From Thiohalobacter sp. IOR34 (lineage in GTDB: Bacteria > Pseudomonadota > Gammaproteobacteria > Thiohalobacterales > Thiohalobacteraceae), in the NCBI RefSeq assembly GCF_030406045.1, contig NZ_CP128988.1:2205438-2269437 (forward strand): a DNA stretch of 64,000 nucleotides, in the 5' to 3' direction. A program made the translations under genes and the position numbers. The notes below the pieces were generated by a model. That model did not search any database and was not told the DNA's origin. It saw only the letters and a program-made list of their open reading frames with translations. This document shows, piece after piece, positions 1 to 64,000 of this stretch. How positions within the stretch are numbered: position 1 is the stretch's first letter; each line of letters begins with the position of its first letter.

Positions 1-2
1 AA

Positions 3-1223
3 TCCCTGCCCAAGGGGCCGCGCATCATCCTCTGGGAACTGGTCGACCCCGAGGACCGCGGCGAGATCCTGCTGCACGTCAACGACGAGGTGCGCTCCGG
101 CCTGATCGACGAGATGGAGACCGGCGAGCTGGTGGCCGCCACCGAAGGTCTGGACACCGACGACCTGGCCGACCTGCTACAGGACCTGCCCGGCACCGTG
201 ATCCACGAGGTGCTGCGCTCCATGGACCTGCAGAACAGGCATCGCCTGGAGGCCGTGCTCTCCTATCCGGAGGACACCGCCGGCGGCCTGATGAACCTCG
301 ACACGGTGACGGTGCGCGCCGACGTGTCGCTGGACGTGGTGTTGCGCTACCTGCGCCTTCGCGGCAGCATCCCGGACCTCACCGACAGCCTGATGGTGGT
401 CGACCGCTACGACAAGTACCTCGGCCTGCTGCCACTCTCCACCCTGCTCACCCAGGATCCCGACCTCAGCGTGGCCGAGGTCATGGAGCGCGACATCGAG
501 GGCATCCCCGCCGACATGCCGGCGGTGGAAGTCGCCAAGCTGTTCGAGGACCGCGACCTGGTATCCGCCCCGGTGGTGGACGAGAACGGCAAGCTGCTCG
601 GCCGCATCACCATCGACGACGTGGTGGACGTGATTCGCGACGAGGCCGATCACAACATCATGAGCATGGCCGGCCTCGACGAGGAGGACGACATCTTCGC
701 CCCGGTGGTACCCAGTGCCCGCCGCCGGGCGCTGTGGCTGGGCATCAACCTGCTCACTGCCTTCGTCGCCTCCTGGGTGATCGGCCGCTTCGAGAGCACC
801 CTGGAGCAGGTGGTGGCGCTGGCGGTGCTGATGCCGATCGTCGCCAGCATGGGCGGCATCGCCGGCAGCCAGACCCTGACCATCGTCATCCGCGGTCTGG
901 CGCTCGGCCAGATCGGCAAGTCCAACGCCCGCTGGCTGATGTACAAGGAACTGGCGGTCGGGATGCTGAACGGCATCCTCTGGGCCCTGGTGGTGGCCTT
1001 CATCGCCATGGCCTGGTTCCAGAACAGCAACATCGGCATGGTCATTGGGGCCGCGCTGATCATCAACCTGATCATCGCCGCCCTGGCCGGCTTCAGCATC
1101 CCCCTGCTGCTGCGCCGCCTGGGCATCGACCCCGCCCTGGCCGGCAGCGTACTGTTGACCACGGTCACCGACGTGGTCGGCTTCATGACCTTCCTCGGCC
1201 TGGGGACGCTGTATCTGCTCTAG
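3..1223 (+). CDS. mgtE: Magnesium transporter MgtE, 5' end cut off by the window
   Basis: The reading frame is open from the first bases of the window, so the start codon lies upstream. About 406 residues are visible. The order is the end of the MgtE N-terminal helical domain, a CBS pair (roughly residues 90-210) and a five-helix membrane domain. The pore-region motif SMGGIAGSQTLTIVIRG is intact. MgtE proteins are dimeric magnesium channels of the inner membrane, gated by magnesium binding at the cytoplasmic N and CBS domains. The usual length is about 450 residues, so roughly 45 are missing. The stop codon is TAG at 1221. An M-box riboswitch or other leader, if present, would be outside the window. 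A repeat-rich gap of about 590 bp follows. Confidence 0.93.
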   Translation, partial: SLPKGPRIILWELVDPEDRGEILLHVNDEVRSGLIDEMETGELVAATEGLDTDDLADLLQDLPGTVIHEVLRSMDLQNRHRLEAVLSYPEDTAGGLMNLDTVTVRADVSLDVVLRYLRLRGSIPDLTDSLMVVDRYDKYLGLLPLSTLLTQDPDLSVAEVMERDIEGIPADMPAVEVAKLFEDRDLVSAPVVDENGKLLGRITIDDVVDVIRDEADHNIMSMAGLDEEDDIFAPVVPSARRRALWLGINLLTAFVASWVIGRFESTLEQVVALAVLMPIVASMGGIAGSQTLTIVIRGLALGQIGKSNARWLMYKELAVGMLNGILWALVVAFIAMAWFQNSNIGMVIGAALIINLIIAALAGFSIPLLLRRLGIDPALAGSVLLTTVTDVVGFMTFLGLGTLYLL

Positions 1224-1274
1224 CCCGCATATTGCATCAGGCCCCCGGATGATGGCGTGGCTGGACCCGCCGGG

Positions 1275-1344
1275 GATCGCGGCCTGGAGGCCGCTCCTAC
1301 GGGGCATGGCGCCACCCTGGCAGGAGCGGCCTCCAGGCCGCGAT
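1275..1344. repeat. REP-like palindrome, copy 1
   Basis: Arms of about 23 bases, starting GATCGCGGCCTGGAGG and ending CCTCCAGGCCGCGAT, pair around a central segment containing ACGGGGCATGGCG. Near-identical copies occur at 1578-1647, 15806-15874, 23646-23725 and 47216-47285. All five lie between genes. The structure and size match repetitive extragenic palindromes of gammaproteobacteria, which can act as transcription attenuators or RNA-stability elements. Their role here is inferred. Confidence 0.85.
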
Positions 1345-1366
1345 TGGCGCGCTGTCAACAGGCCCA

Positions 1367-1524
1367 GGCTGTCGGATTCAGGCAAGCGTAGCGAGTGGCG
1401 GGAGAGCGTGCACAAATTTTCACGATTTCGAGGCACAGAGTGGGCCTGCGCAACAAGGAATCGGGGGAGATTCGGGCCGCCCTCCCATCAGCGCAGTAGA
1501 TGGGTCCTGAGTCCGACAGACTCC
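1367..1524. mobile_element. MITE-like element of about 160 bp, copy 1
   Basis: A second copy lies at 15898-16059. Shared interior blocks include CACAAATTTTCACGATTTCG and CTCCCATCAGCGCAGTAGAT. The right end CCTGAGTCCGACAGACTCC is the inverse of the left end of the other copy with two mismatches; the left end of this copy has decayed slightly. There is no transposase gene, so a non-autonomous miniature element is the best reading. Target duplications could not be established. Confidence 0.65.
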
Positions 1525-1577
1525 TAGCCCGCCTATTGCATCAGGACCCGGATGATGGCGTGGCTGGACCCGCCGGG

Positions 1578-1647
1578 GATCGCGGCCTGGAGACCGCTCC
1601 TACGGGGCATGGCGGCACCCTGGCAGGAGCGGCCTCCAGGCCGCGAT
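1578..1647. repeat. REP-like palindrome, copy 2
   Basis: Same arms as the hairpin at 1275-1344, with one compensated-looking change in the left arm (GGAGACC for GGAGGCC). The flanks GGATGATGGCGTGGCTGGAC before and GCGATTGGCGCGG after are shared with copy 1 and with the copy at 47216-47285. The repeating unit is therefore about 140 bp, larger than the hairpin itself. Confidence 0.85.
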
Positions 1648-1685
1648 TGGCGCGGTGTTGACAGGCCCCGGGAATCTGTTGGGTT

Positions 1686-1749
1686 TAGCCCGGATATTGC
1701 ACCAAGGATTCGCCCTGAAACTCGAATCCTTGGTGCAATATCCGGGCTA
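1686..1749. repeat. Perfect 27-bp inverted repeat
   Basis: The arms at 1686-1712 and 1723-1749 are exact reverse complements, beginning TAGCCCGGATATTGCACCAA, with a 10-base loop. The outer 20 bases of the arm recur, in opposite orientations, at the two ends of the element at 23575-23852. This suggests that the hairpin is an emptied or minimal version of that element. It sits 66 bases before nhaD and could form a strong hairpin in the nhaD leader if transcription starts upstream. Confidence 0.85.
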
Positions 1750-1815
1750 GGGGGCGCTGAAGTCTGACCGCAGGCTGCCGACAACAGGGATGGCTAGCCA
1801 CGAGAGGGACGCCGC

Positions 1816-3288
1816 ATGTACATCCAGCGCCATGGACCATCCTGTCTAACCCTGCTGACCCTGGGCCTGCTGCTGCCGTTCACCACCCAGGCCTCGACCG
1901 GCATCCAGCCGCTCGACTTCACCGGCCACTGGGCCGGCTGGCTGGCGGTCGGCATCTTCGTCGCCGCCTATGCCCTGGTGATCGCCGAGGAGGCCATCCA
2001 CCTGCGCAAGTCGAAACCGGTGATCGTCGCCGCCGGCCTGATCTGGCTGATCGTCGCCCTGCTCTACCAGCAGCAGGGCGACACCCACAGCGCGGAGCAG
2101 GCCGTACGCCACAACCTGTTGGAGTTTGCCGAGCTGTTTCTGTTCCTGCTCGCGGCGATGACCTACATCAACACCATGGACGAGCGCGGCGTGTTCGAGG
2201 CCCTCCGCGCCTGGCTGATCTCGCGCGGCTTCTCGCTACGGGCCATCTTCTGGGTCACCGGCCTGCTGGCCTTCTTCATCTCGCCGGTGGCCGACAACCT
2301 GACCACCGCCCTGCTGATGGCCACCGTGGTGATGGCGGTCGGCGGCAGCAATCACGCCTTCGTCGCCACCGCCTGCATCAACATTGTAGTAGCCGCCAAC
2401 GCCGGCGGCGCATTCAGCCCCTTTGGCGACATCACCACACTGATGGTCTGGCAGAAGGGGCTGGTCGACTTTGGCCAGTTCTTCGCCCTGTTCGTCCCTT
2501 CGCTGGTCAACTGGCTGGTGCCGGCGGTGATCCTCGGTCTCACCGTCCCTGCCTCGCCCCCCGAACAGACCGAGGCGAGCGCAGCACTGCAATACGGCGC
2601 CTGGGTGGTGGTCGGCCTGTTCCTGCTGACCATCACCATGGCGGTGTCGGCCCACAACTTCCTGCACCTGCCACCGGTGCTGGGCATGATGACCGGCCTC
2701 GGCCTGCTCAAGCTGTACAGCTACTATCTGAAGCGGCGCAGCGACTTCCCGCTCACGCCTGAAGAGAGCGATTTCGCCGACACCGCTTTCGCCGACGATG
2801 GCGTCGAGGGCGAAGCAGCCCGGCGGATGACCCCCTTCAACGTCTTCAAGGCACTGGAACGCGCCGAGTGGGACACCCTGATGTTCTTCTACGGCATCAT
2901 CCTCTGTGTCGGCGGCCTCGGCACTCTCGGCTATCTGGCGATCGGCTCGCAGCTGATGTACGGCGACCTGGGCGCCACCCAGGCCAACATCCTGGTCGGC
3001 CTCCTCTCGGCCATCGTCGACAACATCCCGGTAATGTTCGCGGTGCTGGCCATGCAGCCCGACATGAGTCTCGGCAACTGGCTGCTGGTGACACTCACCG
3101 CCGGCGTCGGCGGCTCGCTGCTGTCCATCGGCTCCGCCGCCGGGGTCGCGGTGATGGGCCAGGCGCGCGGCATCTACACCTTCTTCGCCCACCTCAAGTG
3201 GAGCTGGGCCATCGCCCTCGGCTATGCCGCCAGCATCGGCATTCATTTCCTGATCAACGGCGAGAGCTTCAAGCAGGCGATTGGCTAG
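1816..3288 (+). CDS. nhaD: Sodium/proton antiporter NhaD
   Basis: The product has 490 residues. It begins with a signal-like hydrophobic stretch ending near TTQAS, followed by about a dozen membrane segments. The sequence FFISPVADNLTTALLMATVV and the later GLLSAIVDNIPVMFAVLAM are the paired conserved membrane motifs of the NhaD/ArsB ion-transporter superfamily. NhaD proteins exchange sodium (or lithium) for protons across the inner membrane and are frequent in marine, haloalkaliphilic and sulfur-oxidising gammaproteobacteria. Length is normal for the family. The gene stands alone, after a repeat block and before a convergent gene. A hydrophilic loop around residues 310-340 is rich in acidic residues. 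The gene supports a saline or alkaline lifestyle, but does not prove it. Confidence 0.93.
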   Translation: MYIQRHGPSCLTLLTLGLLLPFTTQASTGIQPLDFTGHWAGWLAVGIFVAAYALVIAEEAIHLRKSKPVIVAAGLIWLIVALLYQQQGDTHSAEQAVRHNLLEFAELFLFLLAAMTYINTMDERGVFEALRAWLISRGFSLRAIFWVTGLLAFFISPVADNLTTALLMATVVMAVGGSNHAFVATACINIVVAANAGGAFSPFGDITTLMVWQKGLVDFGQFFALFVPSLVNWLVPAVILGLTVPASPPEQTEASAALQYGAWVVVGLFLLTITMAVSAHNFLHLPPVLGMMTGLGLLKLYSYYLKRRSDFPLTPEESDFADTAFADDGVEGEAARRMTPFNVFKALERAEWDTLMFFYGIILCVGGLGTLGYLAIGSQLMYGDLGATQANILVGLLSAIVDNIPVMFAVLAMQPDMSLGNWLLVTLTAGVGGSLLSIGSAAGVAVMGQARGIYTFFAHLKWSWAIALGYAASIGIHFLINGESFKQAIG

Positions 3289-3424
3289 AAGCTAGAAGCT
3301 AGAAGCTAGAAGCTGGAAGCTGGGAGCTGGGAGCTGGGAGCTGGGAGCTGGGAGTCTCAAGTCAGGCGGGCGATGCCCACCCTACCAGCTCCTGGCTTCC
3401 AGCTTCCTGCTTCTGGCTTCTCCC
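3289..3424. repeat. Short tandem repeats forming a large hairpin between convergent genes
   Basis: After nhaD come at least four copies of TAGAAGC, then repeats of GGGAGCTG. Further on, the complementary series CCAGCTCCTGGCTTCCAGC and CTTCCTGCTTCTGGCTTCTC precedes the stop codon of the leftward lipoate-ligase gene. The two halves can pair over about 35 bases, imperfectly. The position between two stop codons suggests a bidirectional transcription terminator built from slippage repeats. No U-tract is obvious. Confidence 0.55.
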
Positions 3425-5038
3425 CTACTCGGCCTCGACGGCGAGCTCCACCTCGGGGACGATGCGCAGCACCTGCTCCAGCAGCGGCAGGTCGAGGCGT
3501 GCCTGATCCTGGAAACGTCCGGCGTAACCGTCCGCCTCCCGGCCCGCCTCATAGCAGCTCTGGCCGCGAAGATCGAGCAGCACCACCGGCATGCCCGCCT
3601 CTCGGAACACGTGGTTGCGCTTGACGAAGAAAGGCTCGCAGAAGTTGGCCACCAACGCCCCCACCCCTCGGGCGCGGAAATGCTGCAGCAGCTCGCTGAG
3701 GTGATCGTGGTTGCAAACGCTGTGCACCTCCAGCCCGTGGCGCTGCGCCAGGCGGAAGGCGTCCCCCACCTCGCAGGCACCGCACTGCTTGCAGCCGTCC
3801 ATGCCACGGAAGTTGCAGCTGGTGGACTTGGCACAGTAGGGCAAGAGCATGACCTCGGCCCGTTGCAGGATGTCGATGGCGCTGAGATCGGTCTCGGCGC
3901 CGATCACCCGTAGTCGGTTGGCCTGTTCCGGGCTCAGGCCGAGCAGCCGGCGTTCATCGAAGTGACCCAGCGCCAGGGCGATCACCTGCCAGAGATCCTC
4001 GGCCCCCAGGCCCGGCATGTCCAGTTCGGACCGACGGCAGCAGGCCAGCAGCCGCTCGCGCAGTTCACGCACCGGCGCACCGAGCAGCTCGGCCGCGAGC
4101 TGGCCGAGGAAGCTGACCGGCTGCAGGTAGAGGTCACCCCCGAGGCGCAGGCCCGCCACCCGCTCGCAGCCCTCGTCCAGGGCCAGCCGGCAGTAGAGCA
4201 TGCCACCCGCCGTCTTCCAGCGCGCCTCGGCATAACCGCTGGCTGGCACCAGGGGGGCAGCACCCGGGTCGATGAGCACCGGGTAGTTGAGCCCTTCCGG
4301 CAGCGGCGGCGGATTGCGGGCGTAGCGGCGCAGGTCGGCATAGACCGTCTTGCTCGGCGGCCGGGTACGCAGCCCGAAGCCGGCCAGCAGGGCACTGGTA
4401 AGCCGTTTGCGCAACACCATCAGCGAGGGGACGCGGTCCAGATGGGCACGCAGGGTGGTGACACGCTCCCGCGCCACCTGGGGTCGACCCGCATCCGGTC
4501 CCTCGGCCGCGAAACGCAGCGTCCGGGCCAGCCGCTCGGGATCAGCATCGACGAACAGGAAGCCCTGGATCAGGTAGGAACGGCGGAAACGGGCCACGAA
4601 CACGCTGGCGATCTTCCGCCCATCGACCTCGATGTCGTTGGGGCCGCAGAAGCGGGCGGCAAGGCCCAGATCGCGCAGCGCCTCGACCACCGACCGCCCC
4701 GCCACCTCCAGCAGCTCCGCCTCGGTCGTTTCCTTCCAGCGCGGGGTGCGGCGCAGAAACAGCGACCAGGCGAGCTGCCGCGAATCGACGTAGAGCGCCC
4801 CGCCGCCGGTCAGCCGGCGCACGGCCTGGATCCGCTGCTCGCGCACATAGTCCAGGTTCAGCTCGGTCTCTGGCCACTGGTGCAGGCCGATCCAGGCGCT
4901 CTCCCCGCTGCGGAAGAAGCGCAGCAGGTTGGGACGCAGGCTGCGCGCATGTTCGGCCAGCCAGTGTCGGTCGATGGTGATGTTGTTGGCCGCCGACCCC
5001 AGGCCGGTGTCGACCACCATGATCTCAGCATTCGGCAT
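3425..5038 (-). CDS. Lipoate-protein ligase A domain fused to a cysteine-rich DUF116 domain
   Basis: The start at 5038 gives 537 residues, with a G-rich Shine-Dalgarno about eight bases upstream; an ATG at 5065 would add nine residues but has no such site. Residues 1-235 resemble LplA: RRLTGGGALY (about 74-83) is the ligand loop, with the usual YHD changed to YVD, and NDIEVDGRKIAS carries the conserved lysine near 142. Residues 250-345 look like an LplA accessory domain. Residues 395-537 match DUF116, with cysteines near 402, 408, 416, 419 and 422 in CxxCxxC spacing. LplA enzymes attach lipoate to carrier proteins through lipoyl-AMP. DUF116 has no established biochemical role, and its cysteines suggest metal or Fe-S binding. 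The gene lies downstream of pmbA, with a 105-bp gap. The function of the fusion is inferred. Confidence 0.75.
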   Translation of the reverse strand: MPNAEIMVVDTGLGSAANNITIDRHWLAEHARSLRPNLLRFFRSGESAWIGLHQWPETELNLDYVREQRIQAVRRLTGGGALYVDSRQLAWSLFLRRTPRWKETTEAELLEVAGRSVVEALRDLGLAARFCGPNDIEVDGRKIASVFVARFRRSYLIQGFLFVDADPERLARTLRFAAEGPDAGRPQVARERVTTLRAHLDRVPSLMVLRKRLTSALLAGFGLRTRPPSKTVYADLRRYARNPPPLPEGLNYPVLIDPGAAPLVPASGYAEARWKTAGGMLYCRLALDEGCERVAGLRLGGDLYLQPVSFLGQLAAELLGAPVRELRERLLACCRRSELDMPGLGAEDLWQVIALALGHFDERRLLGLSPEQANRLRVIGAETDLSAIDILQRAEVMLLPYCAKSTSCNFRGMDGCKQCGACEVGDAFRLAQRHGLEVHSVCNHDHLSELLQHFRARGVGALVANFCEPFFVKRNHVFREAGMPVVLLDLRGQSCYEAGREADGYAGRFQDQARLDLPLLEQVLRIVPEVELAVEAE

Positions 5039-5066
5039 CGTTGCCCCCCGCCGCACAATAACCATA

Positions 5067-5084
5067 GATTAGAAAGTTCTAATC
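5067..5084. promoter_or_regulatory. 18-bp palindrome upstream of the lipoate-ligase fusion gene
   Basis: GATTAGAAAGTTCTAATC has perfect 8-bp arms around a 2-bp centre. It lies 29 bases upstream of the chosen start codon. Its size and symmetry are those of a dimeric repressor site. A weak -10-like TAGGAT on the minus strand (5082-5087) overlaps it. The cognate regulator is not identifiable. Confidence 0.5.
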
Positions 5085-5143
5085 CTAAGTCTTTGTCCGG
5101 GGGACGGAATGACCCAGATCAATTCTGCCGCTGGCAGTTTTCT

Positions 5144-6511
5144 TCAGTCGCCGGCCAGGGTCAGGGGGGCGAGCAGCACCGAACCGGTGCGAATGCTGCC
5201 ACGGGTATCGATATCGCTGCCGATCGCGACCAGATCGCGGAACATATCCCGCAGATTGCCGGCCACCGTGATCTCCTCCACCGGGTACTGGAGTTCACCG
5301 TCCTCCACCCAGAAGCCGGCGGCACCGCGCGAATAGTCGCCGGTGACGATGTTCACGCCCTGCCCCATCAGCTCGGTCACCAGCAGGCCGCTGCTCATCT
5401 GGCGCAGCAGGGCCGCCTGGTCACCGGCCGTGGGGTCGATGCTCAGGTTGTGCACCCCGCCGGCATTGCCCGTGGTCTCCATGCCCAGCTTACAGGCCGA
5501 ATAGCTGTCCAGCACATAGCCTTGGAGGATACCATCGCGCACCAGGTCGCGGGGCGCGGTGGCCACGCCCTCGCTGTCGAAGGGGGCGCTGCCAAGGGCC
5601 CGCGGCAGATGGGGCTGTTCGTGGATGTGCACGAAATCCGGGAACACCGGCTGACCGAGGCAGTCGAGCAGGAAGCTGGAGCGGCGGTACAGGTTGCCGC
5701 CGCGGATGGCGCTGACGAAACTGCGGAACAGGCCGCCGGCCAGCTCGGCGCTGAACAGCACCGGTGCCTGGCGGGTCGAGAGCTTGCGCGCGCCGAGCCG
5801 GCGCAGGGTACGCTCGGCAGCGGTACGGCCGACCGCCTCGGGTGGCTCCAGGTCCTCGCGGGCCCGCGCCACCGTGTACCAGTAGTCGCGCTGCATCTGA
5901 CCGTCCTGCTCGGCGATCACCGAGCAGCTGATGCTGTGCCGGCTGCTGGGATAGCCGCCGATGAAGCCGTGGCTGTTGCCGTAGACCCGCAGTCCGGCAT
6001 GGCTGGCCAGGGTCGCCCCCTCGGAGTTGCTGATCCGGGGATCCTGGCCGCGCGCGGCATCCTCGCAGATACGGGCCAGCTCGATGGCCCGGTCGGCGTC
6101 GATATCCCAGGGATGGTAGAGATCGAGATCGGGGGTCTCCCGCGCCATGCGCTCCGCCGGGGCCAGGCCGGCGCAGCTATCCTCGCTGGTATAGCGGGCG
6201 ATGTCGCAGGCCGCCGCCACCGTCTCGCGGATCGCCTGGGGCGAGAGGTCCGAGCTGCTGGCCGAGCCCTTGCGCCGGCCGAAGTAGACAGTCACCCCGA
6301 GCCCCCGGTCGCGGTGGTATTCCAGGGTCTCCACCTCGCCCAGGCGCACCGTCACCGACAGGCCGAGATCCATGTTGACCCCGGCCTCGGCGGCGCTGGC
6401 CCCGGCCCGGCGCGCCTCGTCCAGCACCTGGGCCACCACCTTCTCCACCGCTGCGGCGTCGGGCAGGCCCGCCGCGTCGTGCTGTAATTGCCGATCCTGT
6501 TCTGTCATCAT
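5144..6511 (-). CDS. pmbA: Metalloprotease subunit PmbA (TldE)
   Basis: The product has 455 residues, normal for the family. PmbA/TldE is the partner of TldD in a heterodimeric cytoplasmic protease that matures microcin B17 and degrades the antitoxin CcdA in Escherichia coli. PmbA lacks the zinc-binding HExxxH motif, and none is seen here. Conserved features include the glycine-rich C-terminal segment around TTGNAGGVHNLSIDP. tldD lies nearby on the same strand, separated only by the divergent-then-convergent darP gene. Two adjacent ATG codons (6511 and 6508) follow an AGAGG ribosome-binding site, and the first is used here. The role in this organism, which has no visible microcin genes, is unknown. 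Confidence 0.95.
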   Translation of the reverse strand: MMTEQDRQLQHDAAGLPDAAAVEKVVAQVLDEARRAGASAAEAGVNMDLGLSVTVRLGEVETLEYHRDRGLGVTVYFGRRKGSASSSDLSPQAIRETVAAACDIARYTSEDSCAGLAPAERMARETPDLDLYHPWDIDADRAIELARICEDAARGQDPRISNSEGATLASHAGLRVYGNSHGFIGGYPSSRHSISCSVIAEQDGQMQRDYWYTVARAREDLEPPEAVGRTAAERTLRRLGARKLSTRQAPVLFSAELAGGLFRSFVSAIRGGNLYRRSSFLLDCLGQPVFPDFVHIHEQPHLPRALGSAPFDSEGVATAPRDLVRDGILQGYVLDSYSACKLGMETTGNAGGVHNLSIDPTAGDQAALLRQMSSGLLVTELMGQGVNIVTGDYSRGAAGFWVEDGELQYPVEEITVAGNLRDMFRDLVAIGSDIDTRGSIRTGSVLLAPLTLAGD

Positions 6512-6553
6512 CGCCTCTGTCTGTTGTGTGTTGCCTGTCCGCCGCTCCAGCTG

Positions 6554-6577
6554 CTAGGGTCTGTCAACAGACCCTAG
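6554..6577. repeat. Perfect palindrome between pmbA and darP
   Basis: CTAGGGTCTGT and ACAGACCCTAG are separated by two bases. It lies in the 76-bp space between the divergent pmbA and darP starts, so it is not a terminator of either gene. It may be a regulator site, or a remnant of the REP-unit flank, which also contains TGTCAACAG followed by a run of C. Confidence 0.5.
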
Positions 6578-6587
6578 TCTCGCCGCC

Positions 6588-7124
6588 ATGCCGAACGAAG
6601 AGCACAGCACCGCCCCCGCGGAACATCAGCCCCCCAGCAAGTCCCAGCGCAAGCGGGACAGCCAGGCGCTGCGCGCCCTGGGCGAGACCCTGGTCGGGCT
6701 GCCCGAGTCGCGACTGGCACAGATCGAGCTGCCCGAGACGCTGCGCGAGGCCGTGGACCTGGCGCGGCGCATCAAGGCCCACGGTGGCCGCAAGCGCCAG
6801 CTGCAGTACATCGGCAAGCTGCTGCGCGGCATGGACGCGGCGCCCATCCAGGCCGCGCTGGAGGCCATGCGCCAGCAGGATGCCCGCGCCAGCCGTCGCT
6901 TCCACCAGCTCGAGGCACTGCGGGAGCGGCTGATCGAGGACGGCGATGCGGCCCTCGGCGCCCTGTTCGAATCCTACCCCCAGGCCGACCGCCAGCACCT
7001 GCGCCAGCTGATCCGTCAGGCCCAGCGCGACCGGGGCGCCGACAAGAGCCGCGGTCCGCGCGCCCTGTTCCGCTACCTGCGGGAACTGGACGAGGCGGTG
7101 GCCTCCGGCCCCGACGACGCCTGA
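6588..7124 (+). CDS. darP: Ribosome maturation protein DarP (YjgA, DUF615)
   Basis: The product has 178 residues and is mostly helical and highly charged, as expected. The N-terminal segment PPSKSQRKRDSQALRALGE is the family signature, followed by LPESRLAQIELPE. YjgA/DarP associates with late 50S ribosomal precursors in Escherichia coli and assists assembly and decoding-centre maturation. It runs opposite to its neighbours pmbA and tldD, an arrangement common in gammaproteobacteria. It converges on tldD with only five bases between the stop codons, and the two stops lie in the arms of a small hairpin (7118-7136). Confidence 0.93.
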   Translation: MPNEEHSTAPAEHQPPSKSQRKRDSQALRALGETLVGLPESRLAQIELPETLREAVDLARRIKAHGGRKRQLQYIGKLLRGMDAAPIQAALEAMRQQDARASRRFHQLEALRERLIEDGDAALGALFESYPQADRQHLRQLIRQAQRDRGADKSRGPRALFRYLRELDEAVASGPDDA

Positions 7125-7136
7125 CCGGCTCAGGCG
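7118..7136. terminator. Small hairpin spanning two convergent stop codons
   Basis: CGCCTGA, a 5-base loop and TCAGGCG form a perfect 7-bp stem. Each arm contains the stop codon of one gene (darP and tldD). There is no U-tract, so a terminator role is only a possibility. Confidence 0.3.
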
Positions 7137-8575
7137 CTGGTGCCGCCCACCGTCAGGCCGTCGATGCGCAGCGTCGGCTGACCGACCCCGACCGGCACGC
7201 TCTGCCCGTCCTTGCCGCAGGTACCGACCCCCTTGTCCAGCTGCAGGTCGTTGCCGACCATCGACACCCGGGTCAGTACCTCCGGGCCGCTGCCGATCAG
7301 GGTGGCACCCTTCACCGGCCGGGTCACCTTGCCACCCTCGATCAGATAGGCCTCGCTGGCCGAAAAGACGAACTTGCCGGAGGTGATGTCCACTTGGCCG
7401 CCGCCGAAGTTGACGGCATACAGGCCGTTGTCCACCGAGGCGATGATCTCTTCCGGCGCCTGCTCGCCGGGCAGCATGTAGGTGTTGGTCATGCGCGGCA
7501 TGGGCTGGTGGGCATAGGACTCGCGCCGGCCGTTGCCGGTGGAGGCCACCCCCATCAGCCGCCCGTTCAGCTTGTCCTGCATGTAGCCCCTGAGCACCCC
7601 CTTCTCGATCAGCACCGTCTGCCGGGTGGGCGTACCCTCGTCGTCGATGTTCAGTGAGCCACGGCGCCCCGGCAGGGTGCCATCGTCGACCACGGTGCAC
7701 AGCGGCGAGGCCACCGTCTCGCCGAGCCGGCCGGCAAAGGCCGAGGTGCCCTTGCGGTTGAAATCGCCTTCCAGACCATGACCGACGGCCTCGTGCAGCA
7801 GCACCCCCGGCCAGCCGGGCCCCAGCACCACGGTCATGTTGCCGGCCGGCGCCTCGACCGCCTCCAGGTTGACCAGCGCCTGGCGCACCGCCTCGCGGGC
7901 ATGCCAGAGGGCGGCATCATCGCTGGTGAGCAGCTCGTAGCCACCGCGCCCGCCGCCGCCCGAGCTGCCCTGTTCGCGGCGCCCGTCGTGCTCGACGATG
8001 ACGCTGACGTTGACCCGCACCAGCGGCCGCACATCACCGGCCAGGGTGCCGTCGCTGGCCGCCACCAGCATCACCTCGTGCACGCCGGCCAGGCTGACGA
8101 TCACCTGCTGGACACGCGGATCCTGGCGCCGTGCCTCGGCATCGATGCGCTGCAGCAGGGCCACCTTGTCGTCGGCGCTCATCGTCTCCAGGGGATCGAG
8201 CGGCCGGTACAGCCCGGCATCGCCGGACGGCTGCCAGGCGCGGAGTTCGACCTGGCGACCACTGCGGGCAATGGCGCGGGCCGCCCCGGCCGCCTGCTGC
8301 AGGGCCGGCAGGACGATCTCGTCGGAATAGGCGAAACCGGTCTTCTCACCGCTGATCGCCCGTACCCCGGCCCCCTGCTCGATGCTGTGATTGCCCTCCT
8401 TGACGATGCCATCCTCCAGCATCCAGGACTCGAAACGGGTCGACTGGAAATAGAGGTCCGCGGCATCGACGGCATGCCCCAGCATGCTGTCGAGCACCCG
8501 GGCAAGGTCGTTCTCGCCGAGGCCGGCCGGGGCCAGCAGATGTTGGCGCGCCAGTTCGAGACTGTCTTCACTCAT
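7130..8575 (-). CDS. tldD: Metalloprotease TldD
   Basis: The product has 481 residues, the standard length. The zinc site is visible as HEAVGH (His261, Glu262, His265), with the conserved third ligand cysteine at 453 in GTCGKDGQ. TldD is the catalytic half of the TldD-TldE protease, which processes unfolded peptides in the cytoplasm; pmbA encodes the other half. The gene begins 37 bases downstream of the amidase gene (stop at 8613) and is the last member of the leftward group yhdP - small secreted protein - nit - tldD. All catalytic residues are present, so the enzyme should be active. Confidence 0.96.
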
Positions 8576-8612
8576 TGGTCGGTCTTCTGTGGTGATGGGC
8601 GGGGTGCCGCGT

Positions 8613-9431
8613 TCAGCGGCAGCTGAGCCGCCGGTGTTCGAGGCTGGGAAAGTGCCGCCGGGTGGCCTGCAGCTGGCCGAGATCGATCTGTGCCTGGACC
8701 GCGCCGGTGCCGCGCGTCAGCCGCCCTACGACGTTGCCCCAGGGATCGACCACCATGGAGTCACCGTGGGTCTCGCGGCCGTTGACATGGTAGCCGCCCT
8801 GGTTGGCGGCGATGACGTAGCACAGATTCTCGATGGCCCGGGTCCGGACCAGTGTCTCCCAGTGCGCCTTGCCGGTGATGGCAGTGAAGGCGGAGGGCAC
8901 GGCGAGCAGTTCCATGCCCTGGTCGATCATGGCGCGGAACAGCTCCGGAAAGCGCAGATCGTAGCACACCGCCAGGCCGAGCCGGCCGAAGGGGGTGTCG
9001 ACCACCCTGACCTCCTCGCCCGCCTCGATGGTCTCGGACTCGGTGTATCTCTCGCCGATCTCCGGCACCTCGACATCGAACAGGTGCAGCTTGTCGTAAC
9101 GCGCCACTCGCTCGCCGCGATCGTCGTAGAGCAGGCAGGCGGCGCGCACCTTGTGCGCATCTGCGGCCTCCAGTGGCACGGTGCCACCGACCACCCAGAC
9201 CCCCAGCTGACGCGCCTGCTGGGCGAGAAAATCCTGAATCTGACCGCCGCCGTCGGCCTCGCGGATCTCCACCTTGTCACTCTCGTCCATGCCCATCAGG
9301 GCAAAGTTCTCGGGCAGGACGATGAGCTCGGCACCCGCCTTGGCCGCTTCCGCCATCAGCCGCTCGGCCTCGAGCAGGTTGGCGCTGACATTCGGCCCCG
9401 AGGCCATCTGGATCGCAGCGACCTGTGTCAT
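8613..9431 (-). CDS. Carbon-nitrogen hydrolase of the Nit family (deaminated glutathione amidase type)
   Basis: The product has 272 residues. The nitrilase-superfamily catalytic triad is intact: Glu41 in LPENFALMG, Lys114 in [14 protein letters not shown] and Cys156 in [14 protein letters not shown]. The motif [15 protein letters not shown] fits the Nit1/Nit2-like branch, in which bacterial and eukaryotic members hydrolyse deaminated glutathione, a metabolite-repair reaction. The enzyme is cytoplasmic. The start codon overlaps the stop of the upstream small gene in ATGA, so the two are probably translationally coupled. The position between yhdP and tldD is usual in gammaproteobacteria. The precise amide substrate is inferred from the family. 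Confidence 0.88.
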
Positions 9432-9784
9432 GGTATCTGGTTCTCCTTGTTCTCGCCGTCGACCACCTCCAGGCGCAGGGCCGCGGCCTCCACCCCGCCC
9501 GGCAGCAGCTCGATGCGCGCCGAGGGCACGCCCAGGGCCACCAGCCAGCCACGCAACTGGTGGGCCCAGAGTCCGCCTTCCTCACCCCCCGGATGGTGCA
9601 GCAGCAGGCGACGCCCGGGTTCGGCGTCAAGCGCCGCCACCGCCTGGCGCAGGGGCTCGATACGCACCAGAGCCTCCCCCTGCCTGGGACGCGCCCAGAC
9701 CTCGGCGGACAAACTGAAGGAAAGCGGATCGGCGACGCTGGACACCGGCCCGAAGAGGGCCGCCAACAGCATAAATTTCTTCAT
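9428..9784 (-). CDS. Small secreted protein of unknown function
   Basis: From the ATG at 9784 the product has 118 residues and begins MKKFMLLAALFGPVSSVAD, a clear signal peptide; a start at 9802 would add six residues and weaken it. The mature part (about 99 residues) shows no recognised motif. It has a pattern of hydrophobic alternation around WAHQLRGWLVALGVPSARIEL that would suit a small alpha/beta fold of the OmpA-like or BON-like kind, but this is a guess. The gene lies between yhdP and nit and overlaps the nit start by four bases. The conserved setting suggests a real gene in an envelope-related operon. Confidence 0.65.
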   Translation of the reverse strand: MKKFMLLAALFGPVSSVADPLSFSLSAEVWARPRQGEALVRIEPLRQAVAALDAEPGRRLLLHHPGGEEGGLWAHQLRGWLVALGVPSARIELLPGGVEAAALRLEVVDGENKENQIP

Positions 9785-9818
9785 CTTTCCAGCATACCAC
9801 AAAGCCCGGCGGCGGCGC

Positions 9819-12800
9819 TCAGCGCGGTCCCGGTGGGGACGGGGGCGACTCGGCGCCGTCCGCTTCGAGGCGCACGAACCGGGGATCGTCCCAACTGCCG
9901 GTCACCGTGTACTGATAGCGGGCCAGTCCCTCCAGTTGCCGGCCGAGGAGGCGGTCGGCGAGGAACAGGGCAGCGCCGACCGCCGGCCCGCCGGCCAGCG
10001 CCCCGGCGATGGGCAGGCCGGAACGCACATGCGGCACCACCGTCACCAGCTGATCGTAGTCGCGGGCCGCCAGGCCGGTACGGCCGGAGATCTCGATCCG
10101 TGCCGAGGGCCCCTCGATGGTCAGGTCGTTGGTGTAGGCATCGGAATCGATGATCGTGAAGTGGCCCTCGATGCTGTCGAAGGCGAACCCCTTCTTGAAC
10201 AGGTCACCGAAGTCCAGAGTCAGCCGCCGCGGGATGGCCTGCAGGCTGAGCAGGCCGAAGATCCGCCCCGCACCCGGTTCCAGCTTGGTGAGGTAGCCCT
10301 TGCCGATGCGGATGTCCAGGGTCCCCTCCATGGCCGGCAACGAGAACTCGGTCGGCGCCCCTGGCCAGTTGGCGCTGATCTCGGCCTCGGTGCGCCCCCC
10401 CTGGATACCGTCGCCGAAGCCAATGTTCTCCAGCAGCCGGCCCAGATCCTCGGCGGTCAGCCTGACCTTGAAGCGCGAGGCATCCTCGCCGGCGACCCGG
10501 GTCCACTGGCCGCTGGCCTGCAGCTGGATCCAGTCGGCCCGGATCTCCATCTGCTCGACCTGCATGCCCTGGGGAATGGGCCGGGTCCTCACGCGGACCT
10601 CGCCCAGGTCGTGGTCCTGATAGACGAAATGCCGGATCTCGGCCTCCAGTGCCGGCAACTCGTCCGGCACCACCTTGTCCGCCTGCGCCGCGGCCGCCTC
10701 GGCGCGACGCAGGGACAGGCGCTGCATGTCGAGGCGCAGGGTGCCGCCCTGCAGCGGCTGGGGCAGGAACAGGCTGCCGGCGGCATCCGCGCCCTCGAGG
10801 GTCACCTGCCAGCCCGTGGCCTCGCGCCGGGCCTGGATCCCCTGCTCGCGAAAGCGACGGCCGAAGAGTTCCAGCTCGGCGATCTCCAGCTGCACCCGCC
10901 GCAGCTCGGCAAAGGGGCTGCCACCCGTCGAGTCCCCACCCAGCAGTGGCCGCCACTCGTCCAGGTCGAAACGCGCCAGGCGGCCACCGAGATAGAGGAC
11001 GGGTTTCTCCGGCAGGGCCGCCGGCCCGGCATTGAACAGCAGCCGGCCACGCTCGATGCGCAACGGGCCCTCGCCGTCGGCCAGCCGCAGCGCGGCGCTG
11101 TGCGGCCCATAGCTGATCCGCAGCGGCCCCGGGCTGTGGTCCTCGAGCACCGTGTCGAGGCGGAAACCGCGCGCCGCCTCGGCGACCTTGCCGAGCGGCG
11201 CCGGCAGATCGACGCCAATGCCGCGCAGGTCGGAGGCCAGCGACAGCCGGTTGACGGCCGGGCGTCCGGCCGCTGCCGGATGCACGTCCACCTGCACCCG
11301 CCAGTCGGCCCGCCCGGCGAGGTGGCGCCACAGGGGCAGCGGCTGCTGGCGGAGCCGCTCGACCAGCGGCAGCCGGCCCTGCAGCTCGACCCGGGTGAAA
11401 GGCGCACCCTCGAGCTGCCGCTCGTCGATGGCCAGGCGCACCGGCGTCTCCCACAGGCGGCCCTCGATGGCCTCGGCGCGAAGCCCCCGCTCGGTGAAGT
11501 GCAACCGACCCTTGAGGTCATCCAGGGCCAGCTCCCAGCGTCTGAACGCCAGCCGGTTGCCATCCAGCCTGAGGCGGCCGTCGACCCCCAGGTGCTGGCC
11601 GTGACTCTTGCGCAGCGGGATATCGAGACGGATATCGAGGGCCGCCGCTCCCCGGCCCTCCAGCTCGGCCAGCGGATAGCCGCGGTCGGCGAGGGGACTC
11701 TCGCGCACGAAGCGCAGCATGCTGGCCAGGGGCCCCTGGGCGTGGCCTTCGGCCTGCAGCCGTGACCGGCCCAGGTGTTCGATGCCGACCTGCACCCGGC
11801 TCAGATCGACATCGAGGATCTTGGCCGAGACGGCATCGATCGCCATACGGTCGTCGAGGAAGGCCACCTCGGCCTCGATAGCCTCGATGCGGTGCCACTC
11901 CGGCCTGTAGTCGAGCACGCCGTCGGCCACGTTGAGGCGGACCTCCATCCGCCCCTGCCCCTGGCGGAAAGGGAAATCGGTCGGCCGGCCAAAGAAGATC
12001 AGGCCACCGGAACTGATCTCGCCACCGACCAGGGCACGGTTCAGCCAGGCCACGGCCCGTGGCGACATGACCCGCGCCGGCAGATAGCGACCGACGGCGC
12101 CCACCTCGCCGTGCAGCACGGCGGTCTGCAGATCCAGCCAGGGAGGTCCGCCGTCCCCCGGCAGGTCGATACGCAGCCGGCTCAGGGTCGAGAGGTCCGC
12201 CGTGGCCAGTTCCAGCGAAGGGCTGTCCAGGCGCAGGCGGTCGGCATAACGCCGCCAGTCGAGAGCACCGCGCAGCGTCTCGATGCGCAGCGGGCCGGGG
12301 AACAGGCGCGGCATGTCCAGCCCGACGCCACGGCTGTCGAGCACCAGACGGCCGCGCTCCGGGCCACCCTCCAGCAGGCCGCTCAGTCCCTGCACGCCGG
12401 GCAGGGATTCCCAGGCATCGACCGCCACCCCCTGGAAGGCGGTACGGAACAGCAGCCCCTCCGGCCGCCCCTCGGCCTGTTCGAAGGCCAGCTTCAGGCC
12501 ATGCAGGGCGCCGCGCGGGCGCAGCCCGTCGAGCATCGCCCGCTGCTCGGCAGTGAGCGGCAGCAGGCGGGCGATCAGAGGCCGCAAGGGGGCGATCTCG
12601 AGGTAACCGGCACTGAGCTGCAGCCCGAACCGATCCTTGCCCAGGACGCGGTAACGCAGTGCCGCATGGCTGTCCGGCCAGACATGGTCGGCCCAGTTGA
12701 GCCGCAGCCGGTCGAGATCCAGCATCCAGCCGTCGGCCTCGTGCCGCCAGTCGAAATCGGTCTGCACCCGGCTGGCGGCGAACAACGGCAAGGGTTCGCG

Positions 12801-13637
12801 GGCGTCGCGCAACTCGGGCAGTTCGATGCGCCCCTGGCCGCGCAGTCGCCTCAGCGCCCCGTCCTCGATATCGCCCCAGAGGCGGATGTCGAGCACGCCG
12901 CCGGCCTGCAGGCCGCGCGGCTGCATGGGCTGCAGCCAGTGGCGCAGGAACAGTCCCTCGCTGCCCAGATAGAAGCGGCCGCGCAGCCCCCCCGGCCGTT
13001 CCCTCACGGCAACCAGATCGGCGGCCAGGGTCATGTGTCTGCCTAGACCCTCGGGCAGATCGAACTCGGCATTCAGCTGATGGCGGGGACCGCGGTTGCG
13101 CAGCCGGGCCCGCAGCTGGCGGAAATAACTCTCCGGCAGGCTGCCGAAACGGTCCTGGATGCGCAGCTCCACCTCCTCCAGCTCGACCAGCGGCTGCTGC
13201 AGCAGCAGGCCCAGCGGATCGGCCCGGGCCGCGGGCTGCAGACCGGCCAGCCCCCAGCGACCGTCGGGACGCCGCTCCAGGGTCAGCTGCGCCCTCTTCA
13301 GGGCGATGGCGGTGGTGACCAGCGCCTGGCGGCGCAGCAACACCCAGAGATCGACGCCGATCTCCAGCTCGCCGACCTCGAGCAGCGCCTCCTCACCCTC
13401 CGGACCCTGCAGCCGGGCGCCGATCAGGCGCAGGGTGGGCCCCATGCCGCGCCAGCCGAGATCCATCTGCTCGATATGCACCACCAGTCCGCTGCGCGCA
13501 TGCAGCCAGGCCTCCAGCTGCGCCTTGTAGCCCTCCAGCAGCGGCATGGCGATCCGTGCCAGACTGAGCAGCAGGGCGAGGCCGATCACCAGCCCGGCGC
13601 TGCTGTACCAGAGGAATAACAGGAAACGGCGAAGCAT
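9819..13637 (-). CDS. yhdP: YhdP family AsmA-like protein
   Basis: The product has 1272 residues, the size expected for YhdP. One N-terminal membrane helix (about residues 5-30, FLLFLWYSSAGLVIGLALLL) anchors a very long periplasmic part. The C-terminal portion, with GGPAVGAALFLADRLLGRQLEGLARYQYTVTGSWDDP, is the conserved AsmA-like end. YhdP, TamB and YdbH are thought to form bridges that carry phospholipids from the inner to the outer membrane. The gene follows rng by 15 bases and precedes the small secreted protein. Long antisense open frames over this gene are artefacts of its G+C content. Confidence 0.93.
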   Translation of the reverse strand: MLRRFLLFLWYSSAGLVIGLALLLSLARIAMPLLEGYKAQLEAWLHARSGLVVHIEQMDLGWRGMGPTLRLIGARLQGPEGEEALLEVGELEIGVDLWVLLRRQALVTTAIALKRAQLTLERRPDGRWGLAGLQPAARADPLGLLLQQPLVELEEVELRIQDRFGSLPESYFRQLRARLRNRGPRHQLNAEFDLPEGLGRHMTLAADLVAVRERPGGLRGRFYLGSEGLFLRHWLQPMQPRGLQAGGVLDIRLWGDIEDGALRRLRGQGRIELPELRDAREPLPLFAASRVQTDFDWRHEADGWMLDLDRLRLNWADHVWPDSHAALRYRVLGKDRFGLQLSAGYLEIAPLRPLIARLLPLTAEQRAMLDGLRPRGALHGLKLAFEQAEGRPEGLLFRTAFQGVAVDAWESLPGVQGLSGLLEGGPERGRLVLDSRGVGLDMPRLFPGPLRIETLRGALDWRRYADRLRLDSPSLELATADLSTLSRLRIDLPGDGGPPWLDLQTAVLHGEVGAVGRYLPARVMSPRAVAWLNRALVGGEISSGGLIFFGRPTDFPFRQGQGRMEVRLNVADGVLDYRPEWHRIEAIEAEVAFLDDRMAIDAVSAKILDVDLSRVQVGIEHLGRSRLQAEGHAQGPLASMLRFVRESPLADRGYPLAELEGRGAAALDIRLDIPLRKSHGQHLGVDGRLRLDGNRLAFRRWELALDDLKGRLHFTERGLRAEAIEGRLWETPVRLAIDERQLEGAPFTRVELQGRLPLVERLRQQPLPLWRHLAGRADWRVQVDVHPAAAGRPAVNRLSLASDLRGIGVDLPAPLGKVAEAARGFRLDTVLEDHSPGPLRISYGPHSAALRLADGEGPLRIERGRLLFNAGPAALPEKPVLYLGGRLARFDLDEWRPLLGGDSTGGSPFAELRRVQLEIAELELFGRRFREQGIQARREATGWQVTLEGADAAGSLFLPQPLQGGTLRLDMQRLSLRRAEAAAAQADKVVPDELPALEAEIRHFVYQDHDLGEVRVRTRPIPQGMQVEQMEIRADWIQLQASGQWTRVAGEDASRFKVRLTAEDLGRLLENIGFGDGIQGGRTEAEISANWPGAPTEFSLPAMEGTLDIRIGKGYLTKLEPGAGRIFGLLSLQAIPRRLTLDFGDLFKKGFAFDSIEGHFTIIDSDAYTNDLTIEGPSARIEISGRTGLAARDYDQLVTVVPHVRSGLPIAGALAGGPAVGAALFLADRLLGRQLEGLARYQYTVTGSWDDPRFVRLEADGAESPPSPPGPR

Positions 13638-13652
13638 GGAGGGGGATGCGGG

Positions 13653-15098
13653 CTACATCAGCACCACATCGTACTGTTCCTGGGTGTAGAGGGACTCGAC
13701 CTGAAACTTGATCGGCTTGCCGATGAAGGTCTCCAGCTCGGCGAGGCTGGTCGACTCCTCGTCCAGCAGCAGATCGACGACCTCCTGGGAGGCCAGCACC
13801 AGCAGCTGCTGGGCATCGAACTGCCGCGCCTCGCGCAGGATCTCGCGGAAGATCTCGTAGACCACGGTCTCCGGCGTCTTCAGCGAACCGCGGCCACCGC
13901 AGGTCGGGCAGGCCTCGCAGAGGACGTGTCCCAGGCTCTCGCGGGTGCGCTTGCGCGTCATCTGCACCAGCCCCAGGCTGGAAACCTCGCTGATGTGACT
14001 CTTGGCATGATCCCGTTCCAGGCTCTTTTCCAGGGCCCGCAGCACCTGGCGCTTGTGCTCCTCGTCCTGCATGTCGATGAAGTCGATGATGATGATGCCG
14101 CCGAGGTTGCGCAGCCTGAGCTGGCGGGCGATGGCCTGGGCCGCCTCCAGGTTGGTCTTGAAGATGGTCTCTTCCAGATTGCGATGGCCTACATAGGCAC
14201 CGGTGTTGACGTCGATGGTGGTCATCGCCTCGGTCTGATCGATGATCAGGTAGCCACCGGACTTGAGCTGCACCTTGCGTTCCAGGGCCTTCTGGATCTC
14301 GTCCTCGACCCCGTACAGGTCGAAGATCGGCCGCTCGCCCGGATAGTACTCCAGCTGGTCACGGATCTCCGGCACGAAGTCGGCCGCGAATTGCTGCAGA
14401 CGCTGGAAGGTCTCGCGCGAGTCGATGCGCACCTTCTCCACCTCGCTGCCGACCAGGTCGCGCAGCACCCGCGACACCAGCGGCAGGTCCTCGTGGACGA
14501 TGCCGCCGGCGCCGACACTGCGCGCCCGCTCGCCGATCGAGGTCCACAAGCGGTTGAGGAACTGCATGTCGGCACGCAACGCATCGGCATCCACCCCCTC
14601 GGCGGCGGTGCGCACGATGTAGCCGTGATCGGCCTCGGCGCCCTCGGCGATGATCCCCTTCAGGCGCTGTCGCTCGGCCTCGTCCTCGATCTTCTGCGAC
14701 ACGCCGAGGTTGCCGGCATGCGGCATGAACACCAGGTAGCGGGAGGGAATGGTGATGTGGGTGGTGAGGCGCGCGCCCTTGGTACCCAGCGGATCCTTGA
14801 TCACCTGCACCAGCAGTTCCTGGCCCTCGCGCAGCAGCTGGGAGATGGTGCCGCGCTCGTCGTCCTGACCGCCGCTGGCGATGTCCGAGGCATGCAGGAA
14901 GGCGGCCCGCTCCAGTCCGGCATCGACGAAGGCCGCCTGCATGCCGGGCAGCACCCGGCACACCACGCCCTTGTAGATGTTGCCCACCAGGCCGCGGCAG
15001 CGGGCGCGTTCGATCAGCACCTCCTGCAGCACGCCGTTCTCCACCACCGCGACGCGGGTCTCCTGCGGGGTGACGTTGACCAGTATTTCCTCACTCAT
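13653..15098 (-). CDS. rng: Ribonuclease G
   Basis: The product has 481 residues, typical of RNase G rather than the longer RNase E. An S1 RNA-binding domain occupies roughly residues 35-120. The catalytic DNase I-like region includes IIIIDFIDMQDEEHKRQV, with metal-binding aspartates. The zinc-link cysteines are seen in CEACPTCGGRGSLKTPE. RNase G processes the 5' end of 16S rRNA and some mRNAs. The conserved neighbourhood maf-rng-yhdP is seen here. The stop codon is 15 bases before yhdP, so the two are likely cotranscribed. Confidence 0.95.
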   Translation of the reverse strand: MSEEILVNVTPQETRVAVVENGVLQEVLIERARCRGLVGNIYKGVVCRVLPGMQAAFVDAGLERAAFLHASDIASGGQDDERGTISQLLREGQELLVQVIKDPLGTKGARLTTHITIPSRYLVFMPHAGNLGVSQKIEDEAERQRLKGIIAEGAEADHGYIVRTAAEGVDADALRADMQFLNRLWTSIGERARSVGAGGIVHEDLPLVSRVLRDLVGSEVEKVRIDSRETFQRLQQFAADFVPEIRDQLEYYPGERPIFDLYGVEDEIQKALERKVQLKSGGYLIIDQTEAMTTIDVNTGAYVGHRNLEETIFKTNLEAAQAIARQLRLRNLGGIIIIDFIDMQDEEHKRQVLRALEKSLERDHAKSHISEVSSLGLVQMTRKRTRESLGHVLCEACPTCGGRGSLKTPETVVYEIFREILREARQFDAQQLLVLASQEVVDLLLDEESTSLAELETFIGKPIKFQVESLYTQEQYDVVLM

Positions 15099-15140
15099 GA
15101 TATCTGCTTTCCAGCCTGCGGACGGCCGCCTCCACGGCCT

Positions 15141-15734
15141 TCACGCCGCGCCCGGGGCCAGTGGATGAATATCGAATTCTTGCAATAGTCGGGCCGTCTC
15201 GAACAGCGGCAGCCCCATGACGCCGGAATAGCTCCCCTCCAGGCGGGCCACGAACAACGCGCCCAGGCCCTGAATGGCGTAGCCACCGGCCTTGTCGGCG
15301 GGTTCACCGCTGGCCCAGTAGGCGGCCCGCTCGGCCGGCGTGATGTCGCGAAACCACACCCGGCTGGCGGAAAGGGCCTGCCGCTCACGCCCGGCATCGA
15401 CCAGGGCGACAGCGCTCAGCACCTCGTGGCTGCGCCCGGACAGCGCCGCCAGCATGGCATCCGCCGCGGCCGCGTCGGCCGGCTTGCCGAGCACCCGGTC
15501 ATCCAGCACCACCAGGGTATCCGCCCCCAGCACCGGCAGCGGATCGACATGCCCCTTGACCGCCAGCCCGGCGCGCGCCTTGGCCAGGGCCAGGCGCTGC
15601 ACCAGCTCCGCAGGCGCCTCGGCGGGCCGCGGTGTCTCGTCGATGGCGGCGTGGATCAGTCGGTATTCGACCCCGATCTGTTCCAGCAGTTCACGCCGCC
15701 GCGGCGAGGCGGAAGCGAGATAGATGGCGGTCAT
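15141..15734 (-). CDS. maf: Maf-family nucleotide pyrophosphatase (YhdE type)
   Basis: The start at 15734 ([17 protein letters not shown]) is preceded by GGGGAG with good spacing and gives 197 residues; a longer frame from 15764 would add ten implausible residues. The signature [10 protein letters not shown], the DET segment and [12 protein letters not shown] are present. Maf proteins hydrolyse dTTP, UTP and modified nucleotides to monophosphates, which limits incorporation of non-canonical bases. The gene is the first of maf-rng-yhdP and follows a repeat-filled gap, so its promoter probably lies in or near that gap. Which nucleotide is preferred cannot be told. Confidence 0.92.
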
Positions 15735-15805
15735 GCGTGCCGCTCCCCATACACTGCAAATCACCCCCGACTATAACGCGAAGGGCAGATGACAGGCAGT
15801 CCCCC

Positions 15806-15874
15806 ATCGCGGCCTGGAGGCCGCTCCTACGGGGCATGGCGGCACCCTGGTAGGAGCGGCCTCCAGGCCGCGAT
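15806..15874. repeat. REP-like palindrome, copy 3
   Basis: Arms are the same as at 1275-1344, with the loop in the same orientation. It lies on the 5' side of maf, within what may be its leader. It is followed, as in copy 1, by TGTCAACAGCCC and then by the MITE-like element, so REP unit plus MITE recur together. Confidence 0.85.
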
Positions 15875-15897
15875 TGGCGTGATGTCAACAGCCCCCA

Positions 15898-16059
15898 GGA
15901 GTCTGCCGGATTCAGGCGATCGTAGCGAGCATTGCGGGAAAGCAAGCACAAATTTTCACGATTTCGAGGCGCAGAGTGTGCCTACGCAACGAGAAATCGG
16001 GGGAATTCGGGCCGTCCTCCCATCAGCGCAGTAGATTGGTCCTGAGTCCGACAGACTCC
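15898..16059. mobile_element. MITE-like element of about 160 bp, copy 2 with intact inverted ends
   Basis: The left end GGAGTCTGCCGGATTCAGG and the right end CCTGAGTCCGACAGACTCC are inverse copies with two mismatches over 19 bases. The interior matches the copy at 1367-1524 with scattered changes and small indels. There is no coding capacity. The two copies each follow a REP-like hairpin at about 24 bases, so the pair may move or be copied as one unit. Confidence 0.7.
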
Positions 16060-16066
16060 GGGCTAG

Positions 16067-16537
16067 CTAGGCCCGGTGATAGGGATGGCCGGCGCGCAGG
16101 CTCCAGGCCCGGTACAGCTGCTCGGCGAGCAGCACCCGCACCAGGGGATGTGGCAGTGTCAGGGGCGACAGCGACCACTGCTCGTCGGCGCGCGCCCGGC
16201 AGGCCGGATCCAGCCCCTCCGGCCCACCGACCAGCAGGGCGATGTCCTGGCCGCCGGCCAGCCAGTCACCGAGGCGCTCGGCCAGCTGCGGGGTACTCCA
16301 GGGCCGCCCCCCGACCTCCAGGGCGATCACCCGCGAACCACGGGGGATGGCGGCCAGCATGCGTTCCCCTTCCTCCTGCAGGATGCGCCTCACGTCCGCC
16401 TTGCGGCCACGGTGTCCGGGCGCGATCTCGATCAGTTCCAGGGCGCACTCGCGCGGCAGGCGACGCGCATACTCCTGGTAGCCGGCCGTCACCCAATCGG
16501 GCATGCGCCGGCCGACGGCGATCAGCCGGATGCGCAC
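16067..16537 (-). CDS. rlmH: 23S rRNA pseudouridine-1915 N3-methyltransferase RlmH
   Basis: A GTG start at 16537 gives 156 residues beginning [16 protein letters not shown], which matches the usual N-terminus; longer frames upstream run into rsfS. The SPOUT methyltransferase features [12 protein letters not shown] and the C-terminal [24 protein letters not shown] are visible. RlmH methylates pseudouridine 1915 in helix 69 of 23S rRNA on assembled 70S ribosomes. The start lies seven bases after the rsfS stop, as in the conserved rsfS-rlmH pair. It is the last gene of the leuS-side operon. Confidence 0.94.
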
Positions 16538-16544
16538 CGGCCGC

Positions 16545-16919
16545 TCAGGCCCCGCCCTCGCCGGACGGCACCACCTCTTCCTCGCCACCCATCGACCAGA
16601 GCTTCTCCAGGTTGTAGAAGGCGCGGGTCTGGGGCCGCATGACATGGACGATGACGTCGCCCAGATCGACCAGCACCCACTCGCTGCCGGCCTCGCCCTC
16701 GACGCCGAGCGGCGGCACGCCGGCCTGCTTGGCCTTCTCCACCACGTTGTCGGCCAGGGCCTTGACGTGGCGGTCGGAGCTACCGCTGGCGATGATCATG
16801 TAGTCGGCGACCGAGGTAAACTCGCCGACCTCCAGGACACAGATGTCCTGCGCCTTGAGCGCCTCCAGCGCCTCGACCACCAGCGCCTTCAGTTGTTCGC
16901 TGTCCGGATGGGATGTCAC
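16545..16919 (-). CDS. rsfS: Ribosomal silencing factor RsfS
   Basis: The GTG start at 16919 overlaps the nadD stop codon in GTGA and gives 124 residues; the frame continues upstream but only inside nadD. The family segments [20 protein letters not shown] and [24 protein letters not shown] are clear. RsfS binds ribosomal protein L14 and blocks subunit joining during starvation. The four-base overlap implies translational coupling with nadD. Length is slightly above the family minimum because of an acidic C-terminal tail. Confidence 0.95.
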
Positions 16920-17581
16920 TCGCTCTCTCCTGCCGGCATCTCCCGGCCTTGTGAATCTTGATACAGGCCCTCGGCCTCGATGTAGCCCAGCACGGCATCC
17001 GGCAACAGATAACGCGGACTGCGCCCGGCCGCGCACAGGGCGCGGATGCCGCTGGCGGATATCTCCAGCTGCCGCACCGGGCAGCACCAGATGCGGCCGG
17101 CCGCTGCCGCGCGCAGCGCGGCCGGGTCTTGGCTGCGCCGCGCCTCGAACAGCGCCCCCAGCTCGCCGCCCTGCGGCCAGTCGCCGCCGGGACGGGTCAT
17201 CACCACCAGGTGGGCCAGGTCGGGCAGCTCGCGCCAGCGGTGCCAGCGGTCGAGGCCGAGGAAGGCGTCCTGGCCAAGGATCAACGCCAAGGGCCGTGTT
17301 CCCAGCTCGGCACGCAACGAGGCCAGGGTGTCGACCATGTAGGAAGGTCCCGGCCGCTGCAGCTCACGCGGGTCGAGGCCGAGGCGGGCCTGACCGGCCA
17401 GCGCCAGGCGCAGCATCTGCAACCGCTGGGCGGTGGTGGCCTGCGGTGGCGGCCGGTGCGGTGGCCGACCGGCCGGCAGCAGCCGCAGCTCATCCAGCTC
17501 CAGCAGCTCGGCCACCTCCAGCGCGGTACGCAGATGGCCGAAATGGACGGGGTCGAAGGTGCCGCCGTAGATGCCGATCAT
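16916..17581 (-). CDS. nadD: Nicotinate-nucleotide adenylyltransferase NadD
   Basis: The product has 221 residues. The nucleotidyltransferase motif [17 protein letters not shown], with its HxGH core, and the C-terminal [10 protein letters not shown] (ISSxxIR type) are intact. NadD adenylylates nicotinate mononucleotide to deamido-NAD in NAD biosynthesis. It follows proA by 20 bases and overlaps rsfS. The arrangement is that of the leuS-lptE-holA-nadD-rsfS-rlmH cluster of gammaproteobacteria, with proA inserted before nadD. Confidence 0.95.
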
Positions 17582-17601
17582 TCAGGCGGGCCGCAGCAGG
17601 C

Positions 17602-18885
17602 TCACTGGCGGATGTGACCGTCGCCGAGCACGATGAATTTCTGGCTGGTCAGGCCCTCCAGGCCCACCGGCCCACGGGCGTGCAGCTTGTCGGTGCTGAT
17701 GCCGATCTCGGCGCCGAGCCCGTACTCGAAGCCATCGGCAAAACGGGTCGAGGCGTTGACCATCACCGAGCTGGAATCGACCTCGCGCAGGAAGCGCCGT
17801 GCCCGGCTGTAGTTCTCGGTGACGATGCTCTCGGTGTGCTGGGAGCTGTGACGGGCAATATGCTCGATGGCGGCATCCAGGCCATCGACCACGCGGATCG
17901 AGAGGATGGGCGCCAGGTATTCGGTGTCCCAGTCCTCCTCGCTGGCCGGCACGGCATCCCTGAGGATCTGCCGGGTGCGCTCGCAGCCGCGCAGCTCGAC
18001 GCCGGCCTCGCGGTAGGGCCCCTCCAGCCGCGGCAGCACCTCGGCGGCAACCGCCGCATCGACCAGCAGGGTCTCCATGGTGTTGCAGGTGCCGAAGCGC
18101 TGGGTCTTGGCATTCACGGCCACCCGCACCGCCTTGTCCAGATCGGCGTCGGCATCGATGTAGACATGGCAAATGCCGTCCAGGTGCTTGATCACCGGCA
18201 CCCGCGACTCGGCGGTGACGCGCTCGATCAGCCCCTTGCCGCCGCGCGGCACGATGACGTCGACGCAGTCCTGCATGCGCAGCAGCTCGCCGACCGCGGC
18301 ACGGTCGGTGGTCTCGATCACCTGCACCGCCTCCAGCGGCAGGCCGGCCTGTTCCAGGCCGCTGCGGATGCAGGCGGCGATGGCCTGGTTGGAATGGATG
18401 GCCTCGGAGCCGCCGCGCAGGATGGCGGCATTGCCGGACTTCAGGCACAGCGCCGCGGCATCGGCGGTGACGTTGGGCCGCGACTCGTAGATGATGCCGA
18501 TCACCCCCAGGGGGACGCGCATGCGGCCCACCTGGATGCCGCTGGGGCGGTAGTTGAGATCGCTGATGCTGCCCACCGGATCGGCCAGGGCGGCCACCTG
18601 GCGCAGGCCTTCGGCCATGGCGTCGATGCGCGCGTCGGTCAGCGTCAGCCGGTCGAGCAGGGCCGCGTCCAGGCCGCGGGCACGCCCGGCCTCCAGGTCA
18701 CGGGCATTCTCGGCCTTGAGCGTCTCACGCGTCGCCTCCAGGGCCGCGGCCATGGCCAGCAGAGCGGCATTCTTGGCGCCGGTCTCGGCCCGCGCCATGT
18801 CACGCGCCGCGGCCCGCGCCCGGCGGCCGACCGCCTGCATGTAGGCCACGACGTCCAGGTCCAGATTGTCCGGCGTTGCGTTCAT
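17602..18885 (-). CDS. proA: Gamma-glutamyl phosphate reductase
   Basis: The start at 18885 ([16 protein letters not shown]) gives 427 residues; an ATG at 18900 would add five. An aldehyde-dehydrogenase-like fold is evident, with the catalytic cysteine in [13 protein letters not shown] and the segment [12 protein letters not shown]. ProA reduces gamma-glutamyl phosphate to the semialdehyde in proline biosynthesis. It lies between holA and nadD, a position shared with some sulfur-oxidising gammaproteobacteria but different from Escherichia coli, where proA follows proB. No proB is present in the window. A 44-59 bp gap separates it from holA. Confidence 0.95.
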
Positions 18886-18944
18886 GTCGTTTCGTGTCAT
18901 TCGTGCTCGGCTTAGAGGGAATGCGCTTGCGGCAGGGCGGGCGC

Positions 18945-19973
18945 TCAGGGCCGGCGCGGCGCCAGGCCCAGCGGGCGACCGGCCATGCCGAGACACAATT
19001 GTACCAGCTCGTCCCAGGGCCTGCCCGGCGCCTGGCCCTTGACGATGCGGTCGATCTCGGCACACTTGCCGAGCAGCGCCTGCCAGGCCGCGGGCCGGTA
19101 GCGGGCCAGCCCCTTGGCCACCAGCGGCTGGCGGTTCTTCCACACCCGGTGGCTGGCCATCACGCTCGCGGTCGAGCCCCCCCCCGCCAGCTCGCGGGCC
19201 ATGCCGGCCAGGGCGCGCAGCTCGCGGGCCAGGGCCCAGACCACCAGCACCGGCTCCACACCCTCGCCGCGCAGGCCGGCGAGCATGCGCAGGCAGCGAC
19301 CGGCCTCGCCGGCCAGGGCGGCATCCACCAGCCCGAAGATGTCGAAACGGGCGCTGTCCGCCACCGCCGCCGCCACCGCATCGACGTCCACCTCGCCCTG
19401 GTGCAGCAGGGCCAGCTTGTCGATCTCCTGCGCCGCGGCCAGCAGATTGCCCTCGACCCGCTCGGCGAGGAGCTGGGCGGCGGCCGCGCTCGGCCGCAGG
19501 CCGCGACCCTGCATGCGCTGGCGTATCCAGGCCGGCAGGCGGGCGGCATCCACCGGCCAGACCTGCACCGAGACCCCGGCCTCGTCCAGGGCCTGATACC
19601 ATTTCGCCTTGCGCTGGGCCGGCTCCAGCTTGCCGCAGATCACCAGCAGCAGGGTGTCCTCGGCGGGGCGGCCGGCATAGGCACGCAGCGCCTCGCCGCC
19701 CTCCTTGCCCGGCTTGCCGCCGGGCAGGCGCAGTTCCAGGATGCGCCGTTCCGCGAACAGCGACAGGGCGTTGGCCGCCTCCAGCAGCCGTCCCCACTCG
19801 AAACCCTGCTCGACCTGGAAGACCTCGCGTTCGGCATAGCCCTGGCCACGCGCCGCGGCGCGGATCGCGTCACAGGCCTCCTGCACCAGCAGCGGCTCGT
19901 CACCATGGACCAGATAGACCGGCGCCAGCCCCTGTTCGAGACGGGTGGCAAGCTGTTCGGGGCGGACCTGCAT
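18945..19973 (-). CDS. holA: DNA polymerase III subunit delta
   Basis: The product has 342 residues, the family length. The N-terminal [20 protein letters not shown] and the middle [17 protein letters not shown] are characteristic of HolA. Delta opens the beta sliding clamp as part of the clamp loader. The gene begins 15 bases after lptE, within the leuS-lptE-holA group. Nothing is unusual. Confidence 0.94.
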
Positions 19974-19988
19974 GCCGGGCGACCGGGC

Positions 19989-20495
19989 TCAGCGCCCCCG
20001 TGCCTGGAGGCGCAGCAGCAGCAGCTGGACCAGATCGCGCCGCATGTCGGCGCGGATCGCCGCCTCCTCGCTGCCCTTGCCCAGCGGATCGTTGGCGTCG
20101 TACAGATAGGCACGGCTCAGCTCCAGATGCTGGCGCGACAGCAGCAGCCGGCCGGCCGCGTCCTGCACGCTGAAATCGAGGATCTGCAGCAACTCGTATT
20201 CCTGCACCTTGCCGGTGGCCTGCACCGACAGTACCCGCCGCGGCGCCTCGTTGCGCAGAATCCTCAGCACCGCCGTGGCCGCGGCCGGATCCTCCACCAC
20301 CTCGGCCCCGGCGCTGCGCAGGCCACGGCGGATCTCCCGCCCCAGGGGCGCATAGGGGCCGATACCCTTGACGGCGATCTTCTGCATGGCGGGCGGCAGG
20401 GCCACCGCCCCGCGCAGATGGAAACCGCAGCCAGCGAGCAGCAGCACGGCCAGCAGCAGCGGCCAGAGGCGGCGGTGGAAGATTGGAGCATTCAC
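19989..20495 (-). CDS. lptE: LPS-assembly lipoprotein LptE
   Basis: The GTG start at 20495 is preceded by GAGGAG nine bases upstream and gives 168 residues. A longer frame from 20564 would overlap leuS and is less likely. The signal peptide ends in the lipobox LLLAGC, followed by GFHLRG, the invariant start of mature LptE. LptE plugs the LptD barrel and helps insert lipopolysaccharide into the outer membrane. The lptF and lptG genes of the same pathway lie elsewhere in this window (57.2-59.4 kb). It is the second gene after leuS. Confidence 0.94.
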   Translation of the reverse strand: MNAPIFHRRLWPLLLAVLLLAGCGFHLRGAVALPPAMQKIAVKGIGPYAPLGREIRRGLRSAGAEVVEDPAAATAVLRILRNEAPRRVLSVQATGKVQEYELLQILDFSVQDAAGRLLLSRQHLELSRAYLYDANDPLGKGSEEAAIRADMRRDLVQLLLLRLQARGR

Positions 20496-20553
20496 GGATC
20501 GGGTTCTCCTCGGACGCTGGCCCAAGCCTGGAGCCACGGTAGCCGCCGGCGAT

Positions 20554-23154
<2,601 letters not shown>

Positions 23155-23275
23155 TCAGGCTTGCCGAACAAGAGCGGGAGGATACCCCAGCCGCCGGCGC
23201 GGTAACAGTCCGAGCGCGGCCGGAGAGGGTCGGGATGGCCACGGAATCCACGGAACCCACGGGAAAACATTATTA

Positions 23276-23558
23276 TTAACCCGGCAACCAAATATGCCGT
23301 GTTCAGCCGCCGTGTGCCTGCCTGCGGCAAGGCATCGAAACGCCGCCGTAGCATGCCTACGGCAAGGTTCGATAACGCCGTCCGCAGGCAGGCACACGGC
23401 GGCCGAACCCATTGAATCATGGAATGACCGGGGCTTCAGGCCTGTCCCGGTCCGGCGTTCCGGCCCTTGACAAGGAGACCGACCCTTGCCGGCGGGCCGC
23501 GCCTTGTCCCGGAACAGGCCTGAAGCCCTGAACACGGCATATTTGGCTGCCGGGTTAA
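23276..23558. mobile_element. 283-bp element with 30-bp inverted ends and nested hairpins
   Basis: The ends at 23276-23305 and 23529-23558 are inverse copies with one mismatch in 30, beginning TTAACCCGGCAACCAAATAT. Inside, a second perfect 22-bp inverted pair lies at 23306-23327 and 23382-23403. Between those, GCCGTAG and CTACGGC form a smaller hairpin. A solo copy of 28 bases of the outer end lies at 47141-47168. There is no coding capacity. A non-autonomous mobile element or a structured RNA are the two readings. Confidence 0.7.
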
Positions 23559-23574
23559 TAACAGCCTGTCGGAC

Positions 23575-23852
23575 TTAGCCCGCATATTGCACCAAGGCAG
23601 GCTCCGTGGGCCGGGGTGGCGGGATGGGGGATACCCCTTGCGCCTCGATCGCGGCCTGGAGACCGCTCCTGCGACAACACATTGTGCCGCCATGCCCCGT
23701 AGGAGCGGTCTCCAGGCCGCGATCGGGGAGATCCACGGCGGGCAATGGCCGGGGTCGATCGAACAGGCACAAAGCCGGGTTACGAGTTCCCGCCCCATTT
23801 ACCAGCCTGCACGCCGACCATGCGCGCCGCCTTGGTGCAATATCCGGGTTAA
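23575..23852. mobile_element. 278-bp element bounded by inverted repeats, with a REP hairpin inside
   Basis: The ends are TTAGCCCGCATATTGCACC at 23575 and its inverse GGTGCAATATCCGGGTTAA ending at 23852, with about 21 of 23 bases matching. The same end sequence forms the perfect hairpin at 1686-1749. The middle contains REP-like palindrome copy 4 and about 100 bases of unique sequence. It has no gene. It abuts the preceding element with 16 bases between. Confidence 0.6.
23646..23725. repeat. REP-like palindrome, copy 4
   Basis: Arms of 25 bases (CGATCGCGGCCTGGAGACC and its inverse) are perfectly complementary, including a GGAGACC/GGTCTCC pair that differs from the GGAGGCC/GGCCTCC of other copies. 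The matched change on both sides shows that base pairing has been kept. The loop carries GCCATGCCCCGT, the inverse orientation of copies 1-3. Confidence 0.85.
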
Positions 23853-23977
23853 TACCTGGATCATTTGCGTGGGTCTGGTGGATTCCGTGGCCCTATCCTC
23901 CCCCGTGTTTTGCGCACCTTCCCTTCGCCAGCCGGATGCACCACACTGGAGGCGAATCCCTGCAATGGTGACCTGTC

Positions 23978-24502
23978 ATGACCGATCAACCAGAGAATTC
24001 ACCCGGCGAACGTCTGGTCCAGGCCTACAACCGGATGATGGAGCGACTGCGCGCGGCCATCGAGGAGGCCGAGGAGAAGGCCATCCCCACCCTGGAGGAG
24101 AACCTGCATGCTGCCCAGGACAAGGCGGTGGAGCTGGGCGAGCTGAGCCGCGAGGAGGCGGAGCGCATCGCCACCTGGCTGCGCCGTGACCTGGAGGCGG
24201 CGGGCGACTTCCTGGCCCGCAGCGGCAGCGAGCTGGCGGCCTGGCTGCGCTTCGACGTGGAACGGGTCGAGGAGCGGTTGCTGGAGATGCTGTTCACCGT
24301 CGCCGACCGCACCCGCCTCGAACTGCAGCGGTTCGAGGACCGCATGCAGGCCAATGCCGCCTATCACACCGGCGAGGTGACCGGGCCGGGCGTGTTGCGC
24401 TGTGTCGCCTGCGGCGAAGAACTGCACTTCCATCATACCGGCCACATCCCGCCCTGCCCCAAGTGCCGCGGCACCGAGTTCCGCCGCGCCGGCGAGGCAT
24501 GA
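23978..24502 (+). CDS. Zinc-ribbon protein of the DUF1451 (YbeL) family
   Basis: The product has 174 residues. A long helical, acidic N-terminal part (about 1-130, with likely coiled coil) is followed by a zinc ribbon: CVACG near residue 148 and CPKCRG near residue 164. This is the architecture of DUF1451 proteins such as Escherichia coli YbeL, whose gene also lies in the leuS neighbourhood. The function is unknown; the metal site is inferred from the cysteines. The stop codon overlaps the start of the cytochrome gene in ATGA, which suggests coupling. Confidence 0.85.
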   Translation: MTDQPENSPGERLVQAYNRMMERLRAAIEEAEEKAIPTLEENLHAAQDKAVELGELSREEAERIATWLRRDLEAAGDFLARSGSELAAWLRFDVERVEERLLEMLFTVADRTRLELQRFEDRMQANAAYHTGEVTGPGVLRCVACGEELHFHHTGHIPPCPKCRGTEFRRAGEA

Positions 24503-25188
24503 GCGCAGCCCCACTGCAGCGGCGCCTGATCTGGTCCGCCCCGCTGCGCCTCAGCCACTGGCTGCTGGCGGCCTCGACCTGGGGGATGCTGCTGAGCGGC
24601 TGGCTGCTCGCCCATGTGGCGCAGTACCGGACGGCGGCGCTGGAGACCCACCGTGCGCTCGGCTGGGTGCTGCTGCTGGCGCTCGGCCTGCGGCTCTATC
24701 TGCTGTTCAGCCGGCCGCGCTCGGCCGCCGGCTGGCACGATCTGCTGCCGGATGCGAGGACGCTCGCCGGGGCGCTCGCCACCTTGCGCTGCTACCTCAG
24801 TCTGGGCCGGACACCCCTGCCGCGCTGGTATGCCCACAATCCCCTGTGGGCGCCACTCTACCTGCTGCTGTTCGGGCTGCTGGCCCTGCAGGCGGCCAGT
24901 GGCTGGCTGCAGGGCGGACCGGACTGGGGAGCCGAACTGGCCGGCCTGCATGCGCCCCTCGCCCTGGCAATCGGTGGCTTTGCCCTGGCCCACCCGATGG
25001 CCGCCTTCTGCCACGACCTGAAGAGCGGCGACAGCGACGTATCGGCCATGATCCACGGCTACCGCATCTTCCGCCTCGGCCAGCCAGCCACACCCCTGGC
25101 GGGCGGCATCCAGCGGGTTCCCCTCTCGGCCCTGCGGCGCCCGCCCGGGGTCGGTCCCGATAACCCCCCAACTGATCCGGATCAATGA
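24499..25188 (+). CDS. Membrane b-type cytochrome (cytochrome b561 family)
   Basis: The start at 24499 (MSAAPLQRRLIWSAPLRLSHW) overlaps the previous stop and gives 229 residues. Four to five membrane segments are visible. Likely heme-binding histidines are in RLSHWLLA, ETHRALGW and GLHAPLALAIGG, with another in ALAHPMAA. The pattern fits the cytochrome b561/NiFe-hydrogenase cytochrome b superfamily, which passes electrons between quinones and periplasmic partners. No cytochrome c or dehydrogenase gene is adjacent, so the partner is unknown. A near-perfect FNR-type site overlaps its stop codon and probably serves the next gene. Confidence 0.8.
   Translation: MSAAPLQRRLIWSAPLRLSHWLLAASTWGMLLSGWLLAHVAQYRTAALETHRALGWVLLLALGLRLYLLFSRPRSAAGWHDLLPDARTLAGALATLRCYLSLGRTPLPRWYAHNPLWAPLYLLLFGLLALQAASGWLQGGPDWGAELAGLHAPLALAIGGFALAHPMAAFCHDLKSGDSDVSAMIHGYRIFRLGQPATPLAGGIQRVPLSALRRPPGVGPDNPPTDPDQ
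25172..25185 (+). promoter_or_regulatory. FNR/Anr-type site upstream of the HPP gene
   Basis: CTGATCCGGATCAA matches the TTGAT-N4-ATCAA consensus at nine of ten positions. Its centre is 41.5 bases before a position whose -10 region would be CATACT (25208-25213, four of six matches). This is the geometry of a class II FNR-activated promoter reading into the gene at 25290. The site overlaps the last codons of the cytochrome gene. Confidence 0.5.
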
Positions 25189-25289
25189 GCCATCCTCACG
25201 GCTGATACATACTGGGGCAGCCGCGTACCGACCGGCCACGAGCAGAATGGACCGGCGGTACCCGTCGTCGACACCAAGGGATCCATCCA

Positions 25290-26216
25290 TTGAACAAGCT
25301 GCAACGCCTGCGTCGCTTTCTCGCCCTCGAACCCGAAAACGTCAGCCCCGCCGAGAAACTGGTCTCCACCCTCGGCGGATTCACCGGCATCTTCCTCATC
25401 GCCTGGATCAGCTACCAGGTCACCGGCGCCAGCGGCGCCGCCCTGATCGTGCCCTCGATGGGCGCCTCGGCGGTGCTGCTGTTCGCCGTGCCCCATGGCC
25501 GGCTGTCCCAGCCCTGGGCGCTGATCGGCGGTCATCTGATCTCGGCACTGATCGGCGTCAGCTGCTATCAGTGGATACCCGACACCTTTCTCGCCGCCGG
25601 CCTGGCGGTGGGCCTGGCGATCGGCGCCATGCACCTGCTCGGTTGCATCCACCCGCCGGGCGGCGCCACCGCGCTGGCGGCGGTGATCGGCGGGCCGGCC
25701 ATTCACGCCCTCGGTTACCAGTACGCGCTGACGCCGATCGGCATCAACACGCTGGTGATCCTGGTCACCGCCATCGTCTTCAACAGCCTGTTCCCCTGGC
25801 GGCGCTATCCGGTCAGCCTGATGCGCTTCACCGAGGCGCCACCTCCGCCCAGCGCAGCGGCAGCGGCAGCGCCGATCGACCGGCGGCACATCGAACAGGC
25901 GCTGAACGACATGGACCTGATCGTCGACCTGACCACCGAGGACCTGGAACGGCTGTTCACCCTGGCCCTGGAACACGCCGAACGCCAGCGTCTCACCCCC
26001 GAGCAGATCCGCGTCGGCCACTTCTACACCAACGGCCGGCACGGCGCCGAGTGGGCAGTACGCGAGGTGATCGACGAGGATCCACACGAGGACCCGGAGC
26101 AGGATCTGGTGGTCTACCGCACGGTGGAAGGCCGCGGCCTGCACAGCGCGGACAGCTGCACCCGCAGGGAGTTCGCCCGCTGGGCGGCACGCGAGCTGCT
26201 GCCCGCTCAGGACTGA
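25290..26216 (+). CDS. HPP-family integral membrane protein with a C-terminal soluble domain
   Basis: The start is a TTG at 25290, ten bases after AAGG; no ATG is available upstream in frame. The 308 residues begin with four or five membrane helices carrying the family signature CIHPPGGATALAAVIGG near residue 113. After about residue 185 a proline/alanine linker leads to a soluble region (about 195-300) with NDMDLIVDLTTEDLERLF and an acidic stretch. HPP proteins are widespread and poorly understood; a plant relative has been implicated in chloroplast nitrite transport. The role here is unknown. The FNR-type site upstream suggests expression when oxygen is low. Confidence 0.82.
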   Translation: MNKLQRLRRFLALEPENVSPAEKLVSTLGGFTGIFLIAWISYQVTGASGAALIVPSMGASAVLLFAVPHGRLSQPWALIGGHLISALIGVSCYQWIPDTFLAAGLAVGLAIGAMHLLGCIHPPGGATALAAVIGGPAIHALGYQYALTPIGINTLVILVTAIVFNSLFPWRRYPVSLMRFTEAPPPPSAAAAAAPIDRRHIEQALNDMDLIVDLTTEDLERLFTLALEHAERQRLTPEQIRVGHFYTNGRHGAEWAVREVIDEDPHEDPEQDLVVYRTVEGRGLHSADSCTRREFARWAARELLPAQD

Positions 26217-26223
26217 GCCCGCT

Positions 26224-27270
26224 TCAGACCTCCCGGGCCGGCCGCAGCGCAGCCAGCTCCGCCTCGATGCGCGCCGCGTCGAGCTGCAGATAGGCCTCGC
26301 GCTCGAAGCTCACCAGACCACCGGCCAGCTCGAACCAGGTGAAGCCGCTGCTCCAGGCGGGCACCTCCACGGTGCCCTGCTTGCGGCGCGGGAAGAGATA
26401 CAGCCGCCCCGGAACGTAGAGCAGGTTGCAGGGCTGCTGCGCCCGATGCAACGCCTCGAGGCGCCGCCAGGCCTCCCCCGGGGTGGCGTAGGTCTCACAA
26501 GCCGCCGGATAGTCGAGCCCGCCGCCGTTGTGACACCAGCGGCCGTCCTCCACCGGCAACGGCCGCTCGGCCAGGAACATCTGGAAATGCAGGTGATTGA
26601 CCGAGGCGTAGGCACCGTAACCGTTGTAGCCGAAACCGATGCCCGGCAGCGTTTCGCCCAGCTCGGCACACAGCGCCCACAACCAGTCGTGATCGGCGGC
26701 CTCGAGGCGCTGCGGCCACTCGGCCTCGCGCTCCGGCACCAGCAGGCCGTGCAGCCCGGCAAAGGGGTACTTGTTGTAGTAGAGGTCGACCGGACGGCCC
26801 TGCAGGCTGCCGGACCAGAAGCACTCCGGCTGCAGGAAGGGGCGGTTGAAGTGAAACCCCTCCGGGTCGAAGGGCGCCGCGACACCCGCGGGCACCCGGC
26901 CGCTGATGCGCCGCGGCCGGAAGGCGCGCAGCGGATTGAACTGCAGCTGCCAGGGCCCCGCTTCACGGAACTCGGTCGGCTGCAGGGCGGTCAGGCCCAA
27001 GGCATGGATCTTCTCGAACACCTCCACGTCCTCCGCCACCCCCGGCAGCGGCTGGCCGGCCTGGCGTGCGGCCTGCAGCGCCTCGGCCAGCTCGCGGTAG
27101 GCCGCCTGCAGCGGTCCGCGCAGGGCCGGCAGCAGGCGCGCGTCGAAGGTAGCGTTGGCCGCGACAAGGATGAAGGGGCCCAGGCCGCCGGCCTCGATCA
27201 GCCGGACGAGCCCGGCATCGAAGGCCTGGCGCAGCGCCGCCGGCGAGGCGAACAGCGGCGCGCCGATCAT
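26224..27270 (-). CDS. HIT/GalT-superfamily nucleotidyltransferase-like protein
   Basis: The start at 27270 overlaps the lnt stop codon in ATGA and gives 348 residues. The sequence SVNHLHFQMFLAERPLPVED carries the HxHxQ signature (His226, His228, Gln230), and GLLVPE before it is typical of the GalT/Ap4A-phosphorylase branch of the HIT superfamily. Such enzymes transfer nucleotides through a histidine-linked nucleotide. No exact family is recognised: Ap4A phosphorylase, GDP-hexose phosphorylase or adenylylsulfate:phosphate adenylyltransferase-like activity are possibilities. It shares an operon with lnt, with no obvious functional link. The gene is a full-length, non-truncated frame with normal codon use. 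Confidence 0.7.
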   Translation of the reverse strand: MIGAPLFASPAALRQAFDAGLVRLIEAGGLGPFILVAANATFDARLLPALRGPLQAAYRELAEALQAARQAGQPLPGVAEDVEVFEKIHALGLTALQPTEFREAGPWQLQFNPLRAFRPRRISGRVPAGVAAPFDPEGFHFNRPFLQPECFWSGSLQGRPVDLYYNKYPFAGLHGLLVPEREAEWPQRLEAADHDWLWALCAELGETLPGIGFGYNGYGAYASVNHLHFQMFLAERPLPVEDGRWCHNGGGLDYPAACETYATPGEAWRRLEALHRAQQPCNLLYVPGRLYLFPRRKQGTVEVPAWSSGFTWFELAGGLVSFEREAYLQLDAARIEAELAALRPAREV

Positions 27271-28784
27271 GCCCCCCTCCCGCGCCGCGCGGCGGCGCTC
27301 AGCAGCAGCACCAGCAGGGCGAACAGAGGCCCGTTGCCGCTTTTCACATAGGGGGTGGTGCCGCGGTAGGGACGGACGGTATCGCGGACCACCGCCGGCT
27401 GGAACTGCGGACTGCGGGCGCTCAACCGACCGTCGGGGGCGATCACCGCGCTGATTCCGGTATTGGTGGCGCGCAACAGATAGCGGCCGGTCTCCAGCGC
27501 CCGCATGCGCGCCATCTCCAGATGCTGATGCGGTGCCAGCGAATCGCCGAACCAGGCATCGTTGCTGACATTGACCAGCAGGCCGGCCTCGGGCAGGGCA
27601 TCGAGCAGCTCCTCGCCGAAGATCACCTCGTAGCAGATGGACATCCCCACCGGCTGGCCGGCCGCCGTCAGCAGCGGCGGCCCCTCGCCGGCGCTGAAAT
27701 CGGCCACTGGCAGCGGCATCACCTGCAGCAGTCCACCGAGCCACTCGCGCAGCGGCAGGTATTCGCCGAAGGGCACCAGATGGCGCTTGTAGTAGAAACC
27801 GGTCGGCGCCTCGAGGTTGATCACCGCGTTGTAGTAGCGCCAGCTCTCGCGGTCCAGCACCGGCACCCCTGTCAGCAGATCGCTGCCGGCGTCTGCCGCC
27901 TCGGCACGCAGGGCCGCCAGGAAGCCGTCCTCGACCTCGTGATAGAAGGCGGGGATGGCGGTTTCCGGCCAGATCACCAGGCGCGGCTGCCACTCGGCCC
28001 ACTCGCGGCGGGTCATCTCCAGGTAGCGGGCCAGGGTAGCCTGGCGCTGGCTGCGCACCCATTTCAGTTCCTGGGAGATGTTGCCCTGGATCAGCGACAG
28101 GCGCAGCGGCGCGCCAGCCGGTTCCGTCCAGGACAGGCCACGCAACCCTGAGCCGGCCAGCCAGATCAGCAGCAACAGCCCGGCCGCCGCCCAGCGCAAC
28201 CGCCCACGCCGGCTCAGCAGATAGACCAGCAGGCCGGCGGACAGCGCCAGCAGCCAGTCGAGACCGTAGACGCCGAGCAGGGGGGCGAAACCGGACAGAG
28301 GCGCATCGATCTGGCTGTAGCCGGGATTGAGCCAGGGGAAGCCGGTGAACAGCCAGCCACGCAGCCATTCGGTGAGCACCCAGAGCGAGGGAAAGACCAG
28401 CAGCAGCAGGCGAAACCCCGGACGCCCGGGGGCCAGCCGCCGGGCCAGGCCTGCGGCCAGCGCCGGAAACAGGGCCAGGTAGGCGATCAGCAGCAGGGTC
28501 ACCGCCAGCGCCGCCGGCAAGGGGCTGTGGCCGTACTGGTGGATGCTGATGTGCACCCAGTTGACCCCGCCACCGAACAGTCCCAGGCCGAACAGCCAGC
28601 CGCTCCAGAAGGCCTGGCGCGGCTTCAGTCCGGCAAACAGCCCGAGCCAGCCGGCGAGGCCAAGCGGTGCCAGCGGCCAGAGACCGAAGGGGGCGAAGGC
28701 GAGGACCAGCAGCGCACCGCAGAGTCCCGACAGGGCCAGCGGCCGCCAGGCGGCGAGGCGGGAACTGCCCGGCGTCTGCTCCAT
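27267..28784 (-). CDS. lnt: Apolipoprotein N-acyltransferase
   Basis: The product has 505 residues with about seven N-terminal membrane helices (residues 10-210) and a periplasmic nitrilase-like domain. The catalytic residues are visible: Glu in WPETAIPAFY, Lys in KRHLVPFGEYLP and Cys in GMSICYEVIFGE. Lnt adds the third acyl chain to lipoproteins such as LptE. It follows corC by 15 bases, as in the conserved corC-lnt pair. All catalytic positions are intact. Confidence 0.96.
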   Translation of the reverse strand: MEQTPGSSRLAAWRPLALSGLCGALLVLAFAPFGLWPLAPLGLAGWLGLFAGLKPRQAFWSGWLFGLGLFGGGVNWVHISIHQYGHSPLPAALAVTLLLIAYLALFPALAAGLARRLAPGRPGFRLLLLVFPSLWVLTEWLRGWLFTGFPWLNPGYSQIDAPLSGFAPLLGVYGLDWLLALSAGLLVYLLSRRGRLRWAAAGLLLLIWLAGSGLRGLSWTEPAGAPLRLSLIQGNISQELKWVRSQRQATLARYLEMTRREWAEWQPRLVIWPETAIPAFYHEVEDGFLAALRAEAADAGSDLLTGVPVLDRESWRYYNAVINLEAPTGFYYKRHLVPFGEYLPLREWLGGLLQVMPLPVADFSAGEGPPLLTAAGQPVGMSICYEVIFGEELLDALPEAGLLVNVSNDAWFGDSLAPHQHLEMARMRALETGRYLLRATNTGISAVIAPDGRLSARSPQFQPAVVRDTVRPYRGTTPYVKSGNGPLFALLVLLLSAAARRGRGA

Positions 28785-28799
28785 CCGGCGGGGGAACCG

Positions 28800-29666
28800 T
28801 CAGCCGGCGTCGGCCCGGGCGGCCGGCGGCTGCGGCAGCTCCAGGGCCAGCATGTGGATGCGGCGGTTGTCGGCCCGCACCACCTTGAAGGTCATGCCAT
28901 CCAGCTGCAGCGTCTCGCCACGTTTGGGCAGATGGCCGAACTCGCGGGCGATGAGCCCGCCGATGGTGTCGAAGGCCTCGGCGTCGAGATGGGTGCCGAA
29001 GTACTCGTTGAAATCCTCGATCGGGGTCAGCGCCTTGATCATGTACTCGGTGTCGGAACGCTTGAGGATGAAGGCGCCCTCCTCGACGTCATGCTCGTCG
29101 GTGATCTCGCCGACGATCTGCTCCAGCACGTCCTCGATGGTCACCATGCCGGCCACGCCGCCGTATTCGTCGACCACGATGGCGATGTGGTTGCGGCTGG
29201 CACGGAATTCCTTGAGCAGCACGTTGAGTCGCTTGCTCTCCGGAATGAACACCGCAGGGCGCATCACCTCACGGATATCGAACCTCTCGTCCTCGTGCAG
29301 GCGGTAACGCAGCATGTCCTTGGCCAGCAGGATGCCGACCACCTCGTCGCGGTTGTCGCCGATCACCGGGAAGCGGGAATGGCCGGACTGGATGATCACC
29401 GGCAGGATGTCTTCCGGCCGGTCGTCGCGGTTGACCACCACCATCTGCGCCCGTGGGATCATGATGTCGCGCACCTGCATCTCCGAGACCTGGAGCACGC
29501 CCTCGATCATGGCCAGGGCGTCGGCATCGAACAGGTTGCGACGCTGGGCATCACGCAGCAGCTCGATCAGCTGCTGCCGGTCCTTCGGTTCCGTCATCAA
29601 CACCTGGCTCAGGCGCTCGAGCCAGCCGCGATGGGCGGAACCGTTACTAGATCGGTCTTCGTTCAT
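28800..29666 (-). CDS. corC: HlyC/CorC-family CBS-domain protein
   Basis: The start at 29666 (MNEDRSSNGSAHRGWLERLSQ) gives 288 residues. Two CBS domains (about 65-185) begin with VRDIMIPRAQMVVV, followed by a CorC_HlyC transporter-associated domain at the C-terminus (about 205-285). There is no membrane domain, as in Escherichia coli CorC, which has been linked to magnesium and cobalt efflux. It lies between ybeY and lnt in the standard order ybeZ-ybeY-corC-lnt. A frame from 29693 would add nine residues that overlap the space before ybeY's stop. Confidence 0.92.
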   Translation of the reverse strand: MNEDRSSNGSAHRGWLERLSQVLMTEPKDRQQLIELLRDAQRRNLFDADALAMIEGVLQVSEMQVRDIMIPRAQMVVVNRDDRPEDILPVIIQSGHSRFPVIGDNRDEVVGILLAKDMLRYRLHEDERFDIREVMRPAVFIPESKRLNVLLKEFRASRNHIAIVVDEYGGVAGMVTIEDVLEQIVGEITDEHDVEEGAFILKRSDTEYMIKALTPIEDFNEYFGTHLDAEAFDTIGGLIAREFGHLPKRGETLQLDGMTFKVVRADNRRIHMLALELPQPPAARADAG

Positions 29667-29702
29667 AGACCCGCGCTCGGTTGCCCGCGGCACGTCCTCC
29701 TC

Positions 29703-30179
29703 TCATTGCTCATACGGATTCGCGTAGCCTAACCGGGCGAGGATTTCGCATTCAAGCCCTTCCATGCGCCCGGCCTCCTCCGCCGTCATGTGATCGTAAC
29801 CCTGCAGGTGGAGCATGCCGTGCACCAGCATGTGCGCCCAGTGGGCCTCCAGCGTCTTGCCCTGCCCGGCGGCCTGGCGCGCCACCACCGGGGCACAGAT
29901 CACCAGGTCGCCGAGCAGCGGCAGTTCGACACCGGGCGGGGCCTCGAAGGGGAAGGAGAGCACGTTGGTCGGGCCCTCGCGATGGCGGTAGGTCCGGTTG
30001 AGCTCGGCGCTCTCCGCCGCGTCGACGATGCGCACCGTGACCTCGGCCGCCCGGCCGGGATGCAGCCAGGCGGCCTGGGCCCAGCGCCGCAGCGCGGCAT
30101 CGTCCGGAACCGCCGCCACCTGCTGGGCGTGCTGCAACTCGACCCGCAGGCCGCCACCGGCAGGCTGCGGCTCAGCCAT
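29703..30179 (-). CDS. ybeY: Endoribonuclease YbeY
   Basis: The start at 30179 ([11 protein letters not shown]) gives 158 residues and overlaps the end of ybeZ by eight bases. The zinc site [11 protein letters not shown] (HGxLHLxGYDH family signature) is complete. YbeY is needed for 16S rRNA 3' maturation and ribosome quality control. It stands in the conserved miaB-ybeZ-ybeY-corC-lnt series, all leftward. Confidence 0.95.
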
Positions 30180-31209
30180 CGTCCTGCCCCCCGGACGCCT
30201 CGTGCCGCGCATAGGCGCCGACGATGCGCTGCACCAGGGGATGTCGCACTACGTCGCGGGCGCTGAAAAAGGTGAAGCTGACGCCCTCCACGTCCTTCAG
30301 CACCTCCACCACGTGACGCAGCCCGGAGGCGGTGCCGCGCGGCAGGTCGACCTGGGTGACGTCCCCGGTCACCACCGCAGTGGCACCGAAGCCGATGCGG
30401 GTCAGGAACATCTTCATCTGTTCGATGGTGGTGTTCTGCGCCTCGTCGAGGATGATGAAGGCATCGTTCAGGGTCCGGCCGCGCATGAAGGCCAGTGGCG
30501 CAACCTCGATCACGTTGCGCTCGATCAGCTTGCTGACCCGGTCGAAGCCGAGCATCTCGTAGAGGGCGTCGTACAGCGGCCGCAGATAGGGATCGACCTT
30601 CTGCGCCATGTCGCCGGGCAGGAAGCCGAGCCGTTCGCCGGCCTCCACCGCCGGGCGCACCAGGATCAGCCGCCGCACCTGCTCGCGCTCCAGGGCCTGG
30701 ACCGCGCTGGCCACCGCCAGCCAGGTCTTGCCGGTACCGGCCGGACCGATGCCGAAACTGAGATCCTGCTCGGCGATGCTCGCCAGGTAGCGCCGCTGGT
30801 TGGGGCCGCGCCCGCGGATCTCGCCGATGCGGGTGCGGATCACCACCTCCGGCCGGGCCGGCTCCGCGTCCCCGGCGGCCGCCTCTGCCTCGGCCTGCTG
30901 CAGGTAGAGATGCAGCCGTTCCGGGGTCAGCGCCTGGCCGGCGGCGTCACGGTACAGGCAACGCAGCACATCCCCGGCCCGCCGCGCCGCGGCGGCCTCG
31001 CCGATGACGTGGAAGCGGTTGCCACGGTTGTTGATCTCCACCCCGAGCCGTCCCTCGATCTGGCGCAGGTTCTCGTCGAACTGGCCACAGACATTGGCCA
31101 GCCGCGCGTTGTCGGCCGGTTCCAGGGTGAAGTCGTAGGCTGCGGGTTTCTGGCTCAAGGCGGTGAGGAGGGCGGACTCAGCCCCAGTTGGCGGCGGAGG
31201 CCGAGGCAT
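30172..31209 (-). CDS. ybeZ: PhoH-like ATPase YbeZ
   Basis: The product has 345 residues from the ATG at 31209, which overlaps the end of miaB by 32 bases; a TTG at [10 protein letters not shown] would remove the overlap but lacks a ribosome-binding site. The P-loop [11 protein letters not shown] and the Walker B-like [11 protein letters not shown] are intact. YbeZ works with YbeY and is proposed to be an RNA helicase-like partner. It is a cytoplasmic protein. The N-terminal proline-rich stretch MPRPPPPTG may be an artefact of start choice. Confidence 0.92.
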
Positions 31210-32545
31210 CGTCCTCCGCCAGATCGACGAACTCGCCGCGCAGCGAGTTGGGCAGGGCCGCCTCGATGCGCACCCTCACGAAGCGTCCGATCAGCTCGGG
31301 TGCGCCGCGGAAGTTGACCACCCGGTTGTTCTCGGTGCGGCCGGCCAGCTCGGCCGGATCGCGGCGCGATGGGCCTTCCACCAGGATGCGCTGCTCGCTG
31401 CCGACCATCGCACGGCTGATGGCCGCCGCCTGCTCGGCGATGCGCGCCTGCAGCCGGGCCAGCCGCGCCTTCTTCTCGGCCAGTGGCACGTCGTCCGGCA
31501 GCTCCGCCGCCGGTGTGCCCGGCCGGGCGCTGTAGACGAAACTGAAGGAATGATCGAAACCGAGCGCGTCGATCAACGCCATGGTGGCCTCGAAATCGTC
31601 CGCCGTCTCGCCGGGAAAACCGACGATGAAGTCCGAGGACAGGCTGATGCCGGGGCGCGCCTCGCGCAGGCGGCGGACGATGGCCTTGTATTCCAGCGCC
31701 GTGTGATTGCGCTTCATCAGCGCCAGGATCCGGTCCGAGCCGCTCTGCACCGGCAGATGCAGGTGAGCGACCAGCTCGGGCACCTCGCGGTAGACCTGGA
31801 GCAGGCTGTCGCTCATTTCCAGCGGGTGGGAGGTGGTGTAGCGGATGCGGCCGATGCCGTCGATGGCGGCGATATAGCTGATCAGCAGCGCCAGGTCAGC
31901 CGTCTCGCCATCGTGCATGGCCCCTCGGTAGGCGTTGACGTTCTGCCCCAGCAGGGTGATCTCGCGCACCCCCTGGGCGGCCAGCGCCGCGCATTCGGCG
32001 ATGATGTCATCGAACGGCCGGCTGACCTCCTCGCCCCGGGTGTAGGGCACCACGCAGAAGGTGCAGTACTTGCTGCAGCCTTCCATGATGGAAACGAAGG
32101 CAGTCGGTCCCTCGGCACGCGGCTCCGGCAGGCGGTCGAACTTCTCGATCTCCGGGAAGCTGACGTCGACCACCGGCCGCCGGGCAGCGCGCACCGCGTC
32201 GAGCATCGCCGGCAAGCGGTGCAGGGTCTGTGGACCGAAGACGATGTCCACATAGGGCGCGCGCTCGCGCAGCGCCTCACCCTCCTGGCTGGCCACGCAA
32301 CCGCCGACGCCGATCACAAGGTCGGGCCGGGACGCCTTCCAGGCCTTCCACTGGCCAAGGGTGGAGAACACCTTTTCCTGGGCCTTCTCGCGGATCGAGC
32401 AGGTGTTGAGCAGCAGCACGTCGGCCGTCTCGGGATCGTCCACTGCCTGCAGGCCATGCGAGGCCGCCAGCACGTCGGCGATCTTCGCCGAGTCGTACTC
32501 GTTCATCTGACACCCGAAGGTCTTGATGTAGAGCCTGCCTTTCAT
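31178..32545 (-). CDS. miaB: tRNA-2-methylthio-N6-dimethylallyladenosine synthase MiaB
   Basis: The start at 32545 ([19 protein letters not shown]) gives 455 residues; upstream open frame has no support. The N-terminal UPF0004 cysteines are in FGCQMNE and LLNTCSIRE. The radical-SAM motif is [17 protein letters not shown], followed by a C-terminal TRAM domain. MiaB adds a methylthio group to i6A37 in tRNAs using two Fe-S clusters. The gene heads the leftward operon miaB-ybeZ-ybeY-corC-lnt-HIT gene. The RNase P RNA gene lies directly upstream. Confidence 0.96.
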
Positions 32546-32614
32546 TCTCTCAACAGCGCGTGAAGGGTAAGGATGGAGGGTCCATCGTAACGCCCACCCC
32601 CTCACCGATAAAAA

Positions 32615-32970
32615 TACCGAGCCGGCCGGTAAGCCGGGTTCTGTCGTGGACAGCCATTCATCTGGGATGTGCGTCGCCGCACACCTCGAGCGACCTACCC
32701 GGGAGCGACGCGGGCCGCGCCATGGCTCCCCTATTTGGTCTTGCTCCGGGTGGGGTTTACCCTGCCACCGCTGTTGCCAGCGGCGCGGTGCGCTCTTGCC
32801 GCACCTTTTCACCCTTGCCTGTGCCGGGCGAACCCGGCCATCGGCGGTATGTTTTCTGTGGCACTTTCCGTGGGCTCGCGCCCCCCAGGCGTTACCTGGC
32901 ACCCTGCCCTGTGGAGCCCGGACTTTCCTCGAGGGCCCGAGGGCCCCCGCGGCTGTCTGGCCGACTCGGA
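32615..32970 (-). ncRNA. rnpB: RNase P RNA, bacterial type A
   Basis: Read on the minus strand, the RNA begins near GAGTCGGCCAGACAGCCGCG, contains the core GAGGAAAGTCCGGGCTCCAC, the CAGGGTGCCAGGTAACGCC segment, GGTGAAAAGGTGCGGTAAGAG-like sequence (here GGCAAGAGCGCACC) and ends with ACAGAACCCGGCTTACC. These are the universally conserved regions of type A RNase P RNA. The 3' end is followed by TATTTTT. RNase P RNA is the catalytic part of the enzyme that trims tRNA 5' leaders. The ends are placed to within a few bases. Confidence 0.95.
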
Positions 32971-32976
32971 CCGTTC

Positions 32977-32982
32977 ATTATA
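32977..32982 (-). promoter_or_regulatory. -10 box of the RNase P RNA gene
   Basis: A perfect TATAAT on the minus strand ends seven bases before the expected RNA 5' end. The -35 region, which falls at the end of pgi (33000-33006), matches the consensus poorly. The promoter lies between the pgi stop codon and the RNA. Confidence 0.7.
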
Positions 32983-33012
32983 CCAGCTTGCCCGGCGCCG
33001 ACCTATGGGCGT

Positions 33013-34659
33013 TCATTCCCCGCGCAGCTGCTTGCAGTAATCGATCAGGCCGCGGGTGGAGGCGTCGTGGCCTGAGACCGGCCCCGGCGCCTGCAGTTCC
33101 GGGAGGATGGCCCCGGCCAGCTGCTTGCCCAGCTCCACCCCCCACTGATCGAAGGAGTCGATGCCCCAGATCACGCCCTGAACGAAGATCTTGTGCTCGT
33201 AGAGGGCGATCAGGCTGCCCAGGGTTCGGGGCGTGAGACGGCGGTAGAGGATGGAGGTGCTCGGCCGGTTGCCGGGAAACATCCGGTGCGGCAGCAGCCG
33301 TTCCAGGTCCGCCCCGGACAGGCCCTGGGCGGCCAGCTCGGCACGCGCCTCGGCCTCGCTGCGGCCGCGCATCAGGGCCTCGGTCTGGGCGAAGAAGTTG
33401 GACAGCAGGATACGGTGGTGCTCGGGCAGCGGACAGGCAGGTTCGGCGGCGGCCAGGAAGTCCGCCGGCACCAGGCGGGTGCCCTGGTGCAGGAGCTGGA
33501 AGAAGGCATGCTGGCCATTGGTGCCGGGCTCGCCCCAGATCACCGGCGCACTGTCGTAGTCCAGGGGTTCGCCGTCCCGCGACACCCGCTTGCCGTTGCT
33601 CTCCATCTCGGCCTGCTGCAGATAGGCGGGCAGGCGGTGCAGGTTCTGGTCGTAGGGCAGGATGGCATGACTGGCGGCGCCGAAGAAATTGACGTACCAG
33701 ATACCGAGCAGGCCGAGCACCACCGGCAGGTTCTCGGCCAGGGGCGCGCTGCGGAAGTGCTCGTCCATGGCATGCGCCCCGTCCAGCAGCGCCTCGAAGG
33801 CGTCCATGCCGAGGTAGAGGGCGATCGGCAGGCCGATCGCCGACCACAGCGAGTAGCGGCCACCGACCCAGTCCCAGAACTCGAACATGTTGGCCGAGTC
33901 GATGCCGAAGGCGCGCACCGCCTCGCTGTTGGTGGAGACGGCGACGAAATGCCGCGCCACCGCCGCCTCGTCAGCGGCCGCCTCGACCAGCCAGGCCCGC
34001 GCGGTACGGGCGTTGGTCAGGGTCTCCTGGGTGGTGAAGGTCTTGGAGGCAACGACGAACAGGGTGGTCGCCGGCTCCAGCCCCTCCAGGGTGGCGGCGA
34101 TCTGGCAGCCATCGACGTTGGACACGAAATGCACCCGCGGACCCCCGCCGGCATGAGGCCTGAGCGCCGCGCAGACCATCTGCGGCCCCAGGTCGGAGCC
34201 ACCGATGCCGATGTTCACCACGTCACGGATCGGCCGCCCGTCGTAGCCCCGCCAGTCACCGCCCCGGACCGCCTCGCTGAAATTGCGCATTCGAGCCAGC
34301 ACGGCGTTGACCGCCGGCATCACGTCCTCGCCATCGACCTCGATGGGCCGGTTGGCGCGGTTGCGCAGGGCCACGTGCAGCACCGCCCGGTTCTCGGTGA
34401 CATTGATCTTGTCGCCGGCGAACATGCGTCGAATCCAGCCCTGCAGATCCCGCTCCCGGGCCAGGTCGAGCAGCAGCGCAAAGGTCTCCTCGGTGATGCG
34501 GTTCTTGGAAAAATCGAGCAGCAGATCCTCGAAGGCCAGGGAGAACTTGTCGAAGCGCGCCGGATCGGCCTCGAACCAGTCACGCATGTGCTGGTCGCGG
34601 ATCTCGAAATAGTGGTCGGTGAGCGCCTGCCAGGCGCTGGTGGGGGTGGGGCTGGTCAT
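33013..34659 (-). CDS. pgi: Glucose-6-phosphate isomerase
   Basis: The start at 34659 ([20 protein letters not shown]) gives 548 residues, the typical length; upstream frame lacks family similarity. Family blocks include [30 protein letters not shown] and [16 protein letters not shown], with the C-terminal [14 protein letters not shown]. The enzyme interconverts glucose 6-phosphate and fructose 6-phosphate. It lies near zwf, gnd, glgA and ppc, so the 33-43.5 kb region is a central-carbon cluster. It diverges from the chemoreceptor gene with 155 bases between. Confidence 0.96.
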
Positions 34660-34814
34660 GGTCTGGGTCGATCCTTCGCTCGTGGCCTGGTCGGGATTGT
34701 ACGGTGAAGCGTGGGCAAAGGCATCTGCCCAGGGACGAGCCCCGCGCTCAAGTTTTCCCTCTCCGCGCCGAGCAACCGGGCATGGCCTCCCGGGGAGGCA
34801 GGCGATCGAGACGA

Positions 34815-36413
34815 ATGCGCATGGGATTCCAGTTGCCAAGCTTGGGTTTCAGGGGCAAGGCCCTGCTGCTGCTCAGCGCCATGCAGGCGAGCATGCTGGC
34901 GATCCTGCTGGTCGCGGGATACGGCTTCTACCACCGGGAGGAGACCGAACATGTCACCACCCGCCTGGCCGGCCTGGCCTCCAGCCTCGCAGACACCTCC
35001 GCCAGCGCCATGCGCGACGGCGACCTGAGGACGCTGCAGCAAGACGTCGAAAGCATCCTGCTCCACAACGATCTGGCCTATGTCCGGCTGCGTGATCCCG
35101 CGGGCCGCAGCCTGGCGGCCAGCGGCGACGAACGCCTGCTCGGCAGGCGCTTCCAGGCCGATGCGGACTTCGCCGCCGCGCTGCGGGGCGACGGCATCTT
35201 CGACATCTCCGCGCCCATCGAACTCGACGGCCGAAGCCTGGGCCGGGTCGAGCTGGGTCAGGACATCACCCATATAGAGGAAGAGCTGACGAATCTGGCC
35301 TGGGGCGCCCTGTTCCTGGGCCTCGGCGTCCTCGCTACCACCCTGCTGCTGCTGTACTGGATGCTGCGCGTCATGACCCGCAACCTGGAGCAGCTCAAGA
35401 CCGCCTTCCGCGAACTGGTCCAGGGCGAGGCCAGCTTTTCAACGCGCATGAACATGGAGGGGGAGGACGAATTCGCCCAGATCGGCATGTTCTTCGACCT
35501 GTTCATGGGCCAACTGGAAGAGATGGTGCAGAAGGTGATGATGCTGGCCGATGGCCTCTCGCAGGCCAGTCAGAAGGCCCAGGAGATCACCGCCAGCACC
35601 AGCGCCGCGGTGGAGGAACAGGCACAGGCCATCGGCACCTTTGCCCAGAGCATCGAACAGATGGCCCAGGCCAGCGAACAGGTCAGCCGGCAGAACAATG
35701 CCACCATGGCGCAGGCCACCGAGGCCCAGGACCAGGCCAGGACCGGTCTCCAGGTGGTGGAGGCGGCCAAGAGCGGCATGCGCTCACTGGTTGCCGGGAT
35801 GGACCGCCTGAACGACACCGTGACCCGCCTCGCCGGCCGCCACAAGGATATCCGCAAGGCCCTGGACATGATCGAGGCCATTGCCGAACAGACCAACCTG
35901 CTGGCGCTGAATGCCGCCATCGAGGCGGCCCGCGCCGGTGAGCACGGCCGCGGCTTCGCCGTGGTCGCCGACGAGGTTCGCAATCTGTCACGCCGCACCA
36001 CCGAATCGACCGCCGAGATCGAGGCGCTGATCGAGGGCATCCGCAGCGACAGCGAAGAGGCCGTGGCCACCATGGAAGAGAACCGGTCGCACTCGCATCA
36101 CAACCTGGCCCAGGTCGACGAGACCGGCGAGGCCTTCCAGCACATCACCACCGCCCTCGCCGGCATCCACGCGCAGAGCACCGAGAACGCCGAACTGGCC
36201 GCCCGGCAGCAGCTTCTGGCAGGTGAGGTCCACGACAGCATCACCCAGATCAACGCCAACATCGCCGACCTGGTGGCCATCGCAAGGCAGAGCATCTCCG
36301 ACAACAGCGATCTGGCCCAGTTCTCGGTGCAGCTGACCGCCGTTGTGAGGGGAGGGATCGAGGAAGATTCCTTGCCTGTCGAGCACGACCCCGCGGCAGT
36401 CGAGCTGTTCTGA
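34815..36413 (+). CDS. Methyl-accepting chemotaxis protein with periplasmic sensor domain
   Basis: A start at 34815 ([19 protein letters not shown]) gives 532 residues; the ribosome-binding site is weak, so the exact start is uncertain. A first membrane helix (about 14-37), a periplasmic region of about 130 residues and a second helix (about 160-188) are followed by a HAMP-like segment. The signalling hairpin tip [20 protein letters not shown] and [13 protein letters not shown] are intact. Such receptors signal to CheA/CheW. The C-terminus (VELF) lacks the NWETF-type CheR tether. No ligand can be predicted, and no other chemotaxis gene is in the window. Confidence 0.92.
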
Positions 36414-36438
36414 ACCGACCAGCGGATAGCGCGGGCCC

Positions 36439-36498
36439 GGGTTGCCGCCCCTTCCCGTCTCCTGGGCGGGGTCCTATCAGCGCCGGCCGGGGCAACCC
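36439..36498. terminator. Nested hairpin between convergent chemoreceptor and zwf genes
   Basis: The outer arms GGGTTGCC (36439-36446) and GGCAACCC (36491-36498) enclose an inner pair, CCGCCC (36445-36450) and GGGCGG (36464-36469). It is the only structured sequence between the two stop codons and may end transcription on both strands. No U-tract is present. Confidence 0.4.
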
Positions 36499-36506
36499 TT
36501 CGGCTG

Positions 36507-37982
36507 CTATTCCTCCAGCGTATTGCGCCACTCCTGATCGTCGCGCAGGAACAGGCGGTTGGTCTCGGGCGGTCCCCAGGTCCCCGCCGGATAGGTGTGG
36601 ATGTAGTCCCGCTCCATGGCCCAGACCTTGAGGATGGGATCCACCACCTGCCAGGCCCAGTTCACCTCGTCGAAGCGCAGAAACAACGAGCCGTCGCCAT
36701 CGATCACGTCCAGCAGCAACGCCTCGTAGGCATCGATGCCATACTGGCTGAGGCCGCAGCTGGCGGCATCCAGGCGCTGGGTCTGGGTGCGCATCTCCAG
36801 CCCCGGCTGCTTGACCTGCAGCTCGATGCTCAGGCAGTCGTTGGGCTGGATATTCATCAGAATCCAGTTTGGTTTGAGCTGCTCGATGGGCGTCTCCCGG
36901 AACAGCTGCTGCGGCGGGTGCTTGAAACGGATGCTGATCATCGAGTTGTCCTGCGCCATGCGCTTGCCGGTACGCAGATAGAAGGGCACGTTGCGCCAGC
37001 GCCAGTTGTCGATGAACAGCTTCAGGGCACAGTAGGTCTCGGTGGTACTATGCGCCGGCACCCCCGGTTCTTCCAGGTAGCCGGCGACCTTCTCCCCCTG
37101 CACCTTGCCCCGCGCATACTGGGCGCGGAAGGCGTGGGCATGCACGGCACTCTGCGGGATGGGCCGGATGGAGCGCAGCACCTTGACCTTCTCGTCGCGC
37201 AGCGACTCGGCATCGAGGCTGGCCGGCGGCTCCATCGCCACCAGGGTCAGCATCTGCAGCAGGTGGCTCTGCACCATGTCGCGCAAGGCACCTGCGGTGT
37301 CGTAGTAGCTGGCGCGCTGCTCGATGCCGCGCGCCTCGGCATGGCTGATCTGCACATGGTCGATGTAGTTGCGGTTCCAGAGCGGTTCCAGCATCAGGTT
37401 GGCGAAGCGGAACACCAGGATGTTCTGGATGGTGCCCTTGCCCAGGTAGTGATCGATGCGGTAGAGCTGGTTCTCGCGCCAGTCGCGGTGCAGCCGCTCG
37501 TTGAGGATCTCGGCGCTCTCCAGGTCGTAGCCGAAAGGCTTCTCCACCACCACCCGGCGCCAGCCGTCCCGCTCGTCATTGAGGCCAACCACGCCCAGCT
37601 GGCGACTGACCACCCCGAAGTTGGCCGGACTGATGGACATGTAGAAGATGATGTTGGACGGAAACTGCGGACCCTGGTCCAGGGTCTGGCGCAGGGCGGG
37701 ATACATGGCCTCGTCGCCGAGGTCGCCACGAAAGAAGAACAGGCGCTCACGAAACCGCCCCCAGACGGCCGCGTCCAGCCCGCCACGGACCCGGCTGGCG
37801 AGATCGGCCTCCACCTGGGCCCGCCAAGCCGTCTCGTCCCAGTCCCGGCGGCCGACGCCGAGCACCGCCATGCCGTCCGGCAGACGACCCGCCTGCTCCA
37901 GGTGGTAGAGCGCCGGCAACAGCTTGTTCTGCGCCAGGTTGCCGGTGGCGCCGAAGATGACGAAGGTACAGGGGTCGGACAT
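36507..37982 (-). CDS. zwf: Glucose-6-phosphate 1-dehydrogenase
   Basis: The start at 37982 ([21 protein letters not shown]) is preceded by GGGAGAG seven bases upstream and gives 491 residues. The coenzyme motif GATGNLAQ and the active-site segment [15 protein letters not shown] are intact. The enzyme oxidises glucose 6-phosphate and feeds the oxidative pentose phosphate pathway. It follows gnd, which supplies the third step of the same pathway, with 44 bases between. The 6-phosphogluconolactonase gene is not in the window. Confidence 0.97.
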
Positions 37983-38026
37983 GGGCTGCTCTCCCGGTCT
38001 GGAATGCATGGCTGGCGGCCCGCGCC

Positions 38027-38965
38027 TCAGCCGGCGGCCGGCGAGTCGCCGCTCGCGGATCGGCGTTCCACCGCATGGCCGCCGAAGGCGTTGCGCATCA
38101 TCGCCAGCAGGCGGTTGGCGTAGCCCTCGCGGTCCTGACTGGCGAAGCGCATCGCCAGTGACAGGCTGATCACCGGCAGGGCCACGCCCTGATCGATGGC
38201 CTCGATGGCGGTCCAGCGCCCCTCGCCCGAGTCGGCCACTACCGGAGCGACACCGGCCAGCTGCTGGTCCTCGGCCAGGGCCGCGGCACTCAGGTCCAGC
38301 AGCCAGCTGCGCACCACCGAGCCGTGCCGCCACAACTCGGCGATCTGCGCCAGGTCCAGCTGGAACTCGGTCTTGCCGTGCAGCAGGGCAAAGCCTTCGG
38401 CCATGGCCTGCATCATGCCGTACTCGATACCGTTGTGGACCATCTTGGTGAAGTGCCCGGAGCCCACCGGCCCGACATGGGCCCAGCCGCGGTCCGGAGC
38501 CGGCGCCAGCACCCTGAGCGCCGGCGCCAGCCGCTCGACGGCAGTCTCCGAGCCACCGACCATCAGACAATAGCCGTTGTCCAGCCCCCAGACACCGCCG
38601 GAGGTACCGGCATCGATGAACTCGATACCGGCTTCCGCCAGTCGAGCGGCACGCCGCTGGCTGTCGTGGTAGTTGGCGTTGCCGCCGTCGACCAGCACGT
38701 CGCCCGGGTCCAGCAGGGCGGCGAGACGCTCGATGCACGCCTCGGTCACCTCGCCGGCAGGCAGCATCACCCAGACCAGGCGCGGCGCCTCGAGCCGCTC
38801 AACCAGGTCCTCCAGGGAGTCGGCGGGGACCATGCCCGCCTCGGCCGCCAGCTGCTCGACCACCTCAGGGCTGCGGTCATAGCCCACCACCTCGATGCCG
38901 CCACGGCGCAGGCGCCGGGACATGTTGGCACCCATGCGGCCGAGTCCGATCATTGCCATGCGCAT
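38027..38965 (-). CDS. gnd: 6-Phosphogluconate dehydrogenase, short (YqeC/GntZ-like) form
   Basis: The start at 38965 ([19 protein letters not shown]) has AAGGAG seven bases upstream and gives 312 residues. The Rossmann motif [24 protein letters not shown] and the catalytic region [19 protein letters not shown] are intact. The length is that of the short, decarboxylating enzymes that often prefer NAD, in contrast to the 468-residue NADP enzyme of Escherichia coli. Cofactor preference is inferred from the family, not shown. It is the first gene of gnd-zwf and diverges from glgA with 140 bases between. Confidence 0.93.
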
Positions 38966-39054
38966 ATCCGTTCTCCTTGCTGCCCGATTCAGGATCTGTC
39001 CGTCGGGGATGCAGTATAGACCCATTCATTGGGTACATTGCCGCGGCCACGCCG

Positions 39055-39060
39055 TATAAT
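39055..39060 (+). promoter_or_regulatory. -10 box upstream of glgA
   Basis: A perfect TATAAT lies 45 bases before the glgA start. No good -35 hexamer is found at 16-18 bases, so an activator or an extended region may be needed. The opposite strand of this 140-bp interval must also hold the gnd promoter. Confidence 0.5.
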
Positions 39061-39105
39061 CCCCGTCCCGACCTGCAGCGGCCAGACCGCCCCGAACCTG
39101 AAGCC

Positions 39106-40563
39106 ATGAAGATCCTCTTTGCCAGCCCCGAAGCCCATCCGCTGATCAAGACCGGCGGCCTGGCCGACGTCGCCGGCGCCCTGCCCCGGGCGCTGAAGAA
39201 CCTGCACCACGAGGTTCGGCTGGTGCTGCCCGCCTACCGCAGCCTGCTGGACACCCTCGAGACACCGCCGGCGGAGGTGGCCCGGCTGCAGCTCCACGGC
39301 GACACGGCGCCGGTGCGCATCCTGCAGACCCACCTGCCCGGCAGCGCGCTCAAGGTCTGGCTGGTCGACGCCCCGGGCTGCTTCGACCGGCCCGGCAATC
39401 CCTATGTCGGGCCGGACGGCCACGACTGGCCCGACAACGCCCAGCGCTTCGCACGCTTCGCCCGGGCCGTGGTCGAGTTGGCCCAGGACCGCGCCGGCCT
39501 CGGCTGGCGTGCCGAGCTGGTGCACACCAACGACTGGCAGTGCGGTCTGGTTCCGGCCCTGCTGTCCCTGGAAGCGGCTCGTCCGGCGACCCTGTTCACC
39601 ATTCACAATCTGGCCTACCAGGGCCTGTTCGATGCCGCCCTGCTGGGCGAGCTCGGCCTGCCGCCGCATTGGTGGTCGATGGAGGCGCTGGAATTCCACG
39701 GCCGGCTGTCGTTCATCAAGGGCGGCCTGGTGTTCGCCGACCGGCTGACCACGGTCAGCCCGACCTATGCCCGGGAGATCTGCACCCCGCAATTCGGCTA
39801 TGGCCTGGAGGGCCTGCTGCGACACCGGCAGGACCGCCTCAGCGGCATCCTCAACGGCGCCGACTACCAGCACTGGAACCCGGGCAAGGATCCCCACCTG
39901 GCGGCCAACTACAACGGCCGCTCGCTGGCCGGCAAGGCCGTGGACAAGGCCGCCCTGCAGCGCGAATTCGGCCTGCCGGAGCGCCCGCAGACACCGCTGC
40001 TGGCACACATCGGCCGGCTGGTGGAACAGAAGGGGGTGGACCTGATCCTCGGCGCCCTGCCGCGACTGATGGAAGAGGACGTGCAACTGGTGGTGCTGGG
40101 CAGCGGCGAGGCGCAGCTGGAGGCGGCCCTGCGCGAGGCGCAGGCGGCCCACCCGCAGCGGATCGGCGTACGCATCGGCTATGACGAGCCGCTGGCCCAC
40201 CGCATCGAGGCCGGCGCCGACCTCTTCCTCATGCCCTCGCGCTTCGAGCCCTGCGGCCTGAACCAGATCTACAGCCTGCGCTACGGCACCGTGCCCGTGG
40301 TCCGCCGCACCGGCGGCCTGGCCGATACCGTGGTCGATGCCAGCGAGGCGGCGCTGCGCAAGGGCACCGCCACCGGCTTCCAGTTCGACGCACCCACCAC
40401 CGAGGCCCTGCTGCAGGCCATCGGCCGGGCACTGGGACTGTATCGCCAGCCACCGGTCTGGCGGCGGCTGATCGGCGCCGGAATGCGCCAGGACTTCAGC
40501 TGGACGCGCAGCGCCCGGCGCTATCTCGAGGTCTACCGCCTGGCCCTCGCCGACCGCGGCTGA
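39106..40563 (+). CDS. glgA: Glycogen synthase (ADP-glucose)
   Basis: The ATG at 39106 (MKILFASPEAHPLIKTGGLAD) gives 485 residues; earlier in-frame codons lie in the gnd leader. The ADP-glucose-binding KTGGLADVAGALP motif and the C-terminal FLMPSRFEPCGLNQIYSLRY typical of GT5 enzymes are present. The enzyme extends alpha-1,4-glucan chains, and indicates glycogen storage. No glgB, glgC or glgP is in the window. It precedes ppc by about 100 bases, which has its own promoter-like sequence. Confidence 0.96.
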   Translation: MKILFASPEAHPLIKTGGLADVAGALPRALKNLHHEVRLVLPAYRSLLDTLETPPAEVARLQLHGDTAPVRILQTHLPGSALKVWLVDAPGCFDRPGNPYVGPDGHDWPDNAQRFARFARAVVELAQDRAGLGWRAELVHTNDWQCGLVPALLSLEAARPATLFTIHNLAYQGLFDAALLGELGLPPHWWSMEALEFHGRLSFIKGGLVFADRLTTVSPTYAREICTPQFGYGLEGLLRHRQDRLSGILNGADYQHWNPGKDPHLAANYNGRSLAGKAVDKAALQREFGLPERPQTPLLAHIGRLVEQKGVDLILGALPRLMEEDVQLVVLGSGEAQLEAALREAQAAHPQRIGVRIGYDEPLAHRIEAGADLFLMPSRFEPCGLNQIYSLRYGTVPVVRRTGGLADTVVDASEAALRKGTATGFQFDAPTTEALLQAIGRALGLYRQPPVWRRLIGAGMRQDFSWTRSARRYLEVYRLALADRG

Positions 40564-40598
40564 GAACCGGCCGGCCTGCCGCCTCGCCCGAGCTGCGC

Positions 40599-40604
40599 TA
40601 TAAT
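40599..40604 (+). promoter_or_regulatory. -10 box upstream of ppc
   Basis: TATAAT lies 62 bases before the ppc start, with a weak -35. A small hairpin, GCCCGCC-TTGG-GGCGGC, follows in the presumed leader. This supports separate transcription of ppc from glgA. Confidence 0.45.
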
Positions 40605-40665
40605 GCGCGCTCTTTGCCCGCCTTGGGGCGGCACTACCAACAGAATCAACGAGTTGCCCTGAATC

Positions 40666-43476
40666 ATGATCGAACAACCCCGTGACAAGGCGCTGCGATC
40701 CCGCGTCCGCCTGTTCGGCAACCTGCTCGGCGAGGTGCTGCGCGACCAGGCTGGCGGCCAAGTGCTGGCCGCCGTGGAAACCCTGCGCAAGGGGTTCATC
40801 CGGCTGCGCAAGGAGGACGACCCGCGCCTGCGCCAGCGGCTGATGGACCTGATCGACGAACTCGATCCGGCCATCCTCACTCACGTGGTGCGCGCCTTCA
40901 ACGTCTACTTCAGCCTGGTCAACATCGCCGAACAGTCCTTCCAGCACCGCCAGCGGCGGCGCACGGTCAGCCAGGGCGGCCCGCTGTGGGAGGGCTCCTT
41001 CGACCACACCCTGCGCGAGTTCGCCGCCGACGGCATCGACGCCACGGCCCTGCAGCGGCTGCTCGACCAGACCCTCTACATCCCGGTATTCACTGCCCAT
41101 CCCACCGAGTCCAAGCGACGCACGGTGATGGAGGCGCTGCGCCGCATCTTCCTCACCAGCGAGCGCCTCGACCAGACCCGCCTCAGCCGCGAACAGCGCC
41201 AGGAGGTCATCGACGAGCTGCAGAGCCAGATCCAGATCCTGTGGAAGACCGACGAGGTGCGCGCCCACCGGCCACGGGTCAAGGATGAGATCCGCAACGG
41301 CCTGTTCTATGTCCGCGACAGCCTGTTCGCCGCGGTGCCGCTGTTCTATCGCTACCTGGAGAAATCCATCCGCCGCACCTATGGCGAGGGTCCCGATGGC
41401 GAGTTGCCGGTCAAGGCGCCGAGCATCCTGCGCTTCGGCTCCTGGATCGGCGGCGACCGTGACGGCAACCCCTTCGTCAAGCCGGAGACCACCGAGCTGG
41501 CGCTGCGCATGCACATGCACGAGGCGGTCTGCCTCTATCTGAAGCAGCTCGACGAGCTGCGCCATCTGCTGACCCACTCCAGCGAACTGGTCACCCCCAG
41601 CGAGGCCTTCCTGGAGAACCTCACCGCTGACAACGCGCGCTATGCGGCCGCAGCCTTCGCCGACCATCCCAGCCGCTTCAGCCACGAGCCCTATCGGCGC
41701 AAGCTGTACATCATGCGCCACCGCCTGCGGCGCACCCTGAAGTCGATCAACGCCCGGCTCGACAGCGACGAGCCGGCCGGCGACTGTTCACACTGCTACA
41801 CCAACGAGCAGGAGTTGCTCGACGACCTGTACCTGATCCGCGACTCCCTCTACAGCCACGGCGACGGGCGCATCGCCCGCGGCAGGCTGCAGGACATGAT
41901 CCGCCTGGTCGAGACCTTCGGTTTCTTCCTGCTGCAGCTGGACATCCGCCAGGAATCGACCCGTCACAGCGAGGCGCTGGCGGAACTGTTCCGCGTCCAG
42001 GGACTGGCGGACTACATGGCGCTGGACGAGCCGGCACGGCTGCAGCAGATGGCCGACGCCATCCGTTCGGGCCAGCCACCGGCCATCGACCGCGCAACCC
42101 TGTCCGAGCCGACCCGCGAGACCCTGGAGGTGTTCGACGTCATGCTGCGCATGCGTGACGAGGTCAGCCCGCGGGCCTTCGGCAACTACGTCATCTCCAT
42201 GACCCACTGCGCCAGCCATGTCATGGAGGTGATCTACCTGGCCTGGCTCACCGGCCTCGCCGGGCGCCGCGGCAACGACTGGTTCTGCCACCTGCGCGTC
42301 AGCCCCCTGTTCGAGACCATCGAGGACCTGTCGCATGTCGAGCAGGTACTCACCGAACTGCTCGGCAACGATACCTACCGCGCCCTGCTCGAAGCCTCCG
42401 GCAACCAGCAGGAGGTGATGCTCGGCTATTCCGACTCCTGCAAGGACGGCGGCATCCTCGCCTCCAGCTGGGGGCTGTACGGCGCCCAGCAGCGGATCAT
42501 CCGCATCACCTCGGAGATGGGAGTGCGCTGCCGGCTGTTCCACGGCCGCGGCGGCACCATCGGCCGCGGTGGCGGCCCGACCCACGAGGCGATCCTCGCC
42601 CAGCCGCCGGGCACGGTGCACGGCCAGATCAAGTTCACCGAACAGGGCGAGGTCCTGTCCTACAAGTACAGCCAGCTGGAGACTGCGGTCTACGAATTGA
42701 CCATGGGGGTCACCGGGCTGATGAAGGCCAGCCGCTCCATGGTCATCCCGGTGCAACCGGACCGCCGCGACTACCTGGGGATCATGGACGAGCTGGCCAC
42801 CCTCGGCGAACAGGCCTACCGCGATCTCACCGACCGCACCGAGGGCTTCCTCGACTACTTCTACGAGGCCTGCCCGGTGGACGAGATCGGCCTGCTCAAC
42901 ATCGGCTCGCGACCCAGCCACCGCAACAAGGCCAACCGTTCCAAGAGTTCGATACGCGCCATTCCCTGGGTGTTCGGCTGGGCCCAGTCCCGCCACACCC
43001 TGCCGGCCTGGTACGGCATCGGCTCGGCGCTGGAGGCCTGGCGCGACAAGGACCCGACACGGCTCGCCACCCTGCAGACCATGTACCGCGAGTGGCCCTA
43101 TTTCCGCGCCCTGCTGAGCAATACCCAGATGGCGCTGTTCAAGGCCCGCTTCGACATCGCCCACGAATACGCCGGGCTGGCCGAGGATCAGGAGCACGCC
43201 GAACGCATCTACCAGCGCATCGCCAGCGAGTACTACCGGACCCTGGACCAGGTGCGCCAGGTGGCCGACATCCAGGTGCTGCTGGAAGAAACACCGGCGC
43301 TGTACCTGTCGCTGAGCCGCCGCGATCCCTACCTGGATCCGCTCAACCACATCCAGATCCGGCTGCTCAAGCGCTACCGCAACGAGACCCTGCCGGAGGA
43401 GCTGCGCGAACGTTGGCGCGGCCCGCTGCTGCGCTCCATCAACGCCATCGCCGCCGGCATGCGCAATACCGGCTGA
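40666..43476 (+). CDS. ppc: Phosphoenolpyruvate carboxylase
   Basis: The product has 936 residues, in the usual range. The catalytic histidine region FTAHPTESKRRTVMEAL, the motif GYSDSCKDGGILAS and FHGRGGTIGRGGGPTHEA are all intact. The enzyme fixes bicarbonate on phosphoenolpyruvate to make oxaloacetate for the citric acid cycle. It is the last gene before the tandem repeat array. The C-terminal residues end in a short tail (AAGMRNTG) as in most bacterial forms. Confidence 0.97.
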   Translation: MIEQPRDKALRSRVRLFGNLLGEVLRDQAGGQVLAAVETLRKGFIRLRKEDDPRLRQRLMDLIDELDPAILTHVVRAFNVYFSLVNIAEQSFQHRQRRRTVSQGGPLWEGSFDHTLREFAADGIDATALQRLLDQTLYIPVFTAHPTESKRRTVMEALRRIFLTSERLDQTRLSREQRQEVIDELQSQIQILWKTDEVRAHRPRVKDEIRNGLFYVRDSLFAAVPLFYRYLEKSIRRTYGEGPDGELPVKAPSILRFGSWIGGDRDGNPFVKPETTELALRMHMHEAVCLYLKQLDELRHLLTHSSELVTPSEAFLENLTADNARYAAAAFADHPSRFSHEPYRRKLYIMRHRLRRTLKSINARLDSDEPAGDCSHCYTNEQELLDDLYLIRDSLYSHGDGRIARGRLQDMIRLVETFGFFLLQLDIRQESTRHSEALAELFRVQGLADYMALDEPARLQQMADAIRSGQPPAIDRATLSEPTRETLEVFDVMLRMRDEVSPRAFGNYVISMTHCASHVMEVIYLAWLTGLAGRRGNDWFCHLRVSPLFETIEDLSHVEQVLTELLGNDTYRALLEASGNQQEVMLGYSDSCKDGGILASSWGLYGAQQRIIRITSEMGVRCRLFHGRGGTIGRGGGPTHEAILAQPPGTVHGQIKFTEQGEVLSYKYSQLETAVYELTMGVTGLMKASRSMVIPVQPDRRDYLGIMDELATLGEQAYRDLTDRTEGFLDYFYEACPVDEIGLLNIGSRPSHRNKANRSKSSIRAIPWVFGWAQSRHTLPAWYGIGSALEAWRDKDPTRLATLQTMYREWPYFRALLSNTQMALFKARFDIAHEYAGLAEDQEHAERIYQRIASEYYRTLDQVRQVADIQVLLEETPALYLSLSRRDPYLDPLNHIQIRLLKRYRNETLPEELRERWRGPLLRSINAIAAGMRNTG

Positions 43477-43477
43477 C

Positions 43478-44143
43478 GGGAGGACAGCCACGGAACACAG
43501 GGACGTGCAAGGGCCTTACCGATAACCGCGAAATCCACGCAACCCGCGAAAAAGACGGGAATGCGGTATGCGCTCCGCGCAAGGCCGGCCGCAAGCTCCA
43601 AGCCATTTTATGTTTTCGTGGATTTCGTGGGTTTCGTGGCCACATCCCCGGCTGCGCATTCCCGGGGAACATCCCGGAACGGTCAAACAACCTGAAGGCT
43701 GATGGGAGGACAGCCACGGAACACAGGGACGTGCAAGGGCCTTATCGATACCGCGAAATCCCCGAAACCCGCGAAAAAGACGGGAATGCGGTACGCGCTC
43801 CGCGCAAGGCCGGCAGCAAGCTCCAAGCCATTTTATGTTTTCGTGGATTTCGTGGGTTTCGTGGCCACATCCCCGGCTGCGCATTCCCGGGGAACATCCC
43901 GGAACGGTCAAACAACCTGAAGGCTGATGGGAGGACAGCCACGGAACACAGGGACGTGCAAGGGCCTTATCGATACCGCGAAATCCCCGAAACCCGCGAA
44001 AAAGACGGGAATGCGGTACGCGCTCCGCGCAAGGCCGGCAGCAAGCTCCAAGCCATTTTATGTTTTCGTGGATTTCGTGGGTTTCGTGGCCACATCCCGG
44101 CTGCGCATTCCCGGGGAACATCCCGGAACGGTCAGGCAACCTG
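43478..44143. repeat. Tandem array of about three copies of a 225-226 bp unit
   Basis: Copies begin at 43478, 43704 and 43929 with GGGAGGACAGCCACGGAAC and differ by a few bases only. Each contains CGCGAAATCC...AACCCGCGAAAA near the start and TTTTCGTGGATTTCGTGGG later, which form an imperfect inverted pair. The last copy runs into the stop codon of panD (44132-44134). No coding function is apparent. A minisatellite-like expansion by slippage or unequal recombination is the simplest origin. Confidence 0.9.
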
Positions 44144-44512
44144 AACGGGGATCTCGTTGCCGATGCGGGTGATGCGGTTGTCCGGGTCGAGGTAGACCAG
44201 GGTCGGCTTGAAGACGGCGGCTTCCTGGGGGCTGAGACGGGCATAGCTGCAGATGATCACCCGGTCGCCGGGAGAGGCCTTGTGGGCGGCCGCGCCGTTG
44301 ACGGAGATGATGCCGGTACCGTCCTGGGCACGAATCGCATAGGTGGTGAACCGCTCGCCGTTGGCCAGGTTATAGATCTCGATCTGCTCGTACTCGCTGA
44401 TGCCGGCGGCATCCAGCAGCGCACCGTCGATGGCGCAGGAGCCCTCGTACTCCAGCTCGGAGTGGGTGACGTGGGCCTTGTGGAGTTTTGCCTTGAGGAA
44501 GGTAAGCTGCAT
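44132..44512 (-). CDS. panD: Aspartate 1-decarboxylase
   Basis: The product has 126 residues, the standard size. The self-cleavage site is EGSCAIDG (Gly-Ser near residue 25), which generates the pyruvoyl group. The enzyme makes beta-alanine for pantothenate synthesis, the substrate of PanC. The last codons (QVA, stop) lie within the edge of the tandem repeat array, where the other copies carry a slightly different ending. The gene is 73 bases downstream of panC. Confidence 0.95.
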
Positions 44513-44585
44513 GGCGGAAAGTCATCGAACAACGCGGAAGGCGAATTATCCCTGATCGCCGCAGCCGGCGCAATACCTCGACTTA

Positions 44586-45437
44586 TCAGTCGCTTATCAC
44601 GCGGATATTATCGATCAGCCGGGTCGTGCCGAGCCAGGCGGCGGCCAGCAGCACCCAGTCGGCATCGCTCTCGGCGGCTGGCGCGAGGTCCTCTGCCCGG
44701 CGGATGCTGAGATAGTCGGGGCGGAAACCGGCCGCCGCCAGGCGCTCGCGCCCGGCCGCCTCCAGGACCGCGAAGTCGCGCCGGCCGCCACGCAGCTCGT
44801 CCGCCAGCCAGCGCAGGGTGCGGTACAGCCCTGGTGCCCGGGCGCGTTGCTCCGGGCTGAGGTAGGCGTTGCGCGAGCTCATCGCCAGGCCGTCCGCCTC
44901 GCGCACCGTCGGCACCCCGTGGATCTCGATCGGAAAGCAGAGATCCTCGACCATGCGCCGGATCAGCACCAGCTGCTGGTAGTCCTTCTCGCCGAACACC
45001 GCCAGCTCGGGCTGCACCAGGTTGAACAGCTTGGCGACCACGGTGGCAACGCCGACGAAGAACCCCGGCCGCGAGGCGCCGCACAGCTCGTCGCCCAGGG
45101 GCGGCGGCTGGACCCGGGTGATGGCCGCCAGCGGCCGCGGGTAGAGGGTCGCCGCGGTCGGCGCGAACAGCAGGTCGGCACGCTCGGCGCGCAGCGCGTG
45201 CGCGTCGGCCTCCAAGGTGCGCGGATAACTGTCATAGTCCTCGTTGGGACCGAACTGCAGCGGATTGACGAATACGCTGACCACCACCCGGTCGGCCAGC
45301 TCGCGGGCCCGGCGCACCAGCCGCAGGTGCCCCTCGTGAAGGTTGCCCATGGTCGGCACGAAACCGATGCGCGACCCCGCCCGCCGCCACCCGGCCAGGG
45401 TGTTGCGCAGTGCCTTGATGTCGGAGACCGTCTGCAT
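44586..45437 (-). CDS. panC: Pantothenate synthetase
   Basis: The product has 283 residues. The nucleotide-binding [17 protein letters not shown] (HxGH type) and [16 protein letters not shown] are intact. PanC joins pantoate and beta-alanine with ATP. It follows panB by three bases, and panD follows it, so the order panB-panC-panD gives a complete route from ketoisovalerate and aspartate to pantothenate except for the ketopantoate reductase step. Confidence 0.96.
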
Positions 45438-45440
45438 GGT

Positions 45441-46253
45441 TCAGTCGAAGCTGTGCCCTGGCCCCGGGAAGCGGCCGTCACGCACCGCCGCCACATAGGC
45501 CTCGATGGCCGCCGGCACGCTGCCGGTGGCGGCCAGGAAGTCCTCGCTGAAGCGCGGCCGCCGGCCGGGGGTGATGCCCAGGATGTCGTACAGCACCAGC
45601 ACCTGGCCATCGCAATCCGCACCGGCACCGATGCCGATCACCGGGATCTGCAGGCTGCGGCGGATCTCGCCGGCCAGGGTCGAGGGGATGCACTCCAGGA
45701 CCAGCAGATCGGCCCCGGCCGCCTGCAAGGCGCGGGCATCCTCCAGCATGCGCTGCGCCGCGGCCGGCTCCCGGCCCTGCACCCGATAGCCGCCCGGCTC
45801 CTCGACCGACTGGGGGAGCAGCCCGAGATGGCCGCAGACCGGCACCCCACGGGCGGTGAGGTGGCGCACGATCTCCACCACCGGTCCACCACCCTCCAGC
45901 TTGACCACCTGCGCCCGGCCCTCGTCCATCAGCCGGCAGGCATTGTCCAGTGCCTGCTGCGGTTCCTGGTAGCTGCGGTAGGGCAGATCGACCACCCGCA
46001 GGGCGCGGCGCACGCCGCGCGCCACGCAGGCGGCATGGTAAACCATGTCGTCCATGGTCACCGGCCGCGTCGAGTCGTGCCCCTGGACGACCATGCCCAG
46101 TGAATCCCCGACCAGCGCCACCTCGACACCGGCCGCATCCAGCCAGTGGCCGAAGCTGGCGTCGTAGGCGGTGAGACAGGCGATGCGCCGCCCGGCGCGC
46201 TTCATGGCACGCAGGGCGGCGGGAGTGACGGCTTCCATGGTTGGCGGATTCAT
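45441..46253 (-). CDS. panB: 3-Methyl-2-oxobutanoate hydroxymethyltransferase
   Basis: The product has 270 residues. Signature segments are LTAYDASFGHWLDAAGVEVAL, shortened here, and LVGDSLGMVVQGHDST with the magnesium-binding aspartate, plus GHLGLLPQSV. The enzyme transfers a hydroxymethyl group from methylenetetrahydrofolate to ketoisovalerate. It lies 13 bases downstream of the deoxynucleoside kinase gene and is cotranscribed with panC. Confidence 0.96.
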   Translation of the reverse strand: MNPPTMEAVTPAALRAMKRAGRRIACLTAYDASFGHWLDAAGVEVALVGDSLGMVVQGHDSTRPVTMDDMVYHAACVARGVRRALRVVDLPYRSYQEPQQALDNACRLMDEGRAQVVKLEGGGPVVEIVRHLTARGVPVCGHLGLLPQSVEEPGGYRVQGREPAAAQRMLEDARALQAAGADLLVLECIPSTLAGEIRRSLQIPVIGIGAGADCDGQVLVLYDILGITPGRRPRFSEDFLAATGSVPAAIEAYVAAVRDGRFPGPGHSFD

Positions 46254-46266
46254 CTTCTCTCCGGCC

Positions 46267-46914
46267 TCAGAGTGCCGCCATCATCGGATTGAAATAGTGC
46301 CGGCCGCGCCTGGCGCGCCGCACCTCGGACAGCAGCGCCTGGTAATCGTCCTCGTTGCTGACCGGATCGATGTGGCTGGTGTTGACGATCAGCAACGGCG
46401 CCGCGCTGTAGTGGTGGAAGAAGCCGGCATAGGCCTCGGAGAGGCGCCGCAGGTAGTCGGCATCCATGCGCTGCTCGTGCGGCCGGCCGCGCTTCTGGAT
46501 GCGCGCCAGCAGCACCTCGACCGGGGCCTGCAGGTAGACCACCAGGTCCGGCACCGGGGCATCCAGGGTCAGGTGGGCATAGACCTGCTCATAGAGCCGG
46601 TATTCCTGCTCGTCCAGGGTCAGCTGGGCGAACAGCCGGTCCTTCTCGATCAGGAAATCGGCGACCCGCACCGGCCGGAACATGTCGCCCTGGCGCAGCT
46701 GCTGCATCTGCTCGGCGCGCTGCAGGAGGAAGAACAGCTGGGTCGAGAGGGCCCCCTCGCGCGGATTGCGGTAGAAGCGCTCCAGGAAGGGGTTGTCCTC
46801 CGCCCCTTCCAGCAGCAGCTCGGTACCGAAGCTCTCCGCCAGGCGCCGGGCAAGACTGGTCTTGCCGACGCCAATCGGCCCTTCGACGACGATGTAACCG
46901 GGATCTTGGCTCAT
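46267..46914 (-). CDS. Deoxynucleoside kinase family protein
   Basis: The start at 46914 (MSQDPGYIVVEGPIGVGKTS) gives 215 residues; it lacks a strong ribosome-binding site, and an ATG at 46977 is an alternative. The P-loop GPIGVGKTSLARRLAE, the ERFY segment and the LID-like KRGRPHEQRMDADYL are characteristic of the dNK/dGK family, which phosphorylates deoxynucleosides. In many gammaproteobacteria a gene of this kind lies between folK and panB, as here, but a repeat island separates it from folK. The physiological substrate is unknown. Confidence 0.85.
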   Translation of the reverse strand: MSQDPGYIVVEGPIGVGKTSLARRLAESFGTELLLEGAEDNPFLERFYRNPREGALSTQLFFLLQRAEQMQQLRQGDMFRPVRVADFLIEKDRLFAQLTLDEQEYRLYEQVYAHLTLDAPVPDLVVYLQAPVEVLLARIQKRGRPHEQRMDADYLRRLSEAYAGFFHHYSAAPLLIVNTSHIDPVSNEDDYQALLSEVRRARRGRHYFNPMMAAL

Positions 46915-47021
46915 GCAGGCAGGCAGTCCGTCATCGGCTCGGGAGGCATGCCAAGGGGGCATGTCCAACGTCCCCATGATAAACGATTCGCCGCCGCAAC
47001 ACTCACTAGGGAGTGTCTGGT

Positions 47022-47137
47022 CAACTCTGATTATAAACCGCCAAGACGCCAAGGGCGCCAAGAAAGCTTTATGAATTCAATAAATAGCAACTTGGCGTTG
47101 TGGGTGCCCTGGCGGCTATGTCAATTGATCAGAGTTG
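47022..47137. mobile_element. Small element with short inverted ends
   Basis: CAACTCTGAT at 47022 and its inverse ATCAGAGTTG ending at 47137 bound about 116 bases. Inside, an imperfect long stem pairs AACCGCCAAGACGCCAAGGG-type sequence with CTTGGCG...CCCTGGCGGCT. The interior has lower G+C than the surroundings (GAATTCAATAAATAGC). This resembles the dispersed CGCCAAG hairpins of many proteobacteria. Confidence 0.5.
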
Positions 47138-47140
47138 CCA

Positions 47141-47168
47141 TTAACCCGGCAACCAAATATGCCGTGTT
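47141..47168. repeat. Solo terminal repeat of the 283-bp element
   Basis: Twenty-eight bases beginning TTAACCCGGCAACCAAATAT are identical to the left end of the element at 23276. The partner end and interior are absent here. Confidence 0.75.
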
Positions 47169-47215
47169 ACATATTGCATCAGGCCCCGGATGATGGCGTG
47201 GCTGGACCCGCCGGG

Positions 47216-47285
47216 GATCGCGGCCTGGAGGCCGCTCCTACCAGGGTGCCACCATGCCCCGTAGGAGCGGCCTCCAGGCCGCGAT
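47216..47285. repeat. REP-like palindrome, copy 5 with inverted loop
   Basis: Arms match copies 1 and 2, and the flanks (GGATGATGGCGTGGCTGGAC on the left, GCGATTGGCG on the right) are in the same orientation. The central segment, however, is the reverse complement of that in copies 1-3 (ACCAGGGTGCCACCATGCCC against GGGGCATGG...CCACCCTGG). Confidence 0.85.
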
Positions 47286-47307
47286 TGGCGTGGTGTTAAC
47301 AGGCCCT

Positions 47308-47811
47308 TTAGTCGTCATCCCCGAGGCGCTCCAGCCCGTCACGGGGACAGGCGCGCAGCAGCTCCGCCAGCGGCCCCAGGCCGGGCAGCTGCAGGTCGGG
47401 GGCGATCTCGGCCAGGGGATAGAGCACGAAGGCGCGCTCGGCCAGCCCCGGATGCGGCACCTGCAGCCGCGGACTGTCGATCCGTTCCTGGCCGTACAGC
47501 AGCAGGTCGAGATCCAGGGTGCGCGGTCCCCAGCGCAGTCCCCCGCGCACCCGCCCCTGGGCCGCCTCGATGGCCTGCAAGCGGTCGAGCAGCTCCTCGG
47601 CCGGCAGCCGGGTCTCCAGGGCGGCCACGGCATTGAGATAGTCGGGCTGGCCGGCGGGTCCCATGGGCGGGCTGCGGTAAAAGGCGGAGCAGCGTACCAG
47701 GCGGCTCTCGGGCAGGGTGGCAAGCGCGACCAGTGCCTGGCGCAGCTGGCGGTGCGGCTGTTCGAGATTGCTGCCCAGGCCCAGGTAGGCGCGGACCGGC
47801 TGACTGCTCAT
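47308..47811 (-). CDS. folK: 2-Amino-4-hydroxy-6-hydroxymethyldihydropteridine pyrophosphokinase
   Basis: The start at 47811 (MSSQPVRAYLGLGSNLEQPH) overlaps the pcnB stop in ATGA and gives 167 residues. The HPPK signature RWGPRTLDLDLLLYG is complete, and GLGSN is conserved. FolK transfers pyrophosphate to the pterin in folate synthesis. The pcnB-folK pair is typical of gammaproteobacteria. A run of repeats follows the stop codon. Confidence 0.95.
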   Translation of the reverse strand: MSSQPVRAYLGLGSNLEQPHRQLRQALVALATLPESRLVRCSAFYRSPPMGPAGQPDYLNAVAALETRLPAEELLDRLQAIEAAQGRVRGGLRWGPRTLDLDLLLYGQERIDSPRLQVPHPGLAERAFVLYPLAEIAPDLQLPGLGPLAELLRACPRDGLERLGDDD

Positions 47812-49157
47812 GTGGCGTCGGGAGTGGGGGACTTGCTGCGCGGCTTGCGGCGCCGACGGCGGCGCTTCTTGCGCGTTTCCGGCAGCAGCATCTTCTCCTG
47901 CTGCTGGGGGTTCTGTTCCTGGAAGTCGGTCCACCACTGGCAGAGTTCCGGCTCGACCTCGCCGGCCTGACCACGCAGCAGCAGGAAGTCGTAGGCGGCA
48001 CGGAAACGGGGATGGGCCAGCAGCCGCTGCGGCCGGCGCCCCGCGCGTTGCTCGAAGCGCGGCTGCAGCGCCCAGATCTCGCGCATTGGCAGGCTGAAGC
48101 GCTTCGGCACCGAGGTATGGCGCGCCTGTTCGGCGATGATCCGGGCACTGGCGATCTGGATGGCCTGCACCTCGCTCATGCCGGGGGTGTCCGCCGGCGG
48201 CATCAGCCGCCGCATCGGCTCCCAGAGCAGGGCGGCGAAGAGGAAGGCCGGGGTCACCGGCTTGCCCTGGTCGATGCGCTCGTCGGTGTTGCGCAGGGCA
48301 TGGCTGATGAGCATGTGCGGGAAGCCCTCGACCTCCTCGGCCAGCACCGCCTCGGTCATGGGGAACAGCTTGCCGAACAGGTCGTAATGGCGCAGCAGCT
48401 CGAAGGTGTTGAGCGCCTCGCCAGCCAGGAACAGCTTCAGCACCTCCTCGAACAGGCGGGCCGGGGCGATGTCGAACAGCAGCGGTCCGAGTTCGGTGAT
48501 CGGTGCCTCGGTGGCGGCCTCGATGCGGAAGCCGAGCTTGGCGGCAAAGCGCACCGCGCGCAGCATGCGTACCGGGTCCTCGCGGTAGCGGGCCTCGGGC
48601 TCGCCGATCATGCGCAGCAGCCCGGCCTCGATGTCCTGCATGCCGCCGACGAAGTCACGCACCGAGAAGTCGCTGATGTCGTAGTACAGGGCGTTGACAG
48701 TGAAATCACGCCGCCAGGCATCCTCCTCGATGGTGCCATAGACGTTGTCGCGCAGGATCCGTCCCTCCTCGCTCATCACCCCCTCGCCCTCCTCGGCCCC
48801 ATCGCTGTGCTGGGCACGGAAGGTGGCGACCTCGATGATCTCGCGGCCGAAGATGACGTGCGCCAGGCGGAACCGGCGGCCGATCAGGCGACAGTTGCGG
48901 AACAGCTTGCGCACCTCTTCGGGGTGGGCATCGGTGGCGACGTCGAAATCCTTGGGTTCGCGACCCAGCAGCAGATCGCGCACGCCGCCGCCGACCAGAC
49001 AGGCCTGGTAACCGGCCGCATGCAGGCGATAGAGCACCTTCAGTGCGTTGGGGCTGATGTTGGAACGGGAGATCGCGTGCTGGTCACGCGGTATGATGGT
49101 GGGCGTCTGTTCGCTGATGGCTGTGGATTCCGTTTTGCCTGGCTCCGTTTCCGGCAT
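47808..49157 (-). CDS. pcnB: Poly(A) polymerase I
   Basis: The start at 49157 (MPETEPGKTESTAISEQTP) gives 449 residues; a further upstream ATG at 49214 would run through the tRNA-Glu promoter. The nucleotidyltransferase motif CLVGGGVRDLLLGREPKDFDVATDA and the RNA-binding helical region are present, with a lysine/arginine-rich tail (KKRRRRRRKPRSK). PcnB adds poly(A) tails that promote RNA decay. The basic tail, typical of PcnB rather than CCA-adding enzymes, and the folK neighbour support this identity. Confidence 0.94.
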   Translation of the reverse strand: MPETEPGKTESTAISEQTPTIIPRDQHAISRSNISPNALKVLYRLHAAGYQACLVGGGVRDLLLGREPKDFDVATDAHPEEVRKLFRNCRLIGRRFRLAHVIFGREIIEVATFRAQHSDGAEEGEGVMSEEGRILRDNVYGTIEEDAWRRDFTVNALYYDISDFSVRDFVGGMQDIEAGLLRMIGEPEARYREDPVRMLRAVRFAAKLGFRIEAATEAPITELGPLLFDIAPARLFEEVLKLFLAGEALNTFELLRHYDLFGKLFPMTEAVLAEEVEGFPHMLISHALRNTDERIDQGKPVTPAFLFAALLWEPMRRLMPPADTPGMSEVQAIQIASARIIAEQARHTSVPKRFSLPMREIWALQPRFEQRAGRRPQRLLAHPRFRAAYDFLLLRGQAGEVEPELCQWWTDFQEQNPQQQEKMLLPETRKKRRRRRRKPRSKSPTPDAT

Positions 49158-49167
49158 GGGGTTGCGC

Positions 49168-49195
49168 TTGCTCGATGGATTCGAGCGGGTATAAT
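49168..49195 (+). promoter_or_regulatory. Promoter of the tRNA-Glu gene
   Basis: TTGCTC (49168-49173), a 16-base spacer and TATAAT (49190-49195) form a good sigma-70 promoter. It lies 45 bases before the mature tRNA start, divergent from pcnB. Confidence 0.65.
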
Positions 49196-49240
49196 ACCAC
49201 CCCTCCTGCCGCAAGGGCAGGACGCTGCAACGGCAGTACC

Positions 49241-49316
49241 GCTCCCTTCGTCTAGCGGCCTAGGACACCGGCCTCTCACGCCGGTAACAGGGGTTCGAAA
49301 CCCCTAGGGAGCGCCA
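49241..49316 (+). tRNA. tRNA-Glu, anticodon CTC, with encoded CCA
   Basis: The acceptor stem is GCTCCCT/AGGGAGC, followed by G and an encoded CCA at 49314-49316. The anticodon stem CCGGC/GCCGG encloses the loop CTCTCAC, giving anticodon CTC (49275-49277) for GAG codons. The T arm is CAGGGGTTCGAAACCCCTA-like. Length is 76 bases with CCA. The G+C-rich codon use of the genome fits the need for a GAG-reading isoacceptor. Confidence 0.96.
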
Positions 49317-49351
49317 TTTTCCCGCCCATCCAGCCTGGATACCGAGCGCAG

Positions 49352-49795
49352 ATGCCACAACCCACGCCCGCCAGCCCCGACCTGCCCCATGCCGGGCTGC
49401 TGCGCCGGCTGGCGGCCATGTGCTACGACAGCCTGCTGCTGCTCGCCGTGCTGTTCGTGGCCAGCGCCCTGGTGCTGCCCTTCACCGGCGGCGAGGCGGT
49501 GGCCCCCGGCAACCCCTTCTTCTCCACCTACCTGCTGTTCGTCTGCTATTTCTTCTTCGCCTGGTTCTGGATCCACGGCGGCCAGACCCTGGGCATGCGT
49601 GCCTGGCGGTTGCGGGTGCAACGGCCGGATGGCGGCCCGATCAGTTGGGCCCAGGCCCTGCTGCGTTTCTTCGCCGCCATCCCCTCGCTGGCGCTGTTCG
49701 GCCTCGGCTATCTGTGGATCCTGGTCGACCGGGAGCGGATGAGCTGGAACGACCGCTTCTCGGAAACCGTGGTGGTAGTGCTCCCCCAATCCTGA
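49352..49795 (+). CDS. RDD-family membrane protein
   Basis: The product has 147 residues with three or four membrane helices. Family features are the charged start of the first helix, LLRRLAAMCYDSLLLLAVLF, and GQTLGMRAWRLRVQRPDG in the loop, then the final helix before RMSWNDRFSETVVV. RDD proteins are small membrane proteins of mostly unknown role; some are proposed to affect sodium transport. It begins 36 bases after the tRNA and may share its transcript. Nothing nearby indicates a specific function. Confidence 0.85.
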   Translation: MPQPTPASPDLPHAGLLRRLAAMCYDSLLLLAVLFVASALVLPFTGGEAVAPGNPFFSTYLLFVCYFFFAWFWIHGGQTLGMRAWRLRVQRPDGGPISWAQALLRFFAAIPSLALFGLGYLWILVDRERMSWNDRFSETVVVVLPQS

Positions 49796-49797
49796 CT

Positions 49798-49864
49798 CCT
49801 GAATTCTGGATTCTGAATTCTGGATTCTGAATTCTGGATTCTGAATTCTGGATTCTGGATTCTG
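49798..49864. repeat. Short tandem repeat of about 14-16 bp
   Basis: About four copies of GAATTCTGGATTCT and shorter variants lie between the RDD stop codon and the hemerythrin promoter. The array can form alternating small hairpins. It may terminate or attenuate transcription from upstream. Confidence 0.8.
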
Positions 49865-49870
49865 ACAAAC

Positions 49871-49912
49871 TTGACCTTCATCAAACCAGTCGCGCCGGTA
49901 CCCTTCTATAGT
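49871..49912 (+). promoter_or_regulatory. FNR/Anr-type promoter of the hemerythrin gene
   Basis: TTGACCTTCATCAA (49871-49884) matches the FNR consensus TTGAT-N4-ATCAA at nine of ten positions. The -10 box TATAGT is at 49907-49912. With transcription starting near 49919 the site is centred at -41.5, the classic position for direct FNR activation. Confidence 0.65.
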
Positions 49913-49944
49913 GATGGCGTTGTGGACAATCACCGACCGCTTCC

Positions 49945-50352
49945 ATGCCATTCGACCACGCAGACATCCCGCTCGTCGCCCTCGACCAGATGAACGACTT
50001 CCATCGGGAAGAGGTCGAAATGATCAACCGGGTGGAAACCCTGGCCCGCAGCGGGGACGAGGCAGACCTGGCGGAGACCCTGCGCGAGTTCCTGAACCAC
50101 ATCCGCAGCCACTTCGCCACCGAGGAGGCACTGATGCAGGCGGCCGGCTTCCCGCCCTTTCCCATCCACAAGCAGGAACATGACCGGCTGCTGGCCGAGC
50201 TGGGCGAGTGCGAGACGATATGGATGGAAAACGGTGACCCGGCCCCTCTGGTCGACTACATCTGCCGGACCATCCCGCAGTGGATGCAGCAGCACGTGGC
50301 AACCATGGACCGGGTCACGGCCCAGTTTCTGGCCATGACCGGAGCCGGTTGA
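49945..50352 (+). CDS. Bacteriohemerythrin
   Basis: The product has 135 residues. The diiron ligands of the family are in place: His20 in NDFHREEVE, His52/His56/Glu60 in NHIRSHFATEEALM, His75/His79 in HKQEHDRL and a final His/Asp pair in QQHVATMD. Bacteriohemerythrins bind oxygen reversibly through a non-heme diiron centre, and help oxygen supply or sensing in microaerobic cells. The upstream FNR-type promoter fits low-oxygen expression. Residue numbers are approximate. It is monocistronic as far as can be seen. Confidence 0.88.
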   Translation: MPFDHADIPLVALDQMNDFHREEVEMINRVETLARSGDEADLAETLREFLNHIRSHFATEEALMQAAGFPPFPIHKQEHDRLLAELGECETIWMENGDPAPLVDYICRTIPQWMQQHVATMDRVTAQFLAMTGAG

Positions 50353-50406
50353 GGTACGGCGGCCATGCCGCGATCATCGCCCAGCCCATCCAGGATGTGA
50401 TGGCCG

Positions 50407-51057
50407 CTAACCCCCCGCCTCCTGCCGCGAACGAATCCATTCCAGGTCATCGCTCACGAAACGCCCGGCCAGTCGGGCCAGGGCGCGATAGAAGGGATGG
50501 GCCTCCCCCGTCTGCAAGCCGTCGCAGAATGCCGGCAGCCAGCGGCCGAGGTGGCGTTCGAGGAAATCGCGCTGGGCGTGCAGATACTGCGACGGGCCGT
50601 TGGCATCCTTGACGACAGAAGCATCCTGCCGGGCGGCCACCACGGATCTATAAACCAGGACATGCATGAACTCCAGTTCAAGGGCCAGGTGATCCGGCAT
50701 CTCCTGGCCCTCTCCGTTCATCGCCAGCCCGAAGAAGTGATAGAACTTCTTCACCTCCCACTGCTGCTGTGCACGGTCGCCGTCCAGCCACAGCGCCTCG
50801 TAGGGCTTGCAGTAGGCCTTCTGGTCGACGCCATCGAAGCGGTTGATGTAATCGTTCTCGAGCGCCGGCAGATCCGGCTGCACCAGATCCTTGAGTCCGA
50901 GATCCGGGTATAGGGTCGTGCCCAGGGCGTACAGCTCCGGCGTCGCAGCGAGCAGCAAGCGGCCAGGAAAGGAAAAACCGAGGGCCAGCAGCTGGTAGAG
51001 GCGGCTGCGGTTGATGTCGACCTCCAGCTCGGGGGTGAGTTGCTCTGCAGTGTTCAT
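50407..51057 (-). CDS. TorD-like chaperone of the molybdoenzyme operon
   Basis: The start at 51057 (MNTAEQLTPELEVDINRSRL) follows a GAGAG sequence and gives 216 residues. The helical pattern and the segments YDLYEALWL-like (YCKPYEALWLDGD), FYHFFGLAMN and PDHLALELEFMHVLVY match the TorD/DmsD/NarJ family of redox-enzyme maturation chaperones. Such proteins bind the Tat signal or apo-form of the molybdoenzyme and help cofactor insertion. It is the fourth gene of the operon, 29 bases after the heme-b subunit gene, and is probably the delta protein of the type II DMSO-reductase system. It is cytoplasmic. Confidence 0.85.
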   Translation of the reverse strand: MNTAEQLTPELEVDINRSRLYQLLALGFSFPGRLLLAATPELYALGTTLYPDLGLKDLVQPDLPALENDYINRFDGVDQKAYCKPYEALWLDGDRAQQQWEVKKFYHFFGLAMNGEGQEMPDHLALELEFMHVLVYRSVVAARQDASVVKDANGPSQYLHAQRDFLERHLGRWLPAFCDGLQTGEAHPFYRALARLAGRFVSDDLEWIRSRQEAGG

Positions 51058-51086
51058 CGGCGTTCTCTCATCTGTTGCCAGAGGGT

Positions 51087-51809
51087 TCAGTTCTGGATGT
51101 TCAGCGTGTTCATCCCCGAGCGGTACTTGCGGCCATTGCGCTCCCGGTTGTCGCCGTCCCAGGTGGCGAAGGCGATGGGGTAGCTGCCCCCGGGAAACAG
51201 GTCGATCTGGTCGTCTGGATCGATGGCTGCCAACGGGCGACTCAGGACCACCTGCCACTGACTGCCGTTCCAGCTGCTGATGGCGGAAATATTGTCGCCA
51301 TTGACGGTCTGGGTAATGGTACCGAGACCGCCGGAAAGCAGGTTCTGCACGCTGTCGTCCACCGCACGCCAGTACCAGATATTGGTCGGGTTGCTGGGCT
51401 GGCCCATGCGGCAGATCATGTTGGCATTGAGCATGACGGCGCCGGCGTCGGTGAAGTTCTCGGGCCCCTCGATGACGTCGTCCCGGGTCGCGTCGTTCCA
51501 GGTCAGCAGGAAAGCGATGTCGGTACCGTTGTGAATGGCCTTGACACTGAGGGAGCTGTTGCTGCCACCGCCGCCCATCGTGTCGCCTTCCACCGAATCG
51601 GTGAACTTGAGGGTGACGTTGACGGCCGTGGCATTGTTCCATACCGGATCAGAGGGCGGGACCAGCACGTCGCCGCTGACGCGCACTGCAGTCAAACCGT
51701 CCCCACCACCGCCACCACCGCCCATGCCCCAGCGGGCATCGGCAGCGAGCGGCAGCGCCAGGACAGCTGCAACGAGATACGAGGCAATTTTCGTTATCAG
51801 CGTTTTCAT
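51087..51809 (-). CDS. Heme-b (gamma) subunit of the type II DMSO-reductase complex
   Basis: The start at 51809 has GGGGGAAGG just upstream and gives 240 residues, with a signal peptide ending near AADARWG. A glycine-rich linker (GMGGGGGGGDG) follows. The rest resembles the ethylbenzene-dehydrogenase gamma domain: VSGDVLVPPSDPVWNNATAV near the start of the mature part, and a C-terminal GRKYRSGMNTLNIQN that contains candidate Met and Lys heme ligands. Homologues SerC, ClrC, DdhC and EbdC bind one heme b and pass electrons between the Fe-S subunit and a soluble cytochrome c. It is periplasmic. The ligands have not been aligned. Confidence 0.8.
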   Translation of the reverse strand: MKTLITKIASYLVAAVLALPLAADARWGMGGGGGGGDGLTAVRVSGDVLVPPSDPVWNNATAVNVTLKFTDSVEGDTMGGGGSNSSLSVKAIHNGTDIAFLLTWNDATRDDVIEGPENFTDAGAVMLNANMICRMGQPSNPTNIWYWRAVDDSVQNLLSGGLGTITQTVNGDNISAISSWNGSQWQVVLSRPLAAIDPDDQIDLFPGGSYPIAFATWDGDNRERNGRKYRSGMNTLNIQN

Positions 51810-51820
51810 GACCTTCCCCC

Positions 51821-52792
51821 TCACAGGCTGTAGCGGTTGTTGGAGTTGAGCAGTTCCAGGATCTCGGAGCTGCCGCCGCTGCTGACGGTGTCCCGCTCGG
51901 CGCGCAGGGTGGCGATGACGCCATCGACATCGGGACCGAACAAGGAGCGCAGGAAGTCCATCGGAATGCGATCGACGTTCAGTGGCCGCCCCTGGTCGTC
52001 CACCTGGGAGGATCCGGAGAAAGGCGGGATGTAGTAGACATTGGGCCCGGTCCCGTATTCCGGATGCAGCGGGATGGCCACCTGGTGCTGCACCACCAGC
52101 TTGTAGACGTCGGCGCTGCTGTCGTCGAGGAAGCCCACTTGGCGGATGCGCCCCGGACACTGCTTGGCGCAGGCGTTGACCTCGCCCTTCTCGATACGCG
52201 GATAGCAGAAGATGCACTTCTCCGACTGCTTGGTGAAGGCGTTGTACATCACCTTCTTGTAAGGGCAGGCACGGACACAGTAGCGATAGCCGCGGCATCG
52301 CTCCTGATCCACCAGCACGATACCGTCCTCCTCGCGCTTGTAGATGGCATTGCGCGGACAGGCCGCGAGGCAGGCCGGGTCGGTGCAGTGATTGCACAGC
52401 CGAGGGATGTACATGTAGTAGTTGTTGGGGAAGGTGCCTTCACCCACGTCCTCATCCCAGTTCGACAGCCAGGTCGGCTCAGGGTTGGCATCGACGATGC
52501 CGCCGCCCTCGAACAGACCACTCTGGTAATCGTAGTCGGGATCACGCCCGTAGTCGTCGCGGGTGGGCAGGGTACCGAGCTGCACGTTGCCGTTGGCATC
52601 GAAGCCGCCTCCCATCCCCTCCCAGTTCCTCGGATAGCCGGGTCCGGGCTTGGACTCGACGTTGTTCCAGTACATGTACTCCCTGCCCTTCTTGTTGGTC
52701 CAGAGATTCTTGCAGGCGACGGTGCATGTATGGCAACCCAGGCATTTGTCCAGGTTGATGACCATCGCCAATTGCCGACCGGTGAATGCCAT
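51821..52792 (-). CDS. Iron-sulfur (beta) subunit of the type II DMSO-reductase complex
   Basis: The product has 323 residues. Four cysteine clusters are visible: C17LGCHTCTVAC27, CNHCTDPACLAACP, CRGYRYCVRACPYKK and CIFCYPRIEKGEVNACAKQCPG. In the third, a tyrosine stands where the second cysteine would be, which by comparison with NarH predicts a 3Fe-4S cluster; the others should be 4Fe-4S. No signal peptide is present, as expected for a partner carried out by the Tat signal of the alpha subunit. The gene is 15 bases after alpha and 11 before gamma. The sequence is close to the SerB/DdhB/ClrB/EbdB group. Confidence 0.9.
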   Translation of the reverse strand: MAFTGRQLAMVINLDKCLGCHTCTVACKNLWTNKKGREYMYWNNVESKPGPGYPRNWEGMGGGFDANGNVQLGTLPTRDDYGRDPDYDYQSGLFEGGGIVDANPEPTWLSNWDEDVGEGTFPNNYYMYIPRLCNHCTDPACLAACPRNAIYKREEDGIVLVDQERCRGYRYCVRACPYKKVMYNAFTKQSEKCIFCYPRIEKGEVNACAKQCPGRIRQVGFLDDSSADVYKLVVQHQVAIPLHPEYGTGPNVYYIPPFSGSSQVDDQGRPLNVDRIPMDFLRSLFGPDVDGVIATLRAERDTVSSGGSSEILELLNSNNRYSL

Positions 52793-52807
52793 GATTCAGC
52801 CCTCCAC

Positions 52808-55615
52808 TTAACCGTTATATTTTTCGACCTGTACCCGGGTGTCGCGCTGCACGCCGGTCGGGCCCCAGTAGTTCAATTTGAAATGGAGCTGGCCATATCC
52901 GCCGGCAAGCTGGGTGGGCTTGATGCGGATGCCGGTCACGCTGTTGAAGTTGGCCTTCTTGCCCTTCACCCCCACGTAACGTTCCCAGCCGTGGTACATG
53001 GTGACCCGCCCGGCCTTCTCGGCCTCCCAGGCCTTGACCCGCACCACGACGTCGCCGTGGTCGTTGTAGATACGCACCCAGTCGTTGTCCTGCAGGCCGC
53101 GCGCCGCCAGGTCCGAAGGGTGCATGTAGCAGATCGGCCCGCCACGGTTGAGACGCAGCATCTGCTTGGCGTTGCGCCAGGTGGAGTGGATCGACCAGCG
53201 TCCGTGCGGGGTGTTGTAACGCAGCGGGTAGGTATCCTCGTCCACCGGCGCCTTGTAGGTGGGCAGCGCCTCGCCGCATTCCACGAACCAGTCATGTTCT
53301 ATCAGGTACTGCTGACGCCCGGTCAGCGTCTCATAGGGCTCCTTGTGCTCGGTCATCTTGAGGAAGGCCGTGTAGGGACGGCCCGGCTCGATATCGCTGG
53401 TCCAGGTGGTCTGGGCGTTCATGCGCCGGGGCTGGGCATCGATCTGGGCCATGGTCATGCCGGCCGTCTCCGGCGCGTTGTCGAGCATGAACTGGCAGGC
53501 GTCGATGTCCGCGGCCAGCGCGCCGTTGTCGGTGAACTGGTCGCTCAGAGTCGACAGATCCCGGTTGCCACCCCACTTGGCGTCGTAGTAGCTGGTGAAG
53601 CCGCGCTGCACGGCACGCTCCTGGATCTTGGCCGCCAGCGCCTGGAAGGTCTGCCAGTCGGTCTTCGACTCGAACATCGGCGGGATCGCCGGGGTGAAAG
53701 GATGGATGAAGCTGTGCATGTCCGTGGTGTTGATGTCGTACTTCTCGTAGTGGCTGGCGGCCGGCAACACGACATCCGCATACAGGGCCGTGGTATCCAT
53801 CTGGAAGTTGATGTCGACGATCAGATCCAGCTTGGGATACAGGTTCTGCTCGACGTAATTGTTGCCCTTGGCCTGGTTGAACCAGTTGGCACGCCAGATG
53901 AACATCACCTTGGGGTCCTTGACGGTCGCCCCGGTGCTGACGAATGTGTTCTTGTCGCTGCCCAGGCAACTCTCCGGGTAGAGCGGCATCCAGCCGTTCT
54001 GCACCGAGTCGAAAATGTAGCCGCGTGTCGTCTGGCTGTAGCCCTCGCCGCTCAGGTTCTGGTCGCTCATGTTGGCGTGAACGAAGGTCCACATGGTGGT
54101 GTTCTGGAAGCGCTGTTTCTTGCCGCCCTGCGGGAAGGACAGCTTGACCAGCCCCTTCACCGGCCAGATCTTTTCCTGGCCCACGTAGTGGTTGAATCCG
54201 CCACCGTTCTTGCCGATGGCGCCGCACAGGGAGAGCATCAGCAACATGGCGCGGTTGTTGAGGTCGTTGTGGAACCAGTGGTTGGTGCCGGCGCCGTGCA
54301 TGATCATCACCCTGCCGCCGGTGGCCATGGCGGTATCGCCGATATCGGCGGCGACCTGCTCGATGACGTCGGCGGCTACGCCGGTGACGGGTGCGGCCTG
54401 GGCCGGGGTATGATTGGCGTCGAGATGAGCCTTGAGTTCCTCGAACACCGGCTTCACGGTCACGCTGCTGCCGTCGGCCAGGGTCACGCTGTGGCTGCCG
54501 GTCAGGGCCGGGCTGTGGCCGCTGATGTCGATGGAACGGATGCTGCTGCCCTCGGTGCCGGGCGCCAGTTCCAGCGCGTTGTGGGTGGAACACCAGAAAT
54601 AGAACTGGTCGTCGGCGCCGCCCGAGACCATATCGCTCTCCCGCAGATACTTGCCGGTGTCGGTGCGCATCAGCAACGGCATGTCGGTCTGCTCGGCCAG
54701 ATAGCCCTCGTCGATGGTGCCGTTGGCGATCAGCTGCTGGCAGATGGCCAGCGCCAGGGCGGCGTCGGTGCCCGGGGTGACCGAGAACCACTGGTCGGCG
54801 CGGATGGCGCTGGAGGTGTAGTCCGGGTAGATGGCCAGCACCTTGCAGCCGCGGTACTTGGCCTCGGTGATGAAGTGGGCGTCCGGGATGCGGGTCTGCA
54901 GCGGATTGGAACCCCAGAGGATCATGTACCTGGCGTTCATCCAGTCGGTGGACTCGGCGACGTCGGTCTGCTCGCCCAGGGTAATGGGCGAACCGGGAGG
55001 CAGGTCGCAGTACCAGTCGTAGAAACTGCAGACGATGCCGCCCAGCAGGTGGGCCAGGCGCGCGCCGGAGGAGAAGGACACCGGACTCATGGCCGGAATC
55101 GGGGTGAAGAAGGTCAGCGCGTCCGGCCCCTGATTCTCGATGGTGTCCAGCACCTTGTCGGCGATCAGGGTCAGGGCCTCGTCCCAGGAGGCGCGCCGCC
55201 ACAGCCCCTCACCACGGGCCCCGGTGCGGATCAGCGGGTACTTGATGCGCCGGTCGCCATTGACATACTCGGCGGCATAGCAGGCCCCCTTCTGGCAGCC
55301 ACGGGGATTGACGTTGGGATAGGACGGGTCGATGTCCGGGTAGTCCGCCGCCTGTTCCTCGCGCAGGATGACGCCGTCCTTGACGTAGACGTTCCAGGAA
55401 CATGAACCGGTGCAGTTCTGACTGTGGGTGCTGCGCGCCACCGTGTCCCAGGTCCACTGCTCGCGGTAGAAGTCTTCCCAGCCACGGTAGGGATAGTTGA
55501 ACGGATCATCGACGATCTGCAGATTGAGGCTGCTGAGCCCAAAGACCTTGATGGATGCTGCCGAGGCACTCGTCCCCACCAGCATTTTCAAGAACATGCG
55601 ACGCTGAATAGCCAT
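52808..55615 (-). CDS. Catalytic (alpha) molybdopterin subunit, type II DMSO-reductase family, periplasmic
   Basis: The product has 935 residues. A Tat signal is visible as RRMFLKMLVG at residues 5-14. The FS0 cluster motif is His64-x3-Cys68-x3-Cys72-x34-Cys107, the histidine-containing form of the NarG-like branch. FYDWYCDLPPGSPIT includes Asp200, the likely molybdenum ligand by comparison with NarG. VDINFQMDTTALYADVVLPA is the conserved C-terminal block. The family includes selenate (Ser), chlorate (Clr) and perchlorate (Pcr) reductases, dimethylsulfide dehydrogenase (Ddh) and ethylbenzene or sterol hydroxylases (Ebd). The substrate cannot be assigned. Gene order alpha-beta-gamma-delta matches ebdABCD more than serABDC. 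No chlorite dismutase gene is present. Confidence 0.88.
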   Translation of the reverse strand: MAIQRRMFLKMLVGTSASAASIKVFGLSSLNLQIVDDPFNYPYRGWEDFYREQWTWDTVARSTHSQNCTGSCSWNVYVKDGVILREEQAADYPDIDPSYPNVNPRGCQKGACYAAEYVNGDRRIKYPLIRTGARGEGLWRRASWDEALTLIADKVLDTIENQGPDALTFFTPIPAMSPVSFSSGARLAHLLGGIVCSFYDWYCDLPPGSPITLGEQTDVAESTDWMNARYMILWGSNPLQTRIPDAHFITEAKYRGCKVLAIYPDYTSSAIRADQWFSVTPGTDAALALAICQQLIANGTIDEGYLAEQTDMPLLMRTDTGKYLRESDMVSGGADDQFYFWCSTHNALELAPGTEGSSIRSIDISGHSPALTGSHSVTLADGSSVTVKPVFEELKAHLDANHTPAQAAPVTGVAADVIEQVAADIGDTAMATGGRVMIMHGAGTNHWFHNDLNNRAMLLMLSLCGAIGKNGGGFNHYVGQEKIWPVKGLVKLSFPQGGKKQRFQNTTMWTFVHANMSDQNLSGEGYSQTTRGYIFDSVQNGWMPLYPESCLGSDKNTFVSTGATVKDPKVMFIWRANWFNQAKGNNYVEQNLYPKLDLIVDINFQMDTTALYADVVLPAASHYEKYDINTTDMHSFIHPFTPAIPPMFESKTDWQTFQALAAKIQERAVQRGFTSYYDAKWGGNRDLSTLSDQFTDNGALAADIDACQFMLDNAPETAGMTMAQIDAQPRRMNAQTTWTSDIEPGRPYTAFLKMTEHKEPYETLTGRQQYLIEHDWFVECGEALPTYKAPVDEDTYPLRYNTPHGRWSIHSTWRNAKQMLRLNRGGPICYMHPSDLAARGLQDNDWVRIYNDHGDVVVRVKAWEAEKAGRVTMYHGWERYVGVKGKKANFNSVTGIRIKPTQLAGGYGQLHFKLNYWGPTGVQRDTRVQVEKYNG

Positions 55616-55740
55616 ACCGTCCTCCTCACTGTCCCGTCCGACGGAACCTATCGCTCGTGATCGTTATCCGGCCGTGTTCCTGACACGGCTTCTGAACTTC
55701 CTTGCTTATCGATGCTAGTGAAGAGGACATGGCCGGGGGT

Positions 55741-55758
55741 ATGACCCATCTTGGTCAT
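55741..55758. promoter_or_regulatory. Perfect inverted repeat, candidate operator
   Basis: ATGACC, six bases (CATCTT) and GGTCAT form an 18-bp symmetrical site about 125 bases before the alpha start and 60 bases before the rightward promoter. A further TGACCC follows at 55764. The PAS-LuxR regulator encoded at 56369 is the obvious candidate to bind it; this is inference. Confidence 0.5.
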
Positions 55759-55800
55759 TTTCCTGACCCGGTTTTGGCAATTGATGGACTGGGGGCTGGC

Positions 55801-55830
55801 TTGACCCTCGGGCAGCAGCGGGCATAGACT
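55801..55830 (+). promoter_or_regulatory. Candidate sigma-70 promoter toward the small secreted protein gene
   Basis: TTGACC (55801-55806), an 18-base spacer and TAGACT (55825-55830) lie about 70 bases before the TTG start at 55901. Confidence 0.45.
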
Positions 55831-55900
55831 GATTCCACGATAATAAAAACAGAACCCCTGCGCATCAGAAGAACCATGCCAGAGGGGGAGGAAGAACGAC

Positions 55901-56245
55901 TTGCTGTACTGGCTCAAACAGACACTGGGCGGATTGCTGATCGTTTCGCTCATCGCGGCAGGCAATCTCTGCGGCTGGCAGCCCTGCGCCATGGCAAACA
56001 CTGACAACATGACGCATGCCGGCCATGCCATGGGCAAGATGGCCGACGGCTCGATGCTGAAGAACGGCGGCACCCACTGTCAAAACAGCTGCAGCTGCTG
56101 CTTCAGCACCTCCCGCCTGCTGGGCCTGCCCCCCGTCGAATCCCTTCAGGCATCCCTGCCGACGCCAGCCTATCTGCCCAGCCGGATCCCCGATTCGGCC
56201 GGCATCCTCACCCCACCAGATACCCCGCCACCGCGCAGTCTCTGA
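55901..56245 (+). CDS. Small exported Cys/His/Met-rich protein
   Basis: A TTG start at 55901, with GGGGGAGGA upstream, gives 114 residues. A signal peptide of about 30 residues (LYWLKQTLGGLLIVSLIAAG) is followed by HAGHAMGKMADGSMLKNGG and HCQNSCSCC, a dense set of potential metal ligands. The C-terminal half is proline-rich (PDTPPPRSL). No family is recognised with confidence; it recalls small periplasmic copper-binding or CopL-like proteins. It lies between the molybdoenzyme operon and the PAS-LuxR regulator gene. Metal binding is inferred from composition only. Confidence 0.55.
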   Translation: MLYWLKQTLGGLLIVSLIAAGNLCGWQPCAMANTDNMTHAGHAMGKMADGSMLKNGGTHCQNSCSCCFSTSRLLGLPPVESLQASLPTPAYLPSRIPDSAGILTPPDTPPPRSL

Positions 56246-56368
56246 CCCTGCACAATCGGAACACCGGTCAGCGGCGACAGATCGTGATGCCGGTCCGTGC
56301 CCATGCCAGCGGCGCAAGACATGCGTGGCGGGCACAAAAACAACAAAGAACAGAGAAGGGGTAGAGAA

Positions 56369-56998
56369 ATGAATGGCATTTACGAAATATTCAAGCGAAG
56401 TACCGATGCCATCTTTGGCATCGACAGAAAAGGTCAGGTCGCCTTCTGGAACCCGGCCTGCGAGGAGCTGCTCGGCCACCCCGCCCGCCTCGCCCTGGGC
56501 CAGCATTGCTCCAGCCTGCTCTGCGGCACCGATCTGCTGGGCCGGGATTTCTGCAGCGAGCGCTGCCCTATCCCCAAGGGGTGCAACGGTCACGCACCGA
56601 TCCGCGACTTCGATCTGGTGGTGAAGCGGGCCGACGGCGATGCCCTTATGGTCAACATCGGCGCCCACTATGTACCGGGCAGTCGCCAGCAGCGACTGAA
56701 CGGCATCAGCGTGTTCTTCGCCCTGCGGCGGGTAAGCTGCCAGCAGCTCATTCAGCGTCTGGCCAGCAGTTCCTGCAAGGCCGAGGAAGAAGACGGCTTC
56801 AGGAAACATGACCTGAGCGCACGGGAACACGAGCTGCTGCACCTGGCCGCCGCCGGCCTGAAGACCGGAGACATCGCCAGGCGTTCCTGCATCAGCGAGG
56901 CCACGGTACGCAATCACTTCAAGAGCATCTACCGCAAGCTCGGCGTGCACAGCCGGGCCGAGGCGGTCAGCCTCGCGATGCGCAAGGGGCTGGTCTGA
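56369..56998 (+). CDS. PAS-LuxR transcriptional regulator with a cysteine cluster
   Basis: The start at 56369 (MNGIYEIFKRSTDAIFGIDR) follows AAGGGG and gives 209 residues. A PAS domain (about 1-120) contains GQHCSSLLCGTDLLGRDFC and SERCPIPKGC, five cysteines within about 30 residues, a spacing that could hold an Fe-S cluster or heme. The LuxR-type helix-turn-helix (about 146-205) is LSAREHELLHLAAAGLKTGD followed by IARRSCISEATVRNHF. There is no receiver domain or kinase gene nearby, so it may be a one-component redox or metal sensor. Its position facing the molybdoenzyme operon suggests it controls it. Confidence 0.8.
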   Translation: MNGIYEIFKRSTDAIFGIDRKGQVAFWNPACEELLGHPARLALGQHCSSLLCGTDLLGRDFCSERCPIPKGCNGHAPIRDFDLVVKRADGDALMVNIGAHYVPGSRQQRLNGISVFFALRRVSCQQLIQRLASSSCKAEEEDGFRKHDLSAREHELLHLAAAGLKTGDIARRSCISEATVRNHFKSIYRKLGVHSRAEAVSLAMRKGLV

Positions 56999-57236
56999 GA
57001 CTTCGGCGTTTCAAGGAATCCAACTGCGCGCCGTGACCCGCCGCTGCGGCATCATGGCGGGCAGGGTCCGCCCTCCAGGCTACATGCCGCAGCAGCCAAG
57101 GAATCCTGCCTGTTTTCCGTGGCTTCCCTGGCTATCAGCTTTTTGTGGATTTCGTGGGTTTCGTGGCTATCGCCTGTTCCGCCCAACGGCGGCACGGCAG
57201 GCAAATCCGCCCGCGAGTGCAGGCCCCAGGCCGCAA
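56999..57236. other. Intergenic region between the regulator and lptG
   Basis: The 238 bases hold no gene. A block at 57141-57167 (TTTTGTGGATTTCGTGGG and on) matches the sequence inside the tandem repeats at 43.5-44.1 kb in 26 of 27 positions. GCATCATGGCGGGCAGGGTC nearby is unremarkable. The gap separates convergent genes, but no clear terminator is seen. Confidence 0.5.
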
Positions 57237-58301
57237 TCAGCGCACCCGGCGGATGAGCAGCATGCCGGACGCCGCGAACAGCAGCGAGGGCGCGGCCGCA
57301 CTGAGCAGGGGATCGAAGCCATAGACCTGGCCGAGATGGCCGAGCAGCTGGTTGAGCAGATGAAAGACAATCCCGACCATGACCCCCGCCAGCAGGCGCT
57401 GGCCGGCGCCCACGGCGCGCAGTGGTCCGAACACGAAGGGCACCGAGAGGAACAGCATCACCAGCCCGGCCAGCGGCGCCATCAGCCGCTGCCAGAAGGC
57501 CAGTTCATAACGGCTGCTGTCCAGGCGGTTGTCCCGCAGATAGCTCACATAGCGCAGCAGGTCACGCGCCGAGAGGCGGTCCGGCTCGATCACCACCACA
57601 TTGAGCAGTTCCGGGCTGAGCGGTGAACGCCAGGGCCGCTCCTCGAACACCTCCCGCCTGAAGGCATCCACCGTCAACATTGCCCGCTCGCCGGCACGGA
57701 GCCACCAGACACCGTCGCGGTATTCGGCACGCTGGGCGCGCAGCACACTGCCCAGCCGGCCGTCCTGGCCCAGTTCGTAGACCTCGATTCCGGCCAGGCT
57801 GCCATCGGGGAAGATCTCCTTGATGTTGATATAGCGGTTGCCGTCCCGTGCCCAGATGCCGGACTCGCTGCGAAAGGTGATGCGGCTGGTCTGCGCCATG
57901 GTGCGCTGATTCTGGGCCATCTGTCCGGCCGGCGGCGCCACCCATTCGCCGATCGCCGCCGCCACCAGCAGCATCGCCAGCCCCGCCTTCATCACCCACC
58001 AGACGATGCGCTTCAGGGACACCCCGGCGGCGCGGATGGCGATCAGCTCGCCGTGCGCCGCCATGGCGCCCAGCCCCAGCAGGCTGCCGAGCAGGGTGGC
58101 CATGGGAAACAGGCCGTAGGCCCGCTCCGGCACCGTCAAACCGACGTAGAACAGCACCTCGCGCAGGCCATAGTTCCCCTGACCGATGTCCTGCATCTCG
58201 TTGAGGATGGCAAAGAACAGGTCCACCGCCAGAAGCAGCATCAGCGCCAGCAGGGTGCCGACGATCACCGCCCGGCCGAGGTAGCGTTCCAGCAGCCTCA
58301 T
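57237..58301 (-). CDS. lptG: LPS export permease LptG
   Basis: The start at 58301 (MRLLERYLGRAVIVGTLLAL) overlaps the lptF stop codon in ATGA and gives 354 residues. Six membrane helices, three at each end, flank a periplasmic jellyroll domain. LptG forms the LptB2FG ABC exporter with LptF, which extracts lipopolysaccharide from the inner membrane. The overlap with lptF indicates coupling. lptE of the same pathway is at 20 kb. Confidence 0.95.
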   Translation of the reverse strand: MRLLERYLGRAVIVGTLLALMLLLAVDLFFAILNEMQDIGQGNYGLREVLFYVGLTVPERAYGLFPMATLLGSLLGLGAMAAHGELIAIRAAGVSLKRIVWWVMKAGLAMLLVAAAIGEWVAPPAGQMAQNQRTMAQTSRITFRSESGIWARDGNRYINIKEIFPDGSLAGIEVYELGQDGRLGSVLRAQRAEYRDGVWWLRAGERAMLTVDAFRREVFEERPWRSPLSPELLNVVVIEPDRLSARDLLRYVSYLRDNRLDSSRYELAFWQRLMAPLAGLVMLFLSVPFVFGPLRAVGAGQRLLAGVMVGIVFHLLNQLLGHLGQVYGFDPLLSAAAPSLLFAASGMLLIRRVR

Positions 58302-59380
58302 GCCGCACCCCGCCGCGGCCGGGGCCGCAGCCGCCACCAGAGAAAGCCGGCCAGCAGCAGCGGCAGCAGATGTACCCACCACAGCCCCGGCAGCGGCGGC
58401 AGCAGACCTCTGCCCACCCACACCCGGGCGGTGCTGAGCAGGTTGTAGTAGATGATGAATACCAGGATGGCCAGGAACAGCCGCCCGTAACGCCCCTGGC
58501 GCGGCGTGCTGTGACTGAGCGGCAGGACCAGCACCATCAGCACCAGCACGGCCAGCGGCAACGACAGTCGCCATTGCAGCTCGGCGATGTCCTCCGTATC
58601 CGCCGAGGCCAGCAGGCGCCGGCTGGGGATGGCGTCGCGCTTGGTGATCACCGGCGCGGGCGCGGCGGTCTCGATACGGATACCGTGCCGCTGGAAGCGG
58701 ATGACCCGGAAGCGGGGATCGCCCGGCATGCCCTGGTAGCGGAAGCCGTCCTCCATCACCAGGAAACGGTCGCCGCTGTCCTGCTCACGCTGGGGGTAGG
58801 CACGGCGCGCTGTCAGCAGGGTCGGCGGCACACCCTTGAGGTCACGCACGAACAGCCGCTCCAGAAAACGCCGGTCCCGGGACACGCCCTCGGCGTAGAA
58901 GATCAACCGACCCTCCTGGGCCTCCTGGAAGCGCCCGGCGCTGACCGTGCCGATATCACTGCCCCGCTCCGCCTCGGCGCGCAGCTGGTAGCCGAGCTCA
59001 GCAGTGCGTGGCGCCACGAACAGCGACAGGCCGAGCAGGGCCACCGCCAGCACCGCCGCCAGGCCGAGCAGCGGGCGGTACAGCTCGCGCGGGCCGACGC
59101 CACAGGCATGCATGGCCACCATCTCACTGTCCCGGTACAGCCGGCCCAGCGCCAGCAGGGCCCCAAGGAACAGGGCCAGCGGCAACAGGGGGGTCAGGTA
59201 GCTGACGGATTTCAGTCCAAGCAGGGTGAAGATCACCGCTGCCGGTATGTCTCCGCTGGCCGCCTCACCCAGGTAACGGGCAAAACGGTTGGCCAGCACG
59301 ATGGCCCAGAGGACCAGCAGCACCGCCAGCCAGTTCTTCATCACCTCCCGGAGCAGATAACGGTCGAGGATGCGCAACAT
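58298..59380 (-). CDS. lptF: LPS export permease LptF
   Basis: The product has 360 residues beginning MLRILDRYLLREVMKNWLAV, with the family's transmembrane pattern and the LPLAVLVLMVLVLPLSHSTP loop that contacts LptB. LptF pairs with LptG in the lipopolysaccharide exporter. The gene diverges from pepA, an arrangement conserved in gammaproteobacteria. Confidence 0.95.
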   Translation of the reverse strand: MLRILDRYLLREVMKNWLAVLLVLWAIVLANRFARYLGEAASGDIPAAVIFTLLGLKSVSYLTPLLPLALFLGALLALGRLYRDSEMVAMHACGVGPRELYRPLLGLAAVLAVALLGLSLFVAPRTAELGYQLRAEAERGSDIGTVSAGRFQEAQEGRLIFYAEGVSRDRRFLERLFVRDLKGVPPTLLTARRAYPQREQDSGDRFLVMEDGFRYQGMPGDPRFRVIRFQRHGIRIETAAPAPVITKRDAIPSRRLLASADTEDIAELQWRLSLPLAVLVLMVLVLPLSHSTPRQGRYGRLFLAILVFIIYYNLLSTARVWVGRGLLPPLPGLWWVHLLPLLLAGFLWWRLRPRPRRGAA

Positions 59381-59559
59381 GATGGGAGAAGCTACCGGAT
59401 CCTGCCTGGGTGAATGTGATAAAGCGCGGTTTTTTCAGTAGACTGGGGCACCATCGTGGCAGCCCCGGTAACTGGCGGCTACCCTACCTCAGCCACCCCT
59501 CGCCTGCAAACCGGCGGCGGCCGGCTGAACCCGAATCCGCACACTCAGAGGAGCCCTGC

Positions 59560-61071
59560 ATGGATTTCAACGTCACGAGCGGCACCCCCGAAAAACAACG
59601 CACCGCCTGTCTGGTGATCGGCGTCTTCGAACCCCGGCGACTGACCGCCGCCGGCAAGACCCTGAACTCGGCCGCCGGCGGCCATCTGGCCGCGATCCTG
59701 CGGCGCGGCGATCTGGAGGGCAAATGTGGCCAGACCCTGCTGCTGCACAACGTGCCGGGCATCCACGCCGAGCGTGTGCTGCTGGTCGGCTGTGGCCGGG
59801 AGAAGGAGCTGGACGAGGGCAAGTTCCGCAGCATCGCCGCCAGCGCCGCCCAGCGGCTCGACGAGAGCGGTGCCAACGAGGCAGTCTCCTACCTCAGCGA
59901 GCTGCCGGTTGGCGACCGCGATCTGCGCTGGAAGGTACGCCAGCAACTGGAGAGCACCGAGGACGCCCTGTATGTCTTCGACCGCCTGAGGAGCGAGAAG
60001 GAAAAGAAGCGCCGCCCGCTGAAGAAACTCACCCTGGCCATCGAGGAACGCACCGCGCTGGCCGAAGCGCGCCGTGGCCTGGCCGAGGGAGCGGCCATCG
60101 CCGCCGGGGTGCGCAGCGCACGCGAACTCGGCAACCTGCCGGGCAACATCTGCACCCCGGACTACCTCGCCCGCCAGGCCAAGTCCCTGGCCCGCCGCTC
60201 CACCCGCATCGACGTCAGGGTACTGGAGGAACGTGGCATGCAGCGCCTCGGCATGGGCGCGCTGCTCTCGGTGGCCCGCGGCAGCCGCCAGCCGGCCAAG
60301 CTGATCATCCTCGAATACCGTGGCGGACGGAAGAATGCCCGGCCAGTGGCCCTGGTCGGCAAGGGTGTCACCTTCGACTCCGGCGGCATCTCCCTGAAGC
60401 CGGGCCAGGCCATGGACGAGATGAAATTCGACATGTGCGGCGCCGCCGCGGTGCTCGGCACCTTCGAGGCGGTGCTCGACATGCAGCTGCCGATCAATCT
60501 GGTCGGCATCATCCCCGCCACCGAGAACCTGCCCGACGGTCAGGCCAGCAAGCCGGGCGACGTGGTTACCAGCATGTCGGGGCAGACCATCGAAATCCTC
60601 AACACCGACGCCGAGGGGCGGCTGATCCTCTGCGACGCGCTGACCTACGCCGGCCGTTTCAAGCCGGACACGGTGATCGACGTCGCCACCCTGACCGGTG
60701 CCTGCGTCATCGCCCTCGGCAGCCATGCCGCCGGCCTGCTGGCCAACGACCAGGATCTGGCCAGCGAACTGCTGGACGCCGGCAGCTACGCCGCCGACCG
60801 CGCCTGGCAGATGCCACTGTGGGAAGACTACCAGCAGCAGCTGGACAGCAACTTTGCCGACATGGCGAACATCGGCGGCCGCGAGGCCGGCACCATCACC
60901 GCCGCCTGCTTCCTGTCCCGCTTCACCAAGGACTACCGCTGGGCCCATCTTGACATCGCCGGCGTGGCCTGGAAGCACGGCAAGGAAAAAGGCGCCACCG
61001 GCCGTCCCGTGCCGCTACTCACCCAGTACCTGCTCGACCGCTGCAGCAAGAAAACGAAGAAGCGCGGCTGA
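59560..61071 (+). CDS. pepA: Leucyl aminopeptidase PepA
   Basis: The start at 59560 (MDFNVTSGTPEKQRTACLVI) follows AGAGGAG and gives 503 residues. The M17 signature NTDAEGRLILCDAL and the metal-binding GKGVTFDSGGISLKPGQAMDEMKFDM region are intact. PepA is a hexameric di-metal aminopeptidase, and in some bacteria a DNA-binding protein. A -10-like TAGACT (59440-59445) lies 114 bases before the start. The divergent partner is lptF, as in Escherichia coli; valS or holC are not seen downstream. Confidence 0.96.
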   Translation: MDFNVTSGTPEKQRTACLVIGVFEPRRLTAAGKTLNSAAGGHLAAILRRGDLEGKCGQTLLLHNVPGIHAERVLLVGCGREKELDEGKFRSIAASAAQRLDESGANEAVSYLSELPVGDRDLRWKVRQQLESTEDALYVFDRLRSEKEKKRRPLKKLTLAIEERTALAEARRGLAEGAAIAAGVRSARELGNLPGNICTPDYLARQAKSLARRSTRIDVRVLEERGMQRLGMGALLSVARGSRQPAKLIILEYRGGRKNARPVALVGKGVTFDSGGISLKPGQAMDEMKFDMCGAAAVLGTFEAVLDMQLPINLVGIIPATENLPDGQASKPGDVVTSMSGQTIEILNTDAEGRLILCDALTYAGRFKPDTVIDVATLTGACVIALGSHAAGLLANDQDLASELLDAGSYAADRAWQMPLWEDYQQQLDSNFADMANIGGREAGTITAACFLSRFTKDYRWAHLDIAGVAWKHGKEKGATGRPVPLLTQYLLDRCSKKTKKRG

Positions 61072-61119
61072 ACAAGGCAACAGGGAGCCGAGGTCGGAAC
61101 ACGGTTTTTCGCTAACACA

Positions 61120-61152
61120 GAAACCGCGTTTCGACCCCGGTTCCGCGGTTTC
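61120..61152 (+). terminator. Hairpin downstream of pepA
   Basis: GAAACCGCG (61120-61128) pairs with CGCGGTTTC (61144-61152), a perfect 9-bp stem. The upstream GGTCGGAACACGGTTTTT can pair alternatively with the first arm and its extension. It is followed by ATTTGCC, not by a U-run. It probably ends or attenuates pepA transcription. Confidence 0.5.
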
Positions 61153-61214
61153 ATTTGCCGGCCAATATCATTATCCTTCACCCTCCGGTTCAAGCCTTCG
61201 GTTTCGCTGCCATA

Positions 61215-62897
61215 ATGAAAATACCGGTCAGCCAGGTTCTAGTGCGATTCCTGGAAAATCTTGGGGTGACGCGCATTTTCGGGATTCCGGGTTCGCACAT
61301 CCTGCCGGTATATGACGAACTCCACGATTCGCCCATCCAGTCGGTGCTTGCCAAACATGAACAGGGCGCGGCATTCATGGCCGCTGGCCATGCGCGCGTC
61401 ACGGGCAGCGTCGGTGCCTGCATTACCACGGCCGGACCCGGTGCCACGAATCTGGTGACCGGTATCGCCAGCGCCTATGCCGACAAGCTGCCCGTAATCG
61501 CCATCACCGGCGAGGCACCCACCCATATCTTCGGCAAGGGTGGGCTGCAGGAAAGCTCCGGCGAAGGCGGCAGCGTGGACCAGGTGGCGCTGTTCGCCGG
61601 TATCACCCGCTACCACAAGTTGATCGAACGCACCGACTATCTGACCGCGGTCCTCAATCAGGCGGCGAAACACCTGCTCGCCGGCACCCCTGGGCCGGTG
61701 GTGTTGAGCATCCCGTTCAACCTGCAAAAGGAAATGGTGGATGATGCCATACTGGGACAGGCTGCCCCGGCGCGCCCACCCACAGCCGCGCCGATCGCCG
61801 ATCATTATGTCGATCAGAGCCTTGCCCTGCTGAGGACGTCCAGCCGGCCCCTCATCATCGCCGGTTACGGTTGCATCCGCTCGGACGCCCAGGCGGCGCT
61901 GCGCACCATCAGCGAAACACTGAACATCCCGGTGACCACCAGCCTGAAGGCGAAGGGGGCGTTCGACGAGCGGAGCGCACTGTCGCTGGGCAGCCTGGGC
62001 GTCACCTCCAGTGGACACGCCATGCGCTACCTGGAGCGGGAAGCAGACCTGGTGCTGGTACTGGGTGCGGGGTTCAATGAGCGCACCAGCTACCTGTGGG
62101 ACGAGAAACTGCTTGCGGGGAAAAAGATCATTCAGGTCGACAATGACTCACAGCAACTGGAGAAGGTGTTTCATGCCGACCTGGTGGTCGAGGCCGATCT
62201 GGGCGCCTACCTGAATGCCTTGGACGCTGCGGTGGCGCAACAGGCGATCGCCCCGAAGGCACCCGTGGATGTCACCGCATTCGTGAAACAGGTACGGCAG
62301 GAGATCGACGCAGCGGGCGAGACCATATTCGATAAAAAGTTCGACCATATAAAAGCGCTGTATGCCTGGCTGGAAGAGACATTTCCCGACGGCCTGATCA
62401 TGTTCGATGACAACATCGTCTTCGCGCAAAACTTCTATCGCGTCTCCACCAGAGACCGCTTCATCCCCAATACGGGAATCTCCTCGCTGGGTCATGCCAT
62501 TCCGGCAGCCATCGCTGCCAGCTTCGCACTGCACGGCGCGGAAAGACGGCCGGTATTCGCCATGATCGGTGACGGGGGGTTCCAGATGTGCTGCATGGAG
62601 ATCATGACGGCGGTCAACTACGGCGTGCCCCTGAACATCGTGCTGTTCAACAACGAGACCATGGGCCTCATCCGCAAAAACCAGCATCAGCACTACAACG
62701 ACCGGTTCATCGACTGCGAGTTCGAAAACCCGGATTTCTCCCTGCTGGCGAAATCCTTCGGCATCAGGCATGTACGGGTAGAAGAGGTCGCTGATTTGGA
62801 AGCGCTGGCCGATTCCCTGGACTTCATGAGTGGCATCAACCTCATCGAGATCCCCATCGATCGGGATGCCTACCCCAATTATTCCTCGAGGCGCTAA
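61215..62897 (+). CDS. Thiamine-diphosphate-dependent enzyme, acetolactate-synthase-like
   Basis: The ATG at 61215 (MKIPVSQVLVRFLENLGVTR) gives 560 residues; a TTG at 61155 would add 20, and neither has a clear ribosome-binding site. The N-terminal catalytic glutamate is in AKHEQGAAFMAAGHARVTG, and the cofactor motif GDGGFQMCCMEIMTAVNYG, with the later NNETMG, is complete. The fold is that of acetolactate synthases, sulfoacetaldehyde acetyltransferases and related decarboxylases. No acetolactate-synthase small subunit gene follows. G+C and codon choice look lower than in the neighbours (AAA, ATA and TAT codons), which suggests transfer. The substrate is unknown. Confidence 0.8.
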   Translation: MKIPVSQVLVRFLENLGVTRIFGIPGSHILPVYDELHDSPIQSVLAKHEQGAAFMAAGHARVTGSVGACITTAGPGATNLVTGIASAYADKLPVIAITGEAPTHIFGKGGLQESSGEGGSVDQVALFAGITRYHKLIERTDYLTAVLNQAAKHLLAGTPGPVVLSIPFNLQKEMVDDAILGQAAPARPPTAAPIADHYVDQSLALLRTSSRPLIIAGYGCIRSDAQAALRTISETLNIPVTTSLKAKGAFDERSALSLGSLGVTSSGHAMRYLEREADLVLVLGAGFNERTSYLWDEKLLAGKKIIQVDNDSQQLEKVFHADLVVEADLGAYLNALDAAVAQQAIAPKAPVDVTAFVKQVRQEIDAAGETIFDKKFDHIKALYAWLEETFPDGLIMFDDNIVFAQNFYRVSTRDRFIPNTGISSLGHAIPAAIAASFALHGAERRPVFAMIGDGGFQMCCMEIMTAVNYGVPLNIVLFNNETMGLIRKNQHQHYNDRFIDCEFENPDFSLLAKSFGIRHVRVEEVADLEALADSLDFMSGINLIEIPIDRDAYPNYSSRR

Positions 62898-62924
62898 CAT
62901 CAACGCCATGCGACCGACTCCAGA

Positions 62925-64000
62925 ATGACGAACAGCCGCACTCCGCATCTTGAAGACTGCCTGCTGTGTTACGGCCAAGCCGATGCGGGCCTGCGCGAGT
63001 TGCAGGCGCGGCTGCGGCGACTGCAGGCAGACAGCGACACGCCGCTCAGCGAACTCATCGCCGCCTACGACGCCTGTTACCCGCGCTTGGAAAGGGCGCT
63101 CTGGCAATGCAGCAAGGACGACGAATTTGCATCCCTGCTGGCGCGTTACCAGGCCCTTTTCCGGGAGCAGGAAAGGCTCATCCAGCAGGATTCCCGCAAC
63201 AGGCGAGCGGGCGATACCCGCCATGACTTCATCCTCGGCATACCGGTCGCCGACCGCCCCGCACACCTGCAGGCCTGCCTGGAGAGCATCCATCAGGTTC
63301 TGGAACGGTTTGGCTATGGCGGAAAACGCGACGGACGTTACGTAAAGATCCGGATTGTGGTCGCCGAAGACAGCCGCCATGAGAGGAACGTCCAGCATCA
63401 CCGGGAACTCGTCGATGAGTATCGGCAGAAAGGCTTGCAGGTCGTCCACTTCGGACAGGATGAGCAATACGCGCTCCTGCAGTCGATACCAGCAGCCGAA
63501 CGCGAACTGCTCGGCAACATCCTCACCCGGCAGCCAAAGGACAGGTTCTATCTCAAGGGGCAGGCCGCCAACCGCAACCTGTGCTACCTGAAGTTTCTGG
63601 AGCTGACGGAAGACAGGGACCGAACGCTGTATTACCTGGTCGACAGCGACCAGGCGTTCTGCGTCAACCGGCAGACCCGGCAGGGCGAGGAGGCCGTCTT
63701 TGCGCTGAACTACTTCCATATCATCGACAGGGTCTTCCGCACCACCGGGACGCTGATGTTGACCGGCAAACTGGTCGGCGACCCACCGGTCTCTCCCGCG
63801 GTGATGGCGGGTGGCTTCCTGGATGACGTCGCGGCCTTCTTTGCGGATCTGGCCGGGCGGCATGCGCACGATGCCTGCAGGTTCCATGCCCTGCCGGAAC
63901 ACCCGACTGGCGACGCCGCCTACCATGACATGGCCGGACTGTTCGGTTTTGCGCACAAAGCGGAGACATTCCCCTACCGGTGCCGGATCCAGGGCCCACA
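62925..64000 (+). CDS. Glycosyltransferase-like protein, 3' end outside the window
   Basis: The frame opens at the ATG at 62925 (MTNSRTPHLEDCLLCYGQAD) and runs to the end of the window without a stop, about 358 residues. An N-terminal helical part of about 95 residues is followed by a GT-A-like region: DFILGIPVADRPAHLQACLE, then VKIRIVVAEDSRHERN and TLYYLVDSDQAFCVN with a DxD motif (near residue 240). Such motifs bind nucleotide sugar through a metal ion. The gene begins 27 bases after the thiamine enzyme gene, so they are probably cotranscribed. The family is not recognised further. Composition is like the upstream gene. Confidence 0.6.
   Translation, partial: MTNSRTPHLEDCLLCYGQADAGLRELQARLRRLQADSDTPLSELIAAYDACYPRLERALWQCSKDDEFASLLARYQALFREQERLIQQDSRNRRAGDTRHDFILGIPVADRPAHLQACLESIHQVLERFGYGGKRDGRYVKIRIVVAEDSRHERNVQHHRELVDEYRQKGLQVVHFGQDEQYALLQSIPAAERELLGNILTRQPKDRFYLKGQAANRNLCYLKFLELTEDRDRTLYYLVDSDQAFCVNRQTRQGEEAVFALNYFHIIDRVFRTTGTLMLTGKLVGDPPVSPAVMAGGFLDDVAAFFADLAGRHAHDACRFHALPEHPTGDAAYHDMAGLFGFAHKAETFPYRCRIQGP

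Follow-up and report, generated by a model that had tools for sequence, protein, structure and literature searches.

A type II operon of Thiohalobacter sp. IOR34 probably encodes a horizontally acquired periplasmic nitrate reductase

On which substrate does the enzyme encoded at positions 50,407 to 55,615 of this 64,000-nucleotide stretch of the Thiohalobacter sp. IOR34 genome (the window) act? A first-pass annotation had described a complete periplasmic type II DMSO-reductase operon of unknown substrate, able perhaps to reduce selenate, chlorate, perchlorate or nitrate, or to oxidise a sulfide or hydrocarbon. From the sequence comparisons described here, we consider it probable that the operon encodes a periplasmic nitrate reductase of the Nar type (pNar) and was gained by horizontal transfer.

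The type II operon is complete, and its genes lie on the minus strand in the order alpha-beta-gamma-delta. Alpha (52808..55615; 935 aa), the catalytic Mo-bisMGD subunit, was assigned as pNarG-like from its match to TIGR03479, a residue table and trees, and beta (51821..52792; 323 aa), a four-cluster Fe-S subunit, as EbdB/PcrB/NarH-like from TIGR03478 and bit scores (EbdB 403, the highest; PcrB 379; NarH 248). Both exceeded the NCBIfam cut-offs (alpha 1136.8 bits against 984.75 for the type II model TIGR03479; beta 501.2 against 480.7), and the Asp Mo ligand and His-Cys3 FS0 of the type II family were likewise found. As read from the translation, alpha carries the Tat motif QRRMFLK and the FS0 ligands H64/C68/C72/C107. 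The Cys motifs of beta lie at residues 17, 133 and 166; as the last reads C166-RGYRY-C172, the tyrosine of the third cluster is present. Gamma (51087..51809; 240 aa), an EbdC-like secreted heme-b subunit, and delta (50407..51057; 216 aa), a NarJ/TorD-like maturation chaperone, exceeded the Pfam cut-offs for EB_dh (PF09459) and Nitrate_red_del (PF02613), respectively, and matched the NCBIfam models TIGR03477 (147.9 bits, under the cut-off of 169.85) and TIGR03482 (107 bits, under 152.3). The gamma N-terminus has a hydrophobic stretch that, judged by eye, resembles a signal peptide and is regarded as putative. Gamma scored 77 bits with EbdC and 75 with Kuenenia NxrC. M135 and K228 were invariant in all four gammas aligned and are the predicted axial ligands of heme b. 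In the raw list of open reading frames, gamma is masked within a frame at 51087-52397 and delta lies inside one at 50407-51642. The annotated type II architecture, completeness and periplasmic location were right, and all four subunit descriptions (Tat-signal Mo subunit with His-Cys3 FS0, Fe-S subunit with a tyrosine in the third cluster, secreted heme-b-type gamma, TorD-like chaperone) held, that of gamma with its signal peptide putative.

The alpha active site was compared by alignment with those of its relatives. D204 is the Mo ligand and F198/Y199/E481 form the gate; together with H446 and W74, these are nitrate-type residues. N67, W74, F198, Y199, D204, Q216, T217, H446 and E481 were identical in all 15 NarG rows, and the active-site loop as a whole is nearly identical to that of cytoplasmic NarGHI. 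Features that mark a pNar alpha (Tat motif, Phe-Tyr/Glu gate, Trp after FS0) were all present. K109 is common to PcrA and the haloarchaeal enzymes and is Arg in 14 of the 15 NarG rows. An AlphaFold model of alpha, built from 9 sequences, had a mean pLDDT of 57, with active-site loops below 50.

Cytoplasmic NarGHI was considered as an identity and rejected, as alpha bears a Tat motif and the only NarI-family protein of the genome is DsrM-like. The NarG rows measured 1177-1211 aa against 935 aa for alpha. NarI is described as membrane-bound, carrying two hemes b (PMC8840923). The single PF02665 (NarI) match genome-wide scored 46.7 bits (cut-off 22.9), lies far from the operon and reached 171.5 bits against a DsrM model (under its cut-off of 300); from these matches we class it as DsrM-like, in agreement with the annotated absence of a NarI-like anchor.

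Among the matches listed, the closest alphas came from two Terriglobia (Acidobacteriota) MAGs, with 56 and 52% identity. Identity was 50.7-51.9% to haloarchaeal pNar alphas (5 rows), 50.0% to PcrA over 866 aligned columns, 39-42% to NarG, 31% to EbdA and 27-28% to two Kuenenia-type NXR alphas; the best solved-structure match was PcrA (936 bits). Trees were built with 18 of at least 80 contig loci (L032, L033, L034, L108 and 14 NarGs), excluding L035 (same species as L020), L036 (alpha in two frames) and L027 (frame ambiguous); NarG loci from a separate search were kept out. Alpha fell in the NarG/haloarchaeal-pNar/PcrA group, with support of 100/100 against the Clr/Ebd branch. Constraining it with the EbdA clade (p-AU 0.00057) or the ClrA clade (p-AU 1.5e-14) was rejected, the groups for these tests having been named after the tree was inspected. 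Given these rejections and the nitrate-type active site, "unknown substrate" overstated the uncertainty.

A tree of the kind that the first-pass annotation had proposed as a check, with EbdA, ClrA, PcrA, NarG and pNar rows, separated alpha from EbdA and ClrA and placed it in the NarG/pNar/PcrA group, but fixed no single sister clade. Alpha appeared as sister of NarG with support of 83/81, and constraints to Terriglobia (p-AU 0.244), PcrA (0.139, a single PcrA row) and haloarchaea (0.112) gave no rejection. One clade with haloarchaea in the combined alpha and beta data (24 rows; ten named rows without beta, or redundant, were omitted) had a p-AU of 0.078, and one quick tree grouped the IOR34 alpha with haloarchaea at SH-aLRT 95. 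NarG, Terriglobia, PcrA and haloarchaea may each be the sister group, and as several are possible, assigning function by clade is weaker than assigning it by residues. No relative was confirmed in the viral contigs scanned, and a plasmid search with a ClrA query (1e-50) returned 5 records, ClrA and haloarchaeal only, with SerA and DdhA absent.

One of the known systems nearest to the operon is haloarchaeal pNar, as in Haloferax, which consists of NarGH, Orf7 and a NarJ/TorD-like chaperone. The two share a Tat alpha and the order alpha, beta, ethylbenzene-dehydrogenase-related gamma and TorD, and the alphas share the Glu gate, Phe-Tyr, Trp after FS0 and Lys near FS0. They differ in that haloarchaeal pNar has upstream Rieske and cytochrome b genes that the IOR34 operon lacks, has Asp where the IOR34 alpha has His at 446, and is acid-rich (D+E content of 17.5 and 18.6% in two alphas, against 10.9%). 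The hydrophobic C-terminal segment carried by the two haloarchaeal gammas among the four aligned is also absent from the IOR34 gamma. The Terriglobia operons have the same alpha-beta-gamma-delta order, H446 and Glu gate (gamma and delta called by Pfam in L032 and by eye in L033); unlike in IOR34, their alphas read QTE rather than QTD, and in L033 a cytochrome b and a c-type cytochrome lie directly upstream. Characterised haloarchaeal pNar reduces nitrate (PMC8301774, PMC6299022). The IOR34 enzyme most likely reduces nitrate outside the cytoplasm, and it is more like the haloarchaeal nitrate reductases than like the enzymes for hydrocarbons or chlorate with which it was compared. Several observations count against the pNar reading: Nap in the same genome already performs nitrate reduction; PcrA is nearly as similar as haloarchaeal pNar, and beta scores highest with EbdB; position 109 is Lys and not the Arg of nearly all NarG rows; and neither gamma nor delta reaches its NCBIfam cut-off.

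The similarity to PcrA raises the unlikely alternative of an enzyme that reduces perchlorate or chlorate, for respiration or for detoxification. Among solved structures PcrA gave the best match; it is 50% identical and is tolerated as sister, and PcrAB of Azospira shares the Phe-Tyr gate, H446 and the Lys near FS0; moreover, haloarchaeal pNar also reduces chlorate and perchlorate, and it and PcrA each accept more than one oxyanion (PMC8301774). The alpha residues argue otherwise, as the perchlorate-reductase tryptophan gate is absent (Glu at 481 in place of the Trp of PcrA), position 74 is Trp and not His, and position 217 gives QT and not QG. Gamma is an EB_dh protein, whereas that of Pcr is a heme-c protein (PMC8840923). 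A chlorite dismutase gene (cld) is linked to those for the Azospira enzyme (PMC4623255), and PF06778 had 0 matches genome-wide, bearing out the annotated lack of this enzyme. Clr has cld and the order clrABDC; here the order differs and cld is absent.

An enzyme working in the oxidative direction, namely a periplasmic nitrite oxidoreductase (NXR) like that of Ca. Nitrotoga, passing electrons via gamma to cytochrome c, is quite improbable. As described in PMC6050957, the Nitrotoga layout is the same: a Tat alpha, beta, a Sec-exported heme gamma without a transmembrane helix, and a chaperone. Gamma also matches Kuenenia NxrC (75 bits), and a high-potential heme b would suit cytochrome c. Against this, the host carries a nitrate-reducing pathway, and the Y-4x-D-11x-QM motif of Nitrotoga, QN in Nitrospira (PMC6050957), is QT in IOR34 as in NarG, although this is weak evidence because both Kuenenia-type rows carry QT too. 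We set aside the Kuenenia/Nitrospira-type clade for its low identity and because its two NXR-like rows (L121 and L122, only the latter compared with PDB) stood apart in a quick tree, on a branch of length 2.04. To make room for these two rows, four of the NarG rows and one of the ClrA rows were removed from that tree.

We regard as very unlikely a member of the Ebd/Ddh/Ser/Clr branch, acting on a hydrocarbon, dimethyl sulfide, selenate or chlorate. The subunit types are the same, with an EbdC-like gamma and a beta that scores best with EbdB, and ebdABCD also runs alpha-beta-gamma-delta. The annotated likeness to this order stood, but not as a pointer to Ebd, as haloarchaeal nar operons are ordered likewise. 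The catalytic residues of the alphas differ: in all nine Ebd/Clr-branch rows position 446 is Lys and the Phe-Tyr pair is missing, and alpha scored 442 bits against a cut-off of 2000 in the ethylbenzene dehydrogenase equivalog NF042978. On the AU tests and these residues, hydrocarbon dehydrogenase and chlorate reductase were set aside; nitrate was among the substrates first proposed, and the Ebd comparison was misleading. Least probable is an enzyme of nitrate type that serves the cell in reducing another oxyanion (bromate, iodate, selenate) or in balancing redox. This would fit the wide range of substrates that haloarchaeal pNar accepts (PMC8301774) and the redundancy of a second nitrate reductase beside Nap, but the island shows no gene evidently handling such products.

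The closed host genome encodes NapA and NosZ over cut-off; Pfam matches add a cytochrome cd1 of the NirS type and a protein resembling NorB (neither with an NCBIfam match at 1e-20). Searches of this genome found no NarG, and the five other PF00384 proteins (six in all) are not type II alphas. By its gene content, the host already holds a full denitrification pathway, to which the operon's enzyme is a rare extra.

Our best reading is of an acquired, soluble pNar that would be fed by c-type cytochromes and reduce nitrate in the periplasm. Delta would insert Mo-bisMGD into alpha, and alpha-beta, exported folded via Tat, would join the Sec-exported gamma. From quinol, electrons may travel by way of a putative bc1 complex and c-type cytochromes to gamma, whose Met/Lys heme b would be of high potential, and on through FS4 to FS1 and FS0 to the Asp-ligated Mo, which would remove oxygen from nitrate. 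The resulting nitrite could be consumed by NirS without transport.

More tentatively, and with doubt, the IOR34 enzyme may belong to a rare, deep bacterial lineage of exported Nar enzymes of about 935 residues that splits off immediately below the cytoplasmic NarGs as a whole. It would then be a surviving relative of the stage that preceded the cytoplasmic turn of nitrate reductase and the exchange of its soluble heme-b gamma for NarI, working here as a soluble, cytochrome-c-fed enzyme without its own quinol dehydrogenase. Its place close to where pNar, perchlorate reductase and cytoplasmic NarG meet is relevant to how nitrate reductase came to switch sides of the membrane. Periplasmic Nar enzymes were first characterised biochemically in archaea (PMC6299022), where the electron donor is described as an open question (PMC7754194, PMC8301774). 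A bacterial version with a tail-less gamma and no adjacent cytochrome b/Rieske genes would offer a direct test of electron entry, namely whether the gamma heme b alone accepts electrons from a soluble cytochrome.

The operon lies within a 7.4-kb island flanked by RDD and lptG genes, which adjoin each other in all six same-family genomes read; these six were drawn from eight further members of the family that have an LptG match, leaving out G008 and G010 (fragmented). No Rieske/cytochrome b genes occur between RDD and lptG. The regulator and small secreted protein annotated next door are both present on the plus strand. The PAS-LuxR (GerE) protein (56297..56998; PF00196 and PF00989 over cut-off; alternative start possible at 56369) is a candidate regulator that probably switches the operon on. 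The secreted protein (55901..56245), also within the island, contains Cys, His and Met and matched neither NCBIfam nor Pfam models. In the divergent promoter gap, a perfect palindrome with 6-bp arms, ATGACCcatcttGGTCAT (55741..55758), is a candidate operator; a repeat search from alpha to the secreted gene found nothing, its minimum length of 10 exceeding these arms. Promoter (1 against a shuffled mean of 1.6) and terminator (1 against 4.0) scans were both below expectation. The island also holds a plus-strand bacteriohemerythrin gene (49945..50352; PF01814 and TIGR02481 over cut-off), with an FNR/DNR-like box, TTGACCTTCATCAA, at 49871. A 14-bp tandem repeat, CTGAATTCTGGATT (4.7 copies; 49799..49864), marks the left island edge, and a plus-strand match to the dispersed repeat TTCGTGGNTTTCGTGG (57151..57166) lies near the right.

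The minus-strand span from 55615 to 50407 holds four genes in the tight alpha-beta-gamma-delta order described in the first-pass annotation. They encode proteins of 935 aa (alpha, beginning at 55615), 323 aa (beta), 240 aa (gamma, ATG at 51809) and 216 aa (delta, ending the operon at 50407), with purine-rich stretches upstream of alpha, beta and gamma. Alpha has H64, C68, C72 and C107 as its Fe-S ligands, and the tyrosine previously noted in a beta cluster was located in the motif C166-RGYRY-C172. Gamma and delta matched the corresponding NCBIfam type II models below cut-off, and were assigned above cut-off by Pfam as EB_dh and Nitrate_red_del, respectively. In alignment, gamma M135 and K228 pair with a methionine and a lysine of EbdC and Kuenenia NxrC and are invariant in all four gammas aligned; Met/Lys heme ligation of EbdC is described in PMC8840923.

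The substrate had been left unspecified, and we favour reading the operon as a putative periplasmic Nar-type nitrate reductase (pNar). Residues separating nitrate from perchlorate enzymes are named in PMC8301774. By alignment, the window alpha carries N67, W74, F198, Y199, the Mo ligand D204, Q216, T217, H446 and E481. All nine positions were matched by 15 of 15 NarG rows and both Terriglobia rows, as well as by the five haloarchaeal rows, bar Asp at 446. The perchlorate reductase PcrA differs from the window at positions 74 (His), 217 (Gly) and 481 (Trp), while the EbdA/ClrA branch has Lys at 446 (9/9 rows) and the Phe-Tyr pair in none of its nine rows. K109 is common to the window, PcrA, haloarchaea and Terriglobia, and is Arg in 14 of 15 NarG rows. 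As both Kuenenia-type nitrite oxidoreductase (NXR) rows also have QT, this pair alone cannot tell a nitrate reductase from an NXR. Two genomes of the host's class encode such NXR alphas, one matching 7b04_B at 1527 bits (L122, in G024) and the other assigned from its grouping with L122 in a quick tree (L121, in G042).

A careful tree built from 33 alpha rows grouped the window with haloarchaea, Terriglobia, PcrA and NarG and split it from the nine-row EbdA/ClrA branch with support of 100/100; an alpha plus beta tree (24 rows) was concordant. The window adjoined cytoplasmic NarG with modest support (83/81 for alpha, 84/89 for alpha plus beta). None of the alternative partners was rejected by AU tests, either for alpha (Terriglobia, p-AU 0.244; PcrA, 0.139; haloarchaea, 0.112) or for alpha plus beta (Terriglobia, 0.255; haloarchaea, 0.078). 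Because these alternatives stand, and because a quick tree with the two Kuenenia-type NXR rows placed the window beside haloarchaea (SH-aLRT 95), the group is firm but the sister within it is not. Clades of the window with EbdA (p-AU 0.00057) or ClrA (p-AU 1.5e-14) were rejected, these two groups having been named for testing after the tree was seen.

Against solved structures, alpha matched PcrA best (936 bits; NarG 559, EbdA 398) and beta matched EbdB best (403 bits; PcrB 379, NarH 248). Among the tblastn matches listed for named genomes, two Terriglobia (Acidobacteriota) MAGs were best at 56% and 50%, followed by haloarchaea at 48-50% and all other rows at 31-35%. When the plasmid collection was queried with alpha by tblastn, three haloarchaeal alphas came first (47-49% identity), then two ClrA at 35%, then NarG. 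These haloarchaeal plasmid alphas are annotated only as molybdopterin-dependent oxidoreductases; we read them as pNar on the grounds that their gene arrangement corresponds to the nar cluster described in PMC8301774 and PMC7754194. Alpha relatives of such quality are rare near the host: at E <= 1e-75, 6 of 369 class genomes matched, the host's included and the other five at no more than 40%, and the host's was the only match in 398 phylum genomes, a sample overlapping the 369. Among the matches listed for 10 same-family relatives there was no close full-length alpha; G003 has a NarG (51% over residues 133-322) and G008 a contig-end fragment (41% over residues 191-332).

The haloarchaeal operons run hypothetical-Rieske-cytochrome b-(small)-alpha-beta-ethylbenzene-dehydrogenase-related gamma-TorD. 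Terriglobia locus L032 reads alpha-beta-gamma-delta, beginning close to the start of its contig (gamma and delta by Pfam), and L033 has cytochrome b and c-type cytochrome genes directly 5' of alpha (gamma and delta read by eye). In clrABDC, the chaperone gene precedes gamma. The ebdABCD-like order noted earlier is therefore present but not peculiar to Ebd, being shared with nitrate reductases, as the haloarchaeal and Terriglobia operons have it too. Unlike the haloarchaeal operons, the window island lacks a cytochrome b or Rieske gene, and in alignment its gamma stops where both haloarchaeal gammas run on into a hydrophobic segment. At L033 (4945-12935), the 487-aa c-type cytochrome and the cytochrome b adjoin pNar-like alpha, beta, gamma and delta genes, making this locus a candidate for a quinol-linked pNar in bacteria. 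Separately, in a MAG labelled Syntrophus aciditrophicus (L036, 2892-9903), a Rieske-like protein and a multiheme cytochrome accompany a NarG-like FYDWYCD alpha split over two open frames.

Haloarchaeal pNar is already in print, and so is the closeness of haloarchaeal NarG to PcrA (PMC6650914). PMC6050957 describes a periplasmic NXR clade of Nitrotoga and, in Hydrogenobacter, a Nar that is periplasmic, while PMC6299022 mentions that some Firmicutes may have pNar. Among the papers listed, in a partial coverage of the literature, titles and abstract openings gave no treatment of this proteobacterial pNar variant, a weak indication that the variant may be new, pNar as such being known.

The host genome (one contig, 2.96 Mb) encodes NapA, over cut-off, with neighbours we take from their sequences to be napF, napG, napH and napC. 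Of the remaining PF00384 proteins, NuoG is over cut-off; two match formate dehydrogenase, NasC/NasA and NapA models, all below cut-off; and the last, which we presume to be SoeA-like, has PhsA as its sole listed match, likewise below cut-off. A cytochrome cd1 protein with a cytochrome c motif (NirS-like) lies in a nir cluster, and a NorC/NorB-like pair and a Sec-type NosZ (over cut-off) are also encoded. The NirS-like, two other cd1-type and NorB-like proteins had no NCBIfam match at 1e-20 and were assigned from Pfam matches and sequence. The nir cluster (L128, 2.8705-2.8900 Mb) holds three cytochrome-cd1-type proteins and four regulators, presumably NirD/L/G/H. Chlorite dismutase had no match in the genome, in agreement with the first-pass annotation; the absence of a NarI-like anchor holds for the island, and the one protein of the genome that matches the NarI family resembles DsrM, scoring under the cut-off of the DsrM model. 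From these genes the host appears to be a complete denitrifier that lacks NarGHI.

As a pNar, the enzyme would reduce nitrate in the periplasm at the Asp-ligated Mo of alpha, with the gamma heme b as the electron entry point. By analogy with heme b potentials of +256 mV for ethylbenzene dehydrogenase and +324 mV for DMS dehydrogenase (PMC8840923), cytochrome c would suit as donor better than direct quinol; this route assumes a bc1 step. No nitrate importer would be needed, and nitrite would be released where NirS works. A pNar kept beside Nap might add capacity, operate in another redox window or accept a wider range of oxyanions.

Eight other genomes of the family have an LptG match; in all six of those read, 28-375 bp separate the end of the RDD match from the LptG match, compared with 7.4 kb between the two genes in the window. 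This island contains the hemerythrin, operon, small secreted protein and PAS-LuxR genes, and tblastn detected none of them in the RDD-LptG stretches of the six relatives. Island genes have a GC content of 61.7-64.0% versus 67.4-69.0% for RDD, LptG and LptF. A 14-bp tandem repeat (CTGAATTCTGGATT, 4.7 copies, 49799-49864) lies directly after the RDD gene at the left edge, and a dispersed repeat, TTCGTGGNTTTCGTGG, occurs at 43615-44074 and at 57151, near the right edge. Genome-wide, the latter has 118 matches (64 forward and 54 reverse, some overlapping; 0 for the reversed-pattern control), and in the places listed these often form inverted pairs with a spacing of about 70-170 bp. Inspection of the genes in the island showed no integrase. 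Recent direct transfer from a haloarchaeon is unlikely judging by composition, as the window alpha is not acid-rich (D+E 10.9% vs 17.5 and 18.6% in two haloarchaea).

TTGAY-N4-RTCAA sites were found 5' of the nirS-like, norC-like, napF-like and hemerythrin genes; 5' of alpha there was no TTGAT-N4-ATCAA site with two mismatches allowed. The gap between alpha and the secreted-protein gene contains a perfect palindrome, ATGACC-N6-GGTCAT, which the neighbouring PAS-LuxR protein would be a natural candidate to bind. No family was matched by the small secreted protein (55901-56245), which contains a number of His, Met and Cys residues (CQNSCSCC) and looks metal-binding.
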